Assembly (NCBI RefSeq): GCF_009696275.1
Contig: NZ_VUMI01000028.1
Span: 1-64,000, forward strand
Direction of reading: 5' to 3'
Origin: Eisenbergiella porci
Lineage (GTDB): Bacteria; Bacillota; Clostridia; Lachnospirales; Lachnospiraceae
Length of the DNA stretch: 64,000 bases
How positions within the stretch are numbered: the stretch's first letter is position 1; every line of letters begins with the position of its first letter. Positions 1-64,000 of this stretch are shown piece by piece. A program made the translations under genes and the position numbers. The notes under the pieces are model-generated. The model saw only the letters and a list, made by a program, of their open reading frames with translations, made no database searches and was not told the DNA's origin.

Positions 1-119
1 TAATCGGGCGGTTGACGGAAACCGTATTGGCAGTAACCGGCACAAGCTATTACCACAATAATAAGGATATAAGAACGGCTGGGATATTGACTATATAACC
101 TTACCAACACATTTACGGA

Positions 120-1334
120 CTAACACCAAAATAATATATCATTATTTTTATATTGCAGCTGAATGCCTTGTCTTTTATGTAATGCATACCCAATGACAAT
201 CCCTGCATTAACAGGCAGCCCCCTGGCTGATACTGTAATTGTTTGCTTTCTCTCAAATACGCATAATGCAGACTTTATTTTTGCCAATGTTTTCAGCGTG
301 ACTGTTCTTTCTTCTTTTGTTGACTTCGTTGTCTGTTTTAATGGAAGCTGCACAAGATCAAAATTAATATTTGTATCATTAACTATGCTGCTTCCTATAA
401 AACCTATCCTGTTTTTATTAATTCGATAACTAAATTCATTGTATAAATTCCATCCTGTTTTATCGGCGAAATTATATTTATAAAATGTAAAACCAGCCTG
501 GTCTCCCCTGTCAGAAATATCACCCATGGAAATAATAGGATAGGCTCCTTCTGCATGTTTTGTTGTACCAACCATAATCCTGCATATTTTTGACTCGTCG
601 TCATAGCCATATTCCAACTTATGGGAATGCCCGCATAGATAAAATACACTCCTGTTTCTTATCATAAATTTTAAGTTTTCCATTTCCACAGGCGTTAAAA
701 ATTTTAAATCATGATGGGCAAGTATAATTAAAGGACGCTGTATGCCCGTATTGGAAATTATTTTTCTTACAGACTCTGAATCAAGAAATAATTCTCCTTC
801 TTTTTCTTGTCCGTAACATGTAATTGCAGTATTTAAACATAGTATATCTACTTTGTCCTCTTGATAAAAACGGTGGAACGATCTGCATTCATTACTCTCC
901 TCCGGATGAATTTGTTTCTCTATCATGTCAAAAAATTCAAATCTTTGTAATAGATAGCTTTGTTCCTGATTTGTTAATGTTTCCCGGAATTTAGGATAGC
1001 TTTGTTTTATTTTTTCTATTTGCTCCTTATCACATGACTGCCTGGCCAAATCATGATTTCCCGGAACCAGATAAACGTTATCTGATGAAACATGCAGTGC
1101 TTTGGCAATTTCCCGAATATAGTCAGCAACATTAACAGCCTGTTGATAGAGATCTTCTTTCAAGGAATTATCTGCCATATAAGCCGAATCCCTGTAATCC
1201 CCTGTGACAAAGAGATAATCTGCTTCAAATCCGTTACTCTTTATAAACTCCGGAAGCTCATCCCTCAAAATATTGGAAATGACATTGTTGAATTCTTTAT
1301 TCATATGTACATCAGAAATGTGCATCCATCTCAT
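120..1334 (-). CDS. Calcineurin-like metallophosphoesterase with an unusual C-terminal extension, possibly truncated
   Basis: The protein has the metal-binding motifs of the calcineurin-like phosphoesterase family: Asp8-x-His10 in HISDVH, Gly45-Asp46, the GNHD signature at 92-95, a His-His pair at 207-208 and GHSH at 235-238. It should be a two-metal phosphodiesterase or phosphatase; the substrate cannot be told. Residues after about 290 are not part of the catalytic fold. The last 60 or so (ITVSARGLPVNAGIVIGYAL and following) resemble the opening of a SAVED-type sensor domain, but this is a weak visual match. The gene ends at a TAG, yet the same frame then stays open for 39 codons to the window edge, so the ORF may be cut by a nonsense mutation. 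No partner effector is visible on this side of the window. The catalytic call is firm; the role is unknown. Confidence 0.85.
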   Translation of the reverse strand: MRWMHISDVHMNKEFNNVISNILRDELPEFIKSNGFEADYLFVTGDYRDSAYMADNSLKEDLYQQAVNVADYIREIAKALHVSSDNVYLVPGNHDLARQSCDKEQIEKIKQSYPKFRETLTNQEQSYLLQRFEFFDMIEKQIHPEESNECRSFHRFYQEDKVDILCLNTAITCYGQEKEGELFLDSESVRKIISNTGIQRPLIILAHHDLKFLTPVEMENLKFMIRNRSVFYLCGHSHKLEYGYDDESKICRIMVGTTKHAEGAYPIISMGDISDRGDQAGFTFYKYNFADKTGWNLYNEFSYRINKNRIGFIGSSIVNDTNINFDLVQLPLKQTTKSTKEERTVTLKTLAKIKSALCVFERKQTITVSARGLPVNAGIVIGYALHKRQGIQLQYKNNDILFWC

Positions 1335-1435
1335 TTTTATCCCCCTATGTATAGCCGTTACGGCTAATTGAGTATATTGTTAAAACAATCCGATTATTAA
1401 ATAGAAATCTAATTCTGCCCACCACACAGAAAAAA

Positions 1436-2032
1436 TTATGAATCAAATAGTGACAGCTGGCCTTTTAGTTCTTTTTCCAGAGGGGCAGGGCGTTTATGGA
1501 GGAGGAAGTCGGTGGCATTATCGTCGAAAAGCCAGGTTTGTACCTCCTGGGGGCTTAGTATGAGGGGCATACGGGGATGGACGGAACTTATGGAGGGATT
1601 GGCCTGTGTGGTAAGGATGACAAAGCGGTCCCCGTCCTCATAGTGTCGGTAAAAACCGGCGAAGAGAAGGACACGGCGATCCGGCGCCCTGAAAAAATAT
1701 TTATCTTTTTGTTCCGACCATTCGTAGAAGCCGGTTGCAGGTATGATGCATCGTCTTTGCTTTACGCTTTCCCGGAAGGTTTTCTTTTCCAGAGCGGTTT
1801 CGCTGCGGGCGTTGAAAATGACTCCTTTATTACTGTAGGAAGGGAATCCCCAGGTAAATTCCCCGGCGGTCAGCTGATCGCTTTGCTCACTGCCGGCAAG
1901 GATAACGGGGGCTTTGGCAGACGGATAAACGTCCCGCTCTTTGCAGGAAACAAGAAGCGCATCGTCTATCTGGCGGATCAGTTTTTCAATTTCTTTTGCG
2001 GTTTCGTCATTGATATAGTATCTTCCACACAT
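1436..2032 (-). CDS. SOS response-associated peptidase (SRAP/HMCES/YedK family)
   Basis: This 198-residue protein has the full SRAP active site: catalytic Cys2 directly after the initiator Met (MCGRYY), Asn74 in NARSET, Glu104 in GFYEW and His152 in VHPRMP. The known family reacts through the Cys2 amine and thiol with abasic sites in single-stranded DNA, forming a protective thiazolidine DNA-protein crosslink. Length is normal for bacterial members. The start is fixed because Cys must be residue 2. It is followed upstream (185 bp away) by a UvrD-type helicase on the same strand, which suits a DNA-damage role, but hairpins in the gap suggest separate transcription. Confidence 0.93.
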   Translation of the reverse strand: MCGRYYINDETAKEIEKLIRQIDDALLVSCKERDVYPSAKAPVILAGSEQSDQLTAGEFTWGFPSYSNKGVIFNARSETALEKKTFRESVKQRRCIIPATGFYEWSEQKDKYFFRAPDRRVLLFAGFYRHYEDGDRFVILTTQANPSISSVHPRMPLILSPQEVQTWLFDDNATDFLLHKRPAPLEKELKGQLSLFDS

Positions 2033-2078
2033 TCTTTGTTCTCCGTTTTCTTAACTGTTCAGTACCTTCACAGTTATT

Positions 2079-2167
2079 GCAAAAATCCATCCTAAATCGC
2101 CTTCAGCGATGGGATTTTTGCACTCCTGAATCACTTTCTTACGGTCTGTGCAGTAAATGCACAGACC
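2079..2167. terminator. Two hairpins between the helicase and SRAP genes
   Basis: Positions 2079-2121 form GCAAAAATCCATC paired with GATGGGATTTTTGC around a 16-base loop. Positions 2143-2167 form a perfect 10-bp stem, GGTCTGTGCA and TGCACAGACC, with loop GTAAA. Both lie just downstream of the minus-strand helicase gene and probably end its transcript; the first carries a T-rich flank on either strand. Confidence 0.55.
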
Positions 2168-2217
2168 TGTTGGACAGTTACCCGTTTGCTTACTAAGTTT
2201 CCCATAATTCCCTTCTT

Positions 2218-4359
2218 TTATTCCTCTACAAACTCCATGGCGCTGAAGGCTTTCAGGAATTCTTTGGCGCCATAGCCCTCAAATTCTATTTCCATCATGG
2301 CATCGTCCTCACGGATAACTGTGCCGGGGCCATATTTTCTGTGGATTACGGTTCTTGGCTGTATTATTTCTTTTCCGGCAGGCTGCGGCTGCGAGGGTTC
2401 CTTCGGCAGCTCCGGTAAATCTGCTTCCAGCGTCTCTTCTGCCCTGCTTTGCCTGGCTTCTATTTCCTGCCGTACCATTTTTCTCAGCTCCTGCAAATTT
2501 TCCTGCGCCGGATCCGCTGTTTCTTCCTGAATCAATTCAGGCGGAATCATGCGGATAAAACGGCTTTCTCCCGGCATGACGCGGTTGTCCGGATTGGTAT
2601 AATAGGAAAGCTCCAGGAAATCCTTTGCCCTGGTCATTCCCACAAAAAAGAGCCTTCTTTCCTCGTCCTCTTCCTCAAAGCCCGCGGTCCGCAGCGGAAT
2701 CAGCCCATAATTCACCCCGATGATAAAGCAAAAGGAAAATTCCAGTCCCTTGGAGGCATGGAGTGTCATGAGCTTTACCCTTCCGTCTTCTTCCTTCGTT
2801 TCCTGCTCCGGAAGACCGTAAAGCACCGCATCATTTAAAAAGCTCCGCAAGCGGTCCGGCAGATTTTCCCCCTCCGAGGGCTGCTGCCGAAATAAGGATT
2901 CCAGCATGGCAAGGATCCTTTCCTTATCCTTCTGAAAAGAAGCAGAGGTGGGATGCAGATATCCATCCAGGGAAAAATAATCATACAGCGCCTGCGGGCT
3001 GTCAAGCGACGGGCAGCATTCCGGAAAGGCCAGCATCCTTTCATATAATGGCAGCTTCAGATCTTTCTCCCCATGAAGCACTGCCGCAGCCGTTTTTTCC
3101 GTGATCGGCTTTCCATTCCTGCGTTCTCCGTATTCTTTATGGCTGAGGGCATAGATCCCCGCCGGATAATCCTCCCGGCTGAGGGAAAACCGGAGCACCT
3201 GTAGCAGCCAGTATTGTACAGGACAGTCCCGGAGCGTGTGCTTCACCGAAACCTGAAAGGGAATTCCTTCCTTGGCAAATACCTCCTCCAATACACCGGA
3301 CTGATTCTGGAGACGGTAAAACACCGCAATCTGTCCAGGAGAAATGCCGCTGTCCTGCAGTCCTTTAATCCGATCCGCCAGATAACAGGCCTCCTGGAAG
3401 GGATCGTAGTGTTTCTTTACCACGATTTTGCTTCCCCGCTCCCTGTTTCCTGTAAGACTGCTGCCATATTGGGAAAATACGGACGCCGCTTCCAGAATGG
3501 AGGCGCTGGAACGGTAGTTTACCGGCAGGGACAGCTCCGTAGCCTGGTATTCTGTGCGCAGTGTATAAAAAACATTACAGGCGCTTCCTCTCCAGCTGTA
3601 AATCACCTGATTGGGATCGCCCACGGCAAACAGCCTGGCTCCCTTATCAAGCAGTCTCCTCACCAGCGCAAGCTGCCATGCATCGCAGTCCTGCACCTCG
3701 TCGATAATTACCCAGGCCGGCCTCCATTCCACTTCGGCAAGCAAAGCCTCCGTATTCCGGATAAGGTCGGCAAAGGTCATCCGGTTGCGCGCCCGCTTCT
3801 CTTCCTTCATAGCCTGCAGCAAAACCGGCATATCATCCTGAATCCGCCTTCCGGGAGGGGAGGGCAGTTTTTCCCGGCCGTTTTCTGACGGCACAGCTTC
3901 CTCATCCTCCTGCTCAAGACGCTTCTTCAGCCGGTTCCGGTATTTGATCTGCAGCTTTCTGTCCTGGATCAGGTGCAGCGCCATATCCAGCTCCTCTTCC
4001 GGGTCCATCACCAGAAAATCCGGCGTATAGCCCAGCTGCTGCACCGGAAGCCTTTCGCGCAGAAGCTGGAGGGCCACGCTGTGGAAGGTCCCAAAATAAC
4101 GCATCTGCACAAGCTCACCCTGATCACGCATAGCGCCCAGGCGTTCCCTGATCTCCCCGGCTGCTTTGTTGGTAAAGGTGAGAACCACCATATCCTCACA
4201 ATTCACCCCGCAGGCCTCGTGCAGATACTTCACCTTGGCTGTAAGCACCGTGGTCTTGCCGCTTCCCACATTGGCGTTGACAAGGCAGGCGCTGCTGTCG
4301 TTAAACACCGCCTTTCTCTGATATTCATTCAATTCTGCCGGCAATACTTGTTCCTGCAT
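2218..4359 (-). CDS. UvrD/Rep-type superfamily 1 DNA helicase
   Basis: A 713-residue SF1A helicase. Visible motifs are the Walker A loop NANVGSGKTT (28-37), a DEVQDCD Walker B, motif III GDPNQVIYSWRGS, motif V LMTLHASKGLEF and motif VI VGMTRAKDFLEL. It should unwind DNA 3'-5' in repair or replication restart. The C-terminal tail after about residue 640 is charged and ends in a Tudor-like stretch (RKYGPGTVI) as in many PcrA-type proteins. It is rather short and divergent for PcrA, so it is probably an accessory paralogue rather than the housekeeping copy. AGGAAGG lies 6 bases upstream of the ATG. The small gene upstream overlaps its start by 31 bases. Confidence 0.9.
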   Translation of the reverse strand: MQEQVLPAELNEYQRKAVFNDSSACLVNANVGSGKTTVLTAKVKYLHEACGVNCEDMVVLTFTNKAAGEIRERLGAMRDQGELVQMRYFGTFHSVALQLLRERLPVQQLGYTPDFLVMDPEEELDMALHLIQDRKLQIKYRNRLKKRLEQEDEEAVPSENGREKLPSPPGRRIQDDMPVLLQAMKEEKRARNRMTFADLIRNTEALLAEVEWRPAWVIIDEVQDCDAWQLALVRRLLDKGARLFAVGDPNQVIYSWRGSACNVFYTLRTEYQATELSLPVNYRSSASILEAASVFSQYGSSLTGNRERGSKIVVKKHYDPFQEACYLADRIKGLQDSGISPGQIAVFYRLQNQSGVLEEVFAKEGIPFQVSVKHTLRDCPVQYWLLQVLRFSLSREDYPAGIYALSHKEYGERRNGKPITEKTAAAVLHGEKDLKLPLYERMLAFPECCPSLDSPQALYDYFSLDGYLHPTSASFQKDKERILAMLESLFRQQPSEGENLPDRLRSFLNDAVLYGLPEQETKEEDGRVKLMTLHASKGLEFSFCFIIGVNYGLIPLRTAGFEEEDEERRLFFVGMTRAKDFLELSYYTNPDNRVMPGESRFIRMIPPELIQEETADPAQENLQELRKMVRQEIEARQSRAEETLEADLPELPKEPSQPQPAGKEIIQPRTVIHRKYGPGTVIREDDAMMEIEFEGYGAKEFLKAFSAMEFVEE

Positions 4360-4613
4360 GAAAATCCTTCCTGTCTGATCGTTCGTATTTTAAAAAGCCG
4401 TCTTAAAGAAACCATGCTATCTTCCGTTGAATACTCATTTTCATGAAAATGAAGCTTTACATTCAGAATTTCCTGTGTTTCTTCAGACAATCTGCAAAAA
4501 GCCGCCGTCCTTCTCACTTCCTGACTCCATGAGACAAATTCTTCCTTCGCTTTGTTATAATCTGAACATTCCGTAAGCGCTGTCCCCTGTTGTATTAATT
4601 TCTGTATTAACAT
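4329..4613 (-). CDS. Small protein translationally coupled to the upstream ATPase; possible effector-associated N-terminal domain
   Basis: A 94-residue soluble helical protein of unknown function. The ATG at 4613 is preferred to an upstream GTG because AGGAG, formed within the stop codon region of the ATPase gene, lies 5 bases upstream; the two genes are therefore coupled. The pattern LIQKLIQQGTAL followed by FVSWSQEV resembles helical N-terminal adaptor segments often seen in front of effector or STAND modules (visual impression only). The last 14 residues or so read through the ribosome-binding site and start of the helicase gene, so the original 3' end may have been lost and a longer protein truncated. 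Treat it as a real but possibly decayed gene. Confidence 0.6.
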   Translation of the reverse strand: MLIQKLIQQGTALTECSDYNKAKEEFVSWSQEVRRTAAFCRLSEETQEILNVKLHFHENEYSTEDSMVSLRRLFKIRTIRQEGFSCRNKYCRQN

Positions 4614-4621
4614 ACCCACTC

Positions 4622-5797
4622 CTAAATAAATGCCCAGCGGATATAAAACAAAAAGAGATTATCCTGTATATGCATAATGTCATCCTTCCATTCCATTACC
4701 TGATACAGTGCACCCAAATTGTTTAAAATATCCTGCCACTTTTTTAATGTATCCTTTACCTTTTCCCTGCCTATTTTAGAATTCACAAGATTATTCTGAA
4801 TCCGCTCCGTTAACTCCGCCAGCTCAATTTCCACAAGCGGAGGATTATCTGCCAGAACCTTAAGGATAAGGCCGTAGATATCCCTGTGAGATTGATCCTT
4901 CAACTCATACTGCAATCTTTTCTGTCCTCTGGTGGGCGGCCCTGCTTTTAATATCCGTACAACATCCGCATATGGAAGATTTATACAGGTAAACCTGCAG
5001 CTCTCTTCTACTACTTCATCCGTAATAACCGGATTATCAGAAGGCAGCAGACCAATATTCAGACAAATAGCCTGCATTAACTGAGGCGAATGAATACTTT
5101 CCAGCGCTATCCTCGAAATCAATGCCTCGTCAATCCTGATATTCAGTTCCTTAAAGCCCTTCCGGGCAATTTCCTCCAGCTGTTTCTGCTCCCATGGCTT
5201 TATTTCTATTACGGAAATCCTGCCTGCCAGATCCGGATTCAGCCGGATAGCGTCATCTGAACGGTGAGGCAGGGAAATTACCACTGCTTTAAAACCCAGG
5301 CGAATTACTTCTTTCAGCTGGCACGCAATATCATATTGAATTTCCGGTGAAGCATAGTGAAAATCATCAAGTACAAAAATTTTATCTTTTGCCTTGAAAT
5401 ACTCTATTACCCTATCCTTATTGCCTTTGTAATTTTTTTTAACCGTCGTTGATTTCTGTTCCATTTTAGATAAATCAGACTGTTGTTCGCTTACCTGGGC
5501 ATCCATGGACAAACCGACTTTTCTGCCAAGTATTTCCCAAAAATCCGAAGCTTTAGCAAAATCATTTCCCGACATAGATACAATACGTTCCTGTCCAATC
5601 ACCCTCTCACACAGTACTGTCTTCCCCGTTTTGGAAGGCCCTATGATATACGTTAAATACCCGTCTATCTTTAAACTCTGCTGTAATCTTTCTTCATAAG
5701 TATACTTTGTCTCTACAGACTGTCTTACTACATATGTCAGTTCCGGATATGTCCCCGGTTTAAATACTTTTTGATACCTTTCATCCACCTTTATCAC
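4622..5797 (-). CDS. AAA+/STAND-like ATPase with N-terminal TYVVR motif
   Basis: A 391-residue P-loop ATPase. It starts with a short leader containing PGTYPELTYVVR, then Walker A GPSKTGKT (about 53-60), Walker B VLDDFHYASPE, a sensor strand VVISLPHR, and the arginine-containing GRISVIEIKPW segment. The C-terminal third is helical with a winged-helix look and ends in FLFYIRWAFI. Such stand-alone ATPases with this leader often sit beside small effector genes in accessory islands. Here it is coupled to the 94-residue ORF downstream. Function is unknown; a defence or toxin-antitoxin-like role is inference. AT-rich upstream DNA contrasts with its neighbours. Confidence 0.75.
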   Translation of the reverse strand: MIKVDERYQKVFKPGTYPELTYVVRQSVETKYTYEERLQQSLKIDGYLTYIIGPSKTGKTVLCERVIGQERIVSMSGNDFAKASDFWEILGRKVGLSMDAQVSEQQSDLSKMEQKSTTVKKNYKGNKDRVIEYFKAKDKIFVLDDFHYASPEIQYDIACQLKEVIRLGFKAVVISLPHRSDDAIRLNPDLAGRISVIEIKPWEQKQLEEIARKGFKELNIRIDEALISRIALESIHSPQLMQAICLNIGLLPSDNPVITDEVVEESCRFTCINLPYADVVRILKAGPPTRGQKRLQYELKDQSHRDIYGLILKVLADNPPLVEIELAELTERIQNNLVNSKIGREKVKDTLKKWQDILNNLGALYQVMEWKDDIMHIQDNLFLFYIRWAFI

Positions 5798-5799
5798 CC

Positions 5800-5850
5800 C
5801 TTTTTATACTTTTATATGTATTATAGCACTTATATATATCTTTTTATACT
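5800..5850 (-). promoter_or_regulatory. Candidate promoter of the ATPase gene with flanking direct repeats
   Basis: On the minus strand TATAAT lies at 5825-5820, preceded by TGC (extended -10); the -35 is weak. The sequence CTTTTTATACT occurs twice exactly 40 bp apart (5800-5810 and 5840-5850), one copy over the -35 region and one downstream of the -10. Spacing close to four helical turns suggests an operator pair, but no regulator is encoded beside it. Confidence 0.4.
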
Positions 5851-5939
5851 ATTTCATTTGTATTTACCGCCTGAATAGTACTAAAATTATGTTTATATTA
5901 CATTTTCTTATAAAAATGAACTTCAATTCCTATCATTTA

Positions 5940-6287
5940 TCAACACTGTATATCTAACAGCAGAATCACATTAATAACAGGCTCCTCATACGGATGAATT
6001 TTTTTAACTTCCCTAACCGCAGTCTCCACAATCTCTACCGGGCACCGCACCCCCATCTTCATCTCCGTACCAAAGCAGATTTCCCCGGTTTTTCCGTTAA
6101 ACGGGCTGCTGCCCGGTAACGGCCGCCAGGATCCCCTTGAGCAATGGAAAGCTGCCACATGGTCATAATTTCCGACCCGGCAGGCGCCGATATGCGTCAG
6201 CGCATCCCGTACCGGCTCAATATATTCTTCCGGCACATATATTTCCAGCTTCACTTCCGTAACATCAATATTCACTTTTTCCTCCAT
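5940..6287 (-). CDS. Stand-alone NIF3/YqfO-type PII-like domain protein
   Basis: A 115-residue protein matching the CutA/PII-like insertion domain found inside NIF3/YqfO/YbgI proteins: a ferredoxin-like core beginning KLEIYVPEEYIEPVRDAL, a central glycine-rich segment, and the C-terminal HPYEEPVINV signature. The stand-alone form lacks the metal-binding NIF3 half, so it is likely a trimeric small-molecule or metal-binding protein. No clear operon partner. Function unproven. Confidence 0.8.
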   Translation of the reverse strand: MEEKVNIDVTEVKLEIYVPEEYIEPVRDALTHIGACRVGNYDHVAAFHCSRGSWRPLPGSSPFNGKTGEICFGTEMKMGVRCPVEIVETAVREVKKIHPYEEPVINVILLLDIQC

Positions 6288-6400
6288 CAGTTTACCCTTG
6301 CCGCGCCGCTTCCTTTTTTTCCACTATCCTGCGTCTATATCATCTGGGCGCTGCGCAGATTACTTTATTATTTGTAACAGTCCTGTCTGAACCGTTACTA

Positions 6401-9103
6401 TTATTTCTTATTTATATTTCTCATAAGCTTCTCATGGATCCTCATCCGCTCCTCCGGTGAGGCTTCCTCCTGCGTACGGATATCAAACCGCAGGCCGGCG
6501 GGCGCATCCGTATAAAAGCGGAAAATATTCTGAAGGCTGCGGTAATTGCTCTCCTCCAGCACCCAGTCCCGGTAAAAAGCATGGGATGTATACAGTATCA
6601 GCCGGCTGTCCTTCCACTCCACCATGGGAACCGTAGAAAGAAAGGCGGCAAAGGGATCGCCTTTTTTCTGCAGGAAAGCACAGAACTCCTCCCATTTTCC
6701 CGCCTGTTCAAGCTCCTTCAGGGTAAAAGGGCTGCGGATAAACGGCAGCGGCTCTTTTGTATCCTTGTACATTTTCACAGGCGGCTGGGATTCCTCTGAC
6801 AGATTCTTAAGCCCCCACAGCACCAGCCCCTTGTCCAGTCGGTAATCCCCGATGCAGGCCGCGCAGCCTGTTTCACAGGAACAGCCGCCTACCAGCATGA
6901 TCGCATTCTCAATGATACGGGGCATGCAGTCCGCTATTTTTTCCGCATAGCCCAGGCCGCCCGCATACTGATCATAAAAAAACAACAGGGTATCCATTCC
7001 CCCAAAGGGTATCTCCTCCTCTCCGGATAGCTGCGGATCCCATTCCTGCTCTCCCGCCGCATTGGAGGACATGGCCATTCCGATATCCTCCTGCTCCGTC
7101 ATGGTCACCATCATCGCCGCATTCTTCAGCGCATACATGAGGCCTTCAAAATGGTTGTTGCGGATGATTTTGCCGTTTTCCCGGATCTGCATCAGCCGCC
7201 TGTAGGTCCTCGCCACATTGGCGGGTATCGGTATCCAGGTGCTCTCCGTATCAATATCCTTGCAAAGCGGCGCGGGAAGCTGTTCAAAGCCCAGGCTCTG
7301 ATGATTATGGAACTGCAGCTTCCGGTACATGGTCACAATCGTATTTACATTCACATCCCCGAACACGATTTTTGTCCGTTTATATTCCGATTCCCTGACG
7401 CTGTGCAGTATCCGGATTTCCGAAGCAGATACCGGCATGGTATAAAAGTTACCCTGAAAGGGCGCCGCCAGGGCGGTATGGGTCTCCGGATCCAGCTGCG
7501 TCACCTGATACTGGACGCCGTCATGAAGGTAAACCGCTCCCTCATGGAGTTCCCGGAAGGCCTGCATTTCATCCATTTCCGTAATTTCCCTTCCGTTGTC
7601 CTTAAGGATAAGCTTGTACCTGATCTTATCAATATTACGCAGGCTGAAATCCCCTGCGGGAAATGCGCTGCCTGACCAGGCAAATTTCCCATTCTGCCCG
7701 TTCAGCTCCTTTACCTTCAGCAGCACAGGAATCGTCTCCCCCAGATCCGGGAACACGGAAATGTCATCCAGCGTCAGCGGAAGCTCCGCGGCGGCGGCCC
7801 GGATGTGCGCCAGCTCAATGAAAAGATTGTTTTTATCCACAATTGCGTTTTCGCTCGCCCCGGAAAACAGCCAGTCCGGGTTCACAGCCACGTACTGGTC
7901 AAAGGGCAGATTCTCCAGAATCAGATAATTACAGCAGGGCTTCCCATTCCTTCCCGCGCGGCCCGTCTGCTGCCAGAAGGAAGCCCTCGTTCCCGGATAC
8001 CCCACCAGCACCGTAGTCTCTACTTTACCGATATCGATGCCAAGCTCCAGCGCGTTGGTGGATATCAGGCCGGTGAGCGCGCCGGATATCATTTTATTTT
8101 CGATTTCCTTACGCTCCGCAGGCGTATAGCCGCCCCGGTAGCCGGATATCCGATTAGCCAGAGAGGCAAAGCAGCCTTCCCCTTCCAGAATATCCGAAGC
8201 CTCCTTCAGCACCACCTCCACGTTTCTCCGCGATTTGGCAAACGCTATGAAGCTCCTGTTCTCCTCCACCAGCCGCACTATCACCTGGGAGGCCACCGCC
8301 GCTGAGGGCACCTGCCCATAGTCCTTTCCGTCCTTCCCCTTGATCTTGGGCGGCTGGAGGAATCTGTATGTTCTCGCCCCCGCAGGAGATCCGTCCCTGG
8401 AAATCCGCGAAAATTCCTGCCCGCATATTTCCGACGCCAGCTCCACCGGATTGGCGATGGTGGCGGAACTGCACAAAAACTGCGGTGCGCTCCTGTAGTA
8501 TCTGCAAATCCGCGAAAGACGCCTGAACACGTTTGCCAGATGGGAGCCGAAGGCGCCTCTGTAGGTGTGCAGCTCATCAATGACCACATATTTTAAATTG
8601 GAAAAAATAAAATCAAAGCCATACCTGCTGTGGTTAGGCAGGAACGCGCCGTTGAGCATTTCCGGATTGGTCAGTATCAGATTGGCATTCTTCCGGATTC
8701 GGCTCCGCTCGCTGGCCGGCGTATCCCCGTCATAGACTCCCGCACAGACCCGGTCCTCCCCGAAATAATCCACCAACGGCCGGATGGCCCTGTATTGATC
8801 CGCCGCCAGCGCCTTGGTTGGATAGATAAAAATTGCCCTGGCCAGGGGATTTTTCAGGATTTCCTGAAGAACCGGCAGCAGAAAACCCAATGTTTTGCCG
8901 CTGGCTGTGGAGGTGGTGATGACCAGATTTTCTTTTTTCTGCGCGCGCTCAAACATCTCCGCCTGATGGCAGTATAAACGGGGAATTCCCGCATTTTCAA
9001 GATAGCCTTTCAGCTCCGGCAGCATATCCTGCGGAAACTCTGAAAAAACGGCCTTCCTTTCCGGGTATTCTTTTTCATAGACCACAAGCTCCTTAATTTC
9101 CAT
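6401..9103 (-). CDS. DEAD/DEAH-box helicase with DUF1998 (MrfA/YprA family)
   Basis: A 900-residue SF2 helicase. Walker A is TTSTASGKT (63-71), motif II is DELH in VVIDELHTYRG, motif III is SSATIANP, and motif VI is QQTGRAGRNG. The C-terminal DUF1998 region has the four-cysteine cluster CSCETGCAACIG (Zn-binding in this family). Bacillus MrfA repairs mitomycin-type DNA damage with the nuclease MrfB; no mrfB-like gene is seen here. A C-terminal tail of about 120 residues after the cysteine cluster makes it longer than Bacillus MrfA (about 750). It follows the DUF4132 gene by 162 bp on the same strand. The family call is firm; the pathway is inferred. Confidence 0.88.
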   Translation of the reverse strand: MEIKELVVYEKEYPERKAVFSEFPQDMLPELKGYLENAGIPRLYCHQAEMFERAQKKENLVITTSTASGKTLGFLLPVLQEILKNPLARAIFIYPTKALAADQYRAIRPLVDYFGEDRVCAGVYDGDTPASERSRIRKNANLILTNPEMLNGAFLPNHSRYGFDFIFSNLKYVVIDELHTYRGAFGSHLANVFRRLSRICRYYRSAPQFLCSSATIANPVELASEICGQEFSRISRDGSPAGARTYRFLQPPKIKGKDGKDYGQVPSAAVASQVIVRLVEENRSFIAFAKSRRNVEVVLKEASDILEGEGCFASLANRISGYRGGYTPAERKEIENKMISGALTGLISTNALELGIDIGKVETTVLVGYPGTRASFWQQTGRAGRNGKPCCNYLILENLPFDQYVAVNPDWLFSGASENAIVDKNNLFIELAHIRAAAAELPLTLDDISVFPDLGETIPVLLKVKELNGQNGKFAWSGSAFPAGDFSLRNIDKIRYKLILKDNGREITEMDEMQAFRELHEGAVYLHDGVQYQVTQLDPETHTALAAPFQGNFYTMPVSASEIRILHSVRESEYKRTKIVFGDVNVNTIVTMYRKLQFHNHQSLGFEQLPAPLCKDIDTESTWIPIPANVARTYRRLMQIRENGKIIRNNHFEGLMYALKNAAMMVTMTEQEDIGMAMSSNAAGEQEWDPQLSGEEEIPFGGMDTLLFFYDQYAGGLGYAEKIADCMPRIIENAIMLVGGCSCETGCAACIGDYRLDKGLVLWGLKNLSEESQPPVKMYKDTKEPLPFIRSPFTLKELEQAGKWEEFCAFLQKKGDPFAAFLSTVPMVEWKDSRLILYTSHAFYRDWVLEESNYRSLQNIFRFYTDAPAGLRFDIRTQEEASPEERMRIHEKLMRNINKK

Positions 9104-9265
9104 TCCTGACTCCTGTTTTATCCTGTTTCCGGCTTATCATTTTGTTTTTCTTTGCCGGTTCGGTTCCGATATGGCTTCCGCCGGTTTTCCGGCCCTGCTT
9201 CTGCCAGCACCTGGCTTAGCTTCTGCTTCACCTCCGGCCCGGCTACCGCTTCGCTTCCGTCTTTA

Positions 9266-12200
9266 CTATGCCTTTATCTGATCCAGGATATAAGGATCCT
9301 TAATTTTATTATCCTGGGCAAATAAAACGATCTTGGACATAATTTCCGCCGTCTTAGGGTCTTCATCCAAAAACGGCAGGAACAGCTTTCCTCTGCTCTG
9401 GGAGTGGACGGGCAGCACATTAATCTGGTGCCCTCCCTGCTGATGAATCACTCCGCTGCCCAGATGGATGCTGTAGCTTCCCCGTTTTCCTGCAATCAGC
9501 GCATGGCTTCCTTCCAGGGTCACGTTCGTAATCCCAAACAAAGGCAGATTGAACTCGATGATGGCTCTGCGCATTTCCACGGTGGAATGGCTGGTCTCCG
9601 GGTCCACGCCGCCCGCATGGGCTACGCTCACCGCCAGATCCACATCCCTCATCACCTCCGAATATACGATATCCGGAAGCTTTTCGATTTTTATCTCTTC
9701 AAAGGTCTTTCTGTCGGTAAACTCCACCCATTCCAGCGCAGGCGCCTCCACGTCGCTGGGAGAAAACCAGTCCGCCTGGGCATAGATATGGGCGATGATA
9801 TTATCCTTATAATAAATCTTCTGAAGCCCTTCCTCATAATCCGCTACCCAGCGCCTGGCCTTCAGGCAGGCCGCTGTTTTGGACGGCTGGATCTGATTTC
9901 CCGCAAACATCAGGGAATGGGTCCTTTCCAGTTCCTCGGGAAGCTTCACGTAAAGCTCTCTGAATACCTGCTTAAAGGGCTGCTTCTTCCCGCCTTCAAA
10001 CAGGAATTTCTGATATGCCGTCCAGCTTCCCTCCTGGTACAGATCCGCCGGATGCGCCGCACGCAGATAATCCCCGGCATCCAGGGGAACCATCCTGCCG
10101 CTGTGATCCTGCAGCCCATTTTCCCGTAGGAACCCGCTGGCCGTCAGCTGGCTTTCCTGTCCGAAACCGCTCGCCGGCGATGGATTCTCCCGCCGGGAGC
10201 CGCCCGATACCGGCTGTTTATCCACGATCCACACAAGGCTGCGCACCACCGGCTCCGCCACCGGATTGCCGCACAGCTCCAGAAGCTCGCCGAACCGGTA
10301 ACGCTCCCGTTCCTCCATGGCCTGTTCAAACATCTTCACCGTACGGGAATACTGCTCCTTCAGCTTCGTATATACTTCTTTCAGCTGCAGGTAATACTCG
10401 TTCTTTTTCAGCCTGGCCGGTACGGCCTTTAATGTTTTCCCGTCTTTCCCGGCCGCAATGGACGCCCTTCCGTACTCATCCACAGACAGGCTCAGGGACA
10501 CGCCCTCCGCTTCTTTTTTCTCAAAAAATACAGCGTAGCTTTTCACCAGCTGCGTTTCCATTGCCAGGGTCAGACGGGTCACATCTGCAAAGCCTGCCTT
10601 GGTGGCCATGTTTTTCATGGCCATGGAAACCGCCAGGGCTTCGCTTGCCCTGCGCTGCGCGCCGAACTGCCTGCTCTCCTTCAAAAACTGCTGCAAAAAT
10701 TCATATCGTTTCAGCCATTCCTCCTGCCCTTTTACAGGCACCAGGCCGTAGCTCATCAGCAGATCCTTATTTCTCTTTGCTTTAATTTCCGCCTCCAGCT
10801 TTTCCGCCGTCACCCTGTGAAGCGCCGCGTCCGCATACTTTCTGGCGCGGGCATGCTTGCTGCCGTCGGAAATATACTTGGCGGCGTCATACAGCCTGCC
10901 GAAGCGCTCCTCTCCCAGAAGTGCGTAGGCCTCTTCAAACCAGTTCACATCAAATGCCCCATTATTCAGCTCTTCCGGCGTCAGCGGCGTAAAGCGGACA
11001 ATCATGGCCTTTTTCCTGTCGTCAAAGCGCTCGTTCATATGGGCCATAAAATAATAACAGCCGCTTTTCAGTCCGGGCCAGCCCAGATATTCTTCGATGA
11101 TGTCCAGCCACTGGGGCGCATACATGGCTGTCTCTATCATTTTCTGTTCCTTGATCCGGGTGCCCTTCAGCAGTTCTCTCAGCTTCCCGGCATCCTCACC
11201 CTCCAGGGGCCAGCAGTTCTGAAGCAGGTAGCTTAAGCATTCCCTTTTCCCCGTACCGGTGCCTGACCAGTAATAATAGGTGGTCCGATCCAGGGTATCA
11301 TTTCCCAGCGCTTTCAGAATCCCAATCAGGCGATCCATACCGAAAATCCGCTTAATGGACGAAATGCTTCCTGAAAATACCGTGGGCAGATCCCCTCTTT
11401 TCAGCTCCACATCCAGAATTTTATCCACAGCGCGGAAGAAAAATTCCCTTCCTGTTTTTACAAACGGACTTTCCGGATCCGGCCGTTCCGCTTCCAGCTC
11501 CGCCGCCGTCAGATAAGCGCCCAGACGGTTTTTCTCAAAGGGCCGCAGATGCTCCGCCACCAGGAGGGAAAGTGACTCCATGGAGGAGGCCAGGCCAATC
11601 GTTTCAAACATCGCCTGATATACCGTATCCGCCGGTATCATTTCCATCTGAAAGGCTTTTACATATTCAAGAATCGTCAGCTGCGTCCGGGAACTGTTAT
11701 TATAGGAATACATCCGCTGGTTCCCGCGGTGTTCATTATACTGAAAACGCCGATCCAGGCGGTACAGGGCAAAAAAGCCTTCTCTGAACTCCTCCTGCGT
11801 TTTCCCTTCCGCCAGGGTGCGCATCAGGGCGGAAACCGCAGGGATATCCGTCAGCGCATACATTCCCGGATCATAGGCGTAATAGAAACGGGTGTCCTTC
11901 TCTTTTTCATACCACAGTTCTTTTTCTGGAACATCCCGGACAAGGCAGGCGGCCAGCTCCAGCGCGGCTTTCCTTCTCCACTGCCTTTCTTCCTCATTTC
12001 CATACATACTGTCTAGAATGGTCAGCACCGTATGCGCGCTGCTTCCATAACCGTTACTGAAATTACGATCCTGAGGCACCCGGAAATCCGCAAAGTCTCC
12101 CAGCAGAAGTTCGGCATTAGCGTACAGTACTTCCTGATTTTTCGTCCGGCCGTCTCCGATACTGTTTCCCCAGGCCAGAAGAAGAAGCTTCACCAAATGG

Positions 12201-14458
12201 GGATCACCGATATTCTCTTCATAGAAACGAATCCACAGCTCTTTAAAGGGATACCTGTCCTCCAGCGCAAGGGCGGTATCCTGGCTTACCATGGAAAGTC
12301 TGTCCCCCAGCAGCATTTCATAACCGTTACACGCCTTGTATTCCAGGTTTGCATTTTCTGTCAGGAGATCATAAAGGCGGCGCATGATTCCCTTAAGCTT
12401 TCCTTCATTGATACGCAGATAGGAGCGCAGCTGCTCACTGCCTGCAGGCAGCGCGGGACATTCGGGCTGCGCGGAAGGGCTGTATAGACCGTAACCCTCC
12501 TCTTCCAGAATCCGGCTGGAGGAAGCCTCCCCCGTCACCTCCTCCAGAAGAATCTGTTCCTTATCGGAAACGCCCTCCAGCTTTCCGGCCTCCTGTACGA
12601 GCCGGCCGACAAGCGCCTCCGGGCGGCCGCCGATCTTCGCTTCCCGCACCAGCGTAAGCCCGCCCTCGCGTACCTCCTCTGCAGGATCCTTAAGCAGACG
12701 TTTTACGGAAAGCTCCAGCCCTTCGTCATCCCGTCTTTGCAGCAGCTTCAAAACATTCTGGCGGATATCCCCCTTTTTATACTTCAAAAGCGCTTCCATC
12801 TGCCTGTAATCCTCATCGGAAAGCTCCAGCTTTTCCACCAGCCGGTACGCAGTCTGCCTGGTACTCGTCTCCCTGTCCCCCAGGAAGCTTAACAGAAGCT
12901 TTTTCTGCCTGTCATTCTCCGGCGCATGGAGAAGAAGCTCCACCCATTTCGCACGGCTGGTGTAAACGTCGCTTAAATTCATCTCCGACAGCCGGGCAGC
13001 CGTTTCCTCAATGCGGGCTTCCTCACCCAGTATGTATGCAATCACACACATCCGCTTCAGAATATCCCCCTTAGTCAGCACCACGCCGTACCAGGGAAAA
13101 ATACAGGGAGAAAATTCCAGGGTTTTCTTTTTCATACCCAAAAGTAGCCCTTTGAGCACCTCATAGTGCGCCCTGGCTTCCTTTGCATCTTCAAAGAGCC
13201 ATTCTACAGGAATCGGGCGGTAAATCGTCCCCCTCTTATTATCCTGCGGACGCACCTGTACCGCCCAGCCCGCATACTCCTCCGCCCGCGTCAGGTAGGT
13301 GGGCATAAAAGCCGCCAGGATTTCCGGATCCGACGCATACTTTAAAAACGCCTTCTTTGCCGTAATCTCGGTAAAGGCTTCCCACTCCAGGGTCCGGTTA
13401 AAATAGGACATGGTAAGAATCTGGTTTCTCGTGCCCTGCTCCAGATACTCCCCCATCACCGCAATGGCGTCCTGCAGCTCATAAAAGGCCAGCGTCCACA
13501 GGCCCACCGCAATCTGTATGCTGTCATTCGTCTGCACATATTCCCGTGCTATGGCAGGCTCTTTTATTGAGGCCTCCATCAGTCTCAGCATTTTTTCGGA
13601 AATCCGATCCGCATTTTCCACATCGCAGATGCCCGTCCAGGTTGCCACCGCCCGCTTCACCGAAGCAAAACGGATCAGGTTATTTGCGCAAACCGTATCA
13701 AAAATCCGCCGGAAGGCCGCGATAGTACCGCAGTCCGCATTTTCGCAGACGGCCTGCCTGACGCCCTCCTGCAGTCTGGCCGCCAGCAGGAAATCCGCCA
13801 GCAGCTGATGAAGCTCATCGTTGGAGCTTTTGATAATGCCGCGGATCAGATCCACGGTGATAACCGCCGTATTATTGTCACTGAGTATCAGCTGTCTGGC
13901 CGTTTCGATAACCTGTGCATCTCCGCGGTCAATTCTGGCAGCGATCATATCGTCCAGATGTTTCAAGGAAAATGAATACACCTGATTTCTTTTATAATCC
14001 AGCTTTTCCTCAGGCAGCCGGTCCATCAGATAATCCGAAATGCTGCAATCATAAAAATCCATAATCCGGTAAGCATACAAAAGCCGGAATACCTGTTCCA
14101 GGCTGGGAAAATAGGATTTTGTCCGCACCGTCCTGCGGTATATGCTGTGGGAATAGGGAAACTGGTTGAATTTATCAATAATCTCATAGAGATCCTCTTC
14201 AAACTGTTTTCCCGCAAACAGCCGCACCAGCTTCCGGTAATATGCTTTCATAAATTCGGAGGGCGTGCTGAAATTTCCCTGTTTCAGCCGCTCCTGGGCC
14301 GTTTTCAGAAAGGTCAGGGTATCCTGCCTGTACCCGCCGAATTTCTCCATTTCTTCCGCCGCTTCCTTAATCTCTCCCGGAACGAGCAGAAGTTTACGCT
14401 TCCATTTTGCCCGGTATGCTTCCACCAGCTTCTGTCTGCTCTGATAATCGTATGCCAT
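9266..14458 (-). CDS. Giant DUF4132 protein (YehI/MolR-like)
   Basis: A 1730-residue protein. The last 250 residues or so, including LEWVEFTDRKTFEEIKI and RDVDLAVSVAHAGGVDPE, match the DUF4132 domain. The middle (about 530-630) contains HEAT-like helical repeats, and the rest is mostly helical with no signal peptide or membrane segment, so it is a cytoplasmic scaffold-like protein. In Enterobacteria relatives lie near MoxR-type ATPases and VWA proteins; no MoxR gene is visible here. The 139-residue gene directly upstream (52 bp) and the MrfA-like helicase downstream suggest one transcription unit. Biochemical function is unknown. Confidence 0.8.
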   Translation of the reverse strand: MAYDYQSRQKLVEAYRAKWKRKLLLVPGEIKEAAEEMEKFGGYRQDTLTFLKTAQERLKQGNFSTPSEFMKAYYRKLVRLFAGKQFEEDLYEIIDKFNQFPYSHSIYRRTVRTKSYFPSLEQVFRLLYAYRIMDFYDCSISDYLMDRLPEEKLDYKRNQVYSFSLKHLDDMIAARIDRGDAQVIETARQLILSDNNTAVITVDLIRGIIKSSNDELHQLLADFLLAARLQEGVRQAVCENADCGTIAAFRRIFDTVCANNLIRFASVKRAVATWTGICDVENADRISEKMLRLMEASIKEPAIAREYVQTNDSIQIAVGLWTLAFYELQDAIAVMGEYLEQGTRNQILTMSYFNRTLEWEAFTEITAKKAFLKYASDPEILAAFMPTYLTRAEEYAGWAVQVRPQDNKRGTIYRPIPVEWLFEDAKEARAHYEVLKGLLLGMKKKTLEFSPCIFPWYGVVLTKGDILKRMCVIAYILGEEARIEETAARLSEMNLSDVYTSRAKWVELLLHAPENDRQKKLLLSFLGDRETSTRQTAYRLVEKLELSDEDYRQMEALLKYKKGDIRQNVLKLLQRRDDEGLELSVKRLLKDPAEEVREGGLTLVREAKIGGRPEALVGRLVQEAGKLEGVSDKEQILLEEVTGEASSSRILEEEGYGLYSPSAQPECPALPAGSEQLRSYLRINEGKLKGIMRRLYDLLTENANLEYKACNGYEMLLGDRLSMVSQDTALALEDRYPFKELWIRFYEENIGDPHLVKLLLLAWGNSIGDGRTKNQEVLYANAELLLGDFADFRVPQDRNFSNGYGSSAHTVLTILDSMYGNEEERQWRRKAALELAACLVRDVPEKELWYEKEKDTRFYYAYDPGMYALTDIPAVSALMRTLAEGKTQEEFREGFFALYRLDRRFQYNEHRGNQRMYSYNNSSRTQLTILEYVKAFQMEMIPADTVYQAMFETIGLASSMESLSLLVAEHLRPFEKNRLGAYLTAAELEAERPDPESPFVKTGREFFFRAVDKILDVELKRGDLPTVFSGSISSIKRIFGMDRLIGILKALGNDTLDRTTYYYWSGTGTGKRECLSYLLQNCWPLEGEDAGKLRELLKGTRIKEQKMIETAMYAPQWLDIIEEYLGWPGLKSGCYYFMAHMNERFDDRKKAMIVRFTPLTPEELNNGAFDVNWFEEAYALLGEERFGRLYDAAKYISDGSKHARARKYADAALHRVTAEKLEAEIKAKRNKDLLMSYGLVPVKGQEEWLKRYEFLQQFLKESRQFGAQRRASEALAVSMAMKNMATKAGFADVTRLTLAMETQLVKSYAVFFEKKEAEGVSLSLSVDEYGRASIAAGKDGKTLKAVPARLKKNEYYLQLKEVYTKLKEQYSRTVKMFEQAMEERERYRFGELLELCGNPVAEPVVRSLVWIVDKQPVSGGSRRENPSPASGFGQESQLTASGFLRENGLQDHSGRMVPLDAGDYLRAAHPADLYQEGSWTAYQKFLFEGGKKQPFKQVFRELYVKLPEELERTHSLMFAGNQIQPSKTAACLKARRWVADYEEGLQKIYYKDNIIAHIYAQADWFSPSDVEAPALEWVEFTDRKTFEEIKIEKLPDIVYSEVMRDVDLAVSVAHAGGVDPETSHSTVEMRRAIIEFNLPLFGITNVTLEGSHALIAGKRGSYSIHLGSGVIHQQGGHQINVLPVHSQSRGKLFLPFLDEDPKTAEIMSKIVLFAQDNKIKDPYILDQIKA

Positions 14459-14510
14459 CCCTTTTCTCTCCTTTTGCGTAACCGTTCAATGATAAAAAAT
14501 GTCTTTGCCG

Positions 14511-14930
14511 CTACCACATTCTTCCCGCCAGCATCGTCATCCTTACAAAGGTCAGTTCGCTGTCCTCCCGAAGCGCTATCCGTTCCTCCAGCGTTTCCAG
14601 CCTTTTCCCCTCCAGAAAAATTACCGCAATTCCATCCTCAAAGCACTGGCAGGCATTCTTCACGGCGTTTTCAAAATCTGCCGTTCTGCCGTCATATGCG
14701 ATTCCAAAGGATATCTTCCCCGTCCCTGCCTGTTCTTCTATATCCTCTCCGGACAGAACCGCTTCCACCTCCGTCCGTTTCCTGCGCTTTGTAAATTCCT
14801 CCAGATTTATACGCACCGTTTCCCGAAGGAGCTTTTCCACCGTATCCACCCCTTCCGGATACTCATAAAAAACAGGCTCTATTGCGCCGCGGTTCTTTCC
14901 GATTTTCTTTACATTGATTTTAACCCTCAT
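14511..14930 (-). CDS. Conserved hypothetical protein upstream of DUF4132 gene
   Basis: A 139-residue protein with no recognised domain. It starts with a basic beta-strand segment (MRVKINVKKIGKNRGAI) and ends in FVRMTMLAGRMW, a hydrophobic tail that looks like a conserved motif. No signal peptide or membrane segment. It lies 52 bp upstream of the DUF4132 gene in the same orientation and is probably its partner. The long ORFs on the opposite strand here are shadows. Confidence 0.65.
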   Translation of the reverse strand: MRVKINVKKIGKNRGAIEPVFYEYPEGVDTVEKLLRETVRINLEEFTKRRKRTEVEAVLSGEDIEEQAGTGKISFGIAYDGRTADFENAVKNACQCFEDGIAVIFLEGKRLETLEERIALREDSELTFVRMTMLAGRMW

Positions 14931-15110
14931 ACGATACCTCCCTGCCGGGCGCTTCTTCTCTTATCAATTGCATTCATCCTGCAGCGCTCCTTTTCCTGTC
15001 CTATGAGAACTTTTGTTCTCCCCTTGTTACAGTATACAATCTACTGCTTTCCCCAGTCAATGCTATTGAAGAGATCCGGAGTCCTTTCCGCAGAAAATAA
15101 TTGGGGTGCA

Positions 15111-15275
15111 ATGGCTGTTAAGGGACAAAAGCAGAATAACCGGCCGGATTATCAGCTGCAGTACCGTCTGGACAAGATGCATGACAATGACTACTATGTC
15201 TTAATCAGGTTCCGGGATCCTGACTATATTTTTATAAATGCATTGTCTCTGGCTATCCTGGAACGGATGGAATAG
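15111..15275 (+). CDS. 54-residue orphan small protein
   Basis: A short plus-strand ORF too small to stand out. It begins MAVKGQKQNNRPDYQLQYRL and continues with a Tyr- and Asp-rich stretch (MHDNDYYVLIRFRDPDY) ending LAILERME. Composition is protein-like: no low-complexity, balanced charged and aromatic residues. GGGG lies 6 bases upstream of the ATG, a weak ribosome-binding site. A terminator hairpin follows the stop codon by 2 bases, which supports an independent gene. The first residues are very basic and it may bind nucleic acid; that is only a guess. Confidence 0.6.
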   Translation: MAVKGQKQNNRPDYQLQYRLDKMHDNDYYVLIRFRDPDYIFINALSLAILERME

Positions 15276-15277
15276 AA

Positions 15278-15311
15278 AAAAAGGAACTGTATTTTACCCC
15301 AGTTCCTTTTT
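15278..15311 (+). terminator. Rho-independent terminator of the 54-residue ORF
   Basis: AAAAAGGAACTG (15278-15289) pairs with CAGTTCCTTTTT (15300-15311), giving a GC-moderate stem with a T-tract on both strands. It could also end minus-strand transcripts arriving from the other side. Confidence 0.75.
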
Positions 15312-15463
15312 ATTATGGCAAGCTCAACTGCCGGTGTTGCGGCCACAGTGTTATTTCAACCGCAGCCGCGTCTTTCTCCCGCCCTGGCCTTATTTTATTG
15401 CGGATCTATTTCAGTTCAATTTACTTTCAGTATTATTTTCTTTCGGTTCTATTGCTTTCAGTA

Positions 15464-18001
15464 TTATTTTACTTCCAGCTCCACAACCGCCGGCTCACAG
15501 CCTTCTGCAGTAAAGGTCACTTTCACGGCGCCCGGCCTTCTGCCTGCACGCACTGCCGCCATCATATAGCCGTCGTAGGTTTTCCAAGTGGTATCCTGGT
15601 AGCTTCCCAGCGCCTGGGGATCTGCGCTTCCAAAGCCCTGGAGCGTCCCCGCGCCTTCCACCTGCACCGTAACCTCTTTTACCGCCTGCAGGTTCTCCCT
15701 GCCGTCCTTATCCCGCAGCGAAACCGTGAGGAAGGAAAGATCCGCGCCATCTGCCTTAAGGCTGCGGCGATCCGCTTCCACACAAAGCGAAACCTCCTCC
15801 GCCGCGGTTTCCAGGATGTGCGTCCCGCTTATTTCACCGTCCACATAGCTGACAGCCTTCAGTTCCCCAGGCTCATAGGCGGTTTCGAAAGCGGCCGCAA
15901 AGCCCGCGCCTTCCCCTGCCGCCTTCCGTCCCAGGGATTTCCCGTTCAGGAACAGCTCCACCTCATCGGCATCTGAATAAACATCAATGCTTACCGGATT
16001 TCCTTCCTGCCCCTTCCAGGTCCAGCTGGCAATATTATTTTTCCACATCCAGGGTGTTTTCCCGCATTTTTCCCCATAATGCTCCGGACGTTCCACCGCG
16101 ATATAGGGATTTTTGCGCAGGCCGTAAACAATTTCCCTTAAATAGCTGATGGGACGGCGATAGCCGATGAGATTAATATCACCGATATAGGCCACTCTGT
16201 CCGGCCAGTGGGAAGAAAAGTTCACAGTCCCGTCATAATAGAAAATCCCGATTCCCGCTTCTCCCAGATAGTCATAGCCCGTCCAGGTCATATCGCCTAT
16301 CACATGCTTATTGTTCTTTACAATGCTCCACAGCCTGACAATGTCCGCCGGGAAGGTTTCTGTTCCCAGCACGATTCTGTTGGGACGGATCTGATGCTCC
16401 ATCTCATGGCGGCCCGTCATATAATTGTAGCCGGCAATATCCATGGCGTCCACGAATTCATCCGTTTTCTCCGTCATAATGCGGTGGGAGGCCATAGCGT
16501 CCGCCATCGGTCCCACCATCATTCCCATCATGCTGTTGAGTCCGTCGCTGCCGCCCTCATTCTGGCCCGCGCCTTCCTTTTCGGCCTCCTGGCCCTCGTT
16601 TTGTGCCTGCTGCGCCGCTTTTGCGGCCTCCGCCATCATCTCTTCCGGTGTTTTTCCCAGAATATCCGACATAATCTGTCCCATGGAATCCATGACCGCC
16701 AGCATGCCGTTGATAGCATTGGTGGTATATCTGGTATTGTCAAGGCTCTTGATTTTCTCATTGATTCTGCGGTTAAGCTCCGCACCCTTGGCTGTTCCGG
16801 CTTCCTGAATCTCATTTCCCATGCTGTAAAGGATAACGGAAGGATGGTTATAATCCTTTGCCACCAACAGCTCCACATCCTTTTCCCAGTAATCCTGAAA
16901 ATTCATGGAATAATCATTATTGTTTTTGGAACGTGTCCACATATCGGACAGCTCGTCCATTACAAGCATTCCCAGCCTGTCACAGGCGTCAAGCATTGCC
17001 CTGCTCATAGGGTGATGGGAGCTTCTGATGCAGTTGAAGCCCGCAGCCTTCATGATTTCACATCTGCGCTCCTCCGCCCGTTCCAGCGTGCAGGCGCCGA
17101 TAATCCCATTATCATGGTGAATACAGCTTCCCCGCAGCTTAACCTCCCTGCCGTTGATTCTCAGGCCGTTAACCGCATCCAGGGAAAGCTTTCTGATGCC
17201 AAAATGATCCTCCGCCTCATCCCATACGGTTTCCTCCTGTACCGCCCGTACAGCGCAGTGATACAGATTCGGAGTATCGCAGTCCCATAAAAGAGGATGC
17301 GCCACCGCCATTCTCTGCCTGACCGTAATCTCCGTACCGCCGAACACCGTGGCATGGGCCGTATCCGAAGCCGTGATATTTCCCTGCGCATCCCTGATTT
17401 CCGTTATCAGACAGATTTTCCTGTTGCACTTTTCCTCATTGACCAGTCTGGTTTCCACGGCAACCACCGCGGTATTTTCATCGATTTCCGGCGTTGTTAT
17501 GCGCAGGCCGTCCGTCCGGATGTGGAGGCGCTTCCCCGTCAGCAGATTCACATTGCGGTAAAGGCCGCTTCCCGAATACCATCTGCTGTTCAGCTCCATT
17601 CCGTTATTGACGATAACCTTCAGTTCATTTTCCTGCCCGTATTTGAGAAAATGATCCAGGCATACGTAGAAATTGGAGTATCCGTGCGGATATCCCCCCG
17701 CATAGTCCCCGTTCACGTACACCCTGGCATTCATATAGGCGCCTTCCAGCTCCAGGATAACCGTTTCATTTTCCCACTCCTCGGGAACGAAAAACTTCTT
17801 TCCATAGTGGTACAGGCCTCCCGGATAAAATCCCGTCTGGCTGCCGTTTCTGGTATCAGGCGTCCTTTCCTCCTCCACCATGGCATCATGGGGAAGCGTT
17901 ACCTTTTTTTCCTCCTTTTTGCCGTTAAGGAAAGCCTCAACCAGGGAACCCCCGGCGTTGCTGCTCACCGTCCAGTCCTCATTAAATTGTTTTCTCAGCA
18001 T
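15464..18001 (-). CDS. Glycoside hydrolase family 2 (beta-galactosidase/beta-glucuronidase-like)
   Basis: An 845-residue cytoplasmic GH2 enzyme without a signal peptide. Order: sugar-binding jelly roll (about 1-165), immunoglobulin-like domain, TIM barrel, then C-terminal Ig-like domains (DUF4982-type region from about 640). The acid/base Glu397 lies in YSMGNEIQE and the likely nucleophile is Glu548 in VLGTETF. Odd feature: residues about 448-500 are an Ala/Glu/Gln/Gly/Met-rich low-complexity insert within the barrel, between the two catalytic Glu. GAAGGAGGT lies just upstream of the ATG. The MerR gene upstream on the same strand may regulate it. Exact glycoside cannot be told. Confidence 0.9.
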   Translation of the reverse strand: MLRKQFNEDWTVSSNAGGSLVEAFLNGKKEEKKVTLPHDAMVEEERTPDTRNGSQTGFYPGGLYHYGKKFFVPEEWENETVILELEGAYMNARVYVNGDYAGGYPHGYSNFYVCLDHFLKYGQENELKVIVNNGMELNSRWYSGSGLYRNVNLLTGKRLHIRTDGLRITTPEIDENTAVVAVETRLVNEEKCNRKICLITEIRDAQGNITASDTAHATVFGGTEITVRQRMAVAHPLLWDCDTPNLYHCAVRAVQEETVWDEAEDHFGIRKLSLDAVNGLRINGREVKLRGSCIHHDNGIIGACTLERAEERRCEIMKAAGFNCIRSSHHPMSRAMLDACDRLGMLVMDELSDMWTRSKNNNDYSMNFQDYWEKDVELLVAKDYNHPSVILYSMGNEIQEAGTAKGAELNRRINEKIKSLDNTRYTTNAINGMLAVMDSMGQIMSDILGKTPEEMMAEAAKAAQQAQNEGQEAEKEGAGQNEGGSDGLNSMMGMMVGPMADAMASHRIMTEKTDEFVDAMDIAGYNYMTGRHEMEHQIRPNRIVLGTETFPADIVRLWSIVKNNKHVIGDMTWTGYDYLGEAGIGIFYYDGTVNFSSHWPDRVAYIGDINLIGYRRPISYLREIVYGLRKNPYIAVERPEHYGEKCGKTPWMWKNNIASWTWKGQEGNPVSIDVYSDADEVELFLNGKSLGRKAAGEGAGFAAAFETAYEPGELKAVSYVDGEISGTHILETAAEEVSLCVEADRRSLKADGADLSFLTVSLRDKDGRENLQAVKEVTVQVEGAGTLQGFGSADPQALGSYQDTTWKTYDGYMMAAVRAGRRPGAVKVTFTAEGCEPAVVELEVK

Positions 18002-18070
18002 ACCTTACCTCCTTCTGCCTTCCGCAGGCGCAGCCGCCAAAAAAAGCCGGACAGCGCGCTTTATAAAAGG

Positions 18071-18100
18071 AGTATATAATTTTTGAAAGGTTTTCCGCAA
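18071..18100 (-). promoter_or_regulatory. Candidate promoter of the GH2 gene
   Basis: On the minus strand TTGCGG (18100-18095) and TATACT (18076-18071) are separated by 18 bases. It lies between the MerR gene and the glycosidase. MerR proteins typically act at promoters with long spacers, which fits loosely. Confidence 0.4.
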
Positions 18101-18163
18101 TAACCGGTCCCGCACATTTACATTTCGGCTGTAACCAAAACCGACTTCCTTTACGCCTCTTTT

Positions 18164-18550
18164 TCACTGCTTCATCAGTTTTTTCTCCGTGGCCATCAGC
18201 CCGTTTTCATAGTTTTCTATCTTCTGGTTCAACCGTTCCAGAGAACGCTGCATATCCTCCATCCTGGCCGTCAGCTGATCCCTCTGCTCCATCAGCAGCG
18301 CCTTTCTGGCATCAATGGTGGAATCCCCCTGTTGGAACAGCGCAACATATTCTATCAGCGCCTCTATCTGGACCCCTGCGCTTCTCATACACTTCATCAG
18401 CTCTATCCATCTGCAGGATTCCTCATCATAGTTCCTGATGCCGCTTTTATTCCTGGGCACCTGGGGAATCAGCCCGATACGTTCATAGTAACGCAGGGTA
18501 TCCTGCGTCATACCATATTTTCTGCTCACTTCCGCAATTGTCATAATCAC
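18164..18550 (-). CDS. MerR-family transcriptional regulator
   Basis: A 128-residue regulator with the MerR N-terminal winged helix (MTIAEVSRKYGMTQDTLRYY, then GLIPQVPRNKSGIRNYDEE) and a long C-terminal coiled-coil helix rich in Glu, Gln and Arg for dimerisation. The metal-type C-terminal cysteines are absent, so the ligand is probably not a soft metal. The GTG at 18550 is preferred as start because AAGGAG lies 5 bases upstream; the ATG two codons on is 11 bases away. It lies 162 bp upstream of the GH2 gene on the same strand. Confidence 0.9.
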   Translation of the reverse strand: MIMTIAEVSRKYGMTQDTLRYYERIGLIPQVPRNKSGIRNYDEESCRWIELMKCMRSAGVQIEALIEYVALFQQGDSTIDARKALLMEQRDQLTARMEDMQRSLERLNQKIENYENGLMATEKKLMKQ

Positions 18551-18572
18551 TTGCGCTCCTTCTTAACTTATA

Positions 18573-18705
18573 TTTATTCCCGCGAGCAACGAGCCAAGTA
18601 GCCATGCTTGCATGGATATTTGGCGACTGCCGCGAGGGTCAAAGACCCCGCTGCTCTGCAGCGCTGCAAGTTTAATACCCCGTTGCTTGCAGCGGGGTCT
18701 TTGAT
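18573..18705 (+). repeat. Dispersed two-hairpin repeat, copy 1 (expanded second hairpin)
   Basis: This stretch matches the reverse complement of 39342-39445. It begins TTTATTCCCGCGAGCAACGA, contains a hairpin GCCAAGTAGCCATGC / GCATGGATATTTGGC, then CGACTGCCGCGAGGGT, and a GC-rich hairpin CAAAGACCCCGCTGC / GCAGCGGGGTCTTTG. In this copy the second hairpin is split by about 27 extra bases, themselves containing a partial duplicate (CCCCGTTGCTTGC). It lies in the gap between the merR and tetR genes. The dense hairpins could end transcripts from both sides. Confidence 0.8.
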
Positions 18706-18823
18706 TGCATCAACCTGGTTTCCAAGTCTATCATAGCACCTTGTCCCTGCTCCAGGTCAAGAGCCAGTGCACACAGCTTATAAAAAATGCATGGTACAGT
18801 AGCTATTTACGCACGAAATATGC

Positions 18824-18863
18824 TTGACAGAAAGTGGCCCTGCGCATATAATGAACATTGTTC
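18824..18863 (+). promoter_or_regulatory. tetR promoter with overlapping operator palindrome
   Basis: A near-consensus sigma-A promoter: TTGACA (18824-18829), 17-base spacer, TATAAT (18847-18852). The palindrome GAACATTGTTC (18853-18863) starts at the next base, over the expected transcription start. The same palindrome, GAACATCGTTC, occurs upstream of the next gene (19566). This points to autorepression by the TetR protein. Confidence 0.75.
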
Positions 18864-18939
18864 GGTTGCGAATTTTTCTTTCAAACTAACGATTGATGCA
18901 CTATCGCAGCCATGTCTGCGATATAAAAGAGGTATAAGC

Positions 18940-19500
18940 ATGAATAAAAATGTCACTTCCAGGCAGGAGCTGATTGACGCTGCCATGGAAATTGCACGCA
19001 CGGAAGGCGTCCATAAAGTGAACATCCGCAACATAGCCCAAAAATGCTCCATTTCAGTGGGTGTCCTGTATAATTATATCCCGACAAAAACGGATTTGAT
19101 TTTTGCTGTGGTGGAAGGCTTCTGGACGGATGTTCTGCGCACCCTTACCGGTATGGAACCAAAAACAGCCGGATTTACCGACTTTGTAGCTTCCTTATAT
19201 GAAATAATGAATGCCCATCTCAATGATTTTGAACGTGACTGGCTTGCCCAACTGGAAACCATGGATCCGGAAGATAAGAAAAGAGGCCGCAGGCTGGAGG
19301 AACAGTGCTTCCAGGTACTCAGAAACCTTCTCCGGGATGCCCTTGACAGAGATCCGTCTGTTTCCCCGGATATCTGGAACGCGGACTATACGAAGGAACA
19401 GTTTGTGGAATTTGTTTTCCATCATTTGATGTCCCTGCTGCGCTCCGGCGCTGATAACTGCAGCTTTTTTACCAAAACCCTACAGCGGATTCTGTACTAA
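18940..19500 (+). CDS. TetR/AcrR-family transcriptional repressor
   Basis: A 186-residue regulator. The N-terminal 50 residues form the TetR helix-turn-helix (LIDAAMEIARTEGVHKVNIR, then SVGVLYNYIPTKTDLIFAVV); the rest is the helical ligand domain. The start at 18940 is chosen over the longer ORF because AGAGG lies 7 bases upstream and the family begins about 10 residues before the first helix; the upstream codons overlie the promoter. The operator palindrome over its own promoter and upstream of the truncated gene at 19595 indicates a small regulon. Confidence 0.9.
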   Translation: MNKNVTSRQELIDAAMEIARTEGVHKVNIRNIAQKCSISVGVLYNYIPTKTDLIFAVVEGFWTDVLRTLTGMEPKTAGFTDFVASLYEIMNAHLNDFERDWLAQLETMDPEDKKRGRRLEEQCFQVLRNLLRDALDRDPSVSPDIWNADYTKEQFVEFVFHHLMSLLRSGADNCSFFTKTLQRILY

Positions 19501-19526
19501 AAAACCGGCAGCGGAATTTGCACTCA

Positions 19527-19576
19527 TTGCGCCATCCGCCGCCGGGATATATTTACGCTCAATATGAACATCGTTC
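19527..19576 (+). promoter_or_regulatory. Candidate TetR-controlled promoter and operator
   Basis: TTGCGC (19527-19532), 17-base spacer and TATTTA (19550-19555) form a weak promoter. GAACATCGTTC (19566-19576) is the same 5-1-5 palindrome found at the tetR promoter with one centre change. It is followed by AAGGAGG and the ATG of a truncated gene at 19595. Confidence 0.55.
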
Positions 19577-19594
19577 ACAACAAGGAGGTTCCCC

Positions 19595-19738
19595 ATGAAA
19601 GTATCAAAGAAAACTCTGCTTCTTATTGCAGGCACGGTATGGCTGATCGCCGGAATTAATATTCTGCGCTTAACTGCCGGTCAGTTGCAGATATTTTCCT
19701 CTTTCTGCATCCTGAACTGTACAGGCGTAACCCCGTAA
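19595..19738 (+). pseudogene. 5' stump of a TetR-controlled membrane protein gene
   Basis: The ORF begins MKVSKKTLLLIAGTVWLIAG with a hydrophobic helix typical of the first membrane segment of a small membrane protein, and has a strong AAGGAGG site. At about 19678 the protein-like sequence stops making sense and the frame runs on antisense to the 3' end of leuA, ending at 19736-19738 after 47 residues. The leuA stop codon is at 19681-19683, so the break sits exactly at the end of leuA. I read this as a gene truncated by deletion or rearrangement. Alternatives are an assembly join or a genuine single-helix peptide. Confidence 0.55.
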
Positions 19739-21690
19739 GACTTTTTAAAAAGCCGGTTAAAATGCTCCACGCTTTCATACCCTACGTCTGCGGCAATGGA
19801 TTCCACGGTCTGGCCCGATTCCTTCAAAAGGGCCCTGGCCTTGCGCATCCTGGCTTCCCTGACCACATCCTGGAAATTCATGCCTGTTCTGCTTTTGATA
19901 TATTTTGAAATATAGGGCCTTGAAAGGTTAAAATTCTCAGCCAGATTCTCCAGCGTCACCTCCGAATAATGCCCATTGATATATTTTATAATGTCCACGA
20001 TTCTTTCCTCCCTGCCTTCCCGAAGATTTTCATTTTCCGCCAGCTTATTGCCCGCCGATACCAGCGCCGCAACGGAGCTTTTGATGATATCCTCATCGAT
20101 TCCCACGCCCCAGTACTCCTTCCCTTTGCAGGTAATTCCCACATAGGCCGCCGCCTTGGAGGAGGAGCCCCTGGAAATCGCGTGCTCTTCATAAACCGTC
20201 AGCTCATAGCTGATTCCAAAATACATCTTAATGGCGTTACTGACCGCATCCAGCCGCCCGTTACCGGTAGTTTCAATCACTCTTTTTTCTTTTCCCTGTT
20301 CAATGGTCACCTGCGCCGTAATCCCGTTCTCCTGCCGGAAATGGCATTCAGGGATATGAAAAATGCTTCTTGGCAAAATATAATTTTCTTCAAAAATCTG
20401 ATAAATATCCGCCGGTGCCAGCTCCTGGTGCCTTCTGTCGGAAACGCCCTTGACCAGATATCCCACCTCTTCCTTCATGCCGTTCGGAAGGGAAATCCCA
20501 TAATTCTGCTTCAGTATAAAAGCAATCCCTCCCTTACCCGACTGACTGTTAATCCGGATAACATCGGATTCATACTCCCTGCCCACGTCCCTGGGATCTA
20601 TCGGCAGGTAAGGCACCGTCCACCGGCTGCCGCTCTTGCCTTCCTTCCACCAGGCCATGCCCTTGGAAATCGCGTCCTGATGGGAGCCAGAAAATGCCGT
20701 AAATACCAGGTCGCCGGCATAAGGCGTTCTTTCATTTACCTTCATTCCCGTCAAAAGCTCATAGGTCTCCCGGATTTTCATAATATTTCCAAAATCCAGC
20801 CCCGGTTCCACGCCATGGCAGACCATATTCATGGCCACCGTAACAAGATCCACGTTCCCGGTCCGCTCTCCGTTCCCGAATAAGGTGCCCTCCACTCTGT
20901 CCGCGCCGGCCAGGATTCCGAATTCTGCGTCGCTGATACCGCAGCCCCTGTCGTTATGAGGATGTACGCTGAGCACAACCCCATCCCTGTATTTCAGATT
21001 TTTATGGATATATTCCACCTGACAGGCAAATACATGCGGCATGGCAACCTGAACCGTGGTAGGTATGTTGATAACGGCCTTATGCTCCTTATCCGGCTTC
21101 CACACATCCAGCACCGCATTGCATACCTCCACCGCGTAATCCACTTCTGTCCCGGGAAAGCTCTCCGGGCTGTATTCAAAGGTAAAGTTCCCTTCTGTTT
21201 CTTCCGCCAGCGTCTTAAGCAGCTTCGCGCCGTCCACTGCCAGCTTTTTCACCTCTTCCCTGCTCTTTCCAAACACCTGCTCCCGCTGTGCCACAGAGGT
21301 GGAATTATAAAGGTGGACGATGGCATGGGGCGCGCCCTTCACGGCTTCAAAAGTCTTTCTGATAATATGCTCCCTCGCCTGGGTAAGCACCTGAATCGTC
21401 ACATCCTCCGGAATCATATTTCTTTCGATTAGCGCCCTGATAAACGCATATTCCGTATCCGAGGCCGCCGGGAATCCCACCTCGATTTCCTTAAAGCCGA
21501 TTTCCACCAGCATCCTGAAAAATTCCAGCTTTTCTTCCAGTCCCATCGGCTCAATGAGCGCCTGGTTCCCGTCTCTGAGGTCCACGCTGCACCAAATCGG
21601 CGCTTTTTCAATTGTATTCTTTTTCACCCAGTCATAAGTAACCTCGGGCGGTATAAAATAAGCTCTGCCATACTTTTCTGCTGCTTTCAT
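19681..21690 (-). CDS. leuA: 2-isopropylmalate synthase fused to an AraC-type DNA-binding domain
   Basis: A 669-residue protein. Residues 1 to about 560 are a complete LeuA of the long (yeast/actinobacterial-type) class: [13 protein letters not shown] for the metal and substrate site, the HPHNDRGCG motif, [13 protein letters not shown], and a C-terminal regulatory domain ending [20 protein letters not shown]. It makes 2-isopropylmalate from acetyl-CoA and 2-oxoisovalerate. Directly after this, residues about 567-665 form an AraC/XylS double helix-turn-helix ([19 protein letters not shown]; then [20 protein letters not shown] and YGVTPVQFR). There is no stop or frameshift between them. A T-box leader precedes the gene. 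Other leu genes are not adjacent. The fusion is the unusual part. Confidence 0.92.
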
Positions 21691-21813
21691 TCCTTTTCCT
21701 CCTTACCGGTTCCGGATTTCCGGCTGCGTCTGCAGAAGGCTTTTTCCAGGATGCTTTTAATCAAAAGCCCTGCCAGAAGTGCGCCTTACTGCCGGCCATC
21801 TGTTTTACGGGAC

Positions 21814-22120
21814 AAAAAAAGTCTCTATAAAAATGACTTCCCGAAAATCCGGTCATTCTTATAGAGACGTAAATTCACCTTTACGCGGTACCACTCTATT
21901 TCATGCTGCTTACGCACCATGCACTCAACGGCACTAACATGCCTTTCCCCTTTCTACGGCGGGTATTCCGTCTGCACCTACACAGCCCCTGAGGGTCTTC
22001 AGTCAGCTGCTCCAAGGTCAGTTCACAATCCGCTTCTGACTGTCTCGCACCACCCGGCAGTTCTCTGTTTTCCAGCTTCTGGCTACTACTCCTCTTCTCA
22101 GCATTTGTTTCATATTCAGT
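21814..22120 (-). ncRNA. T-box leader of leuA
   Basis: On the minus strand the leader carries a stem I region with the CAGAGAACTGCCGG and GGTGGTGCGAGACAG apical elements, a candidate specifier CTG (Leu, 22021-22019) in GTGAACTGACCTTGGAGC, the T-box core AGAGTGGTACCGCG (about 21896-21883), and a terminator hairpin GTCTCTATAA / TTATAGAGAC type followed by seven T at 21820-21814. Uncharged leucyl-tRNA should pair with the specifier and the T-box and allow readthrough into leuA, 124 bp downstream. The T-box class is certain; the specifier assignment is moderate. Confidence 0.9.
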
Positions 22121-22127
22121 TTTGTAA

Positions 22128-22156
22128 ATAGTAACACAGATTAAAAAATCCTACAA
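22128..22156 (-). promoter_or_regulatory. Candidate promoter of the T-box leader
   Basis: On the minus strand TTGTAG (22156-22151) and TACTAT (22133-22128) are separated by 17 bases, just upstream of stem I. Confidence 0.45.
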
Positions 22157-22395
22157 GGTATAATTTTAATCAATATTATTGATTTATTTTAACATTTATA
22201 TCTGACAGGGGAGTACAGCAGCAGTTCCTTCCCTTCTATTAACTGGTGAGAAGACAGTTTTTACCCTCATTTTTACTAAAGCCTTCGGGAAAGCGGCCAC
22301 ATCCATCCTGTGAAACTAAATTTCCAGGCCAAAGCCCACGGCTTCCGCCATACAAGCGCATTCACGCCTCCGTTTAAAGCATTGCCCGCAGTATA
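22157..22395. other. Intergenic stretch without a recognised gene
   Basis: The region between the leuA leader promoter and the terminators after tpiA shows no ORF with protein-like sequence, no RNA gene signature and no repeat matched elsewhere in the window. Confidence 0.5.
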
Positions 22396-22472
22396 AAAAA
22401 TCCGCATCCCCTTTTTTCCAAGGCAGATGCGGATTTTTATACCGGAAAGAATTTCATGGAGTTCTTTCCGGT
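22396..22472 (-). terminator. Double hairpin terminating the gap-pgk-tpiA operon
   Basis: ACCGGAAAGAA (22441-22451) pairs with TTCTTTCCGGT (22462-22472), and AAAAATCCGCATC (22396-22408) pairs with GATGCGGATTTTT (22426-22438). Both lie directly downstream of tpiA on the minus strand; the second has a T-tract on either strand. Confidence 0.75.
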
Positions 22473-22499
22473 TAATACTTTACTTTCCCATAACTGAAA

Positions 22500-23249
22500 C
22501 TATTTCCAGTTAACGATCTTTCCGAAGTCAGGCTTCAGAGCTGCTCCGCCTACCAGGCCGCCGTCAATATCAGGCTGAACGAACAGTTCCGGAGCGGTAG
22601 CTGCGTTTACAGATCCGCCGTACTGGATGCGGATAGCTTCTGCAGTTGCTTCGTCATAGATTTCACCGATGCATACACGGATTGCGGCACAAACCTCCTG
22701 CGCCTGCTCTGTGGTTGCAGTCTTGCCGGTTCCGATTGCCCAGATAGGCTCGTAAGCGATAACGGCTGTCTTAGCCTGCTCCGCTGTTACGCCCAGGAAT
22801 GCAATCTTAATCTGCTGACGAATCCAGTCGATAGTAATTCCCTGCTCTCTCTGAGTAAGGGACTCGCCGCAGCAGATAATAGGAGTAATGCCATGCTCAA
22901 AAGCTTTGAGAACCTTCTTATTAACGGTCTCATTCGTTTCTGCAAAATACTCTCTTCTTTCAGAATGTCCAATGATAACGTATTTAACGCCAACATCAGT
23001 AAGCATATCAGGAGCGATTTCTCCGGTGTAAGCACCTTTCTCCTCATAATACATATTTTCAGCACCGATTTCGATGTTGCTTCCCTTAGCAGCTTCAATA
23101 GCGGGGATGATATCAATTGCAGGCACACAGAATACTACGTCAGCATCTTCTGTTGCTACAAGAGGCTTTAAGGTATTGATTAATTCAACAGCCTGGCTGG
23201 GAGTCATGTTCATCTTCCAGTTTCCGGCGATGATTTTCTTTCTTGCCAT
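22500..23249 (-). CDS. tpiA: Triosephosphate isomerase
   Basis: A 249-residue TIM with the family landmarks: N-terminal GNWKMN with Lys12, catalytic His in [10 protein letters not shown], catalytic Glu in [15 protein letters not shown] (flexible loop 6), and YGGSVNAAT and GGLVGGAAL phosphate-binding loops. It interconverts dihydroxyacetone phosphate and glyceraldehyde-3-phosphate. It is last in a gap-pgk-tpiA operon, 82 bp after pgk, with a hairpin between them. Confidence 0.98.
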
Positions 23250-23289
23250 GATTATGGTCTCCTTAATATAAAAGTGAATTTTATCGTTT

Positions 23290-23320
23290 GCGGGAGGCAG
23301 CTCGCAGGCTGTCTCCCCGC
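23290..23320 (-). other. Intercistronic hairpin between pgk and tpiA
   Basis: GCGGGAGGCAG (23290-23300) pairs with CTGTCTCCCCGC (23309-23320), a GC-rich stem without a following T-tract. It may be a processing or stability element that sets unequal expression within the glycolytic operon. Confidence 0.5.
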
Positions 23321-23331
23321 GTCAAATAATA

Positions 23332-24540
23332 TTATTTGTCATTTGCCGCTGCTACTCCGGGAAGCTCTTTGCCTTCCAGGAATTCCAGGGAAGCGCCGCC
23401 GCCGGTGGAGATGTGGCTCATCTTGTCACCGAAGCCAAGCTGGTTAACAGCCGCTGCGGAATCGCCGCCGCCGATGATGGTGGTTGCATCAGTTTCAGCC
23501 AGAGCCTTTGCAACTGCAATGGTTCCTTTTGCAAGAACAGGGTTCTCAAATACGCCCATAGGCCCGTTCCAAACAACGGTCTTGGCGGACTTAACAGCGT
23601 CTGCATAAGCCTCTGCCGTCTTGGGTCCGATATCCAGTCCCATCATGTCGGCAGGGATTGCATCTGCAGCATAAACCTCAACTTCGATTTCTGCATCGAT
23701 CGGGCTGGGGAAGGACTTTGCAACAACAGCATCTTCGGGAAGAAGCAGCTTCTTGCCAAGCTTCTCAGCCTTTTCCATCATTTCCTTGCAGTATTCAACT
23801 TTTTCATCATCCACTAAGGATGCGCCGATTTCATATCCTTTTGCTTTCAGGAAGGTAAATGCCATACCGCCGCCGATGATCAGGGTATCGCATTTTTCAA
23901 GCAGATTAGAGATAACATTCAGCTTATCTGCAACCTTTGCGCCGCCAAGAATAGCAACGAAAGGTCTTACGGGATTCTCTACGGCATTTCCAAGGAAGTC
24001 GATTTCCTTCTGCATCAGATAACCAACAACTGCGGTATCAACCAGCTGTGCCACACCAACATTGGAGCAGTGTGCTCTGTGAGCGGTACCGAAAGCGTCG
24101 TTTACAAAAACGTCGCACAGGGAAGCCAGCTCTTTGGAGAAAGCTTCGCCGTTCTTGGTTTCTTCTGCTCTGTAACGGGTATTCTCAAGAAGGATAACGT
24201 CTCCGTCCTTCATAGCTTCTACTGCTGCTTTTGCATTAGGTCCTACCACTTCAGGATCTGCTGCAAATTTTACTTCCTGGCCAAGCAGCTCGGAAAGACG
24301 TGCTGCAACAGGTGCCAGAGACAACTCCGGCTTGGGTTCTCCCTTAGGCTTTCCAAGATGAGAGCAAAGGATAACCTTTCCTCCGTCTGCGATCAGCTTT
24401 TTGATAGTGGGAAGCGCCGCAACCAGACGGTTTTCATCTGTGATTTTGCCTTCCTTCAGCGGTACGTTGAAGTCGCATCTGCAAAGGACGCGTTTTCCTT
24501 TTACGTTGATATCATCAACGGATTTCTTATTCAATGACAT
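23332..24540 (-). CDS. pgk: Phosphoglycerate kinase
   Basis: A 402-residue kinase of standard length. Seen are the substrate-binding RCDFNVPL segment, SHLGKPKG, the [11 protein letters not shown] motif, the hinge region [11 protein letters not shown], and the C-terminal nucleotide site with WNGPMGVFE and [13 protein letters not shown]. It transfers phosphate from 1,3-bisphosphoglycerate to ADP. It sits between gap and tpiA. Confidence 0.98.
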
Positions 24541-24568
24541 GGTAAAAACCTCCTTAAAAATGAAAGAA

Positions 24569-24596
24569 GGATCCGGCCCTCATCAGACCGGACCCT
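24569..24596 (-). other. Intercistronic hairpin between gap and pgk
   Basis: GGATCCGG and CCGGACCC (24569-24596) form an imperfect stem in the 91-bp gap. With no clean T-tract it is more likely an RNA processing or stabilising structure than a terminator. Confidence 0.4.
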
Positions 24597-24631
24597 TTAT
24601 GAGCCTATGCCTTTACACCAGCTGGATTAAA

Positions 24632-25651
24632 TTATGCTTCCAGCAGCTTGCCAAAGTGTTTGATTGTACGAACCATCTGGCTTGTGTAAGAATTCTCATT
24701 GTCGTACCAGGAAACAACCTGTACTTCAGATGTATTCTCGTCAATAGGAAGAACCATGGTCTGAGTAGCATCAAACAGGGAACCATATCTCATACCGATG
24801 ATATCGCTGGATACGATTTCGTCTGTATTGTAACCGAAGGATTCGTTTGCAGCAGCCTTCATAGCATCGTTGATAGCTTCTTTTGTAGGCTGTCCTTTAA
24901 CTACTGCTGTCAGGATTGTGGTAGATCCTGTAGGGGTAGGAACACGCTGAGCGGAACCGATCAGCTTGCCGTTCAGTTCAGGGATTACCAGGCCGATAGC
25001 CTTAGCAGCACCTGTGCTGTTGGGAACGATATTCACTGCTGCTGCACGGCTTCTTCTCTTGTCACCCTTTCTCTGAGGACCATCCAGAGTCATCTGATCG
25101 CCTGTGTAAGCGTGGATTGTGCACATAATACCGCTCTGGATCGGGAAAGCGTCGTTAAGAGCTTTAGCCATGGGAGCCAGGCAGTTTGTTGTGCAGGAAG
25201 CAGCGGAGATGATGTGATCATCTTTGCTCAGGGTTTCATGGTTTACATTGTAAACGATGGTAGGAAGATCGCTTCCGGCAGGTGCGGAAATGATAACGTG
25301 CTTAGCGCCGGCATCGATATGAGCCTGTGCTTTTGCTTTGGAGGTGTAGAATCCGGTACATTCCAGAACTACGTCTACTCCGATTTCTCCCCAAGGAAGC
25401 TCTGCAGCGTTAGCTTTTGCATAAATCTTGATTTCTTTTCCATCAACAGTGATGGAATCTTCGCCGAAAGATACCTTGTCTGCCAGAGCGTATCTGCCCT
25501 GTGTTGAATCATATTTCAGTAAGTGAGCCAGCATCTCGGGAGATGTTAAATCATTGATTGCTACGATTTCAAATCCTTCTGCTCCGAACATCTGTCTGAA
25601 AGCAAGACGTCCAATACGGCCAAAACCATTAATTGCTACTTTTACTGCCAT
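24632..25651 (-). CDS. gap: Glyceraldehyde-3-phosphate dehydrogenase
   Basis: A 339-residue type I GAPDH. The NAD-binding start is [16 protein letters not shown], the catalytic cysteine lies in [17 protein letters not shown], and the C-terminus contains [15 protein letters not shown]. The N-terminal fingerprint followed by Asp33 (INDLTSPEM) suggests NAD preference and a glycolytic role. AGGAGGAATT precedes the ATG. First gene of the gap-pgk-tpiA operon. Confidence 0.98.
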
Positions 25652-25798
25652 TTTTAATTCCTCCTAAAAATGTTTTTTTATATTCTTTTATCAAGCACAG
25701 CAAATGGACCCACGTCCAGCGTAAGTCCTCACCTTGGACATTGCGGATTGGCATCCGGGCCTGTCCCAAAAGCTTGACAAAATTTTATCAGCACAATC

Positions 25799-25827
25799 AT
25801 TTTACCTAATCTGCATAAAAATATCAA
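25799..25827 (-). promoter_or_regulatory. Promoter of the gap operon with structured leader
   Basis: On the minus strand TTGATA (25827-25822), 17-base spacer, TAAAAT (25804-25799). About 140 bases of leader follow, with self-complementary segments (for example GTCCA / TGGAC and GGACGTGGGTCC around 25700-25740) that could fold. No known riboswitch consensus was recognised. Confidence 0.65.
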
Positions 25828-26054
25828 GACGTAATTAAAAAATTATTGGAAATCGCCCATTATTTTACAAAAAGTTTATAATTGGAGGGCTGGGGCTATC
25901 GTAAAAATAAAAGGAAAGGGGTGGTTTGGAAATAGTTTGAGGAGGGTAATTTTCTTTGCGTTTTTTTGGGGGATAGGATATACTTTTTAGAAGGATTTCA
26001 CTTTTTATATATAATAGTGGATTGTTTAATAATGATAAGAAAGGCGGTTTTTGT

Positions 26055-26873
26055 ATGGCGATTCGGGCGGATTTTCATTTGCATTCTTCTTTTTCGGGGG
26101 ATTCTAAGGCTCCTATGGTGGAGATGGTTGAGAGAGGGATTGCGATGGGGCTTCGGCAGATGTGTTTTACGGAGCATATGGATTTTGATTTCCCGGTTTC
26201 GGAGGGGATTCCGAAGGGGTTTTTTGAGGTGAATACGGATGCTTATCTGTATGAGCTGCTGCGGTGCAGGGCGGTTTATGGGGACAGGATTAAGCTTTGC
26301 TTTGGGGTGGAGCTGGGGCTGCAGGCGTATCTGGCCGAGGTGCAGGAAGGGTATGTGAATTCTTTTCCTTTTGATTTTATTATCGGGTCTTCGCATTTGT
26401 GTAATGGGAAGGATCCGTATGATGCGGGGTTCTTTGCGGGGAGAAGTGAGGAGGCGGCTTACAGGGAGTACTTCGAATCCATAATTGACAATCTTGAGGT
26501 GTTTCATAATTTTGATATTTATGGGCATCTGGATTATGTGGTGCGGTATGGTCCGGATCAGGATAAGTTTTATACGTATGAAAAGTATCGGGATTTGTTT
26601 GAGAGGATGCTGGAGCTGCTGTTGGAGAATGGGATTGGCGTGGAAGTCAATACCGGGGGAATCGGTTATGGGCTGAAGGAGCTTCATCCTTGTCGGGAGG
26701 TGCTGAAGCGTTATCATGATCTGGGCGGGGAAATTGTGACGGTCGGGTCGGATGCTCACAGGCCTGCGGATATTTGCAGGGAGTTTAAGAGGGCTGAGGA
26801 TTTTCTCAGGGACTGTGGTTTTTCTTATTATACGGTGTTTGATAGGCGTACTGCTTCTTTTATAAAGCTGTAG
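26055..26873 (+). CDS. PHP-domain phosphatase, histidinol-phosphatase (HisK/HisJ-type)
   Basis: A 272-residue PHP protein. Metal ligands are visible in DFHLHSSFSGD (about residue 6-16), FTEHMD, FGVELG, GSSHLCNG, YGHLDYVVRYG, and the final GSDAHRPADI. The family hydrolyses histidinol phosphate or related phosphate esters. The ATG at 26055 is chosen because AAAGGCGG lies 8 bases upstream; the longer ORF adds non-family residues. It stands alone, not beside other his genes, so the in vivo substrate is uncertain. The coding strand is rich in GGG and T, unlike its neighbours. Confidence 0.88.
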   Translation: MAIRADFHLHSSFSGDSKAPMVEMVERGIAMGLRQMCFTEHMDFDFPVSEGIPKGFFEVNTDAYLYELLRCRAVYGDRIKLCFGVELGLQAYLAEVQEGYVNSFPFDFIIGSSHLCNGKDPYDAGFFAGRSEEAAYREYFESIIDNLEVFHNFDIYGHLDYVVRYGPDQDKFYTYEKYRDLFERMLELLLENGIGVEVNTGGIGYGLKELHPCREVLKRYHDLGGEIVTVGSDAHRPADICREFKRAEDFLRDCGFSYYTVFDRRTASFIKL

Positions 26874-26876
26874 GCT

Positions 26877-26993
26877 GTCTTTTTCCGGCTCCTTATACGG
26901 TTTTGCAGGAGGGCTCCTAAGGCGGTCTTTTCCGGGGAGTTTTCTCCGGGGAACTTTTTTCGGGGAGGCTTCCTTTGGAGCCGGACAGACAGT
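26877..26993. other. Long-range inverted repeat after the PHP gene
   Basis: TCCGGCTCC near 26884-26892 is the complement of GGAGCCGGA near 26977-26985, with CTGTC and GACAG extending it outward. The loop contains the direct repeat TCCGGGGAG and CTCCGGGGA. It could be a terminator for the phosphatase gene but has no strong T-tract. Confidence 0.4.
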
Positions 26994-27015
26994 GGTAATT
27001 TCCCAGAAGAGGCGG

Positions 27016-27540
27016 TTACATGCCGCAGAGGACGATGACTCGTTCCGGTGTTGTCTGTGCGGGTATGCTTCTGGTGGTCTGGCTGTATTGTACGGCCAGG
27101 GTATGGTTTCCCGGGTTTCCCATGAAGGTCTGGTTATTTGAGGTAACTACCTGGGTGGTGGGAGCCAGGTTGAGCTTGAGGCTCTGGTCGCTGCTCATGA
27201 GGAGGTTGTTGAAGTATCCCACGAATACATTCTGGCCTTCCTGGCGGGGCGCAATGACCGCCGCTTCATATTGGGGCGGGTAAATCGCAGGGACTGCTGT
27301 GTCGCCGCTGTAGAAAACGGTAACGGGCATGCTTTCATAAAGGGTGGTATAGTCTACCACGAAGGTAGATGCGTTCATTAAAAAATTTACGGTATTTCCC
27401 GCTTCATTTTCTACGGTCACCATCTGGGTGCATCCGTCATATCGTCCCATCATTCCCGGTGCAATTTCCAGGTGGGTGACGACGCCTTCAAATACCATGT
27501 AGACAGGTCTCTGTCTCATTCTGTACGAATTAAAATCCAT
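27016..27540 (-). CDS. Conserved hypothetical beta-rich protein
   Basis: A 174-residue protein without signal peptide or membrane helix. Sequence is mostly beta-strand: VYMVFEGVVTHLEIAPG, a QMVTVENEAGNTVNFLM strand pair, and an Asn/Gln/Thr-rich C-terminus. The ATG at 27540 is preferred to an upstream TTG; the ribosome-binding site (AAAGGA) is poorly spaced for either. No family recognised and no operon partner. Confidence 0.65.
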   Translation of the reverse strand: MDFNSYRMRQRPVYMVFEGVVTHLEIAPGMMGRYDGCTQMVTVENEAGNTVNFLMNASTFVVDYTTLYESMPVTVFYSGDTAVPAIYPPQYEAAVIAPRQEGQNVFVGYFNNLLMSSDQSLKLNLAPTTQVVTSNNQTFMGNPGNHTLAVQYSQTTRSIPAQTTPERVIVLCGM

Positions 27541-27676
27541 ATCCAATTTTCTGTTTTCCTTTATGGCCTTTTTCTTATATTTATGCGGTAAAGGGAAAGA
27601 AGTGCCTGTAGCATCCCATTTCCGGCCAAAACCGCCCTATCGGGCAGGGCGTCTGCTGCCGGGACAGGGAAGTTTG

Positions 27677-28171
27677 CTACATTCGCTTAAAATATTTCCA
27701 GAAATCTATGGTTTCCTGTAAATCCGCTTCATTTTCAAAGAGTGAAAATTCTTTTCCCACTTCGATTGCAAAATCCACGTAGGCATTGGCCCGGGAGGTT
27801 ATGATATGGTTATCCCTCGTTATGTCGGCATCCTCCGAGTGGATTGATTTCACATCCTGTAAGATGCCCGCCGCATCCAACACATCGACGCCGGCGCAAA
27901 TACCTGCAATTACTTTTCCGCCTTTTTTAATGTTTTTAAGCAGTTCATAGACCATCTCATTTTTAATGCCTGAAACATCGCCGCCCGGAATAATGATGCT
28001 TCTTATTTCACCGGCATTTATATCCGGCAGCTTTGCGTTTACATTTATGGAGTATCCTTCCATTGAGGTAATCCGTCTGCCGTCAATGGAGCAGAAGACA
28101 ACCTCCGAGCCGGTGAATTTCAAAAAATAATTCAGGATTACTATTTCATAAATACAGGCTAATGCCTTCAT
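27677..28171 (-). CDS. DJ-1/PfpI family protein
   Basis: A 164-residue class I glutamine amidotransferase-like protein. The nucleophile elbow is GKVIAGICAGVDVLDAAG with the catalytic Cys, and IIIPGGDVSGI contains the glycine-rich loop. Family members act as glyoxalases, chaperones or amidase-like enzymes; the precise one cannot be told. The start overlaps the stop of the gene upstream by an ATGA, so the two are translationally coupled. Confidence 0.85.
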   Translation of the reverse strand: MKALACIYEIVILNYFLKFTGSEVVFCSIDGRRITSMEGYSINVNAKLPDINAGEIRSIIIPGGDVSGIKNEMVYELLKNIKKGGKVIAGICAGVDVLDAAGILQDVKSIHSEDADITRDNHIITSRANAYVDFAIEVGKEFSLFENEADLQETIDFWKYFKRM

Positions 28172-28572
28172 CCCTGTAGTCTTTGTGGCACCAATCCGTT
28201 TTTGATATCTTCAAAATAGAAGGTCTTTTGTGTCGTATAATTTGCTATCGTTATATAGCTTCCTTCGCATGCAAAATATACGTTAACAGGCCTGAAGGAC
28301 TGTGTGGCGGTAAAATTCAATTTCTTAGGCTTTCCTTTTGCTGTTTTGGGCAGGACCAGCTTTTTGTTTTCTGCAGTCTCTACATAGAGTTCACTTTCCC
28401 TGTATCTGAAATTTTCCTCCCGGCAGTCTGAAGTTATAATTTCCTTTTTAATAATATTCCCGTCAAAATAATATAGGGTGCCTTTGATATCCATCACTTC
28501 CCAATGCGCTTCCACAGGTTCCAGCCCCAGATACCTTCTTTGTTCTTTAGTTAACATAAATTTGTTATCCAC
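28168..28572 (-). CDS. Hypothetical protein coupled to the DJ-1/PfpI gene
   Basis: A 134-residue protein of unknown family. It starts at a GTG (28572) because AAGGAAGGAGA lies 6 bases upstream; the longer frame would start at a TTG inside a terminator hairpin. Sequence is beta-rich (TLYYFDGNIIKKEIITSD, KKTFYFEDIKNG-like strands) with no membrane segment. The overlap ATGA with the DJ-1 gene suggests a two-gene operon. Confidence 0.65.
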   Translation of the reverse strand: MDNKFMLTKEQRRYLGLEPVEAHWEVMDIKGTLYYFDGNIIKKEIITSDCREENFRYRESELYVETAENKKLVLPKTAKGKPKKLNFTATQSFRPVNVYFACEGSYITIANYTTQKTFYFEDIKNGLVPQRLQG

Positions 28573-28618
28573 AAAGGTTCTCCTTCCTTGCACAAAACCT
28601 GACAGAGCCATCAACGGC

Positions 28619-28651
28619 AAAACGGCATAGTCTGCGCGACTATGCCGTTTT
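28619..28651 (-). terminator. Terminator after mnmA
   Basis: AAAACGGCATAGTC (28619-28632) pairs perfectly with GACTATGCCGTTTT (28638-28651) around TGCGC. It is downstream of mnmA on the minus strand and upstream of the next gene. A second larger stem, GGACAGCGCC / GGCGCTGTCC (about 28687-28726), precedes it. Confidence 0.75.
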
Positions 28652-28767
28652 GTCTCTCTATTTTTTCCGCAGGCTGCGGCTTGAACGGACAGCGCCAGGA
28701 TAAACGCATCAGCATAGGCGCTGTCCTTCCCGACGTCCGAGTCTGCAGCATCAAGCCGTCTTTCTTT

Positions 28768-29844
28768 TTACTCTATGGTTCCGCCGCCCAGTACATATTC
28801 GCCGTCATAGAAAACAACTGCCTGGCCCGGGGTTACGGCGCGGACCGGCTCTTCAAAGGTGCATTTGATTCGGTCCTCTCCTGTCTTTTCTATGAGGCAG
28901 AAGGTGCCGCTGTGGCCATAGCGTATTTTGGCTTTCACACGCATGGGCTGCTCCAGATCCGAGACGGACATGAAATTCAGGCCGCTGCAGGTGAGTGTGC
29001 GTGAAAAAACATCTTCATTTTCCCCGATGACAACTTCATTGGTTTCCGGGTTGATCCGGGTGACAAAGACCGGATGGCCCATGGAAAGGTTCAGGCCTTT
29101 TCTCTGGCCTACGGTATAGTGGGTGATGCCTTTATGTTTTCCAAGGATTTCTCCGGTGACGGATACGAAATTGCCGGGGCTGGGGACAGAGTCTGTACAT
29201 TCCCTTTCGATAAAAGCGGCATAATCGTGATCCGGTATAAAACAGATTTCCTGGCTGTCTTTTTTGTGCGCTACCGGCAGCCCCGCTTCCCGGGCTATCC
29301 TGCGGATCTCATCCTTAGGGTAGGCGCCTACGGGCATCAGGGTATGGGCAAGCTGCTTCTGGGTCAGGTTGTAAAGGGCGTAGGTCTGATCCTTTGCCGC
29401 CGTAACGGAATTGCGTATGGCGTATCTTTTGTTGGGAAGCTGTTCAATGCGGGCATAGTGGCCGGTTGCGATATAATCGGCACCCAGTCCCAGGCTTTTG
29501 GTGAGCAGGGATTCCCATTTCACATACCTGTTGCAGGCAATGCATGGGTTGGGGGTTCTGCCCTTCAGGTATTCCGCCGTAAAATAATCCATCACATATT
29601 GTCTGAATTCCTTCTTGAAATTCATAACATAGTAAGGAATATCCAGCTTTTCGGCAACCCTCCTGGCATCGTCCACAGCGCTCAGACCACAGCAGCCTCC
29701 GTTTTCTTCCCTGGTTTCCTCCGCCTCATCCTGCCAGATCTGCATGGTGACGCCGATGACCTCATAACCCTGTTCTTTCAGCAAAAGGGCAGCCACGGAG
29801 GAATCCACGCCTCCGGACATGCCCACAACTACTTTTTTGCTCAT
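28768..29844 (-). CDS. mnmA: tRNA 2-thiouridylase MnmA
   Basis: A 358-residue enzyme with the PP-loop [15 protein letters not shown], the catalytic cysteines in [16 protein letters not shown] and SQEICFIPD, and a C-terminal beta-barrel. It makes 2-thiouridine at position 34 of Glu, Gln and Lys tRNAs, taking sulfur from the cysteine desulfurase. In this operon nifS-nifU-mnmA the sulfur donor is encoded just upstream. The gene follows nifU by 3 bp. Confidence 0.97.
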
Positions 29845-29847
29845 ATT

Positions 29848-30291
29848 TTAGTATTCTTCCTCTGCTTCTTCTTCTCCTTCGTGAATATCGGACTTGGGTT
29901 TTTCCAGTCCTTCAATGGTAATGCCATGCTTCTGGGCATAATCCCAGAGCGCCGCATGGATGGCTTCCTCTGCGAGCAGGGAACAGTGTACCTTTACGGG
30001 CGGAAGGCCGTCCAGCGCCTCCATAACCGCCTTATTGGTCACTTCCATGGCTTCCTGGATGCTCTTGCCCTTTACCAGCTCGGTTGCCATACTGCTGGTG
30101 GCAACAGCCGCGCCGCAGCCAAAGGTTTTGAATTTAACGTCGCGGATAATGCCTTGCTCGTCAATATCCAGATAAATTCTCATGATGTCGCCGCATTTGG
30201 CGTTTCCTACGGTGCCAACGCCGCTTGCGTTCTCTATTTCCCCCACGTTACGGGGATGTTCAAAATGATCCATTACTTTTTCGCTGTACAT
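29848..30291 (-). CDS. nifU: NifU/IscU-type iron-sulfur scaffold
   Basis: A 147-residue scaffold with the three cluster cysteines Cys33 (NAKCGD), Cys59 (FGCGAA) and Cys103 (VHCSLLAEEA). It matches the IscU-like N-terminal module of NifU. The C-terminal 25 residues are acidic (HEGEEEAEEEY). It assembles Fe-S clusters with the desulfurase encoded just upstream; no fer or hsc genes are present. Confidence 0.95.
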   Translation of the reverse strand: MYSEKVMDHFEHPRNVGEIENASGVGTVGNAKCGDIMRIYLDIDEQGIIRDVKFKTFGCGAAVATSSMATELVKGKSIQEAMEVTNKAVMEALDGLPPVKVHCSLLAEEAIHAALWDYAQKHGITIEGLEKPKSDIHEGEEEAEEEY

Positions 30292-30324
30292 ATCGTTATC
30301 CTTTCCGTTTCCTGATTGATTTCC

Positions 30325-31506
30325 TTATTTCTGTTTTTTTACAAAATCCTCGTACAGAGGAGACATATTTCTGAGTTTGGTTACGATTTCCTTAATTGCG
30401 GCCACCGTTGTGTCCATTTCTTCCTTCGTATTTTCTTCATTCAATGTCAGACGCAGGGAACCATGCGCGATTTCATGAGGAAGGCCGATGGCAAGAAGGA
30501 CATGGGAGGGATCCAGGGAACCCGAGGTACAGGCAGAACCGCTGGAAGCGCAGATGCCTTTCATATCAAGCATGATAAGAAGGGATTCCCCTTCCACAAA
30601 ACGGAAGCTGAAATTCACGTTGTTTGGAAGCCTTCTGTTACGATCTCCGTTCAGGCGGCAGTAAGGGATTTCCTTTTCAATCTGCTCTATCAGATAGTCT
30701 CTCAGTTCGGTTTCCTTTGCCCTTTTCTCTTCCAGAATGGAAAATGCCCGTTTGGCAGCGGCGCCCATGCCTACGATGCCCGGAACGTTCTCCGTGCCGG
30801 CCCTTCTGCCACGCTCCTGCTGCCCGCCGTGGATAAAGGAACGGATCTTGATTCCTTTCCTGATATAAAGGAAGCCGATTCCCTTCGGTCCGTTCAGCTT
30901 GTGCCCGCTGGCGCTGAGCATATCGATATGGCATTCATCCACATTTATTGGCAACTGGCCATAAGCCTGTACTGCGTCCGTATGGAACAGGACATTGTGT
31001 CTGGACGCGATTTCACCGATTTCCTTAATGGGCTGGACTGTGCCGATTTCATTATTGGCAAACATGACGGAAATCAGGATAGTGTCCGGCCGGATGGCTT
31101 TTTCCAGCTCGTCCAGCTTTACTATACCATTTTCGTCCACATTTACATAAGTAATTTCACAGCCCTTCTTCTCCAGATATTCACAGGTATGGAGAATGGC
31201 GTGATGCTCTATTTTGGAGGTGATGATATGCTTTCCTTTGGATGCATAGGCCTCCGCAGCAGCTTTCAGCGCCCAGTTGTCCGCTTCAGAGCCTCCGGCT
31301 GTGAAATAAATTTCATTGCTGGCAGCGCCCAGGGAACCGGCTATGATATCCTTCGCCTCGCTCACGGCCTTCTTGCTCTCCGTGCCCAGGGAATAAATGC
31401 TGCTGGGGTTCCCGTAGTTCTCCGTGAACCAGGGAAGCATGGCCTGTACCACCTCAGGCGCGGTTTTCGTGGTTGCCGCATTATCCAGATAAATCAGTTT
31501 ATTCAT
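30325..31506 (-). CDS. nifS: Cysteine desulfurase (NifS/IscS)
   Basis: A 393-residue PLP enzyme: IYLDNAATTK start, the PLP lysine in SASGHKLNGPKG, and the active-site cysteine in GICASSGSACTSGSLDPS. It releases sulfur from cysteine for Fe-S clusters (via NifU) and tRNA thiolation (via MnmA). GGAGAG precedes the ATG. First gene of its operon, with its own promoter; no Rrf2/IscR gene is adjacent. Confidence 0.97.
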   Translation of the reverse strand: MNKLIYLDNAATTKTAPEVVQAMLPWFTENYGNPSSIYSLGTESKKAVSEAKDIIAGSLGAASNEIYFTAGGSEADNWALKAAAEAYASKGKHIITSKIEHHAILHTCEYLEKKGCEITYVNVDENGIVKLDELEKAIRPDTILISVMFANNEIGTVQPIKEIGEIASRHNVLFHTDAVQAYGQLPINVDECHIDMLSASGHKLNGPKGIGFLYIRKGIKIRSFIHGGQQERGRRAGTENVPGIVGMGAAAKRAFSILEEKRAKETELRDYLIEQIEKEIPYCRLNGDRNRRLPNNVNFSFRFVEGESLLIMLDMKGICASSGSACTSGSLDPSHVLLAIGLPHEIAHGSLRLTLNEENTKEEMDTTVAAIKEIVTKLRNMSPLYEDFVKKQK

Positions 31507-31605
31507 TATTCTACTCTCCTGTCTGCATGAAATGCATCTTTTTCTATATGGAGACGGTTTTGGGAAAACATCAATTCCTACTAAACCGCTTCGTTTTCTA
31601 TGGTT

Positions 31606-31634
31606 AATATAACACCGCCTCTGCGTTCTGTCAA
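31606..31634 (-). promoter_or_regulatory. Promoter of nifS-nifU-mnmA
   Basis: On the minus strand TTGACA (31634-31629), 17-base spacer, TATATT (31611-31606): a near-consensus sigma-A promoter about 100 bp before nifS. Confidence 0.75.
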
Positions 31635-31715
31635 CAGGCTCCTCTGCATATATTTACCAAAAGAGCCATTGCGGTCACTGTTTACAGTCACTGTCCGCGC
31701 AAAGATTGGAGCAGT

Positions 31716-33095
31716 ATGCGCATTAAGAAAAATACCCTGATCACCGGAACGATCATTCTTACAGTCACAGGCCTTGCCAGCCGTCTCATCGGTTTCTTTT
31801 ACCGCATCTTTCTTTCCCGGCTGTTCGGCGAAGAAAATATGGGGATTTATCAGCTGATCGGGCCGGTCATGGCTCTCGTTTTTTCCCTGTCCGCGGCCGG
31901 GCTGCAGAACGCCATTTCCAAGTTCGTGGCAGGTGAAACAGCTACCCATGATTATAAAGTATCTTTGCGCATTTTGCTAGTAGGATTTACATTCTCGCTC
32001 ACTTTATCCACCTTCTGCCTCATTGGCGTTTATAATTTTTCTGATTTTATTGCTTCTTATCTGCTGTTTGAACCCAGATGCGCGCCGCTTCTGCGTATTG
32101 CAGCGCTGTCTTTCCCGTTTGCCTCCGTCCATTCCTGCATAAACGGCTATTTTTACGGTGTCAGGAAAACCGGCGTCCCTGCGGCAACCCAGCTTACCGA
32201 ACAGCTCTTCCGGGTGGGAAGCGTCTTCCTTATCGCTTCCATGTGCATAAAGGAGGGAAAGGAGCCTACCATCGCGGTTGCCGCAGCCGGTCTCGCCATT
32301 GGAGAGCTTTCCTCCATGCTTCTTGCTCTTCCCGCAGCATACCTTCATTTTGTAAAAAAAGCATACCCCGGCGGAAGGCCGCCCTCCGGCACGCTGCACC
32401 GGAAAACCACAGGCTCCGGCCCGGCCCGGCTCGTTCAGGCTTACGGCAGGCTGAGCCGTCAGATTCTTGGTTTTGCTGCGCCATTAAGCGCCAACCGGCT
32501 GTGCCTGAATGTCCTCCAGGCTATTGAAGCCGCCTGTATTCCGGCAAAGCTGCAGGTTTACGGCCATTCAGTCAGTGATTCCCTGAGTGTTTACGGCGTA
32601 TTGACGGGAATGGCCCTGCCGCTTATTTTTTTCCCGGGCACACTGACCAACTCTGTTTCCGTACTGCTCATGCCCGCCATATCCGAGGCCGATGCCACAA
32701 ATAACCAGAAGGTCATCCGCAAAGCCGTCCGCAAATGCCTGGGATACTGCCTTCTGCTGGGCTGTATCTGCCTTGTGTGCTTTCTGACGTTCGGCCCCAC
32801 GGTGGGAAGGATGTTGTACAACAGTGAAATGGCCGGCCATTTTATTATGATTCTCAGCTTTATGTGCCCTTTTCTGTACCTGAACACCACCCTGACCAGC
32901 ATTCTCCACGGCCTTGGCAAAACCGGCTATTCCTTTTTCCTCAACCTGACCAGCATTCTGCTGCGTCTGCTTTTTGTTTTCCAGGCCATACCGGTCTATG
33001 GAATCAGGGGATATCTGGCCGGTATGCTGCTAAGCCAGCTTTACACCACGCTCTGCTGCCTGATCCCTCTGCGCAAATATCTGCTGCCGGGCTGA
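31716..33095 (+). CDS. spoVB: Stage V sporulation protein B-like polysaccharide flippase (MATE/MOP family)
   Basis: A 459-residue membrane protein with about 12-14 hydrophobic helices. The N-terminus KKNTLITGTIILTVTGLASR and FYRIFLSRLFGEENMGIYQL is typical of SpoVB/MurJ-type flippases. SpoVB is thought to move cell-wall precursors for spore cortex. The start is supported by GGAG four bases upstream. Monocistronic, running opposite to the nifS operon. It could be another flippase of the same family. Confidence 0.85.
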   Translation: MRIKKNTLITGTIILTVTGLASRLIGFFYRIFLSRLFGEENMGIYQLIGPVMALVFSLSAAGLQNAISKFVAGETATHDYKVSLRILLVGFTFSLTLSTFCLIGVYNFSDFIASYLLFEPRCAPLLRIAALSFPFASVHSCINGYFYGVRKTGVPAATQLTEQLFRVGSVFLIASMCIKEGKEPTIAVAAAGLAIGELSSMLLALPAAYLHFVKKAYPGGRPPSGTLHRKTTGSGPARLVQAYGRLSRQILGFAAPLSANRLCLNVLQAIEAACIPAKLQVYGHSVSDSLSVYGVLTGMALPLIFFPGTLTNSVSVLLMPAISEADATNNQKVIRKAVRKCLGYCLLLGCICLVCFLTFGPTVGRMLYNSEMAGHFIMILSFMCPFLYLNTTLTSILHGLGKTGYSFFLNLTSILLRLLFVFQAIPVYGIRGYLAGMLLSQLYTTLCCLIPLRKYLLPG

Positions 33096-33435
33096 ACAGC
33101 CCGATGCCGGCTGGCGGACACAGAGGCGCGGCCACAGGGCGGCGATGGCAGGAGCCCAAACGGGGTGTGAACAGTAACACGTCTGCGCAGACCTGCCTGA
33201 AAGCTTCCCGGGAAAACTTGCACATTACGTTTTTCTATATTATAATGTACGCGGACAGTTGCATCCGATACCGCCTGCGGCGGAGACTGCCTGTCCGTGA
33301 AGGAGGCTGCCCGAAGGCCGGATGGTTTTCGTTTATCCGGACGACGCGTTTTCATTTCCGGCAGCGATATCGTTCTGACGGCGGAGCAATAACTGCCGGC
33401 GGACGGTTTTATTTTTACAGAGGAGATTATGTATT
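33096..33435. other. Intergenic region between spoVB and the DAHP synthase gene
   Basis: This GC-rich 340-bp gap contains the promoter described separately and about 190 bases of leader with short self-complementary stretches. No T-box or other riboswitch consensus was recognised, and the ORFs crossing it look like shadows. Confidence 0.5.
33218..33246 (+). promoter_or_regulatory. Promoter of the DAHP synthase gene
   Basis: TTGCAC (33218-33223), 17-base spacer, TATAAT (33241-33246). The start codon is 190 bp downstream, leaving a long 5' leader. Confidence 0.7.
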
Positions 33436-34464
33436 ATGAGTTTTGAATTTATAAGGAAATTACCCACCCCAGATGAAATCAGGAAAGAATATCCCATGCC
33501 GGAAAGGCTGGTCAGGCTGAAGGAAGAACGGGATCAGGAAATAAGGGATGTCATTACCGGAAAAAGCAATAAATTACTTGTGATTATCGGCCCCTGCTCC
33601 GCAGACAATGAAGACGCTGTCTGTGATTACATAGCAAGACTTGCAAAGGTAAATGAAAAAGTAAAGGACAAGCTAATCCTGATTCCCCGGATTTACACCA
33701 ACAAACCCCGCACCACCGGCGAAGGCTATAAGGGAATCGTGCACCAGCCTGATCCGGAGAAAAAGCCCGACTTCCTGCAGGGACTCATCGCCATGCGGAA
33801 AATGCACATTCGCGCCATCGATGAATCCGGCCTTACCGCTGCAGATGAAATGCTTTATCCTGAAAACTGGCGTTATCTTTCCGATATTCTCTCTTATGTG
33901 GCTATCGGCGCGCGCTCCGTGGAGGATCAACAGCACCGCCTTACCGTCAGCGGCTTTGACGTCCCCGCAGGTATGAAAAACCCTACCAGCGGCGATTTCT
34001 CCGTGATGCTCAATTCCGTATATGCAGCGCAGCATCCCCATTCCTTCATCTACCGGGGCTGGGAGGTCAACACCACAGGCAATGAGCTTGCGCATACCGT
34101 GCTGCGTGGCGCCACCAACAAGCACGGCCGTAATATTCCCAACTACCATTATGAGGATCTGAATACGCTTCTCACCCTCTATAACGAACGGGATCTGAAG
34201 AATCCCGCCTGCATCATTGATGCCAACCACAGCAATTCCGACAAAAAGCATGAACAGCAGATACGTATCGTCAAGGAGGTCATGCACAGCCGCAAGCTGA
34301 ACAGAGACATCCATTCTCTTGTAAAAGGCGTTATGGTGGAAAGTTACATCGAGGAGGGCTGCCAGAAGGTCGGCGGCGGGGTATATGGTAAATCCATCAC
34401 TGATCCCTGCCTGTCCTGGGAGGATTCCGAAAGACTGATTTATGATATTGCCGAATACGAATAG
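33436..34464 (+). CDS. 3-deoxy-7-phosphoheptulonate (DAHP) synthase, class I alpha type
   Basis: A 342-residue enzyme of the AroF/G/H type, first step of the shikimate pathway (PEP plus erythrose-4-phosphate). Motifs: LLVIIGPCSADN, YTNKPRTTGEGYKG, the NPTSGDFSV segment, the metal His in DANHSNSDKKHEQQ, and the SYIEEGCQKVGGGVYG region. The family is feedback inhibited by aromatic amino acids; which one is not clear. Monocistronic, with promoter and terminator. Confidence 0.96.
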   Translation: MSFEFIRKLPTPDEIRKEYPMPERLVRLKEERDQEIRDVITGKSNKLLVIIGPCSADNEDAVCDYIARLAKVNEKVKDKLILIPRIYTNKPRTTGEGYKGIVHQPDPEKKPDFLQGLIAMRKMHIRAIDESGLTAADEMLYPENWRYLSDILSYVAIGARSVEDQQHRLTVSGFDVPAGMKNPTSGDFSVMLNSVYAAQHPHSFIYRGWEVNTTGNELAHTVLRGATNKHGRNIPNYHYEDLNTLLTLYNERDLKNPACIIDANHSNSDKKHEQQIRIVKEVMHSRKLNRDIHSLVKGVMVESYIEEGCQKVGGGVYGKSITDPCLSWEDSERLIYDIAEYE

Positions 34465-34483
34465 AATAGAAGCAAAAAACAGG

Positions 34484-34517
34484 AAATCCCGGAGAAACGG
34501 CAGTTTCTCCGGGATTT
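34484..34517. terminator. Shared bidirectional terminator
   Basis: AAATCCCGGAGAAAC (34484-34498) pairs perfectly with GTTTCTCCGGGATTT (34503-34517) around GGCA. It ends the DAHP synthase transcript and abuts the stop codon of the converging minus-strand gene. Confidence 0.8.
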
Positions 34518-34918
34518 CAGCGTCTGAATACGGCAGTTATGGTCAGATACTTATCATAAGCATCCGACGCATACAGCAGGCCGAATACATCGGTATTCCT
34601 GTCAATATTGTTTTTCCTTGCCACATGGGCGGGGATTTCCAGAACCATATTTACACCGATGATATCTGACAGTTCCCCTTCCGACAGTTCTTTCTGCAGC
34701 GCTTCCTGCGATACCCTGCTTACTGCGCTGTCCCTGGCCGGGCTGCCCTCCAGCCCGATGGTAAGATATCCTGTCCCGTCTTTCTGCTCATACCCTTCCG
34801 CCGTGCAGCCCATGCACACAAAGGGAGAAAAACCGCTTAAATGATACAGGATAATCGTCATCACAATAACGGCCAGGACCGCTGTAGAGAAAATGGCCGC
34901 CAGTACTTTTCTATTCAT
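34517..34918 (-). CDS. Membrane-anchored hypothetical protein
   Basis: A 133-residue protein with one N-terminal membrane helix (about residues 4-26, VLAAIFSTAVLAVIVMTIIL) and an extracytoplasmic domain of about 105 residues. The ATG at 34918 is supported by GGAGAAGGAGG upstream; the longer ORF adds an unlikely Arg-rich run. FVCMGC just after the helix contains two cysteines. No family recognised. Confidence 0.7.
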   Translation of the reverse strand: MNRKVLAAIFSTAVLAVIVMTIILYHLSGFSPFVCMGCTAEGYEQKDGTGYLTIGLEGSPARDSAVSRVSQEALQKELSEGELSDIIGVNMVLEIPAHVARKNNIDRNTDVFGLLYASDAYDKYLTITAVFRR

Positions 34919-35041
34919 GCTTTTCCTCCTTCTCCTGATCCTCCGCTTTAAAACCCGGAGCAATCAGCAGCTTTACCGCAAAAAAGGAAATAATGCCTTT
35001 CTGTTTCCATTTTAACACATATTTCCATTGAATTCATCTTT

Positions 35042-35728
35042 TTATCCTTCCCAGTCTTCGGAAATTCTCAGTCCTGCCGTATCCACCACCGGCAGGGAAA
35101 ACAGGATTGATTTTGCCTTGCTTTCCAGCCCTGCTTTTTCCATAATGGCCTTCATGATTTCCTTTTTCTTTTCAGTCCTGGTTACAATGAAAGTCATTTC
35201 CTTTTCCGATGCCAGGGAAACGCCGAGAAACTTCTCCGCCCTCTCCATTCCGGTTCCCTTGGCATGAATGACGGTTCCGCCGCCTGCCCCAGCTTCCCTG
35301 GCGGCATCTGTCACCAGATTCGTATACCCGAAATCGGAAACCACCACAATCAGTTCATATTCCGTATCCTTCAATGATGTCTCCTCCTCTTTTTCAAATT
35401 CCTGTCCTGCCAGCATAAGCTGAAGCGCCTTTTTCCCTCCGATGCTGCTCACGGGAACGAGAAAGGAAATTCCCATTCCCGGAACATCTATGCCCAGCTT
35501 GTGTTCCATCCCTCTCTTTACCCGCTTCCACACATCTCCTGTCACCATGGAAAAAAGCACTATTTTTTCACTTCCCTCCAGTCCGAGGCAGTCCAGTATT
35601 TCATTACCGGCCGTCCCCTTGCCCAGAGCCACCATCATAACAGGAAGGTTCTCCGTCCGATTCAGCGCGGCGAACTGCTCGCCCTGGCCCCGCCCTGTAA
35701 TCGTAACCATTAAATATACTTTACTCAT
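35042..35728 (-). CDS. Double PII-like domain protein paired with DUF1538
   Basis: A 228-residue protein that looks like two PII-like ferredoxin folds in tandem: residues about 1-105 (VYLMVTITGRGQGEQFAAL) and about 123-228 (YELIVVVSDFGYTNLV, AGAGGGTVIHAKGTG). PII-type proteins bind nucleotides or small molecules and control transporters. The gene follows the DUF1538 membrane gene by 12 bp, a pairing that suggests it regulates that transporter-like protein. The ligand is unknown. Confidence 0.8.
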   Translation of the reverse strand: MSKVYLMVTITGRGQGEQFAALNRTENLPVMMVALGKGTAGNEILDCLGLEGSEKIVLFSMVTGDVWKRVKRGMEHKLGIDVPGMGISFLVPVSSIGGKKALQLMLAGQEFEKEEETSLKDTEYELIVVVSDFGYTNLVTDAAREAGAGGGTVIHAKGTGMERAEKFLGVSLASEKEMTFIVTRTEKKKEIMKAIMEKAGLESKAKSILFSLPVVDTAGLRISEDWEG

Positions 35729-35739
35729 ATACGTTTCTC

Positions 35740-37281
35740 CTACAGGTCAATAATGTCATAATCACCCCAGTCAGCAGCATCTGCGGCAACAGCGGCAATC
35801 CCTGCCTGCCCGATCTCCGCTTTGCCCGCGCGCAGCCGGAAAACAAGGCCCAGTATCTGTATGGTAATCAGCGGCGTCATGGCAACCATGGCGACCACGC
35901 CGAACGCGTCCGCAATAATATCTCCTCCCACCGCCGAACAGGCTCCCATGGCAAAGGGAAGCAGAAAGGTGGCGGTCATAGGCCCGGAGGCGACTCCGCC
36001 GGAGTCAAAAGCGATGGCCGTAAATATTTTCGGTACGAAAAAGGACAGGCCCAGCGCTATAAAATATCCCGGAACAAGGAACCACAGAATCGAAATACCG
36101 GTCAGCACCCGTATCATGGCAAGCCCCAGAGACACGGAAACACCGATGGAAAGGCTCATGCTCATGGCCTTTGCCGAAATGGCTCCGTCCGTTATCTCCT
36201 CCACCTGCTTGGTCAGCACAAATACGGCAGGCTCTGCCAGTACAATAAAATACCCAATCAGCATACCGATAGGCACAATAATCCAGCGGTATGGAAGTCC
36301 GGCAATCACTCTGCCCAGATAATTTCCCGCAGGCATAAAGCCCACATTCACACCCGTAAGAAACAGCACAAGACCCACATAGGTATAGATGAGCCCCACG
36401 CTTATTTTAACCAGGCTTTTTCCGGGAACCAGCCTGAAAATCATCTGGAAGAGGAAAAAGAAAACCACAATCGGCAGAAGGGAAACAGCCATCTCCTTCA
36501 AATAAGACGGAAAGCCTGCCTGAAAAACTTTCCACAGCTCTACCGTGTCCGCTATTTCCGGTATCTCCACAGGCACATAATCCCCGCTTCCCGGGCGGTA
36601 AATCATTCCCAGCAGAAGCACTGCCAGAATCGGCCCGATGGAACACAGGGCAACCAGCCCAAAGCTGTCATCCGAAGCGTGACGGTCATTTCTTACGGCA
36701 GAAATACCGATACCCATTGCCATAATAAAAGGCACTGTCATAGGCCCGGTGGTAACGCCGCCGGAATCAAAAGCCACGGACAGAAAATCCTTCGGTACAA
36801 AAAAAGTGAGTAAAAATACGATTCCATAGAAAAAAAGGAGCAACGGAGGAAGGGCCATGCTGAACAGCATACGCAGCAGAGCAACCACAAGAAAAATTCC
36901 CACGCCAAAGGCCACTGCCAGAATCAGAATCAGATTGGGTACGGATGGCACCTGTTCCGCCAGAACCTGGAGATCCGGCTCGGATATCGTGATGATGAAG
37001 CCCAGAATGAAACTCATGGGCACTGCAACCCACAGCTTTCTTGACTGTGTCATGCACGTTCCCACCCGTTCCCCCATAGGCGTCATAGCCATATCCACGC
37101 CCATAGTAAACAGTACCATTCCCGCGGTAAGCAACGCCGCCCCTATGAGAAATGCCATGAGGATTCCCGGAGAAACCGGGGCTATGGATAAACATAAAAT
37201 CAATACAATTGCGATGACAGGAAACACTGCCTTTCCTGTTTCTTTTAACTTTTCCTGGAGATTTGTGCGAAAAAACTTCAA
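35740..37281 (-). CDS. DUF1538 integral membrane protein (duplicated)
   Basis: A 513-residue membrane protein with about 12-14 hydrophobic helices in two related halves. Repeated landmarks are FIITISEPDLQVLAEQVP and FIVLAEPAVFVLTKQVE, and AFDSGGVTTGPMTVPFIMAM and AFDSGGVASGPMTATFLLPF. The inverted or direct repeat of GGVxxGPMT suggests a transporter built by duplication. A TTG at 37281 with AAAGGC nearby is preferred; an ATG at 37326 has no ribosome-binding site. It forms an operon with the PII-like gene. Substrate is unknown. Confidence 0.85.
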   Translation of the reverse strand: MKFFRTNLQEKLKETGKAVFPVIAIVLILCLSIAPVSPGILMAFLIGAALLTAGMVLFTMGVDMAMTPMGERVGTCMTQSRKLWVAVPMSFILGFIITISEPDLQVLAEQVPSVPNLILILAVAFGVGIFLVVALLRMLFSMALPPLLLFFYGIVFLLTFFVPKDFLSVAFDSGGVTTGPMTVPFIMAMGIGISAVRNDRHASDDSFGLVALCSIGPILAVLLLGMIYRPGSGDYVPVEIPEIADTVELWKVFQAGFPSYLKEMAVSLLPIVVFFFLFQMIFRLVPGKSLVKISVGLIYTYVGLVLFLTGVNVGFMPAGNYLGRVIAGLPYRWIIVPIGMLIGYFIVLAEPAVFVLTKQVEEITDGAISAKAMSMSLSIGVSVSLGLAMIRVLTGISILWFLVPGYFIALGLSFFVPKIFTAIAFDSGGVASGPMTATFLLPFAMGACSAVGGDIIADAFGVVAMVAMTPLITIQILGLVFRLRAGKAEIGQAGIAAVAADAADWGDYDIIDL

Positions 37282-37401
37282 AAATACGCTGCCTTTCTGT
37301 TGTGTTATCGGCGCCGACGCCAACATGATTTGAGGTTACACGATAAAAGAATAATGGACTGCCATAACTGTCCGGTAGCGTTACAGTCATAATCTGTTTT
37401 C

Positions 37402-37410
37402 ATTATAGCA
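37402..37410 (-). promoter_or_regulatory. Candidate extended -10 promoter of the DUF1538 operon
   Basis: On the minus strand TGCTATAAT (37410-37402) is an extended -10 element; no good -35 is seen. It lies about 120 bp before the chosen start. Confidence 0.4.
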
Positions 37411-37567
37411 TGAACAGTGAAAAACAGGATAGCAAAAATTTGCCCTCTCCTACAACTTTTAACATTTTTTTAACGCGATACAGCAGAAAGGATGTATCGC
37501 GTTAATAGTTTATTTCCTCAATGTTTATTTCCAGGTATTTATTTTCCCGATGTTTATTCCCTTGTGA

Positions 37568-38452
37568 TTATTTTCTTGGATGCGCCTGCTGGTACACGCT
37601 TCGGATGCGGGAACCGCCTATGTTGGCATAAACCTGCGTGGAAGAAATGTCGGAATGCCCCATCATTTCCTGCACACTGTGCAGATCCGCCCTTTTTTCC
37701 ACCAGATGGGCCGCAAAAGAATGCCGGAGCGTATGCGGCGTTATGTCCGCTTCTATCCCGGCCTTAGCGGCATAATATTTAATCAGCTTCCAGAACCCCT
37801 GACGGCTCATGGGCTTACCGGAGCAGTTAACGAAAAGAGTCTCAGTCTGCGTCCCTTTTATCAGGATATCCCGGGCTTCCTTCAGATAAAGAAGCAGCGC
37901 CTCCTTCGCCTGGTTCCCAAAAGGTATGGCACGTTCCTTCGACGAATCCCTGCATATTATATAGCCCAGCCTGAGATTCAAATCAGTTACCTGCAGAGAA
38001 ATCAGCTCGGAAACCCGGATACCGGTGGCATACAGCAGCTCCAGCATGGCTCTGTCCCGAATCTCCTTGGGCGTATTCCTGCCCGGCTGCTCCAGAAGCC
38101 GGACCACTTCTCCCATTGTCAGAATTTCCGGCATTTTCTTCTCAATCCTGGGAGCCTTCAGATTCTCAGACACATCCTCCGAAACCATGCCCTTTTTGAC
38201 CATAAAATGAAAAAAAGCCTTTACAGCCGCTATATGCCGGGATACGGTAGCCGTTGCGAACTGGTTCTTCTCAAGAAAAAGGATGTAGGAATTCAGGGAA
38301 GTCTCCGTTATCCGGCCCGGCTCCTCAATCCCCTGCTCCTTCAAAAAGCTCTGAAGCTTCTGCAGATCTCTTTTATAGGAAAGCTCCGTGTTCTCCGACG
38401 TCTTCTTCACATCATGAAGATAAATAACAAACTCCCGTATCTCTTTTTCCAT
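37568..38452 (-). CDS. xerD: Tyrosine recombinase XerC/XerD type
   Basis: A 294-residue recombinase. N-terminal SAM-like domain (about 1-90), then the catalytic domain with Arg in YATGIRVSELISL, His-x-x-Arg in HTLRHSFAAHLVEKRADL, His in MMGHSDISSTQVY and the final Tyr nucleophile in VYANI. Length and the spacing with spoIIM (upstream) fit the housekeeping XerD that resolves chromosome dimers. The ATG at 38452 has AGGAAGG upstream; the 28 extra N-terminal residues of the longer ORF are not family-like. A mobile-element integrase is less likely, as no att sites or cargo are seen. Confidence 0.9.
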   Translation of the reverse strand: MEKEIREFVIYLHDVKKTSENTELSYKRDLQKLQSFLKEQGIEEPGRITETSLNSYILFLEKNQFATATVSRHIAAVKAFFHFMVKKGMVSEDVSENLKAPRIEKKMPEILTMGEVVRLLEQPGRNTPKEIRDRAMLELLYATGIRVSELISLQVTDLNLRLGYIICRDSSKERAIPFGNQAKEALLLYLKEARDILIKGTQTETLFVNCSGKPMSRQGFWKLIKYYAAKAGIEADITPHTLRHSFAAHLVEKRADLHSVQEMMGHSDISSTQVYANIGGSRIRSVYQQAHPRK

Positions 38453-38638
38453 GCTCCAATGCCTTCCTGCTTCGTTGTTTATGTAAACCAAAAAAGATTC
38501 AAAACATATTATAATCAGTTTTTCGAAGAAAAGCAATGCGCATTTTTGCCGATTTTACGGGGATTTTTACAACAATTTGCTTGAAGCACAAGATATCGGT
38601 AATCGAAATTATGTTTGTACCAGATATTGTTCCTGTTT

Positions 38639-39238
38639 TCAGAAAAAGAAAAATACTTTTTGTAATATTATCGGATTGATATAGCTCTCCACCAGACAGC
38701 CTGCCAGCAGCATTCCCAGGATTACAAGCAAAGTGCCTAAACGAAGCGCTCCCCGTTTTCCTCCTGCGCCGCTTCCGTAACGGCCATTGTATACCCTATC
38801 CTGAAAACCCTGGCACCACCGGAAAAGGAACAGATAGGCCGGCGCCAGAAGCAGGACCTGCGGGAAAATTCCTCCAGAGAAAAGGAGAATCCCGCGGATG
38901 CCGTACCGGATAGAGAGCACCGACAGAATCGTCCCTGCACAAAATCCGGTCCAGACCAGATACAGACTTACCGCCATACCTCCAATACCCGCCACAGCCA
39001 GCACCGCAAGAAGCACCGCAGGCGCCAGCCTCTGCTTGATGCTGTAAAAGAAAAGCATGGAGCTGTCGATATCCAATACCCCCATTCTTCCCACACTGAA
39101 GCTGTCCAGGAAATCCGCATTTACCACCAGGCTTTCCTGTCCTATGTAAATAAGAGCAAGTCCTGTCAGAAAACCGGCTGTAAAGAGCACAAGAATGCGC
39201 CCGTTAAGTTTTGCATCTGCCAAACTACCTTTTTCCAT
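38639..39238 (-). CDS. spoIIM: Stage II sporulation protein M (SpoIIM)
   Basis: A 199-residue membrane protein with five or so hydrophobic helices, matching SpoIIM (VLFTAGFLTGLALIYIG, later YLVWTGFCAGTILSVLSIRY). SpoIIM works with SpoIID and SpoIIP to drive septal thinning and engulfment in the mother cell. The ATG at 39238 has AAAGGGG 7 bases upstream. Placed just upstream of xerD, the common clostridial order. Confidence 0.9.
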   Translation of the reverse strand: MEKGSLADAKLNGRILVLFTAGFLTGLALIYIGQESLVVNADFLDSFSVGRMGVLDIDSSMLFFYSIKQRLAPAVLLAVLAVAGIGGMAVSLYLVWTGFCAGTILSVLSIRYGIRGILLFSGGIFPQVLLLAPAYLFLFRWCQGFQDRVYNGRYGSGAGGKRGALRLGTLLVILGMLLAGCLVESYINPIILQKVFFFF

Positions 39239-39341
39239 ATAAAAACCCCTTTGCCTGCTTTTTTTAATATATGCGTCGGTCAACGCACACATGCATGCAA
39301 AGGGGTTAACCCTGCCGGTTCATACTCCGGCCAGGCCGCAA

Positions 39342-39445
39342 ATCAAAGACCCCGCTGCAGAGCAGCGGGGTCTTTGACCCTCGCGGCAGTCGCCAAATAG
39401 CCATGCAAGCATGGCTACTTGGCTCGTTGCTCGCGGGAATAAAAT
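39342..39445 (-). repeat. Dispersed two-hairpin repeat, copy 2 (compact)
   Basis: In the minus direction this copy reads the same as 18573-18705 but is compact. Hairpin 1 is GCCAAGTAGCCATGC / GCATGGCTATTTGGC (one mismatch) and hairpin 2 is CAAAGACCCCGCTGC / GCAGCGGGGTCTTTG with a three-base loop. Joined by CGACTGCCGCGAGGGT. It lies between spoIIM and nudF and would end nudF transcripts. Two inverted copies 21 kb apart could recombine to invert the segment between them. Confidence 0.85.
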
Positions 39446-39455
39446 ACTTTCGCTC

Positions 39456-39998
39456 TTATTTACATAAATATTTCGCCCTGTAGCTCATAATCGAGGAAAT
39501 CGTCTTGGAATCCTCTATTTCCCCTGACAGGATTTTCTTACAGAGTTCATCAACTGTGTAAGCTTCCACATTAATGTATTCATCCTCATCCAGATGCTGG
39601 CTTCCCGGTGTCAAATCCGTAGCCACATAAATGTCAATTTTTTCATTGCAGAAAGCCACGGTGGTCCTTATGGTAATCAGCCACTCCATTTTTCCGGCAT
39701 GGCAGCCCGTTTCCTCCTCCAATTCCCTGGCAGCGGCCTCCATCGTCGGCTCTCCCGGCCCGTTCAGACCTCCGGCCGGGATTTCCAGCGTATACCTGTC
39801 CAATGCATTCCGGTACTGCCTTACCATCAGCAGCTTTCCATCCGCGGTAACCGGCACCACTGCCGCCGCACCCTGGTGCTTGATAAAATCCCATTTTACA
39901 ATATTTCCATTGGGCACCTGCACCGTATCCTTATAAAAATCAATAATGGAACCCTTATAAACCAGTTCCCTGTCCAACCGTTTGAATTCGTCAGCCAT
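39456..39998 (-). CDS. nudF: NUDIX hydrolase, ADP-ribose pyrophosphatase type
   Basis: A 180-residue enzyme with the Nudix box within GGLNGPGEPTMEAAARELEE (ending EETGC). The N-terminal antiparallel strands and the EYINVEAYTVDEL tail fit the ADP-ribose/ADP-sugar pyrophosphatase subgroup. It cleaves ADP-ribose to AMP and ribose-5-phosphate. AGAAGGGAG precedes the ATG. Confidence 0.9.
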   Translation of the reverse strand: MADEFKRLDRELVYKGSIIDFYKDTVQVPNGNIVKWDFIKHQGAAAVVPVTADGKLLMVRQYRNALDRYTLEIPAGGLNGPGEPTMEAAARELEEETGCHAGKMEWLITIRTTVAFCNEKIDIYVATDLTPGSQHLDEDEYINVEAYTVDELCKKILSGEIEDSKTISSIMSYRAKYLCK

Positions 39999-40064
39999 AA
40001 TATTTCTCCCTTCTTAAACTTTTAAAAGCCCTGCAGGGAAAACCCTGCAAGGCTTTTGCAATCG

Positions 40065-41612
40065 CTATTTTGCATAATCAGAAACACGGCTCTCCCTGAT
40101 AACATTCACTTTAATCTGTCCCGGATATTCCAGTTCTGCTTCAATCGCCTTGGAAATATCGCGTGCCATCAGAATCATGTCCGCATCTGACACCTGTTCA
40201 GGAACTACCATTACCCGAATCTCTCTACCTGCCTGAATAGCAAAAGATTTGTCTACACCTTTGAAATTGTTTGCAATGTCTTCTAACTGTGTTAATCTGC
40301 TGGTATAAGTCTCCAGAGTCTCTCTTCTCGCGCCCGGCCTTGCTGCGGAAATTGTATCTGCAGCCTGAATAATGCACGCAATCAGCGTAGTGGGCTCCAC
40401 ATCACCATGATGGGACTCCACCGCATTGATAACCGTAGCGGATTCCTTATACTTTTTACAAAGTTCCACGCCAAGCTGAATATGGGAACCTTCCATCTCG
40501 TGATCCACTGCCTTGCCGATATCATGCAGCAGGCCGGCACGTTTGGCCATTCTCACATCTAAACCAAGCTCTGATGCCAGAAGCCCTGACAGCTGAGCCA
40601 CCTCTATTGAATGCTTTAAAGCGTTCTGTCCATAACTTGTCCTGAACTTTAACTTGCCCAGTAACTTTACGAGTTCCGGATGAACACCGTGTACCCCAAC
40701 TTCAAGTACCGCGGCTTCTCCTTCCTCTTTAATCATTACTTCGACTTCCTTCTGCGCTTTTTCCACCATTTCTTCGATTCTTGCCGGATGGATACGTCCG
40801 TCAACAATCAGCTTCTCCAGCGCAATTCTCGCTACTTCCCTTCTGATAGGGTCAAAAGAAGATAAAATTACTGCTTCAGGTGTATCGTCTATAATCAGAT
40901 CCACACCGGTCAGCGTTTCAAGGGTTCTGATATTTCTTCCCTCACGCCCGATAATTCTCCCCTTCATCTCGTCATTCGGAAGCTGTACTACGGAAATCGT
41001 AGCTTCAGCCACATGGTCTGCCGCACATCTCTGAATGGCGGTTACCACATATTCCCTGGCTTTCTTGTCTGCTTCCTCTTTGGCCCTGCTTTCCATATCC
41101 TTGATCATCACGGCCGATTCATGTTTTACTTCATCTTCAACAATTTTCAATAAGTAATCTTTTGCCTGTTCGGAGGTTAATCCTGAGATTCGTTCCAGTT
41201 CCTGTACTCTCTGCTCGTTCAGCTTCGCGATCTCTGCTTTCTGCTTTGCTAACTCCTCTTCCCTGGCTGCCAGTACGGATTCCTTCTTTTCAATGGCATC
41301 CGACTTCTTGTCCACGTTCTCTTCCTTCTGCTGCACTCTTCTTTCAAAGCGCTGCACCTCGGCTCTGCGTTCCTTGATCTCCTTATCCAATTCGTTCTTT
41401 GCACGAATGGATTCCTCCTTCACTTCCAGCAGTCCCTCACGCTTTTTGGTTTCAGCAGCTTTCACCGCATCATCAATAATTTCTCTTGCCTTGTCTTCGG
41501 CGTTGCCGATTTTGGTCTCAGTTTCTTTCTTCCTATATGCAGAGGTTACTACAAATGTAACCGGGATAGAAATCAACAGAGTGACCGCTACTGCTATTAC
41601 ATAACTAAGCAT
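40065..41612 (-). CDS. rny: Ribonuclease Y
   Basis: A 515-residue membrane-tethered endoribonuclease. Order: N-terminal membrane helix ([20 protein letters not shown]), long Glu/Lys/Arg-rich coiled coil (about 30-180), KH domain with [13 protein letters not shown], and HD domain with [19 protein letters not shown]. It initiates mRNA decay. The ATG at 41612 is preferred to a GTG four codons earlier, which overlaps the AAGGAGG site. It follows recX by 167 bp. Confidence 0.97.
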
Positions 41613-41791
41613 AGACAGGAGCACCTCCTTATTAAATTTTCATTGTGCGAATATCTGTTATAGAATGTATGTACGCCAAACATTCTTATAAGCGATTTTA
41701 CAACACTTCAATTTTAATAAATAACAGGTATTATGTCAAGTAGAAAAGCATATTTTGACCAAATTTCATAACTTTTGCACAAGATAACCTG

Positions 41792-42430
41792 TTATTCCCA
41801 GGAGTCCCCTTCTTCCAAATCATCGCAATTCATGGCTTTTCTTATCTTATCCGGCGAGAAACCCTTTCTGTACAGGAAAGCCTGAATCCGTCTTTTTTCT
41901 TTTAAATCCGCCTGTTTCGCATCAAAATGCTTCTTTCTGAGGAGCTCTTTAATCATAGCTTCCTCATTCTGAAGGCCATCCGCTTCCTGAACGGTGCAAA
42001 ACGCCTCCTCAATACAGCTTCTGTCAACGCCTTTGCGTCTCAGATCGTCCTCCATCCGCCTGCGGCTTTTCGTTTCCATGTAGGTTTCCACATATCTTCT
42101 TGCATAAGCCTCATCATTTATGTACCCAAAGGATTCCACATAAGCAATAGCCTCTTCAATGACCGGAGGAGGATACTTTCCCTGCCGCAGCTTCTCTTCC
42201 ATCTGCTGTCTTGTATATTCCCTGGACTTCAGCAGGTTCATGCAGCGCAGCTTCGCCCGCTTGGGGAGTACGTTCTCCATAATCTCCTCATAGACATGAG
42301 GGGGCAGTTCTCTATCCTGTGCAATACCGTATTTATGAAGTTCGCCTTTGTATAATACAAAGGCGAATTCTCCATCGATGCTGACTGCATATTTCGTTTT
42401 ATTTATTGGTTCTGTCCTGGTAACAATCAT
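41792..42430 (-). CDS. recX: RecA regulator RecX
   Basis: A 212-residue helical repeat protein with the RecX features [38 protein letters not shown] and [10 protein letters not shown]. It modulates RecA filaments. The start overlaps the recA stop codon by 4 bases (ATGA), so the two are translationally coupled. Confidence 0.95.
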
Positions 42431-43560
42431 TTCTGTTCTGCCTGCACGGCTTTAACCGCAGCGCCGGCGGCCGCCTTCACTTCCCTGCTGTCCTTTGCAG
42501 CTTTGGCTCCGGCAGCTTCCTTCACAGGTTCTTCCTTCCTGTCTGAAGCATCGGCTTCTTTCTTCTCGTCCAGCTTATAGTATGCGCGTACTTTCTTCTC
42601 GATTTCATCGCAGATCTTCGTATTTTCTTTCAGGAAGTTCTTCGCATTCTCCCTTCCCTGTCCGATCTTGTTTCCTTCGTAGGCAAACCATGCGCCGCTC
42701 TTATTGACAATATTAATATCCGCTGCCAGATCCAGAATATCCCCGACTTTGGAAATGCCCTCTCCGAACATGATGTCAAATTCCGCTTCCTTGAAGGGCG
42801 GCGCTATTTTATTCTTTACCACCTTGACACGGGTACGGTTTCCTACCACCTCCCCTGCCTGCTTCAGGGATTCGATCCTTCTTACGTCCAGACGGATGGT
42901 AGAGTAGAACTTCAGGGCACGGCCGCCGGTAGTGGTCTCCGGATTGCCGAACATGACGCCCACCTTCTCACGCAGCTGGTTGATGAAGATAACTGTACAG
43001 TTGGACTTGCTGATTACTGCAGTAAGCTTACGCAGCGCCTGGGACATCAGACGGGCCTGCAGGCCCACATGGCTGTCACCCATATCGCCGTCTATTTCAG
43101 CCTTGGGGACAAGAGCCGCCACAGAGTCAACAACAACGATATCGATGGCGCCTGAACGCACCATGGTCTCCGTAATCTCCAGAGCCTGTTCTCCGTTATC
43201 AGGCTGTGAAATATACAGGTTATCAATATCCACACCAATATTCTTCGCATAGGCAGGATCCAGCGCATGCTCAGCATCAATAAAGCCCGCAATGCCGCCC
43301 CTGCGCTGAACCTCAGCGATCATATGCAGGGTGACGGTGGTCTTACCACTGGATTCCGGTCCATATATTTCAACAATTCTTCCCTTGGGTATTCCGCCCA
43401 GGCCAAGTGCAATATCAAGGCTTAATGAGCCTGTGGGAATCGTCTCCACATTCATCTGCGTAGCCGGATCCCCCAGCTTCATGACTGCTCCCTTTCCAAA
43501 CTGCTTTTCAATCTGTGCCAGTGCGGCGTCAAGCGCTTTGAGTTTGTCTTCTTTTTCCAT
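42427..43560 (-). CDS. recA: Recombinase RecA
   Basis: A 377-residue RecA: Walker [11 protein letters not shown], Walker [12 protein letters not shown], the L2 loop region [17 protein letters not shown] and an Ala/Lys/Glu-rich C-terminal tail. It catalyses strand exchange and stimulates LexA autocleavage. It has a strong promoter with LexA boxes. recX follows with a 4-base overlap. Confidence 0.99.
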
Positions 43561-43580
43561 TATGTTCTCCTTCTTATCCA

Positions 43581-43630
43581 GAACGGATGTTCTCTTTTTC
43601 TATAATAAAACATCTGTTCGTATTTGTCAA
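43581..43630 (-). promoter_or_regulatory. recA promoter with two LexA (SOS) boxes
   Basis: On the minus strand TTGACA (43630-43625), 17-base spacer, TATTAT (43607-43602). A box CGAACAGATGTT (43620-43609) lies within the spacer and a second, GAACATCCGTTC (43592-43581), lies downstream of the -10. Both match the Gram-positive GAAC-N4-GTTC type (the first has one mismatch). LexA bound here would block RNA polymerase. Confidence 0.85.
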
Positions 43631-43639
43631 TTCCCAACT

Positions 43640-44076
43640 TTAAATATAATATACAATATCAGGTGTCCGATAAAACTCCCTCAACAGGTATCCCTCCTTT
43701 ATTTTTTATTGCATTGAAACGATTGGCGAAATGCCCGATTAGTTGTCCGCTCTATAGATGGAATGGACATGGCTGAATTCCTTCAGACAAAGGTGCACCG
43801 GTTTGGAACGCCTCCAGCAAAGATATGCTTTTTTGATTGTAACATAAACTTCATCCAAATGCCACTAAAAAAAGCATGCTTCCATAAAAAAAGGAACATG
43901 CCGGGATACTGTTCAGACGGGTCTGCGAATTTAGCTGCGCATACTGTACAAATATATAGCGGCAGCAGGCATCCGGCCTGTTGTGAGGCAAATTAAATGG
44001 CCGGATGTCCGCAACAGTTCAGTTTATCTGAACTGCCGCACATGCCGTAGTGTTGGGGCAGCAATCCATGCCCTCC
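43640..44076. other. Intergenic region between recA and the zinc-ribbon gene
   Basis: About 435 bp with no convincing gene. It contains CATCCGGCC (about 43971) facing GGCCGGATG (about 44000) with a 20-base loop, and GTTCAG-TTTAT-CTGAAC (about 44017-44033). These may end the upstream minus-strand transcript. A 77-residue plus-strand ORF here has Cys/His-rich but unfamiliar sequence and no good ribosome-binding site. Confidence 0.5.
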
Positions 44077-45543
44077 CTATATTTTCTTCATATAACGTCC
44101 ATAATCTTTAATAGTGGCTGTAACCCAGCCGCTGCTCGTGCTGGTGGTATAATTAAACCCGATTTCCAGGCCTACAGGGGTATAGAAAATAATATTGGTA
44201 TCCGAATCCGAAAGGAAATCCTGAAGCTGTTCGTCATCCATCCGTTCCACAGCCTCGGCCGTTCCGTTCTGGTAAGCATCCTGATCCCTGAATTCTTTGG
44301 CCAGCTGCTCGTTATACTCTATCATTTCACCGTTGTCCAAAAGTTCGCCGCTTACCAGATCGATATTAATGCAGTAAAGCGAAATGTAGGATTCCTGGTT
44401 CATTGCATATTTTTCCTGAAGGACAATGCTGATTTTTTCCTCATCCATATAGGTTACATAACCAATGCTGGAGGTTGCGTAGGAGAGTTGCTCATCTTCA
44501 CCCTGGGCATCCTTATAGTAGTTGTAAAGCTTGCTGTAATAAGTGGCCTCGTATTCAATCTCCTGGTTCAGCTCGTCCAGATGGGGAATATTCCCACCCT
44601 TCAGCTGCGGGTATTTTCCGGTTGCCGTAGCGCCCGTCTCGTCATCCACATAGCTGTAATCTTCCCATTCCACCGTATAACTGAGGTCGTCACGGATGGA
44701 ATTGGCAATTGTTACATAGTAATCATCCTCCGGGCTGGGAACATAATCCCCTTCCTCTGTTTCCGGTTCATAGGTTCCACCGCCGCTGAAATCAGGAAGC
44801 TGGCTGTCATCGCCGCTGTCATAACCAAAGGGTATCGTTTCCTCAGGAACTGCCCCTCCGTAATTCTTGGAATTGGAAATACCGCTGCTGGCTTCCCTGA
44901 CCGCACCCTTGACAATAATAAAAATAAGAACCATGACGATGCAGAGAAGCACCGCAATTACCGCTACAATAACCGCCGCCACGGTTCTGCTGTTGTTACG
45001 CTTCTGAGGGGGCATATTGGAGTAGGCTCCATAAGGCTGCCGGCCATATGGAGGCACTCCTCCCGGAGGGATTTGTCCATAGTAGCCGTTCTGCTGCGGT
45101 CCATACTGCTGCGAAGAGCCATACCGGGTATTATTCTGTCCGCCCTGCGCGGCGCCGGGCGCACCCGGGCCTGCCTGGCCTCCTGGCACATTTCCATAGG
45201 GCGGAATATTCTGCGCGCCGCAGGGAGGCATTCCCTGGCCGCCGGTCGGAATATTTTCATTTCCACAGGGAGACACAGGAGCCTGTGAACCGGCATTTCC
45301 ATAAGGGGGGACCGGCGCCTGCCCGGCAGCGTATCCATAAGGAGGTACCGAAGCTTCACCGCCCGTCCCACAGGGAGGGACCGCAGCCTGTTCAACGGCA
45401 TTCCCATCAGGAGCTTCCATCTCCGCTGCTCCTTCTGCTTTTGCATCCTTTTTATTCCGGTCATATCCGCAGCTTATACAGACACCGTTTTTCATCAGCG
45501 CCCCGCATTCCGGACAAAATCCATATTCTTCATCCTCGTACAT
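44077..45543 (-). CDS. Zinc-ribbon membrane protein with RsiV-like (DUF3298) C-terminus
   Basis: A 488-residue protein. Order: N-terminal zinc ribbon CPECGALMKNGVCISCGY (9-26), a long Pro/Gly/Tyr/Ala-rich linker with imperfect repeats of VPPYGxAxxQAP type (about 50-180), a membrane helix (about 188-212, AAVIVAVIAVLLCIVMVLIF), an acidic spacer, and an extracytoplasmic domain whose closing YTPVGLEIGFNYTTSTSSG suggests the RsiV/PdaC-type DUF3298 fold. It could sense an extracellular signal and pass it to the zinc-ribbon end. Inserted between cinA and recA. No sigma factor gene is adjacent. Confidence 0.75.
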   Translation of the reverse strand: MYEDEEYGFCPECGALMKNGVCISCGYDRNKKDAKAEGAAEMEAPDGNAVEQAAVPPCGTGGEASVPPYGYAAGQAPVPPYGNAGSQAPVSPCGNENIPTGGQGMPPCGAQNIPPYGNVPGGQAGPGAPGAAQGGQNNTRYGSSQQYGPQQNGYYGQIPPGGVPPYGRQPYGAYSNMPPQKRNNSRTVAAVIVAVIAVLLCIVMVLIFIIVKGAVREASSGISNSKNYGGAVPEETIPFGYDSGDDSQLPDFSGGGTYEPETEEGDYVPSPEDDYYVTIANSIRDDLSYTVEWEDYSYVDDETGATATGKYPQLKGGNIPHLDELNQEIEYEATYYSKLYNYYKDAQGEDEQLSYATSSIGYVTYMDEEKISIVLQEKYAMNQESYISLYCINIDLVSGELLDNGEMIEYNEQLAKEFRDQDAYQNGTAEAVERMDDEQLQDFLSDSDTNIIFYTPVGLEIGFNYTTSTSSGWVTATIKDYGRYMKKI

Positions 45544-45623
45544 ACATTATCCTCCATTACTCAGGCCGGTTCTATCTGCCAAAAGCTTTTTCCTTCTTTC
45601 CCCTCTTCCCCGCAAAGCCGGAA

Positions 45624-46901
45624 TCATACTTTTTTCCCGAAAGTCTTCTGACTGTAATATTCCAGTATACACTGACGCATCATCGTTAATGCGGCCGAAA
45701 CCGCTGTTTCCCTTATCTTTGCCCGGTTCCCGCTGAAATGGAATTCCTTTACATTCGTGGTGCCGCACACATAACAGCCCATATAAATAAGTCCCACAGG
45801 CTTCTCAGCAGTGCCGCCGTCAGGTCCCGCAATTCCCGTAATGGAAAAGGTAACGTCCGCTTTCGTCAGAAGCGCAGTTCCTCTCGCCATTTCCTTGGCC
45901 GTCTGCGGGCTTACCGCGCCGAATTTATCCAGCGTGCCTTTTTTTACGCCGGCGATTTTTCTTTTTGCCTTATTGGAATAAGTAATATAACCTGTCTTGA
46001 AGACCTCGGAAACCCCAGGTATGTTAATCAGGCGGGCGGCAAGCATGCCTCCCGTGCAGGATTCAATGGTTGATACAGTCAGCTCGTTGGCCAAAAGCAG
46101 GTCAACCACCGCCTTTTCCAGCGTCACATCCTCTTCCGTGGTATATACGGCGCTGCCGAACCGGGATTTCAGTTCCTTCACCACCGGCTTTACCAGCTTC
46201 TTCGCTTCCTTTTCATCCTCAGCGCGGGCGGTAACACGCAGATGCACCTCTCCGGTCTTGGCATAGGGAGCCACCGTGGGATTGGCAAGGGCCTCCAGAT
46301 CTGTAATCTGGCTTTCCACCTTGCTTTCGCCCATACCGCATATTTTTACGGTTTTGGAAAAAATAATCCCCGGCGCATCAGGGTTCTCCAGGCCCGTCAG
46401 AAAAGGCGCGATGCTGTTTTCAAACATCGGCTTCAATTCATTGGGAGGACCGGGAAGCAAAATCATCCGTTTTCCTTCCTTTTCCATGATAATACCCGGA
46501 GCAGTGCCGTTGTCATTGTCCACAACAATGGCTCCTTCGGGAACAAGCGCCTGCTTCTTGTTATTTTCCGTCATTTCCAAACCGCGTTCCCGGAAATAAG
46601 TTTCAATTCTTTCCAGGGAATGAGGGTCCATGGCAAGCTGCCTGTTCCATACGCCGGCGGCGGTTTCCTTTGTCAGATCATCCTGGGTCGGCCCAAGGCC
46701 TCCCGTCATAATCACAAGATCCGCCCGTTCCAGCGCCGTCCGTATTGTCCCCGCAAGCCTTCCGCTATTGTCGCCCACCACTGTCTGATAATAGCAGGAC
46801 AATCCCAGCCCCGCACATTTCTCCGCCAGGTATGCTGCGTTGGTGTTGACTATGTTCCCCAGCAGAAGCTCAGTTCCTACCGAAATTAATTCAACTACCA
46901 T
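45624..46901 (-). CDS. cinA: CinA-family nicotinamide-nucleotide amidohydrolase
   Basis: A 425-residue two-domain protein: N-terminal MoeA-like domain (MVVELISVGTELLLGNIVNT, MTGGLGPTQDDLT) and C-terminal deamidase domain (STIESCTGGMLAARLINIPGVS, FSITGIAGPDGGTAEKPVG). It hydrolyses nicotinamide mononucleotide or ADP-ribose-type compounds; its location before recA is typical of Firmicutes. It follows pgsA by 16 bp. Confidence 0.95.
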   Translation of the reverse strand: MVVELISVGTELLLGNIVNTNAAYLAEKCAGLGLSCYYQTVVGDNSGRLAGTIRTALERADLVIMTGGLGPTQDDLTKETAAGVWNRQLAMDPHSLERIETYFRERGLEMTENNKKQALVPEGAIVVDNDNGTAPGIIMEKEGKRMILLPGPPNELKPMFENSIAPFLTGLENPDAPGIIFSKTVKICGMGESKVESQITDLEALANPTVAPYAKTGEVHLRVTARAEDEKEAKKLVKPVVKELKSRFGSAVYTTEEDVTLEKAVVDLLLANELTVSTIESCTGGMLAARLINIPGVSEVFKTGYITYSNKAKRKIAGVKKGTLDKFGAVSPQTAKEMARGTALLTKADVTFSITGIAGPDGGTAEKPVGLIYMGCYVCGTTNVKEFHFSGNRAKIRETAVSAALTMMRQCILEYYSQKTFGKKV

Positions 46902-46917
46902 ACCGAACCTCTTTTCT

Positions 46918-47451
46918 CTATTTCTGGTCCTTCAGACAATCCTTGTTTTTCACAAGATAATCTACAAGGGACACTACCGTAAGAATCAGAGCCGCCCACA
47001 TTACAATCGTCGTAACCAGGGAAAGCACCGGAATATCCGCTATCATGAGCACAATCATCACCATCTGGAAGGTGGTTTTGAATTTTCCCCAGTAGCTGGC
47101 CGCAATCACCACGCCTTTATCGGATGCCACCTGACGGAAGCCGCTGATGATAAATTCCCTGCTGACTATAATAATTACAATCCAGGACGGGATTTTTCCC
47201 ATTTCCACAAGGCAGATCAAGGCAGAACATACAAGAAGTTTATCCGCCAGGGGATCCATGAATTTTCCAAAGGTGGTTACCAGGTTATATTTTCTGGCAA
47301 TTTTACCGTCCAGCAGGTCTGTCAGGCTGGCGATGACAAACAGGGCCAGCGCAATCCACTTCCCGGCACCGCCGATGGGAACCAGCATGAATACCACAAA
47401 GGGTATGATCATTAGCATTCTCAGTATCGTAAGCTTATTCGGTAAATTCAT
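46918..47451 (-). CDS. pgsA: CDP-diacylglycerol-glycerol-3-phosphate 3-phosphatidyltransferase
   Basis: A 177-residue membrane enzyme with the CDP-alcohol phosphotransferase motif DLLDGKIARKYNLVTTFGKFMDPLAD split around DG-x2-AR-x8-G-x3-D-x3-D. Four or so membrane helices. It makes phosphatidylglycerol phosphate for anionic lipids. The start overlaps the end of rimO by 17 bases. Confidence 0.95.
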   Translation of the reverse strand: MNLPNKLTILRMLMIIPFVVFMLVPIGGAGKWIALALFVIASLTDLLDGKIARKYNLVTTFGKFMDPLADKLLVCSALICLVEMGKIPSWIVIIIVSREFIISGFRQVASDKGVVIAASYWGKFKTTFQMVMIVLMIADIPVLSLVTTIVMWAALILTVVSLVDYLVKNKDCLKDQK

Positions 47452-48772
47452 CTTCCAGCTCTCCTATCAAATCATATTCATAAGATCCGGTAATCCGCAC
47501 TTTTACGAAATCACCCGTCAACAGTTCTCTTGAGGTATTGACAAACAGCAGTCCGTCCACATTGGGGGCGTCCTTATAGGTTCTTGCCACATAGGCATTC
47601 TCCCCGTCCACCCTGCCTTCTATCATGGCAATGAGCGTTTTTCCCTTCATGTTCTCCGCCTTCTCAAAGGCGATTTCCTGCTGCAGCTCCATCAGCTCGG
47701 CCTGTCTGTCCTCCTTCACTTCCTGGGGGACCTGATTCTCCATCCGCGCCGCCGGCGTTCCTTCCTCCTGGGAATAGGTAAATACCCCCAGCCGGTCAAA
47801 TTCCAGCTCATCCACGAAATTATACAGCTCTATATGATCCTCCTGCGTCTCTCCGGGGAATCCGCTGATAAGCGTGGTACGCAGACAGATATCCGGAATT
47901 TCCTCCCGCAGCCTGCCGATCCGCTCCCGCAGCTCGGCCTGATCGGTCCGCCTGCCCATCTGCTTCAATATCCTGTCTGAAGCATGCTGGATTGGCATAT
48001 CCAGATAATGACAGACTTTCGGTTCTGTTTTTATCGTTTCTATTAATTCATCCGTAATTTCCTCCGGATAGCAGTATAAAATCCTTATCCAGTAGATACC
48101 AGGGATGGCGCAGAGCCTGTGAAGCAGCTGCGGCAGCTTCTTTTCGCCGTAAATGTCCTTCCCGTAAACCGTGGTTTCCTGGGCCACAAGAATCAGTTCC
48201 TTAACGCCGCCCTCAGCCAGTTCCCGCGCTTCCTTTTCCAGCACTTCCATGGGGACGCTGCGGTAATTGCCCCGCACCTTTGGGATAATGCAGTAGGTGC
48301 AGCGTTTGTCGCAGCCCTCCGCAATTTTCAGGTAGGCAAAATGGCCGCCTGTAGTGACGCTGCGGTGCTTACCGTAAACCAGCGCCGCATCCGGGTCCGT
48401 AATATGGTTGTGCTTCTCTCCTGCCGAAACCTCATCAATGGCGGCTGTCACCGCATCAATGGCCATGGTCCCCAGGATTTCATCCACCTCCGGGATTTCC
48501 GTCTGGATTTCTTCCTTATAACGCTGCGCCAGGCAGCCGGCCACGATAAGCGCCTTCAGCTGTCCGCTCTTTTTTAATTCGGCCATTTCCAGAATGGTGT
48601 TTATGCTTTCTTCCTTGGCATCGCCGATAAAGCAGCAGGTGTTGATTACCGCAGCCTCCGCTTCCGCCTCGTCATCCGTAAAGGTATGCCCCTTTTCGGC
48701 CAGCATCCCAAGCATCATCTCGGTATCCACAAGATTTTTATCACAGCCCAGGGAAATAAATAGTATTTTCAT
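47435..48772 (-). CDS. rimO: Ribosomal protein S12 methylthiotransferase RimO
   Basis: A 445-residue radical-SAM methylthiotransferase. N-terminal domain with three cluster cysteines (SLGCDKNLVDTEMM, NTCCFIGDAKEE, VAGCLAQRY), radical-SAM motif CDKRCTYCIIP, and a C-terminal TRAM domain. It methylthiolates Asp of ribosomal protein S12. Sequence of the N-terminus favours RimO over MiaB. Confidence 0.95.
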   Translation of the reverse strand: MKILFISLGCDKNLVDTEMMLGMLAEKGHTFTDDEAEAEAAVINTCCFIGDAKEESINTILEMAELKKSGQLKALIVAGCLAQRYKEEIQTEIPEVDEILGTMAIDAVTAAIDEVSAGEKHNHITDPDAALVYGKHRSVTTGGHFAYLKIAEGCDKRCTYCIIPKVRGNYRSVPMEVLEKEARELAEGGVKELILVAQETTVYGKDIYGEKKLPQLLHRLCAIPGIYWIRILYCYPEEITDELIETIKTEPKVCHYLDMPIQHASDRILKQMGRRTDQAELRERIGRLREEIPDICLRTTLISGFPGETQEDHIELYNFVDELEFDRLGVFTYSQEEGTPAARMENQVPQEVKEDRQAELMELQQEIAFEKAENMKGKTLIAMIEGRVDGENAYVARTYKDAPNVDGLLFVNTSRELLTGDFVKVRITGSYEYDLIGELEDEFTE

Positions 48773-48830
48773 GCTTTCTTATGAAAAAAGAGAAATGCAC
48801 ACGGCAATTTCTCTTCTCCCTTCCCCCATT

Positions 48831-49076
48831 TTAATCTTCGGTTTCTTCATCTCCGAGAATTTTGATTTTGCCTTCATTCAGTTCTTCTACAGCAACGGAT
48901 AAAGGCTTCATGCCTGTCTTCATATTTACTAACGGCTCATCGCCTCCGATGATCTGCCTTGCTCTTTTGGAAGTCGCCATAACGATGGAATAACGGCTGC
49001 TTACAATCTTGGTTTCGCCGGGCTCCACATCGCTGTTCACGACTTTCATTAAATCGGTATAAGAGGGATGTAACAT
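48831..49076 (-). CDS. rpoZ: RNA polymerase omega subunit
   Basis: An 81-residue protein with the omega features SRYSIVMATSKRARQI and KPLSVAVEELNEGKI. It helps assemble RNA polymerase around beta-prime. The ATG at 49076 is chosen because AAGGAG lies 7 bases upstream; the ATG two codons earlier is too close. It follows gmk, the standard order. Confidence 0.93.
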   Translation of the reverse strand: MLHPSYTDLMKVVNSDVEPGETKIVSSRYSIVMATSKRARQIIGGDEPLVNMKTGMKPLSVAVEELNEGKIKILGDEETED

Positions 49077-49078
49077 TT

Positions 49079-49711
49079 TCATTCTCCTTTCACTAACGCG
49101 TCCAGCTCGGAACGCATATCAGCTATCAATTCCTTATTTCTTTTCGGACTTCTGCGAGATGCGGAAATAATGGAATGCATTTCCTTCACGCAGTCGTCCA
49201 GTTTATCATTGATTATGATATAATCATAATTTTCAATGTCTTCCGCTTCCTCTGCCGCGCGCGCAATACGCTGGCAGATGACCTCCTCGCTTTCGGTACC
49301 TCTTCCTTCCAGCCTTCTTTTTAATTCTTCCGCGCTGGGCGGCATGATAAATAAAAGAAGGGCTTCCGGGAATTTTTCTTTCACCTTAAGCGCGCCCTGG
49401 ATTTCAATTTCCAGGATTACGTCCCGTCCGTTATCCAGACAGGCCTCCACATATTCTCTGGGCGTTCCGTAATAGTTGCCGCAGTAGCTGGCATACTCGA
49501 TCAGCCCGTCCTTTGCAATCGCCTCTTCGAAGGTATCCTTATCCACAAAAAAATAGGATTTGCCTTCTTCCTCGCCCGGCCTGGGCTTTCTTGTCGTCAT
49601 GGAAACCGACAGCGCATAATTATCATAGGTTTTGAGCAGTTCCTTCATCAATGTTCCCTTGCCTGCCCCGGAAAAACCGGATACGACAATCAGAATTCCC
49701 CTATGCTTCAT
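49079..49711 (-). CDS. gmk: Guanylate kinase
   Basis: A 210-residue kinase with P-loop [16 protein letters not shown] and the GMP site [20 protein letters not shown] and [20 protein letters not shown]. It phosphorylates GMP to GDP. The second of two ATGs (49711) is preferred, as GGGAGG lies 6 bases upstream. It overlaps the end of remA by 11 bases. Confidence 0.96.
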
Positions 49712-49961
49712 CATTATCCTCCCGTTCGGCCTGCGCCCTGTTTGCAATGGTTTCCGGCAGAAGCGCCGACAGCACAAGCTGACCGTTCTCCATCACCAGC
49801 ACCGCCTTTGTCTTACGTCCCTGCGTCGCGTCCACGGCCGTCCCCGTCTCTCTGGCTGTCTGCACCATACGCTTGATGGGTGCAGAATCAGGGCTGACCA
49901 CCGCGATAATCTTTTCCGTATTTACAATATTGCCAAAACCGACATGGATAAACTGACTCAT
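49701..49961 (-). CDS. remA: RemA family DNA-binding protein (DUF370)
   Basis: An 86-residue protein matching Rem[41 protein letters not shown] and [20 protein letters not shown]. In Bacillus it activates extracellular-matrix and osmoprotection genes. Located between yicC and gmk as in most Firmicutes. Confidence 0.95.
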
Positions 49962-49976
49962 TGACCGCCTCCGCCA

Positions 49977-50855
49977 TTATTCAATATTCTGAATCTGCTC
50001 TCTGACCTTCTCAATTTCCGTCTTCAGCTCAATCGCCCGGTCGGAGGTCTCCAGATCATTGGCCTTGGAAAGAATGGTATTGGCTTCCCGGTTCATTTCC
50101 TGGGCAATGAAATCAAGCTTCCTTCCGATGCTTCCGCCTTCACCAAGAGTTTTTTTCGTAGTCTCAATATGGCTTCTTAAGCGCACCAGTTCTTCATCCA
50201 CACACACTTTATCGGCAAAAATAGTAACCTCCATAAGAAGACGGTTCTCATCCACCTGGGCATCCTCAAGAAGCTCTTTTACCTTATCCTTAAGCGTCTG
50301 TCTGTATTCCGCTATTATCTGCGGCGACCTTTCCTCAATAAAAGCCACGTTTTCCAGCATGCCGTCCAGCTTGGAAATCAAATCCTCCTTCAGGTTCTCC
50401 CCTTCGGTAATCCTGGTCTGTGACAGTCCTTCTGCCGCTCCCCTCAGCGCCTTTTCCAGCGTCTTCCAGATGCCTTCCTCATCAATGGCCTGTTCCTCCA
50501 TGGAGAAAACCTCCGGGAATCTGGAAAGGGAGGAAACACGGATATCGTTGTCCAGTGAAAAATCCTCTGCCATCTGCTTCAGATACTGCATGTATTCCCC
50601 GGCAATATCCCTGTTGTACTTGATCGTCACATTGTTCTCTGTAAAATCTTCGTAGGTAATGAACAAATCCACTTTGCCGCGCTGGATATATTCTTTCAGC
50701 ACGCTTCTTATGGAAGCTTCAAAAAAATTCAGCTTCTTTGGCATCTTTATGCTTACATCCAGATACCTGTGGTTTACGGACTTCATTTCTACGGTAATTT
50801 TACGTTCGGCCTCGCTGATTTCGCATCTGCCGAAGCCTGTCATACTTTTTATCAT
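49977..50855 (-). CDS. yicC: YicC-family endoribonuclease-like protein
   Basis: A 292-residue protein. It starts MIKSMTGFGR, the family hallmark, and ends in the conserved GRKLDFIAQEMNREANTILSK region. YicC proteins are ribonucleases in Enterobacteria and possibly sporulation-linked in Bacillus (YloC). The ATG at 50855 has GGAGG 7 bases upstream; the longer ORF runs into the palindrome and is not coding. Confidence 0.95.
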   Translation of the reverse strand: MIKSMTGFGRCEISEAERKITVEMKSVNHRYLDVSIKMPKKLNFFEASIRSVLKEYIQRGKVDLFITYEDFTENNVTIKYNRDIAGEYMQYLKQMAEDFSLDNDIRVSSLSRFPEVFSMEEQAIDEEGIWKTLEKALRGAAEGLSQTRITEGENLKEDLISKLDGMLENVAFIEERSPQIIAEYRQTLKDKVKELLEDAQVDENRLLMEVTIFADKVCVDEELVRLRSHIETTKKTLGEGGSIGRKLDFIAQEMNREANTILSKANDLETSDRAIELKTEIEKVREQIQNIE

Positions 50856-50940
50856 CAGTATTCCTCCAGAAAATACATTCCCATAATTCATTTTATTATA
50901 AAGCAATGCATGTGAGTAGTCAAGGATTTTGAGGGAGGTC

Positions 50941-51291
50941 GGAAAAAGGTATCGGGGGCGTGCTTCGCTTTGGTGGCGGCCGGCGGCTGGTTTCCCCTGG
51001 GCGGGGCGGCTGTGATGTTTTTTCGGATCCGGTCTCAAAAAAGGGGTGTTTCTAACTGTTCCTGTCTGTCGGAATTCTGCCAGCGCAGCCAAAACTCCTC
51101 TCACAGCGGCCGTTGGCCTGCTGTGTTCGTCAGACAGGCTGCTAAGGGCGGCAGAATTCCGGCAGGCAGGAGCAGTAAGAAACAACACCTTTTTTTCCAA
51201 TGGATCTGAAAAAACATCACAGCCGCCCCGCCCAGGGGAAACCAGCCGCCGGCCGCCACCGGAGCAAAGCACGCCCCCGATACCTTTTTCC
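50941..51291. repeat. 351-bp near-perfect palindrome upstream of yicC
   Basis: The left half from 50941 and the reverse complement of the right half from 51291 match almost base for base for about 90 bp (GGAAAAAGGTATCGGGGGCG on both), then with more mismatches through AAAAAAGG, GGAATTCTGCC and CACAGCGGCC to a centre near 51116. So the whole stretch can fold into one giant hairpin. The ORFs crossing it are artefacts. No transposase or target duplication is obvious. Confidence 0.9.
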
Positions 51292-51453
51292 TGGTAGTGC
51301 AGGGAGGTCTTTTTATATTTACATTATATAAAACTTTATATGTCCAAACTTTACATTAAGATGGTTGTTCTTGACATTTGGAGGGGTGGTTGGGGATGGC
51401 AGGGTGAGGTAGAATTGGGGTATCAAAAGAACAGAAGAAAGGAAATGATAAAT

Positions 51454-52185
51454 ATGAATATGAGGAATGGTACATTGGAGAGTGGAGCTTTGCTGGATAC
51501 GAATTTGGATACTACTTTTTTAAAGGTGGTCGCTGTTATTAGTATGCTTTTGGATCATGTGGGGGGGACTTTTTTTCCTGAATATCCTGTGTTCCGGTGG
51601 ATCGGGAGGCTGGCGTTTCCTATATTTTGTTACTGTATGACTGTGGGGATGCTTTATACGAGAGATATTAAGAGGTATTTGGGGCGGATTGCGGTGTTTG
51701 CGGTTATTTCCCAGCCGTTCTGGATTCTTGCTTTTAATCCGCATGATTTTTGGGGGAATCTGACGAACTGGAATATATTTTTTACTTTGTTTATCAGTCT
51801 TTTGGCTGTGTGGGGTTTTAAGGAGAAAAAATGGTGGCTTTTTGCAGTTTCTACCTTTGTTATCTGTTTTTGGAATTTTGATTATTCTTTTACCGGAATT
51901 CTCCTTATGCTTATTTTTTATCTTTGCCGGAAAAAACCGGTATTGGGGGCTGTTTTGTATACGTTGAGTTACCTTCCGGCTCTGTTTGGAGGCAGTCTTG
52001 AGGATCCTTTGTGTTGGGTGATTGGCGGGCATCCTGTTGGTTTTGAAATTTTCTCGCTGCTTGCGCTGCCTTTCATTTATTTCCATACGAATACTTCCAT
52101 TAAGCTTCCTAAGTGGTTTTTCTATGTGTTTTATCCGGCTCACCTGGCTCTCATTGCATTGGTGCGGTACTTTATGGGCTTTTAG
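51454..52185 (+). CDS. TraX-family membrane protein
   Basis: A 243-residue membrane protein with about seven hydrophobic helices. The TraX family features are FLKVVAVISMLLDHVGGTFF, RWIGRLAFPIFCYC and the C-terminal FYVFYPAHLALIALVRY (acyltransferase-like His/Tyr). TraX acetylates pilin N-termini in F plasmids; chromosomal relatives are uncharacterised O- or N-acetyltransferases. The ATG at 51454 is preferred for spacing from AAAGGA. The coding strand is rich in GGG and T, unlike the minus-strand genes. Confidence 0.88.
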   Translation: MNMRNGTLESGALLDTNLDTTFLKVVAVISMLLDHVGGTFFPEYPVFRWIGRLAFPIFCYCMTVGMLYTRDIKRYLGRIAVFAVISQPFWILAFNPHDFWGNLTNWNIFFTLFISLLAVWGFKEKKWWLFAVSTFVICFWNFDYSFTGILLMLIFYLCRKKPVLGAVLYTLSYLPALFGGSLEDPLCWVIGGHPVGFEIFSLLALPFIYFHTNTSIKLPKWFFYVFYPAHLALIALVRYFMGF

Positions 52186-52370
52186 ATTTGGTGGTTTTCA
52201 TAGTTTTATGGTTCTGTCCCCCTGACGGCGGTATTATCGGAGTTGTTCTGATAAGGCTGCCGGCAGGGGATTTTATGATCAGGGGCGGATTTTCATGCAA
52301 TTGCGCGAGGAGGGATTTTCTGATATACTGGGGGTTGTATCTTTATTATGGAAACAGAGAGGGTAAGGTC

Positions 52371-54107
52371 ATGGCATTTGACGGTATTACGATTGCAAAT
52401 ATAAGGAAAGAACTTGACGAGGCGCTCACCGGGGGACGGGTTTATAAAATCGCGCAGCCTGAGCCTGATGAGCTTCTTCTTACGATTAAGAATAATGGAA
52501 CGCAGCAGAGGGTCACGCTTTCCGCTTCCGCTTCCCTTCCTTTAATTTATCTGACGGATAAGAATAAAACCAGCCCCATGACGGCTCCGAATTTCTGTAT
52601 GCTGCTGCGTAAGCATATTCAGAACGGGAAAATCATCAGTATCAGCCAGCCGGGTATGGAGCGTATTATTAATTTTGAAATTGAGCATCTGGATGAAATG
52701 GGGGATGTGTGCAGGAAGCTACTGATTGTGGAGCTTATGGGAAAGCACAGCAATATTATTTTCTGTAATGATTCCGGGGTTATCATTGACAGCATCAAGC
52801 ATATTTCGGGACTTGTCAGCTCTGTGCGGGAGGTGCTTCCCGGGAAGGAATATTTTATTCCGCATACGCAGGATAAACTGAATCCGCTCACGGCTTCGGA
52901 GGCGGATTTTATGGACAGGGTATTTGCGGGCAGCATGCCGTGTTTTAAGGCGCTGTATTCCGGTTTTACGGGCCTGTCTCCGGCCATCGCCCATGAGATT
53001 TGCTGCCGGGCGGGAGGGGATGCGGATCTTTCCACCGCCGCGCTGGATGAGGCGGGACGCAAGACGCTTTACCGCGCTTTTTCTGAGATGATGAGGGATG
53101 TTCGCAGCGGGGACTTTTCTCCCTGCATCGTGTATGAAAACGGGGTTCCTGCTGAGTATGCGGCGCTGCGGCTGACCTCTTATCCTGAGGCGCAGAGAAA
53201 GGATTATGCTTCCATCAGTGCTCTTCTGGAGGATTATTATGCGGAAAAGAATACGATTACGCGGATTCGTCAGCGTTCCTCCGACCTGCGCCGGATCGTT
53301 TCCACAGCGCTTGAAAGGAATATTAAAAAATATGATCTGCAGCTGAAGCAGATGAGGGATACGGAAAAGAAGGATAAATACCGCATTTATGGAGAGCTTC
53401 TGAATACCTATGGTTATGGGGTGGAGCCAGGGGCGAAGTCCATGACCGCCCTGAATTATTATACCAATGAGGATATTGCCATACCGCTGGATCCCATGCT
53501 GACAGCAGGGGAAAACGCGAAGAAGTATTTTGATAAGTACAACAAGCTGAAAAGAACCTTTGAGGCGCTCTCACAGCTGACGCTGGAGACAAAATCGGAA
53601 ATCGACCATCTGGAATCGGTGAGCAATGCGCTTGATATTGCCCAGAAGGAAGAGGATTTGGTGCAGATCAAGGAGGAACTGATCGAGAGCGGGTATATCC
53701 GAAGAAAAGGCGGTTCAAAAAAAGTAAAAGTTACCAGCCGTCCCTTTCATTATGTAAGCAGCGATGGTTATGACATTTATGTTGGGAAGAACAATTATCA
53801 GAATGATGAGCTGACCTTCAGGTTCGCTTCCGGAAATGACTGGTGGTTCCACGCCAAGGGGATGCCCGGTTCCCATGTCGTGGTGAAATCCCGGGGCGAC
53901 GAGCTTCCTGACAGCACCTTTGAAGATGCGGCCAGGCTGGCCGCCCATTATTCCAGGGGGCGCGGGCAGGAGAAGGTGGAAATCGATTATACGGAAAAAA
54001 AGAACGTGAAAAAGCCAGGCGGCGGTAAACCCGGCTTCGTTGTGTACTATACCAATTATTCGATGATGATCGATTCGGATATCAGCGCGTTAAAACAAAT
54101 TGAGTAA
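52371..54107 (+). CDS. rqcH: Ribosome quality-control factor RqcH (NFACT family)
   Basis: A 578-residue NFACT/Rqc2 protein: N-terminal NFACT-N domain beginning MAFDGITIANIRKEL, middle coiled coils (about 290-440) and the C-terminal NFACT-R domain (GYDIYVGKNNYQNDELTFRF, DWWFHAKGMPGSHVVVKS). Rqc2/RqcH adds alanine tails to peptides on stalled 50S subunits. The ATG at 52371 is chosen; the longer ORF includes noncoding sequence. Confidence 0.95.
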   Translation: MAFDGITIANIRKELDEALTGGRVYKIAQPEPDELLLTIKNNGTQQRVTLSASASLPLIYLTDKNKTSPMTAPNFCMLLRKHIQNGKIISISQPGMERIINFEIEHLDEMGDVCRKLLIVELMGKHSNIIFCNDSGVIIDSIKHISGLVSSVREVLPGKEYFIPHTQDKLNPLTASEADFMDRVFAGSMPCFKALYSGFTGLSPAIAHEICCRAGGDADLSTAALDEAGRKTLYRAFSEMMRDVRSGDFSPCIVYENGVPAEYAALRLTSYPEAQRKDYASISALLEDYYAEKNTITRIRQRSSDLRRIVSTALERNIKKYDLQLKQMRDTEKKDKYRIYGELLNTYGYGVEPGAKSMTALNYYTNEDIAIPLDPMLTAGENAKKYFDKYNKLKRTFEALSQLTLETKSEIDHLESVSNALDIAQKEEDLVQIKEELIESGYIRRKGGSKKVKVTSRPFHYVSSDGYDIYVGKNNYQNDELTFRFASGNDWWFHAKGMPGSHVVVKSRGDELPDSTFEDAARLAAHYSRGRGQEKVEIDYTEKKNVKKPGGGKPGFVVYYTNYSMMIDSDISALKQIE

Positions 54108-54126
54108 AAGGCAGGTCAGGATATTT

Positions 54127-54822
54127 ATGAAGGAATTATGTAAGGCTTTGACACCGAAGGAAATTATGGCAGTTTATGATGCCTGGGGGCCGGAGCATTT
54201 TCCGGATTCAGAATTAAAGCCTCTTTCTTCGGTGAAAATGCTGCTGGAGCGTGGGCAATACTCCGGCTACGGCCTTTATGACGGATCCGCCGCAGCGGAG
54301 GGCGGCCTGCTCGGTTATGCCCTGCTGATGCATGATAAGGACAGGGAAAAAATGCTGCTGGATTATTATGCTTTTATGGAAGAGTATCGCTGCCGGGGGC
54401 TTGGCAGTGTATTTCTTCACGAAATCCAAAAGCAGAAAGATTTCCCGGGATGCTTTATTGAGTGTGAAGCGCCTGAAACTGCAGACTGCGCTGAGCAGAG
54501 GGAGCTTCGGGAAAGGCGGATTCGTTTTTATGAGAGAAACGGGGCAGTTTTGACGCAGGTCAGAGCGCAGCTGTTCGGTGTTACTTACCGGATGCTCGTG
54601 TTATCTCCCCTGAAGGAAGAGCTGCCCGGAGAAAATTGTGAGGAAACAGCATGTAAAAACGGCGGGGAAACAGGACTCCGGGAAACGTTGCAGAAGGAGG
54701 CCTTCTGTGATGGACAGTTTAATCAGGAGGCCTTTCTTGAAGCGCTTCGGGATTTCTATCTTTCTATTTATCCGATCTCCGTATTTGAAAAAAATTTCAG
54801 GCTGTGGATTCCGGAAAACTGA
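54127..54822 (+). CDS. GNAT-family N-acetyltransferase
   Basis: A 231-residue protein with a GNAT fold: LLGYALLMHDKDREKMLLDY, then YRCRGLGSVFLHEI carrying the acetyl-CoA R/Q-x-x-G-x-G/A loop, and RRIRFYERNGAVLTQVRAQL. A C-terminal helical extension of about 60 residues follows. Substrate unknown. It starts 19 bp after rqcH and probably forms an operon with it. Confidence 0.85.
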   Translation: MKELCKALTPKEIMAVYDAWGPEHFPDSELKPLSSVKMLLERGQYSGYGLYDGSAAAEGGLLGYALLMHDKDREKMLLDYYAFMEEYRCRGLGSVFLHEIQKQKDFPGCFIECEAPETADCAEQRELRERRIRFYERNGAVLTQVRAQLFGVTYRMLVLSPLKEELPGENCEETACKNGGETGLRETLQKEAFCDGQFNQEAFLEALRDFYLSIYPISVFEKNFRLWIPEN

Positions 54823-54840
54823 TAATGCAACCAACGGTAA

Positions 54841-54885
54841 AAAAGCCATCCTGCACAGGCATCTGCCGCTGCAGGGTGGCTTTTT
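54841..54885. terminator. Bidirectional terminator after the GNAT gene
   Basis: AAAAGCCATCCTGCA (54841-54855) pairs with TGCAGGGTGGCTTTT (54870-54884), one mismatch. It stands between the converging GNAT and CotF-like genes. Confidence 0.75.
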
Positions 54886-54973
54886 GGCTGAACCTGCTGC
54901 CGTTTTGGAAAGGCAGCCAGGTTTCCGGGGCGGCTTCGGATATCAATCAGCCGCTGTTAACATCTAAAGTATT

Positions 54974-55231
54974 TTACAGGGTTCCTGAAGTAAACAGGCC
55001 TTTAACGTGATCAACCTCTTCCTGGGATGCCTTTTGGGCAGGCACATAATAGGATTTCTCGCGTGCAATTTCATAGAGCTGTTCCTGTGACTGCTCACAG
55101 GTTGTGCGCATCTGCTTCAGTGCGCTTTTCAGTTCTTTGTTTTCTGTCTGGGGAATCATCTCCCCGAATCTTACCAGTTCGCCGTTAATGCTTGCCAGTG
55201 TATCAGATACCATTATTTTTTCCTGCATCAT
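54974..55231 (-). CDS. CotF-like spore coat family protein (small, helical)
   Basis: An 85-residue helical protein (MVSDTLASINGELVRFGEMI, SYYVPAQKASQEEVDHVKGL). The tail with Tyr-Tyr-Val-Pro is typical of small clostridial CotF/ferritin-like coat proteins. AAGGAGG lies 10 bases upstream. It follows the 61-residue helical gene by 15 bp; such pairs are common in spore formers. Confidence 0.75.
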   Translation of the reverse strand: MMQEKIMVSDTLASINGELVRFGEMIPQTENKELKSALKQMRTTCEQSQEQLYEIAREKSYYVPAQKASQEEVDHVKGLFTSGTL

Positions 55232-55246
55232 GGTCAGTTTTCCTCC

Positions 55247-55432
55247 TTACTGCAAAAATTTCATCAACTGCTGTTTGTTTTCCATAGCGGACTTTGCGCC
55301 CTGTTCAAAGAACTGTTTTACTTTTGGATCCTCCGCACAGGATGCGTATTCCTTCATCTTGCAGTGAGTAGTGTCATAACCGCCAATCAGATGGCGCAGG
55401 TTCTGAAGATCGAGTTCTGATAAATTTGCCAT
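55247..55432 (-). CDS. CotF-like small helical protein, partner of the next gene
   Basis: A 61-residue helical protein: MANLSELDLQNLRHLIGGYD, KMKEYASCAEDPKVKQFF. The ATG at 55432 is preferred because GGAGGT lies 6 bases upstream; two earlier in-frame Mets are not. The family is the N-terminal half of CotF-type proteins, whose C-terminal half resembles the next gene. Possibly an ancestral CotF split in two. Confidence 0.75.
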   Translation of the reverse strand: MANLSELDLQNLRHLIGGYDTTHCKMKEYASCAEDPKVKQFFEQGAKSAMENKQQLMKFLQ

Positions 55433-55514
55433 ATCCATACCTCCATTCAATTTGCTTCTGCCTTTTTATTGTGCGCCGAACAGAGGTTGAATATGCAGGG
55501 AACTTTTTCTTTTT

Positions 55515-56432
55515 TTACAATCCCAGCTCTTCAAAAGGAACCGTGATCTCAGTATAACCGGCCGCATAGGGGGCGATTTCATAGGGTGTGGCATAAAAAA
55601 CAACGCCGTCTTCACTGAAATAATAGTTGTCAATAAAATCCGTTTTGTTATTCAGTGTTTCTTCCGCATCCTCAAAGAAGCCTTCCGTATTGCCCTTTAC
55701 CTGCTCCTGGAACAGGCCGCGTACCTTTTGGTTCAGTTCCTCTTCGGAAATGCTGATGAGGGAAGCCAGCGTGGTTTCCTTACCCGTTGTCTTGTCAAAG
55801 AGGTAATTAGCCCGGCCAGGCATACCATGTGCGCCGCCTTCATAGCTGTAGGATTCCATGAAAACAGAAATCACACTGCCGCGGACCGTTACGCCTCCCA
55901 CTGAAAAATCTTCTTCACTGGGCGGGACAGGCGGAAGCGTGGAGTCTTCCTGCGTTGAATTCTGTTCGGTTTCCATCTCTGTCTGGTACTGGAGGGCAAT
56001 ATTTACGATGGAATCCTTATCGTTTTCATAATAGTCCAGTTTATCATCAGCCCATTCTTTGAAAAATGCGTTGATATTCTTTTCTCCTTCGGTATCGCCT
56101 TCAAACACAGGGTAGGCCAGCCTAACTGTGCACGCAAGCGTTCCATTGTCCGTCGTCCATTCTTTTTCCAGGGATTCCACATGATAAGAGTAATCTCCGG
56201 CCTTAATGCTGGCTCCATTTACGGAAGCTGCTTCTGTGCTTTCTGTCTGTGTACCTTCCGTCTGTGTGCCCTCCTGCTCTGTCTGGCCAGTGCCCTCCTG
56301 GGCTGTGCTTTCCTGAGCGGCGCTTCCGGTCTGGGTCTCGGTCTGGCTCTGTGCTGCATTATCCCCGTCTGTGCCGCCGCAGCCTGCAAGGAGCAGCGCC
56401 GCAGTCAAAGCAAAACATGCAAATTTTTTCAT
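55515..56432 (-). CDS. RsiV/PdaC-like (DUF3298) lipoprotein
   Basis: A 305-residue lipoprotein. Signal peptide with lipobox LLLAGC, then a Gln/Thr/Glu-rich linker (about 20-70), then a DUF4163/DUF3298-type domain with YSYEGGAHGMPGRANYLFDK and VPFEELGL at the end. RsiV domains bind lysozyme and PdaC domains bind peptidoglycan, so it may sense or bind cell wall. The ATG at 56432 gives a proper signal peptide; the longer frame does not. Related in domain type to 44077-45543. Confidence 0.85.
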   Translation of the reverse strand: MKKFACFALTAALLLAGCGGTDGDNAAQSQTETQTGSAAQESTAQEGTGQTEQEGTQTEGTQTESTEAASVNGASIKAGDYSYHVESLEKEWTTDNGTLACTVRLAYPVFEGDTEGEKNINAFFKEWADDKLDYYENDKDSIVNIALQYQTEMETEQNSTQEDSTLPPVPPSEEDFSVGGVTVRGSVISVFMESYSYEGGAHGMPGRANYLFDKTTGKETTLASLISISEEELNQKVRGLFQEQVKGNTEGFFEDAEETLNNKTDFIDNYYFSEDGVVFYATPYEIAPYAAGYTEITVPFEELGL

Positions 56433-56500
56433 AATTTCTTCCTCTCTTTGAATTATTTTATCTTTAGCCTTCCCTGTGAGGGGAATTTTAAACGTACAAA

Positions 56501-56541
56501 AACCATCCGGCACAGGATTTTTACTCCTGTGTCAGATGGTT
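56501..56541 (-). terminator. Terminator after glgA
   Basis: AACCATCCGGCACAGGA (56501-56517) pairs with TCCTGTGTCAGATGGTT (56525-56541). On the minus strand a run of five T follows the stem, downstream of glgA. Confidence 0.75.
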
Positions 56542-56573
56542 CCCCCCTTGTGTTCTTATCTATGCAGCTTTTA

Positions 56574-58019
56574 TCAGCCGATGAGCCAGTCATACATCTC
56601 CTGGTATTTCTTGGCGGATACCTGCCAGGAATAATCGATTGCCATTCCGCGGTCAATGATCTTATTCCATTCTCTCTTTTTGTCATAATAAATGCGTTCC
56701 GCATACCGGACGGTCCCCAGCATTTCATGGGCATTGTAGTTCATGAAACTGAAGCCGGTTCCTGTGCTTTCAAATTCGTTATATGCCTGTACAGTATCCT
56801 TCAGGCCGCCGGTTTCCCTGACAATGGGCACGGTGCCGTAGCGCAGGGCAATCAGCTGGCTGAGTCCGCAGGGCTCAAACAGGGAAGGCATAAGGAAGGC
56901 ATCGCAGGAAGCGTAAACTCTGTGGGATACAGCTTCCGAATAGTAGATCTGGGCGGATACTTTGCCCGGGTATTTCCATGCAAAGTGGCGGAACATGTTC
57001 TCATACTGTTCTTCCCCGGTACCAAGCACCATAAGCTGAACGTTATCCTGGCACAGCTCATCCATGACATAGGCTACCAGGTCAAAGCCCTTCTGGTCGG
57101 TCAGTCTGGATACTACGCCGATCAGCATGGCCTTGTCATCCTGATCCAGTCCGAAGTCTGCCTGAAGCGCCCGTTTATTTTTGATTTTTTCTTTTCTGAA
57201 ATTCACCGCATTAAAGTGATGGGTGATGAATTTATCTGTTTCCGGATTGTATTCGTCGTAGTCAATGCCGTTGACAATACCTCTGAGATCGCCGCTGCGT
57301 GCACGCATTAGGCCATCCAGCCCTTCTCCGTAGAAGGGGGTCTTGATTTCTTCCGCATAGGTATCGCTTACGGTGGTTATCGCGTCCGCATAGACAAGGC
57401 CGCCTTTGAGAAGGTTGGCATCCTTGTAGGCCTCCAGCTTATCAGGAGTGAAGAAGGACATGGGTAAGCCAGTTATGTCCTGCACCTCCTTAATGCTCCA
57501 TTTTCCCTGGAATTTCAGGTTATGGATGGTCATGGCCGTCTTGATTCCACGGTAGAAATCGCTTCCCTGGAAGCGTTCATGCAGATATACGGGAATCAGT
57601 CCGGTCTGCCAGTCGTGGCAGTGGATTAAATCCGGGCGGAAGTCGATGACAGGCAGTATGGAAAGCGCAGCCTTGGAAAAGAATGCAAATTTCTCGATTT
57701 CAAACAGGGCGTTGTCACCGTAGGGCTTAAAGCCGTTAAAATAATATTCATTATCTATAAAGTAATATTTCACGCCGTCCATTTCCGCTTCCAGAATGCC
57801 CACATACTGATTCTGCCAGTGGAAATCCATATAGAAATGCGTTCTGTAATTCAGTCTGTCCTTCATTTCCTGGGACATGCATACATATTTGGGCAAGATC
57901 ACGCGTACGTCATAATACTCTTTATCGATACATTTGGGCAGGGAACCTACTACGTCTGCCAGGCCGCCCGTCTTAATGAACGGTACGCCTTCCGAAGCCA
58001 CAAATAAAATTTTCTTCAT
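56574..58019 (-). CDS. glgA: Glycogen synthase
   Basis: A 481-residue GT5 enzyme with the ADP-glucose motif KTGGLADVVGSLP at residues 17-29 and the C-terminal EPCGLSQLIALRYGTVPIV motif with the catalytic Glu. It extends alpha-1,4-glucan chains from ADP-glucose. No glgB, glgC or glgD is adjacent. Monocistronic, close to spo0A. Confidence 0.96.
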   Translation of the reverse strand: MKKILFVASEGVPFIKTGGLADVVGSLPKCIDKEYYDVRVILPKYVCMSQEMKDRLNYRTHFYMDFHWQNQYVGILEAEMDGVKYYFIDNEYYFNGFKPYGDNALFEIEKFAFFSKAALSILPVIDFRPDLIHCHDWQTGLIPVYLHERFQGSDFYRGIKTAMTIHNLKFQGKWSIKEVQDITGLPMSFFTPDKLEAYKDANLLKGGLVYADAITTVSDTYAEEIKTPFYGEGLDGLMRARSGDLRGIVNGIDYDEYNPETDKFITHHFNAVNFRKEKIKNKRALQADFGLDQDDKAMLIGVVSRLTDQKGFDLVAYVMDELCQDNVQLMVLGTGEEQYENMFRHFAWKYPGKVSAQIYYSEAVSHRVYASCDAFLMPSLFEPCGLSQLIALRYGTVPIVRETGGLKDTVQAYNEFESTGTGFSFMNYNAHEMLGTVRYAERIYYDKKREWNKIIDRGMAIDYSWQVSAKKYQEMYDWLIG

Positions 58020-58101
58020 TCCGAATCCTCCCGTAATTTCTTAATACCTTCCCTAGATAGGTTTACAAATATTATACATCATTACGGCATTTAATAAAAG
58101 A

Positions 58102-58632
58102 TTAATTTTTATATTGAAGCCTTATTTTGTCTGCAATGAGGGCAATAAACTCGGAATTGGTGGGTTTTCCCTTACCTGTGTTGATTGTGTAACCGAACAA
58201 AGAGTCCAGAGTTTCCATTTTTCCTCTGCTCCATGCAACCTCAATGGCATGTCTGATGGCGCGTTCCACGCGGCTGGGTGTTGTCTGGTATTTCTTGGCA
58301 ATTGTAGGGTAGAGGATTTTGGTAATGGAATTGAGCATTTCGATGTCCTCCACCGACATCATTATGGCTTCCCGCAGGTATTGATAGCCTTTGATATGGG
58401 CAGGTACGCCGATTTCATGTATCATGTCCGTTACGTCTTTTTCCAGGTTATGGGTTACGGCCGGTTGGTCTGCCGTCTCTTCTTCCCTGGGCATAAAGTC
58501 GGATGCTGATGAAGCGCCGGATGCCGGTACGGTTATCATAATCTGGAATTCTTTATTGGTTTTCATAAGATCCGTGAGAATCTGTACCACTCTTTCGTTG
58601 TCTTTCCCTGTATTCATGCGTAACTGTTCCAT
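58102..58632 (-). CDS. spo0A: Receiver-less Spo0A: Spo0A DNA-binding domain with a vestigial N-terminus
   Basis: A 176-residue protein. Residues about 70-176 are a full Spo0A effector domain: [37 protein letters not shown] (recognition helix) and [18 protein letters not shown]. Normal Spo0A is about 265 residues with a receiver domain of 120. Here the N-terminus ([20 protein letters not shown]) lines up with beta-1 and alpha-1 of the receiver, but the acidic pair is replaced (GKDN) and beta-3 with the phosphorylated Asp is absent; an Ala/Ser-rich linker follows. The ATG at 58632 has GGAGG upstream. It lies after spoIVB as normal spo0A does. Either a derived Spo0A or a paralogue. Confidence 0.85.
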
Positions 58633-58734
58633 ATATGTCCTCCATTCCAACAGAAATCTTTTTCTTTCTGTCTCTTCCTGCATTTATTATATAAGAATGA
58701 CAATTTATGGCAACCTTCTTTCATCGCAGAAAAG

Positions 58735-58915
58735 GCGGGGTTTCGTGGGGATTCGGGATAAATCGCGCGGAGAGAGGGCGAAAGAAGGCGAAAATGGGGG
58801 AAAATGGGCGATGGATGGATGGGGGAGATGGGAGAAAATGGGGGTAATGTTAAAATTTAGGGGATAATTAAGGGGATAGATAGTGGGGGGAGGGAGGGAG
58901 AAGGGATAATAAGCG
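58735..58915 (+). other. G-rich tract with a canonical G-quadruplex motif
   Basis: The plus strand has many runs of three or more G, including GGGGGGAGGGAGGGAGAAGG (58885-58904, next base G): four G-tracts with loops of one to four bases, which fits the G3+N1-7 rule. It lies in the noncoding gap between spoIVB and spo0A; in the minus-strand transcript the tract is C-rich. Confidence 0.65.
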
Positions 58916-58929
58916 GGGGGCCGCCGTGG

Positions 58930-59038
58930 CAGCCTTGGAATTGCGGGCAATTCCAAGGCTGTGGGGCTTCGCCCCATAAAATACAAGGGGAGAGTTCCTT
59001 TTTGAGCTAGCTCAAACGGGCCTATCCCCTTGTATTTT
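58930..59038. terminator. Chain of three hairpins after spoIVB
   Basis: CAGCCTTGGAATTGC / GCAATTCCAAGGCTG (58930-58961), TGGGGC-TTC-GCCCCA (58962-58976), and AAAATACAAGGGG / CCCCTTGTATTTT (58978-59038) whose loop holds the 16-bp palindrome TTTGAGCTAGCTCAAA (59001-59016). They lie downstream of spoIVB on the minus strand and probably insulate it from spo0A. The density exceeds what a terminator needs. Confidence 0.65.
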
Positions 59039-59045
59039 GCACGGC

Positions 59046-60350
59046 TCATTGGAGGAGCATGTTTTCAATAAATATCCCAAATCCTCTTGTGGGGTCCTGG
59101 ACGAGGACGTGGGTTACGGCGCCTATTAGTTTTCCGTCTTGTATGATTGGGCTTCCGCTCATCCCCTGGACGATTCCTCCGGTGGTTTCCAGGAGGGTTT
59201 TGTCGGTGATTTGCAGTTCGATTCCTCTGTTTATATTATCATGGTCCAGGTGGACTGATGTAATTTTTACGTCGTAGAGCTGGGGGGCGCCTCCTACGCT
59301 GCAGAGGATCTGGGCGGGGCCCAGGTCTACTTCCTGTTTCAGGCCGATGGGCATGGCCTGTGAGGTGATGTGGGAGGCGGCGGATTCGTTTAGTTCCCCG
59401 AATATGCCTTCCACGGTGTTGGCCTCGATTGTTCCCATTTTGTTGCTTTCCTTGTAGTCTATGACTCCGGTAAGCTCTCCCGGGGTGCCGTTCTCTCCTT
59501 TAGTTATGGATACAATCTCGGTGGTGTACAGGCTTCCGTTTTTCAAATTCATAAGCGTGGCTGTGTCCATATCGTTGATTCCATGGCCCAGCGCCCCAAA
59601 AGAGTTGTTTTCATCCAGGTAGGTGAGCGTCCCCACGCCCTGGGCGTTGTCCCGTATCCATATGCCCAGCTTGTACTCTCCGTCCTGGTTGCGTTCGGGC
59701 CTGACCTTTAAGTCAAATTCCTGGTCTTCCCTGAGGATGGTTAATACCAGCTCCTCTCCATTGCTTTCTTCTATCTGCCGCATAAAGGCGGCTTTCCCTT
59801 CTACCTCCCGTCCGTTTACCTTGAGGATATAGTCTCCTTCCTTTAAAAGGTGTCCCACAGGTTCTTTCGACTGTCCGTCGTCTCCGGTAAAATCCCCTGT
59901 GGCAATCACCAGGATTCCTTCGGTTTTTACATAAATTCCGATGGGGATTCCCGCAGGTATCAGAGTCTTGTCGTTGATTACCTGAACGTTTACCGTTTTA
60001 AAGGGAATGAGGCCGAACAGCTTCAGATCCATGGTATAGGTCTCAATATCCTCCGCATAGAGGGTTAGAGGCTCCGCCAGATCCACGGAGAGGGTTTTCG
60101 CCTCCCTGGCATCGACCGCAGCATTCATGCCTGTAACGGGGATGGCTCCATCCTCTGTTTCAGCCGGAGCTTTGTAAAGTTTTCCGGATACCGGAACGTT
60201 AAGGTCAAGATCCTGCCGGATACCCGCCCGGATATGAATAGCGCCGGGTATTTTTTCCCATATGAGAATCATCCAGCATATAAATAAAGCTGTGATTGAG
60301 CCGATCAGCAGCACATATAAAAATAGTCGGTATTTTTCTCTTCTTTCCAA
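59046..60350 (-). CDS. spoIVB: SpoIVB peptidase
   Basis: A 434-residue sporulation serine peptidase (family S55). N-terminal membrane anchor (about 10-31), a PDZ domain (about 150-220) and a C-terminal peptidase domain with His256 (GALGHGIND) and Ser398 (VQGMSGSPI). Made in the forespore, it activates SpoIVFB by cleaving SpoIVFA, leading to sigma-K. The start is a TTG, with AGGAAGG 10 bases upstream. Located between recN and spo0A as is standard. Confidence 0.96.
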   Translation of the reverse strand: MERREKYRLFLYVLLIGSITALFICWMILIWEKIPGAIHIRAGIRQDLDLNVPVSGKLYKAPAETEDGAIPVTGMNAAVDAREAKTLSVDLAEPLTLYAEDIETYTMDLKLFGLIPFKTVNVQVINDKTLIPAGIPIGIYVKTEGILVIATGDFTGDDGQSKEPVGHLLKEGDYILKVNGREVEGKAAFMRQIEESNGEELVLTILREDQEFDLKVRPERNQDGEYKLGIWIRDNAQGVGTLTYLDENNSFGALGHGINDMDTATLMNLKNGSLYTTEIVSITKGENGTPGELTGVIDYKESNKMGTIEANTVEGIFGELNESAASHITSQAMPIGLKQEVDLGPAQILCSVGGAPQLYDVKITSVHLDHDNINRGIELQITDKTLLETTGGIVQGMSGSPIIQDGKLIGAVTHVLVQDPTRGFGIFIENMLLQ

Positions 60351-60528
60351 TTTTCCACATCCTTCCTGCCGTATATTCCCGCAGTAAGCCAGCCGGCCTG
60401 ATGGATCTTTTCATCATCAGAAGGGCCGGTGCAGATACCAGGCAGCCTGCCGCCAGGTATCTGACTTCGCTTAAAGCAGGTACAGTGTCTTTGCGTCACA
60501 GTTTTTTTCATCTGTAAAACAAAGAAAA

Positions 60529-60553
60529 GGACATACACGTTACATGTACGTCC
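60529..60553 (-). terminator. Terminator after recN
   Basis: GGACATACACG and CATGTACGTCC (60529-60553) form a stem with a T-run on the minus strand (TTTTCTTTG), 33 bp after recN. Confidence 0.75.
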
Positions 60554-60585
60554 TTTCTAGTATGTGACAAATGGTTCAAGATAAT

Positions 60586-62271
60586 TTAGTATTGTTTTGT
60601 ATTTGCTGCCATTTCTTTCAATTCCCTGGCATTGGCGAGCGAGCTTTCCGTAATGGTATCTGAGCCAAGCATGCGGGCAAGCTCGTCTAAAATAGCGTCC
60701 CCGCGGATTTCGGCAATGGCGGTAACGGTACTTTCTTCCATGGATTTTTTTTCAATTACAAAATGGTTGTCGGCCATGGCGGCAATCTGTGGAAGGTGGG
60801 TAATGCAGATAACCTGGCGGGTTTTGCCAAGAAGCGCCAGCTTCTGTGATACCTTCCATGCGGTTTTGCCGCTGATTCCGGTGTCTATTTCATCGAAAAT
60901 AAAGGTGTCCTTATCTTCCTGGCCTGCCGTAACCGTTTTTAACGCCAGCATAATACGCGACAGCTCGCCGCCGCTGGCTACGCTGGCAAGCGGTCTGCGG
61001 GGTTCGCCGGGATTGGTGGAGATCATAAAGGCTGCATCGTCCCAGCCGTCGGGGCCAATGCCCTCCTTTTTCTCCAGAGCCACGCTGAAATCCACCTGGT
61101 TGAAATTCAGGTCCAAAAGGGCGTCTATCAGCAGGGCAGACAGTTTCTTACCCGCGTCTTTCCTGATTTTCGTGGCCCTTGCGCACAGCTTTTCCAGGCC
61201 GGTACGGGCCAGCTTTAATTCCTTTTCCAGCTTTTCCCGGTAAGCATCGGCATCAAGAAGCCGTTCCATCTCTTCCTGCTTCTGCTGTTGGTATTGAAAG
61301 ATTTCATCTATTGTGGACCCATATTTGTCCTTCAGCCGGTTGATTATGTTCAGCCGTTCCTCAATCTGTAAAAATAAGTTCTGGTCAAACTCCAAATCGG
61401 ACAGGTAATCGGATACGGTCCTGTTAAAATCATTGAGCAGGCCGTCGATATCCGTCAGCATGCCTGCCATTTCCTCCAGGGAGGTATCGAAGGCGCTTAC
61501 ACTGTTCAGTTCCCGAAGGGCGCGTCCGGCAGCGCCGCCTGCGCCGCAGTCCGACTCATAGCCGGTGAGGGAATGTACGTTATTCAGCACCTCCGCAATT
61601 TTGCGGCTGTTGCTCATTTTCCGGTAGCTGTTTTCCAGCTCCTCATCCTCGCCTTCCTTTAAAGAGGCGCTTTCGATTTCTTCCAGTTCAAAGAGGGCCA
61701 GGGAAAGCTCCCGTTCCTTTTCCCTTTCATCCAGATTGGTTTCCTTCAGCTGTTCCTGAAGTTTTCTGTAAATATGATATTTCTCTTTTATTTCTTTTTT
61801 TATACCGGTAATTTCTTTCCCGGCAAAATCATCCAGAATTTCCAAATGTTTTTTTGACTGCAGCAGCTGCTGGGAATCATGCTGTCCGTGGATATCGATG
61901 AGGACTCCGGAAAGCTCCTTCAAAAGCTTGGCATTCACCGTTTCGCCGTTTACCTTGCTGATACTGCGCTGGGGCATGATACGGCGCTGCAGAATGACCA
62001 GGCCGTCCTCTTCCACCGGGATGTCAAGCTTCTTCACCCGTTCCAGCTGTCCTTCCTTTTCCAGATGGAAAACCAGCTCAATCAGGGCATAATCGGCTCC
62101 GGTCCTGATCAGATCGCGATCGCCCCGGCCTCCCAGCGCGAGCCCTACAGAACCTATGATGATGGATTTTCCTGCGCCGGTTTCACCTGTCAGGATGTTC
62201 AGACGGGGCCCGAAATACACCTCAGTCTCCTGAATCAATGCCAGATTTTTAACATGTAGGCTTACTAACAT
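60586..62271 (-). CDS. recN: DNA repair protein RecN
   Basis: A 561-residue SMC-like ATPase: Walker A LTGETGAGKSIIIGSVGLAL, a long coiled coil (about 150-360), the signature VASGGELSRIMLALK and Walker B FIFDEIDTGISG. It helps in double-strand break repair. The ATG at 62271 has AGGAG 8 bases upstream; the 26 extra residues are not family-like. It follows argR in the canonical order. Confidence 0.97.
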   Translation of the reverse strand: MLVSLHVKNLALIQETEVYFGPRLNILTGETGAGKSIIIGSVGLALGGRGDRDLIRTGADYALIELVFHLEKEGQLERVKKLDIPVEEDGLVILQRRIMPQRSISKVNGETVNAKLLKELSGVLIDIHGQHDSQQLLQSKKHLEILDDFAGKEITGIKKEIKEKYHIYRKLQEQLKETNLDEREKERELSLALFELEEIESASLKEGEDEELENSYRKMSNSRKIAEVLNNVHSLTGYESDCGAGGAAGRALRELNSVSAFDTSLEEMAGMLTDIDGLLNDFNRTVSDYLSDLEFDQNLFLQIEERLNIINRLKDKYGSTIDEIFQYQQQKQEEMERLLDADAYREKLEKELKLARTGLEKLCARATKIRKDAGKKLSALLIDALLDLNFNQVDFSVALEKKEGIGPDGWDDAAFMISTNPGEPRRPLASVASGGELSRIMLALKTVTAGQEDKDTFIFDEIDTGISGKTAWKVSQKLALLGKTRQVICITHLPQIAAMADNHFVIEKKSMEESTVTAIAEIRGDAILDELARMLGSDTITESSLANARELKEMAANTKQY

Positions 62272-62349
62272 CTTTACTTCTCCTATTGCTCCTTCCGAAC
62301 GCTTCCCGGCGGGTTCCCCCTTCCTGCCGGCATTGTCTTGCGGCCGCAT

Positions 62350-62802
62350 TTACTTTTCCAGGATTTCCCTGATTTTATCCATCACGATTCTGGTGTCCTC
62401 CACACTGCGCACCGCCATCATGATCGTATCGTCTCCTGCAATGCTTCCCACGATTTCCCTGAATTTCATGGCGTCCACAGCCGCAGCCACCGCCATGGCC
62501 ATACCGGAAACCGTCTTAATTACGAGAATATTCTGAGCCATATCCATAGAAACGAAGCCGTCCCTGAGCACTCTTACATATTTATCCCAGAGATGGCTGT
62601 CGTCCTGACGCAGCACCACGTATTTCTGCCTGCCGTTTCCCGCCGGGACCTTGGATAAATGCAGCTGCCTGATATCCCTGGAAACGGTGGCCTGGGTAAC
62701 CGTAAAGCCGGCTTCCCGCAGTCTGTCTGCCAGTTCTTCCTGGGTCTCTATTTCACTGTTTTCTATTAATTCCACAATTTTTTCATGTCTGCTTTGTTTC
62801 AT
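62350..62802 (-). CDS. argR: Arginine repressor
   Basis: A 150-residue ArgR: N-terminal winged helix (RHEKIVELIENSEIETQEEL, TVTQATVSRDIRQLHLSKV) and C-terminal arginine-binding domain (MAMAVAAAVDAMKFREIVGS, GDDTIMMAVR). It represses arginine synthesis genes. The ATG at 62802 fits the family start; a GTG at 62814 overlaps nadK and is an alternative. Confidence 0.95.
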   Translation of the reverse strand: MKQSRHEKIVELIENSEIETQEELADRLREAGFTVTQATVSRDIRQLHLSKVPAGNGRQKYVVLRQDDSHLWDKYVRVLRDGFVSMDMAQNILVIKTVSGMAMAVAAAVDAMKFREIVGSIAGDDTIMMAVRSVEDTRIVMDKIREILEK

Positions 62803-62806
62803 CGGC

Positions 62807-63679
62807 CTATTCACTCATCTTTCTATGTAAACGCTCCAGGAAACTCAGTTCGCTCAATTTCATAATGGAGGTGGTCTTATCGCTGCGGGTTACCTTAAGC
62901 CGGTCCCCGGATTTGAGGATCAGGCAGCGGCTGCCGTCAAAGTTCACCTCCACCTCCTGCTCCTGCCCGGACTGCCTTTCACCGATTTCCACCACAACCT
63001 CGTCCTCCGCCCGCAGAATTATGCTTCTGGTATTCAACGTATGAGGACAGATGGGTGTAAGGAGGATCAGACTTGCTCCCGGTTCCACGATGGGGCCGCC
63101 GGCCGACATATTGTAGCCGGTGGATCCAGTGGGAGTTGCAATGACAATACCATCCGCACCGTAGCTGTTTAGCACCTGGCCGTTTACCCAGATACGGAAC
63201 TGTATGATCTGCAGCGGACCTCTTCTTGTGATGGTCACATCGTTGAGCGCATGCACCTGGGCCGTTTCCCCGCTGCCGTTCTCACGGAGCACCCGCCCCG
63301 ACAGCATCATGCGTTCTTCAATGGTATATTCCTCCCGCAGAAGCTTTTCCAGCGCCAGATCAAGCGCTAAAGGCTCCACCTCGGCAAGGTATCCCACAGT
63401 GCCCAGGTTTACGCCCAGAAGGGGGATCCCGCTGGCCGCCGTCTCCCGCGCCGCCTTGAGCATGGTGCCGTCCCCGCCCAGAACGATCATGCAGTCGGAA
63501 CGGTATGTATCCCCGCCTTCCTTCAGACGGATCTGCTCCTCCGTTTCGTTATCCGCACAAACTATGCAGACGGCACCCCTTTCCTCCAGATATTTACGGA
63601 TGTAGTAGGTGACCTTCAGTCCCGGGTCTTTCGGTCTGTTTGTCATGATAATATAATGTTTGCCGCACCCTATACCCAT
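62807..63679 (-). CDS. nadK: NAD kinase
   Basis: A 290-residue ATP/polyphosphate-NAD kinase with GGDGTMLKAARE, NLGTVGYLAEVEP and ATPTGSTGYNMSAGGPI. It makes NADP from NAD. It lies between tlyA and argR in the conserved order. Confidence 0.97.
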   Translation of the reverse strand: MGIGCGKHYIIMTNRPKDPGLKVTYYIRKYLEERGAVCIVCADNETEEQIRLKEGGDTYRSDCMIVLGGDGTMLKAARETAASGIPLLGVNLGTVGYLAEVEPLALDLALEKLLREEYTIEERMMLSGRVLRENGSGETAQVHALNDVTITRRGPLQIIQFRIWVNGQVLNSYGADGIVIATPTGSTGYNMSAGGPIVEPGASLILLTPICPHTLNTRSIILRAEDEVVVEIGERQSGQEQEVEVNFDGSRCLILKSGDRLKVTRSDKTTSIMKLSELSFLERLHRKMSE

Positions 63680-63685
63680 TTCCTG

Positions 63686-64000
63686 TTACCCCTGTTTTCC
63701 ATCCTTTTCCAGAGCCTCATGCGCCTGCTCCACGATATTGCGTATGTTTTCCTTCCATTCCTGCTTTGCACACAGATCTGCGCCTTTCGCCTGCACCCCG
63801 GCCAGCCTGCGTTCCGCTTCATGCTCCGTAAGCGAGATGATTTCTTCCGGCAGCGCCCTCTTTTTTTCCAGGAAAACCAGATACTCGATATTTCCTTCCG
63901 GCCCTTTCACCGGAGAATAGTTCAGTCCCTGTACACTGAAGCCGGTAAGGTCTGCAAAATCAATGACCTTGGCAATGACCTCCCGGTGTATCTCAGGTTC
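63686..64000 (-). CDS. tlyA: TlyA-family rRNA methyltransferase/hemolysin, C-terminal part
   Basis: The gene continues past the window edge; the last 105 codons are present. EPEIHREVIAKVIDFADLTG and the GLNYSPVKGPEGNIEYL motif match the end of the FtsJ-like 2'-O-methyltransferase domain of TlyA. It methylates 16S and 23S rRNA in known members. The tail of about 60 residues is charged and helical. It is 6 bp upstream of nadK. Confidence 0.88.
   Translation of the reverse strand, partial: EPEIHREVIAKVIDFADLTGFSVQGLNYSPVKGPEGNIEYLVFLEKKRALPEEIISLTEHEAERRLAGVQAKGADLCAKQEWKENIRNIVEQAHEALEKDGKQG

Follow-up and report, generated by a model that had tools for sequence, protein, structure and literature searches.

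The DNA-binding domain of PutA is a ribbon-helix-helix, that of BirA is a winged helix, and Ada, a DNA repair enzyme and autoregulatory activator, carries an AraC-type helix-turn-helix (HTH), as does the protein described here. The sensor parts of AraC-type response regulators are not known to be pathway enzymes. PutA, a proline dehydrogenase and repressor of the put operon, has been described as both an enzyme and a direct regulator of its own pathway, and BirA as a biotin ligase that is also the bio repressor (PMC6978683). Both Geobacter sulfurreducens and Pelobacter carbinolicus have been described as carrying a T-box upstream of leuA (PMC2494555). In mycobacterial LeuA, leucine is described as closing a loop of the LeuA_dimer domain (PMC11057210).

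The leuA gene of the window (the whole 64,000-nucleotide stretch of DNA that was analyzed) encodes a 2-isopropylmalate synthase (IPMS) fused to an AraC-type domain. The sequence, together with joint gain and loss among relatives, points to an enzyme and a predicted DNA-binding function in one protein, which would make it a candidate trigger enzyme. Like PutA, the fusion would both catalyze a metabolic step and directly regulate transcription in its own pathway, and like BirA it would combine an enzyme and a transcription factor in one chain (PMC6978683). PutA, however, is catabolic and a repressor, whereas in the fusion the enzyme is biosynthetic, its DNA-binding domain is AraC-type, and the protein is probably an activator; BirA represses the biotin operon, whereas the site predicted here appears private to the fusion's own gene. 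The signal for Ada is self-methylation and no metabolic pathway enzyme is involved. The matched chains of Mycobacterium tuberculosis LeuA (1sr9, 3fig, 3hps) stop at the regulatory domain, without a DNA-binding domain. By sequence, the solved structures closest to the HTH part are the AraC-type response regulators 6swi and 3lsg (YesN) (E 1.2e-14 and 9.4e-12), which, unlike the fusion, are named as two-component regulators. Compared with known leuA T-box systems, the T-box in fusion loci is combined with, or apparently replaced by, an AraC operator. A search of the open-access literature (titles and abstract starts, among the matches listed) found no description of a LeuA-AraC fusion.

The fusion gene and its domains

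The gene is a single uninterrupted ATG frame on the minus strand, in which a complete LeuA is followed by an AraC double HTH. Its features are as follows.

19681..21690 (-), leuA-araC fusion gene, 669 aa (frame, Pfam, NCBIfam)
20767..21600 (-), LeuA catalytic domain, HMGL-like, residues 31-308 (Pfam)
20509..20712 (-), IPMS_D2 post-catalytic domain, residues 327-394 (Pfam)
20041..20424 (-), LeuA_dimer regulatory domain, residues 423-550 (Pfam; loop motif conserved)
19966..20040 (-), variable linker, residues 551-575 (mean pairwise identity 0.43)
19708..19944 (-), AraC-type DNA-binding domain, HTH_18, residues 583-661 (Pfam and model)
19885..19920 (-), recognition helix of HTH1, residues 591-602 (model secondary structure and conservation)
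19735..19770 (-), recognition helix of HTH2, residues 641-652 (model secondary structure and conservation)

An earlier note on this DNA had proposed that a complete LeuA is joined to an AraC domain. The 669-aa frame and its four Pfam domains, all far over cut-off, bear this out; HTH_18 scored 79.5 bits (cut-off 33.6) and LeuA_dimer (PF08502) 93.7 bits. The best NCBIfam match was NF002991 (2-isopropylmalate synthase), with 790 bits against a cut-off of 455, and the equivalog TIGR00970 (leuA_yeast) reached 658, under its cut-off of 697. Seven residues that we take to be catalytic are invariant in the alignment of 111/111 intact fusions. The LeuA_dimer loop region (19 residues) is also well conserved among the fusions, its match to the mycobacterial LeuA loop being one of sequence alignment. 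The gene product thus looks, from its sequence, like a working 2-isopropylmalate synthase with a leucine-binding domain.

In the AlphaFold model, the AraC part forms seven helices at residues 563-668. Since the model is a monomer with a pTM of 0.58, the orientation of the domains is not informative. The matches listed by fold comparison were LeuA-type and uninformative on the HTH part.

The genome that contains the window has a second, unfused LeuA (51% identity). The upstream neighbors of the fusion gene (22500-25651, same strand) resemble tpi, pgk and gap of glycolysis. Downstream lie a MerR-type-looking gene (18164-18550, minus strand) and a TetR-type-looking gene (18787-19500, plus strand). 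Beside leuA in the window, no further leucine gene was seen.

Distribution of the fusion

The fusion was confirmed in 113 sequences, apparently mostly from Lachnospiraceae, and LeuA-AraC is a conserved architecture. Among 13 genomes of the genus, including the window's own, nine have the full-length fusion and one more has a copy truncated at the edge of a contig; two (G006 and G009) have an unfused orthologue of 82% identity, and in one the orthologue was not found. Judged from the titles of relatives, the family searched would be Lachnospiraceae. Its 397 genomes gave at least 89 listed matches with an open frame of at least 662 aa, a hand count based on frame length alone, which does not prove fusion. 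An AraC domain was present in 70 of the 87 proteins of the first alignment, which left out L016, L035, L057, L087 and the duplicate L076. The relatives with titles, nearly all metagenome-assembled genomes (MAGs), are assigned to Lachnospiraceae, Roseburia, Eisenbergiella, Lachnoclostridium, Eubacterium, Clostridium and wider groups, and the match reached residue 660 or beyond in 31/31. A search of 291 genomes of the class found three fused-length frames outside the family (G618, G482 and G620), all with an AraC domain. In one Eubacterium MAG (L087) the leuA-araC frame is interrupted, and the matching frame covers query residues 266-665 only.

Mean pairwise identity among 70 fused proteins was 0.64 for the two HTHs, 0.65 for LeuA_dimer and 0.43 for the linker, and the two recognition helices contain many nearly invariant residues. 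By these measures of conservation, the AraC part is kept under constraint. Many of the genomes being metagenome-assembled, the fusion might be thought a product of chance or of assembly, but it occurs in 113 sequences from many genera, several of them single-contig genomes, and its HTHs are about as conserved as LeuA_dimer; such an origin is therefore extremely improbable. A second full-length LeuA was not found in 30 of 40 fused genomes, and TIGR00973 gave no match over cut-off in any of the 40.

A predicted operator upstream of leuA

A 31-bp site with the consensus nnTAAAATAAATCAATnAAATTGATTAAAAT recurs upstream of leuA in fused genomes, at widely varied distances from the start codon. Its position in the window and those of the neighboring elements are given below.

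22163..22193 (-), operator, 31-bp site, predicted target of the AraC domain (matrix, model and pattern scans)
22151..22156 (-), putative weak -35, TTGTAG (from spacing in relatives)
22128..22133 (-), putative extended -10, TGT-TACTAT, hexamer TACTAT (from the fixed spacing in relatives)
21860..22108 (-), T-box leader, Leu specifier CUG at 22019-22021 (RF00230, alignment)

With up to three mismatches, the pattern was found once in the 64 kb of the window, against 0.00 expected from 100 shuffles. Scored with a leave-one-out matrix, 66/70 fused loci exceeded 10.5, one of them marginally (L043, 10.7). The four below this value were L111 (8.2), L107 (6.7), L080 (6.5) and L075 (-16.8). Fifteen of the 17 unfused training loci scored 7.6 or less; the other two, L054 and L103, scored 31.1 and 25.8. 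In both, an AraC domain (53% and 41% identical to the HTH part of the window protein, respectively) lies in a different frame straight after the leuA stop, and these loci may represent a split gene or a sequencing frameshift. A search for an AraC frame after leuA in the remaining 15 unfused loci gave no match better than E 0.06 (less than 700 bp was searchable in L099 and L101).

The unchanged matrix was then applied to a hold-out of 60 further genomes, from which L188, having no upstream sequence, was excluded. The site was present in 37/39 fused loci (scores 17 to 40) versus 0/20 unfused loci (none above 10.3; Fisher p 8e-14, phylogeny ignored); two of the unfused loci kept in the count, L227 and L228, have short upstream sequences (231 and 71 bp). 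The score exceeded the best of each locus's own 20 shuffles in 38/39 fused loci, but also in 2/20 unfused loci. The fused members of two other families all had the site (3/3; 24.4, 26.1 and 35.4), and six further unfused loci were without it (scores of 4.9 or less).

An arrangement of the site as 23-bp direct-repeat half-sites was considered: the repeats are clear in some loci (L054) but not set-wide, with an identity of 0.48 at offset 23 versus 0.56 at offset 13. A tandem pair of operator-like sites upstream of leuA was seen twice in the model scan described below (G336:C85:46569-46675 and G152:C12:153026-153117). One clade, with L049, L061 and others from L044-L062, has a terminator-like feature just upstream of the -10: the operator passes into a long inverted repeat, GGAAAGTGA...TCACTTTCC, and T residues come next.

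Promoter geometry and T-box leader

The extended -10, TGNTANNNT, begins 57±1 bp from the start of the site in 99 of 110 sites. The -35 region is weak, with T 0.89, T 0.65 and G 0.45 at offsets 37-39. In the window the order is operator, just upstream of the -35, then -10, then T-box. Promoters dependent on an AraC-type activator usually pair a weak -35 with an extended -10. Taken with an operator abutting the -35, this layout suggests activation, and the fusion protein probably activates its own promoter.

The AraC domain might instead bind the operator and repress the promoter, for example when leucine is bound. Such negative autoregulation by leucine would be simple feedback. Moreover, a generic promoter scan did not pick the inferred promoter, and its one hit was a promoter-like hexamer pair within the operator. 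A single hit, nevertheless, is what shuffled sequence gives (mean 1.1), and the conserved spacing of the -10 and the weakness of the -35 speak against repression, which we regard as unlikely, if still deserving some weight.

The earlier note had also placed the gene under a leucine-type T-box, and this too is supported. The element in the window matched RF00230 with 91.6 bits (E 1.2e-20), slightly under the gathering score of 93, and the equivalent elements in the close relatives L006 and L007 scored 99 and 107 bits, over the gathering score. The specifier CUG, read from the alignment, and TGGTACCGCG are both present in the window. As judged by the TGGNACCGCG signature within 900 bp, a T-box accompanies 28/70 fused and 10/17 unfused training loci; the same signature was found in 5/39 fused and 15/20 unfused hold-out loci. 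Most of the fused loci examined thus have no T-box signature within 900 bp and their AraC operator stands alone, as if the T-box had been replaced. The window belongs to the group with both operator and T-box.

Co-occurrence of the AraC domain and the operator

Seven contact positions, presumed to correspond to the base contacts of MarA and mapped by eye, were compared among the 113 fused proteins. By mechanical count, at least five of the seven predicted contacts are kept in 111 of them, and the possibility raised earlier that the AraC part lacks its recognition residues in all relatives does not hold. The exceptions, L075 (one kept) and L221 (two kept), both have strongly negative operator scores. 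In L221, the clear fused exception of the hold-out, the recognition helices read LSEEEFSAYMKEKSG and NVAEFEQEFQKKYG, the consensus for the first being LSKPYLSKYIKEKSG; the HTH of L075 is altered much as in L221. L075 and L221 still match HTH_18, with 64 and 70 bits, so the fold seems to be kept and the DNA-facing side not. Both retain the T-box signature.

Domain and operator were mapped by parsimony on a tree of 154 LeuA sequences with 311 branches. L057, L076, L085, L087, L188, L227 and L228 were left out of the tree set (contig ends, duplicate, short or no upstream sequence, broken frame), and L016 and L035 are absent from it; scores of the training loci come from a matrix built partly on those loci. 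Among 111 intact fusions, 108 have the site and three a weak one. Both split genes have it, and neither of the two fusions with a degraded HTH does, a class defined after the absence of the site in L075 and L221 was known. None of the 39 sequences without an AraC domain scored above 10.5 (three were weak).

Functional-AraC status changes 11 times on the tree, by one gain, eight domain losses and two losses of contact residues. All 11 changes share their branch and direction with a change of the operator, out of 311 branches. The operator alone decays, to a partial site, on three tips with an intact HTH (L080, L107 and L223); L080 and L075 are sisters on the tree, and L223 is placed next to L221. 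The node to which the gain is assigned has a support of 0.778, and deep nodes are weakly supported.

The AraC domain and the site before leuA come and go together, and the most likely reading is that the enzyme controls the gene from which it is made. That the enzyme could act as its own transcription factor, as the earlier note suggested, is supported by this co-occurrence in the matrix scores, the hold-out, the other families and the tree. The operator might alternatively belong to another regulator, with the AraC domain co-inherited or structural; the three intact fusions with partial sites would fit such a reading. Against it, eight domain losses were accompanied by operator loss, the two split genes keep both AraC domain and operator, contact residues and operator are both gone in two fused proteins, and the site is near-private to leuA. 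Another regulator is therefore improbable.

Targets beyond leuA

A sequence-only model was built from 55 sites, ten of the 65 available, mostly weaker ones, being omitted. It was used to scan 37 genomes, in each of which the best 150 of about 1,000-7,000 first-look candidates were scored. An E <2e-3 was obtained for the leuA site, and for no other listed site, in 21 of the 24 fused genomes; the leuA site was the best match but weak in G317 and G034, and was absent among the matches listed in G146. For the two split genomes, the leuA site gave 4e-4 in one and 0.6 in the other. The 11 unfused genomes, one of them without any match, showed background only, with a best value of 18.6 bits, compared with 17.6 bits or less for the listed second-best matches in fused genomes. 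Eight second-best matches were inspected, and none stood before an obvious leucine gene. Those of G001, G002 and G004 all fall in one gene resembling methylglyoxal synthase, four more lie in long frames, and that of G010 (13.4 bits) is seemingly intergenic.

An exhaustive pattern scan, covering all candidates with up to three mismatches in 18 genomes (12 fused, 6 unfused), recovered the leuA site in 12/12 fused genomes with 0-2 mismatches. Only two extra places were found in them, one with 2 mismatches in G202, where a glycosyltransferase-like gene ends, and one with 3 mismatches in G012. The six unfused genomes gave two places, with 3 mismatches, and the reversed-pattern control gave 2 places in fused and 4 in unfused genomes.

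The site was found in 0/30 regions upstream of leuC (23 fused and 7 unfused genomes, 500 bp each, start codons guessed as the first Met), with a best score of 0.5, and in 0/11 second LeuA genes of the genus, eight of which are from fused genomes. The ilv genes were covered by the genome scans only. With a single strong site before leuA and none at leuC or the second LeuA gene, the regulator appears to be dedicated to its own gene.

The union of a leucine-binding domain with a DNA-binding domain could instead serve a leucine-responsive regulator of several pathway genes, and the earlier note had envisaged reporting to leuCD, ilv and other promoters. This part of its proposal was not supported: the 30 leuC regions and 11 second LeuA genes are without the site, nearly every fused genome scanned has one strong site, at leuA, the listed second-best matches stay under the unfused background, and the better of the two extra pattern matches lies at the end of a glycosyltransferase-like gene. 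A role in several genes is accordingly judged to be rather remote.

An A/T-rich motif in front of leuC in the genus was considered as a LeuA-AraC site and was not assigned, as it is common to fused and unfused members and adjoins a LysR-type-looking divergent gene. Such a divergent gene is adjacent to leuC in the genus and a near relative (L144, L137, L130, L134, L132, L138, L136, L140 and L142), and leuCD there may have a regulator of its own. For some genomes we suspected that a LeuA precedes leuC in one operon, but the translations of six loci spoke against this. A long frame ends about 25 nt before leuC in several fused genomes, and it is surface protein-like where read (L117, L119 and L122); the same spacing occurs in L120, L121, L129 and L131.

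Discussion

The fusion, the conserved operator, their joint gain and loss, the fixed -10 spacing and the scarcity of other sites can all be read from the sequence itself. We assign a probability of roughly 0.8 to the reading that the fusion is an apparently working IPMS with a leucine-binding domain and, at the same time, a transcription factor dedicated to its own gene, acting through the 31-bp operator.

In the proposed mechanism, the C-terminal AraC domain would bind the operator directly, just upstream of the leuA -35, and the bound fusion protein would activate the leuA promoter. Leucine at LeuA_dimer, or another state of the enzyme, would lower binding or activation, and the enzyme would thereby adjust its own supply. 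Leucine as the signal is a natural reading of the LeuA_dimer domain. In the window, the Leu T-box would add control by tRNA charging downstream of the transcription start.

A fuller version would have one molecule forming a closed loop, in which the leucine-occupied state of the enzyme sets binding to one private operator, and the same pocket tunes both activity and supply. The module would have arisen once, moved between families with its operator, displaced the ancestral Leu T-box in most carrier lineages, and decayed several times to a plain or T-box-only LeuA. We hold this extended account at even odds.

The fusion is the only full-length LeuA found in 30 of the 40 fused genomes. The enzyme, the likely sensor, the regulator and the target are all defined in sequence, and natural variants with loss, splitting or altered contact residues exist. 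Together these make it testable whether feedback inhibition and feedback transcription operate through one ligand pocket, how an enzyme gains a DNA-binding domain together with its operator, and how a protein loop may displace a riboswitch.
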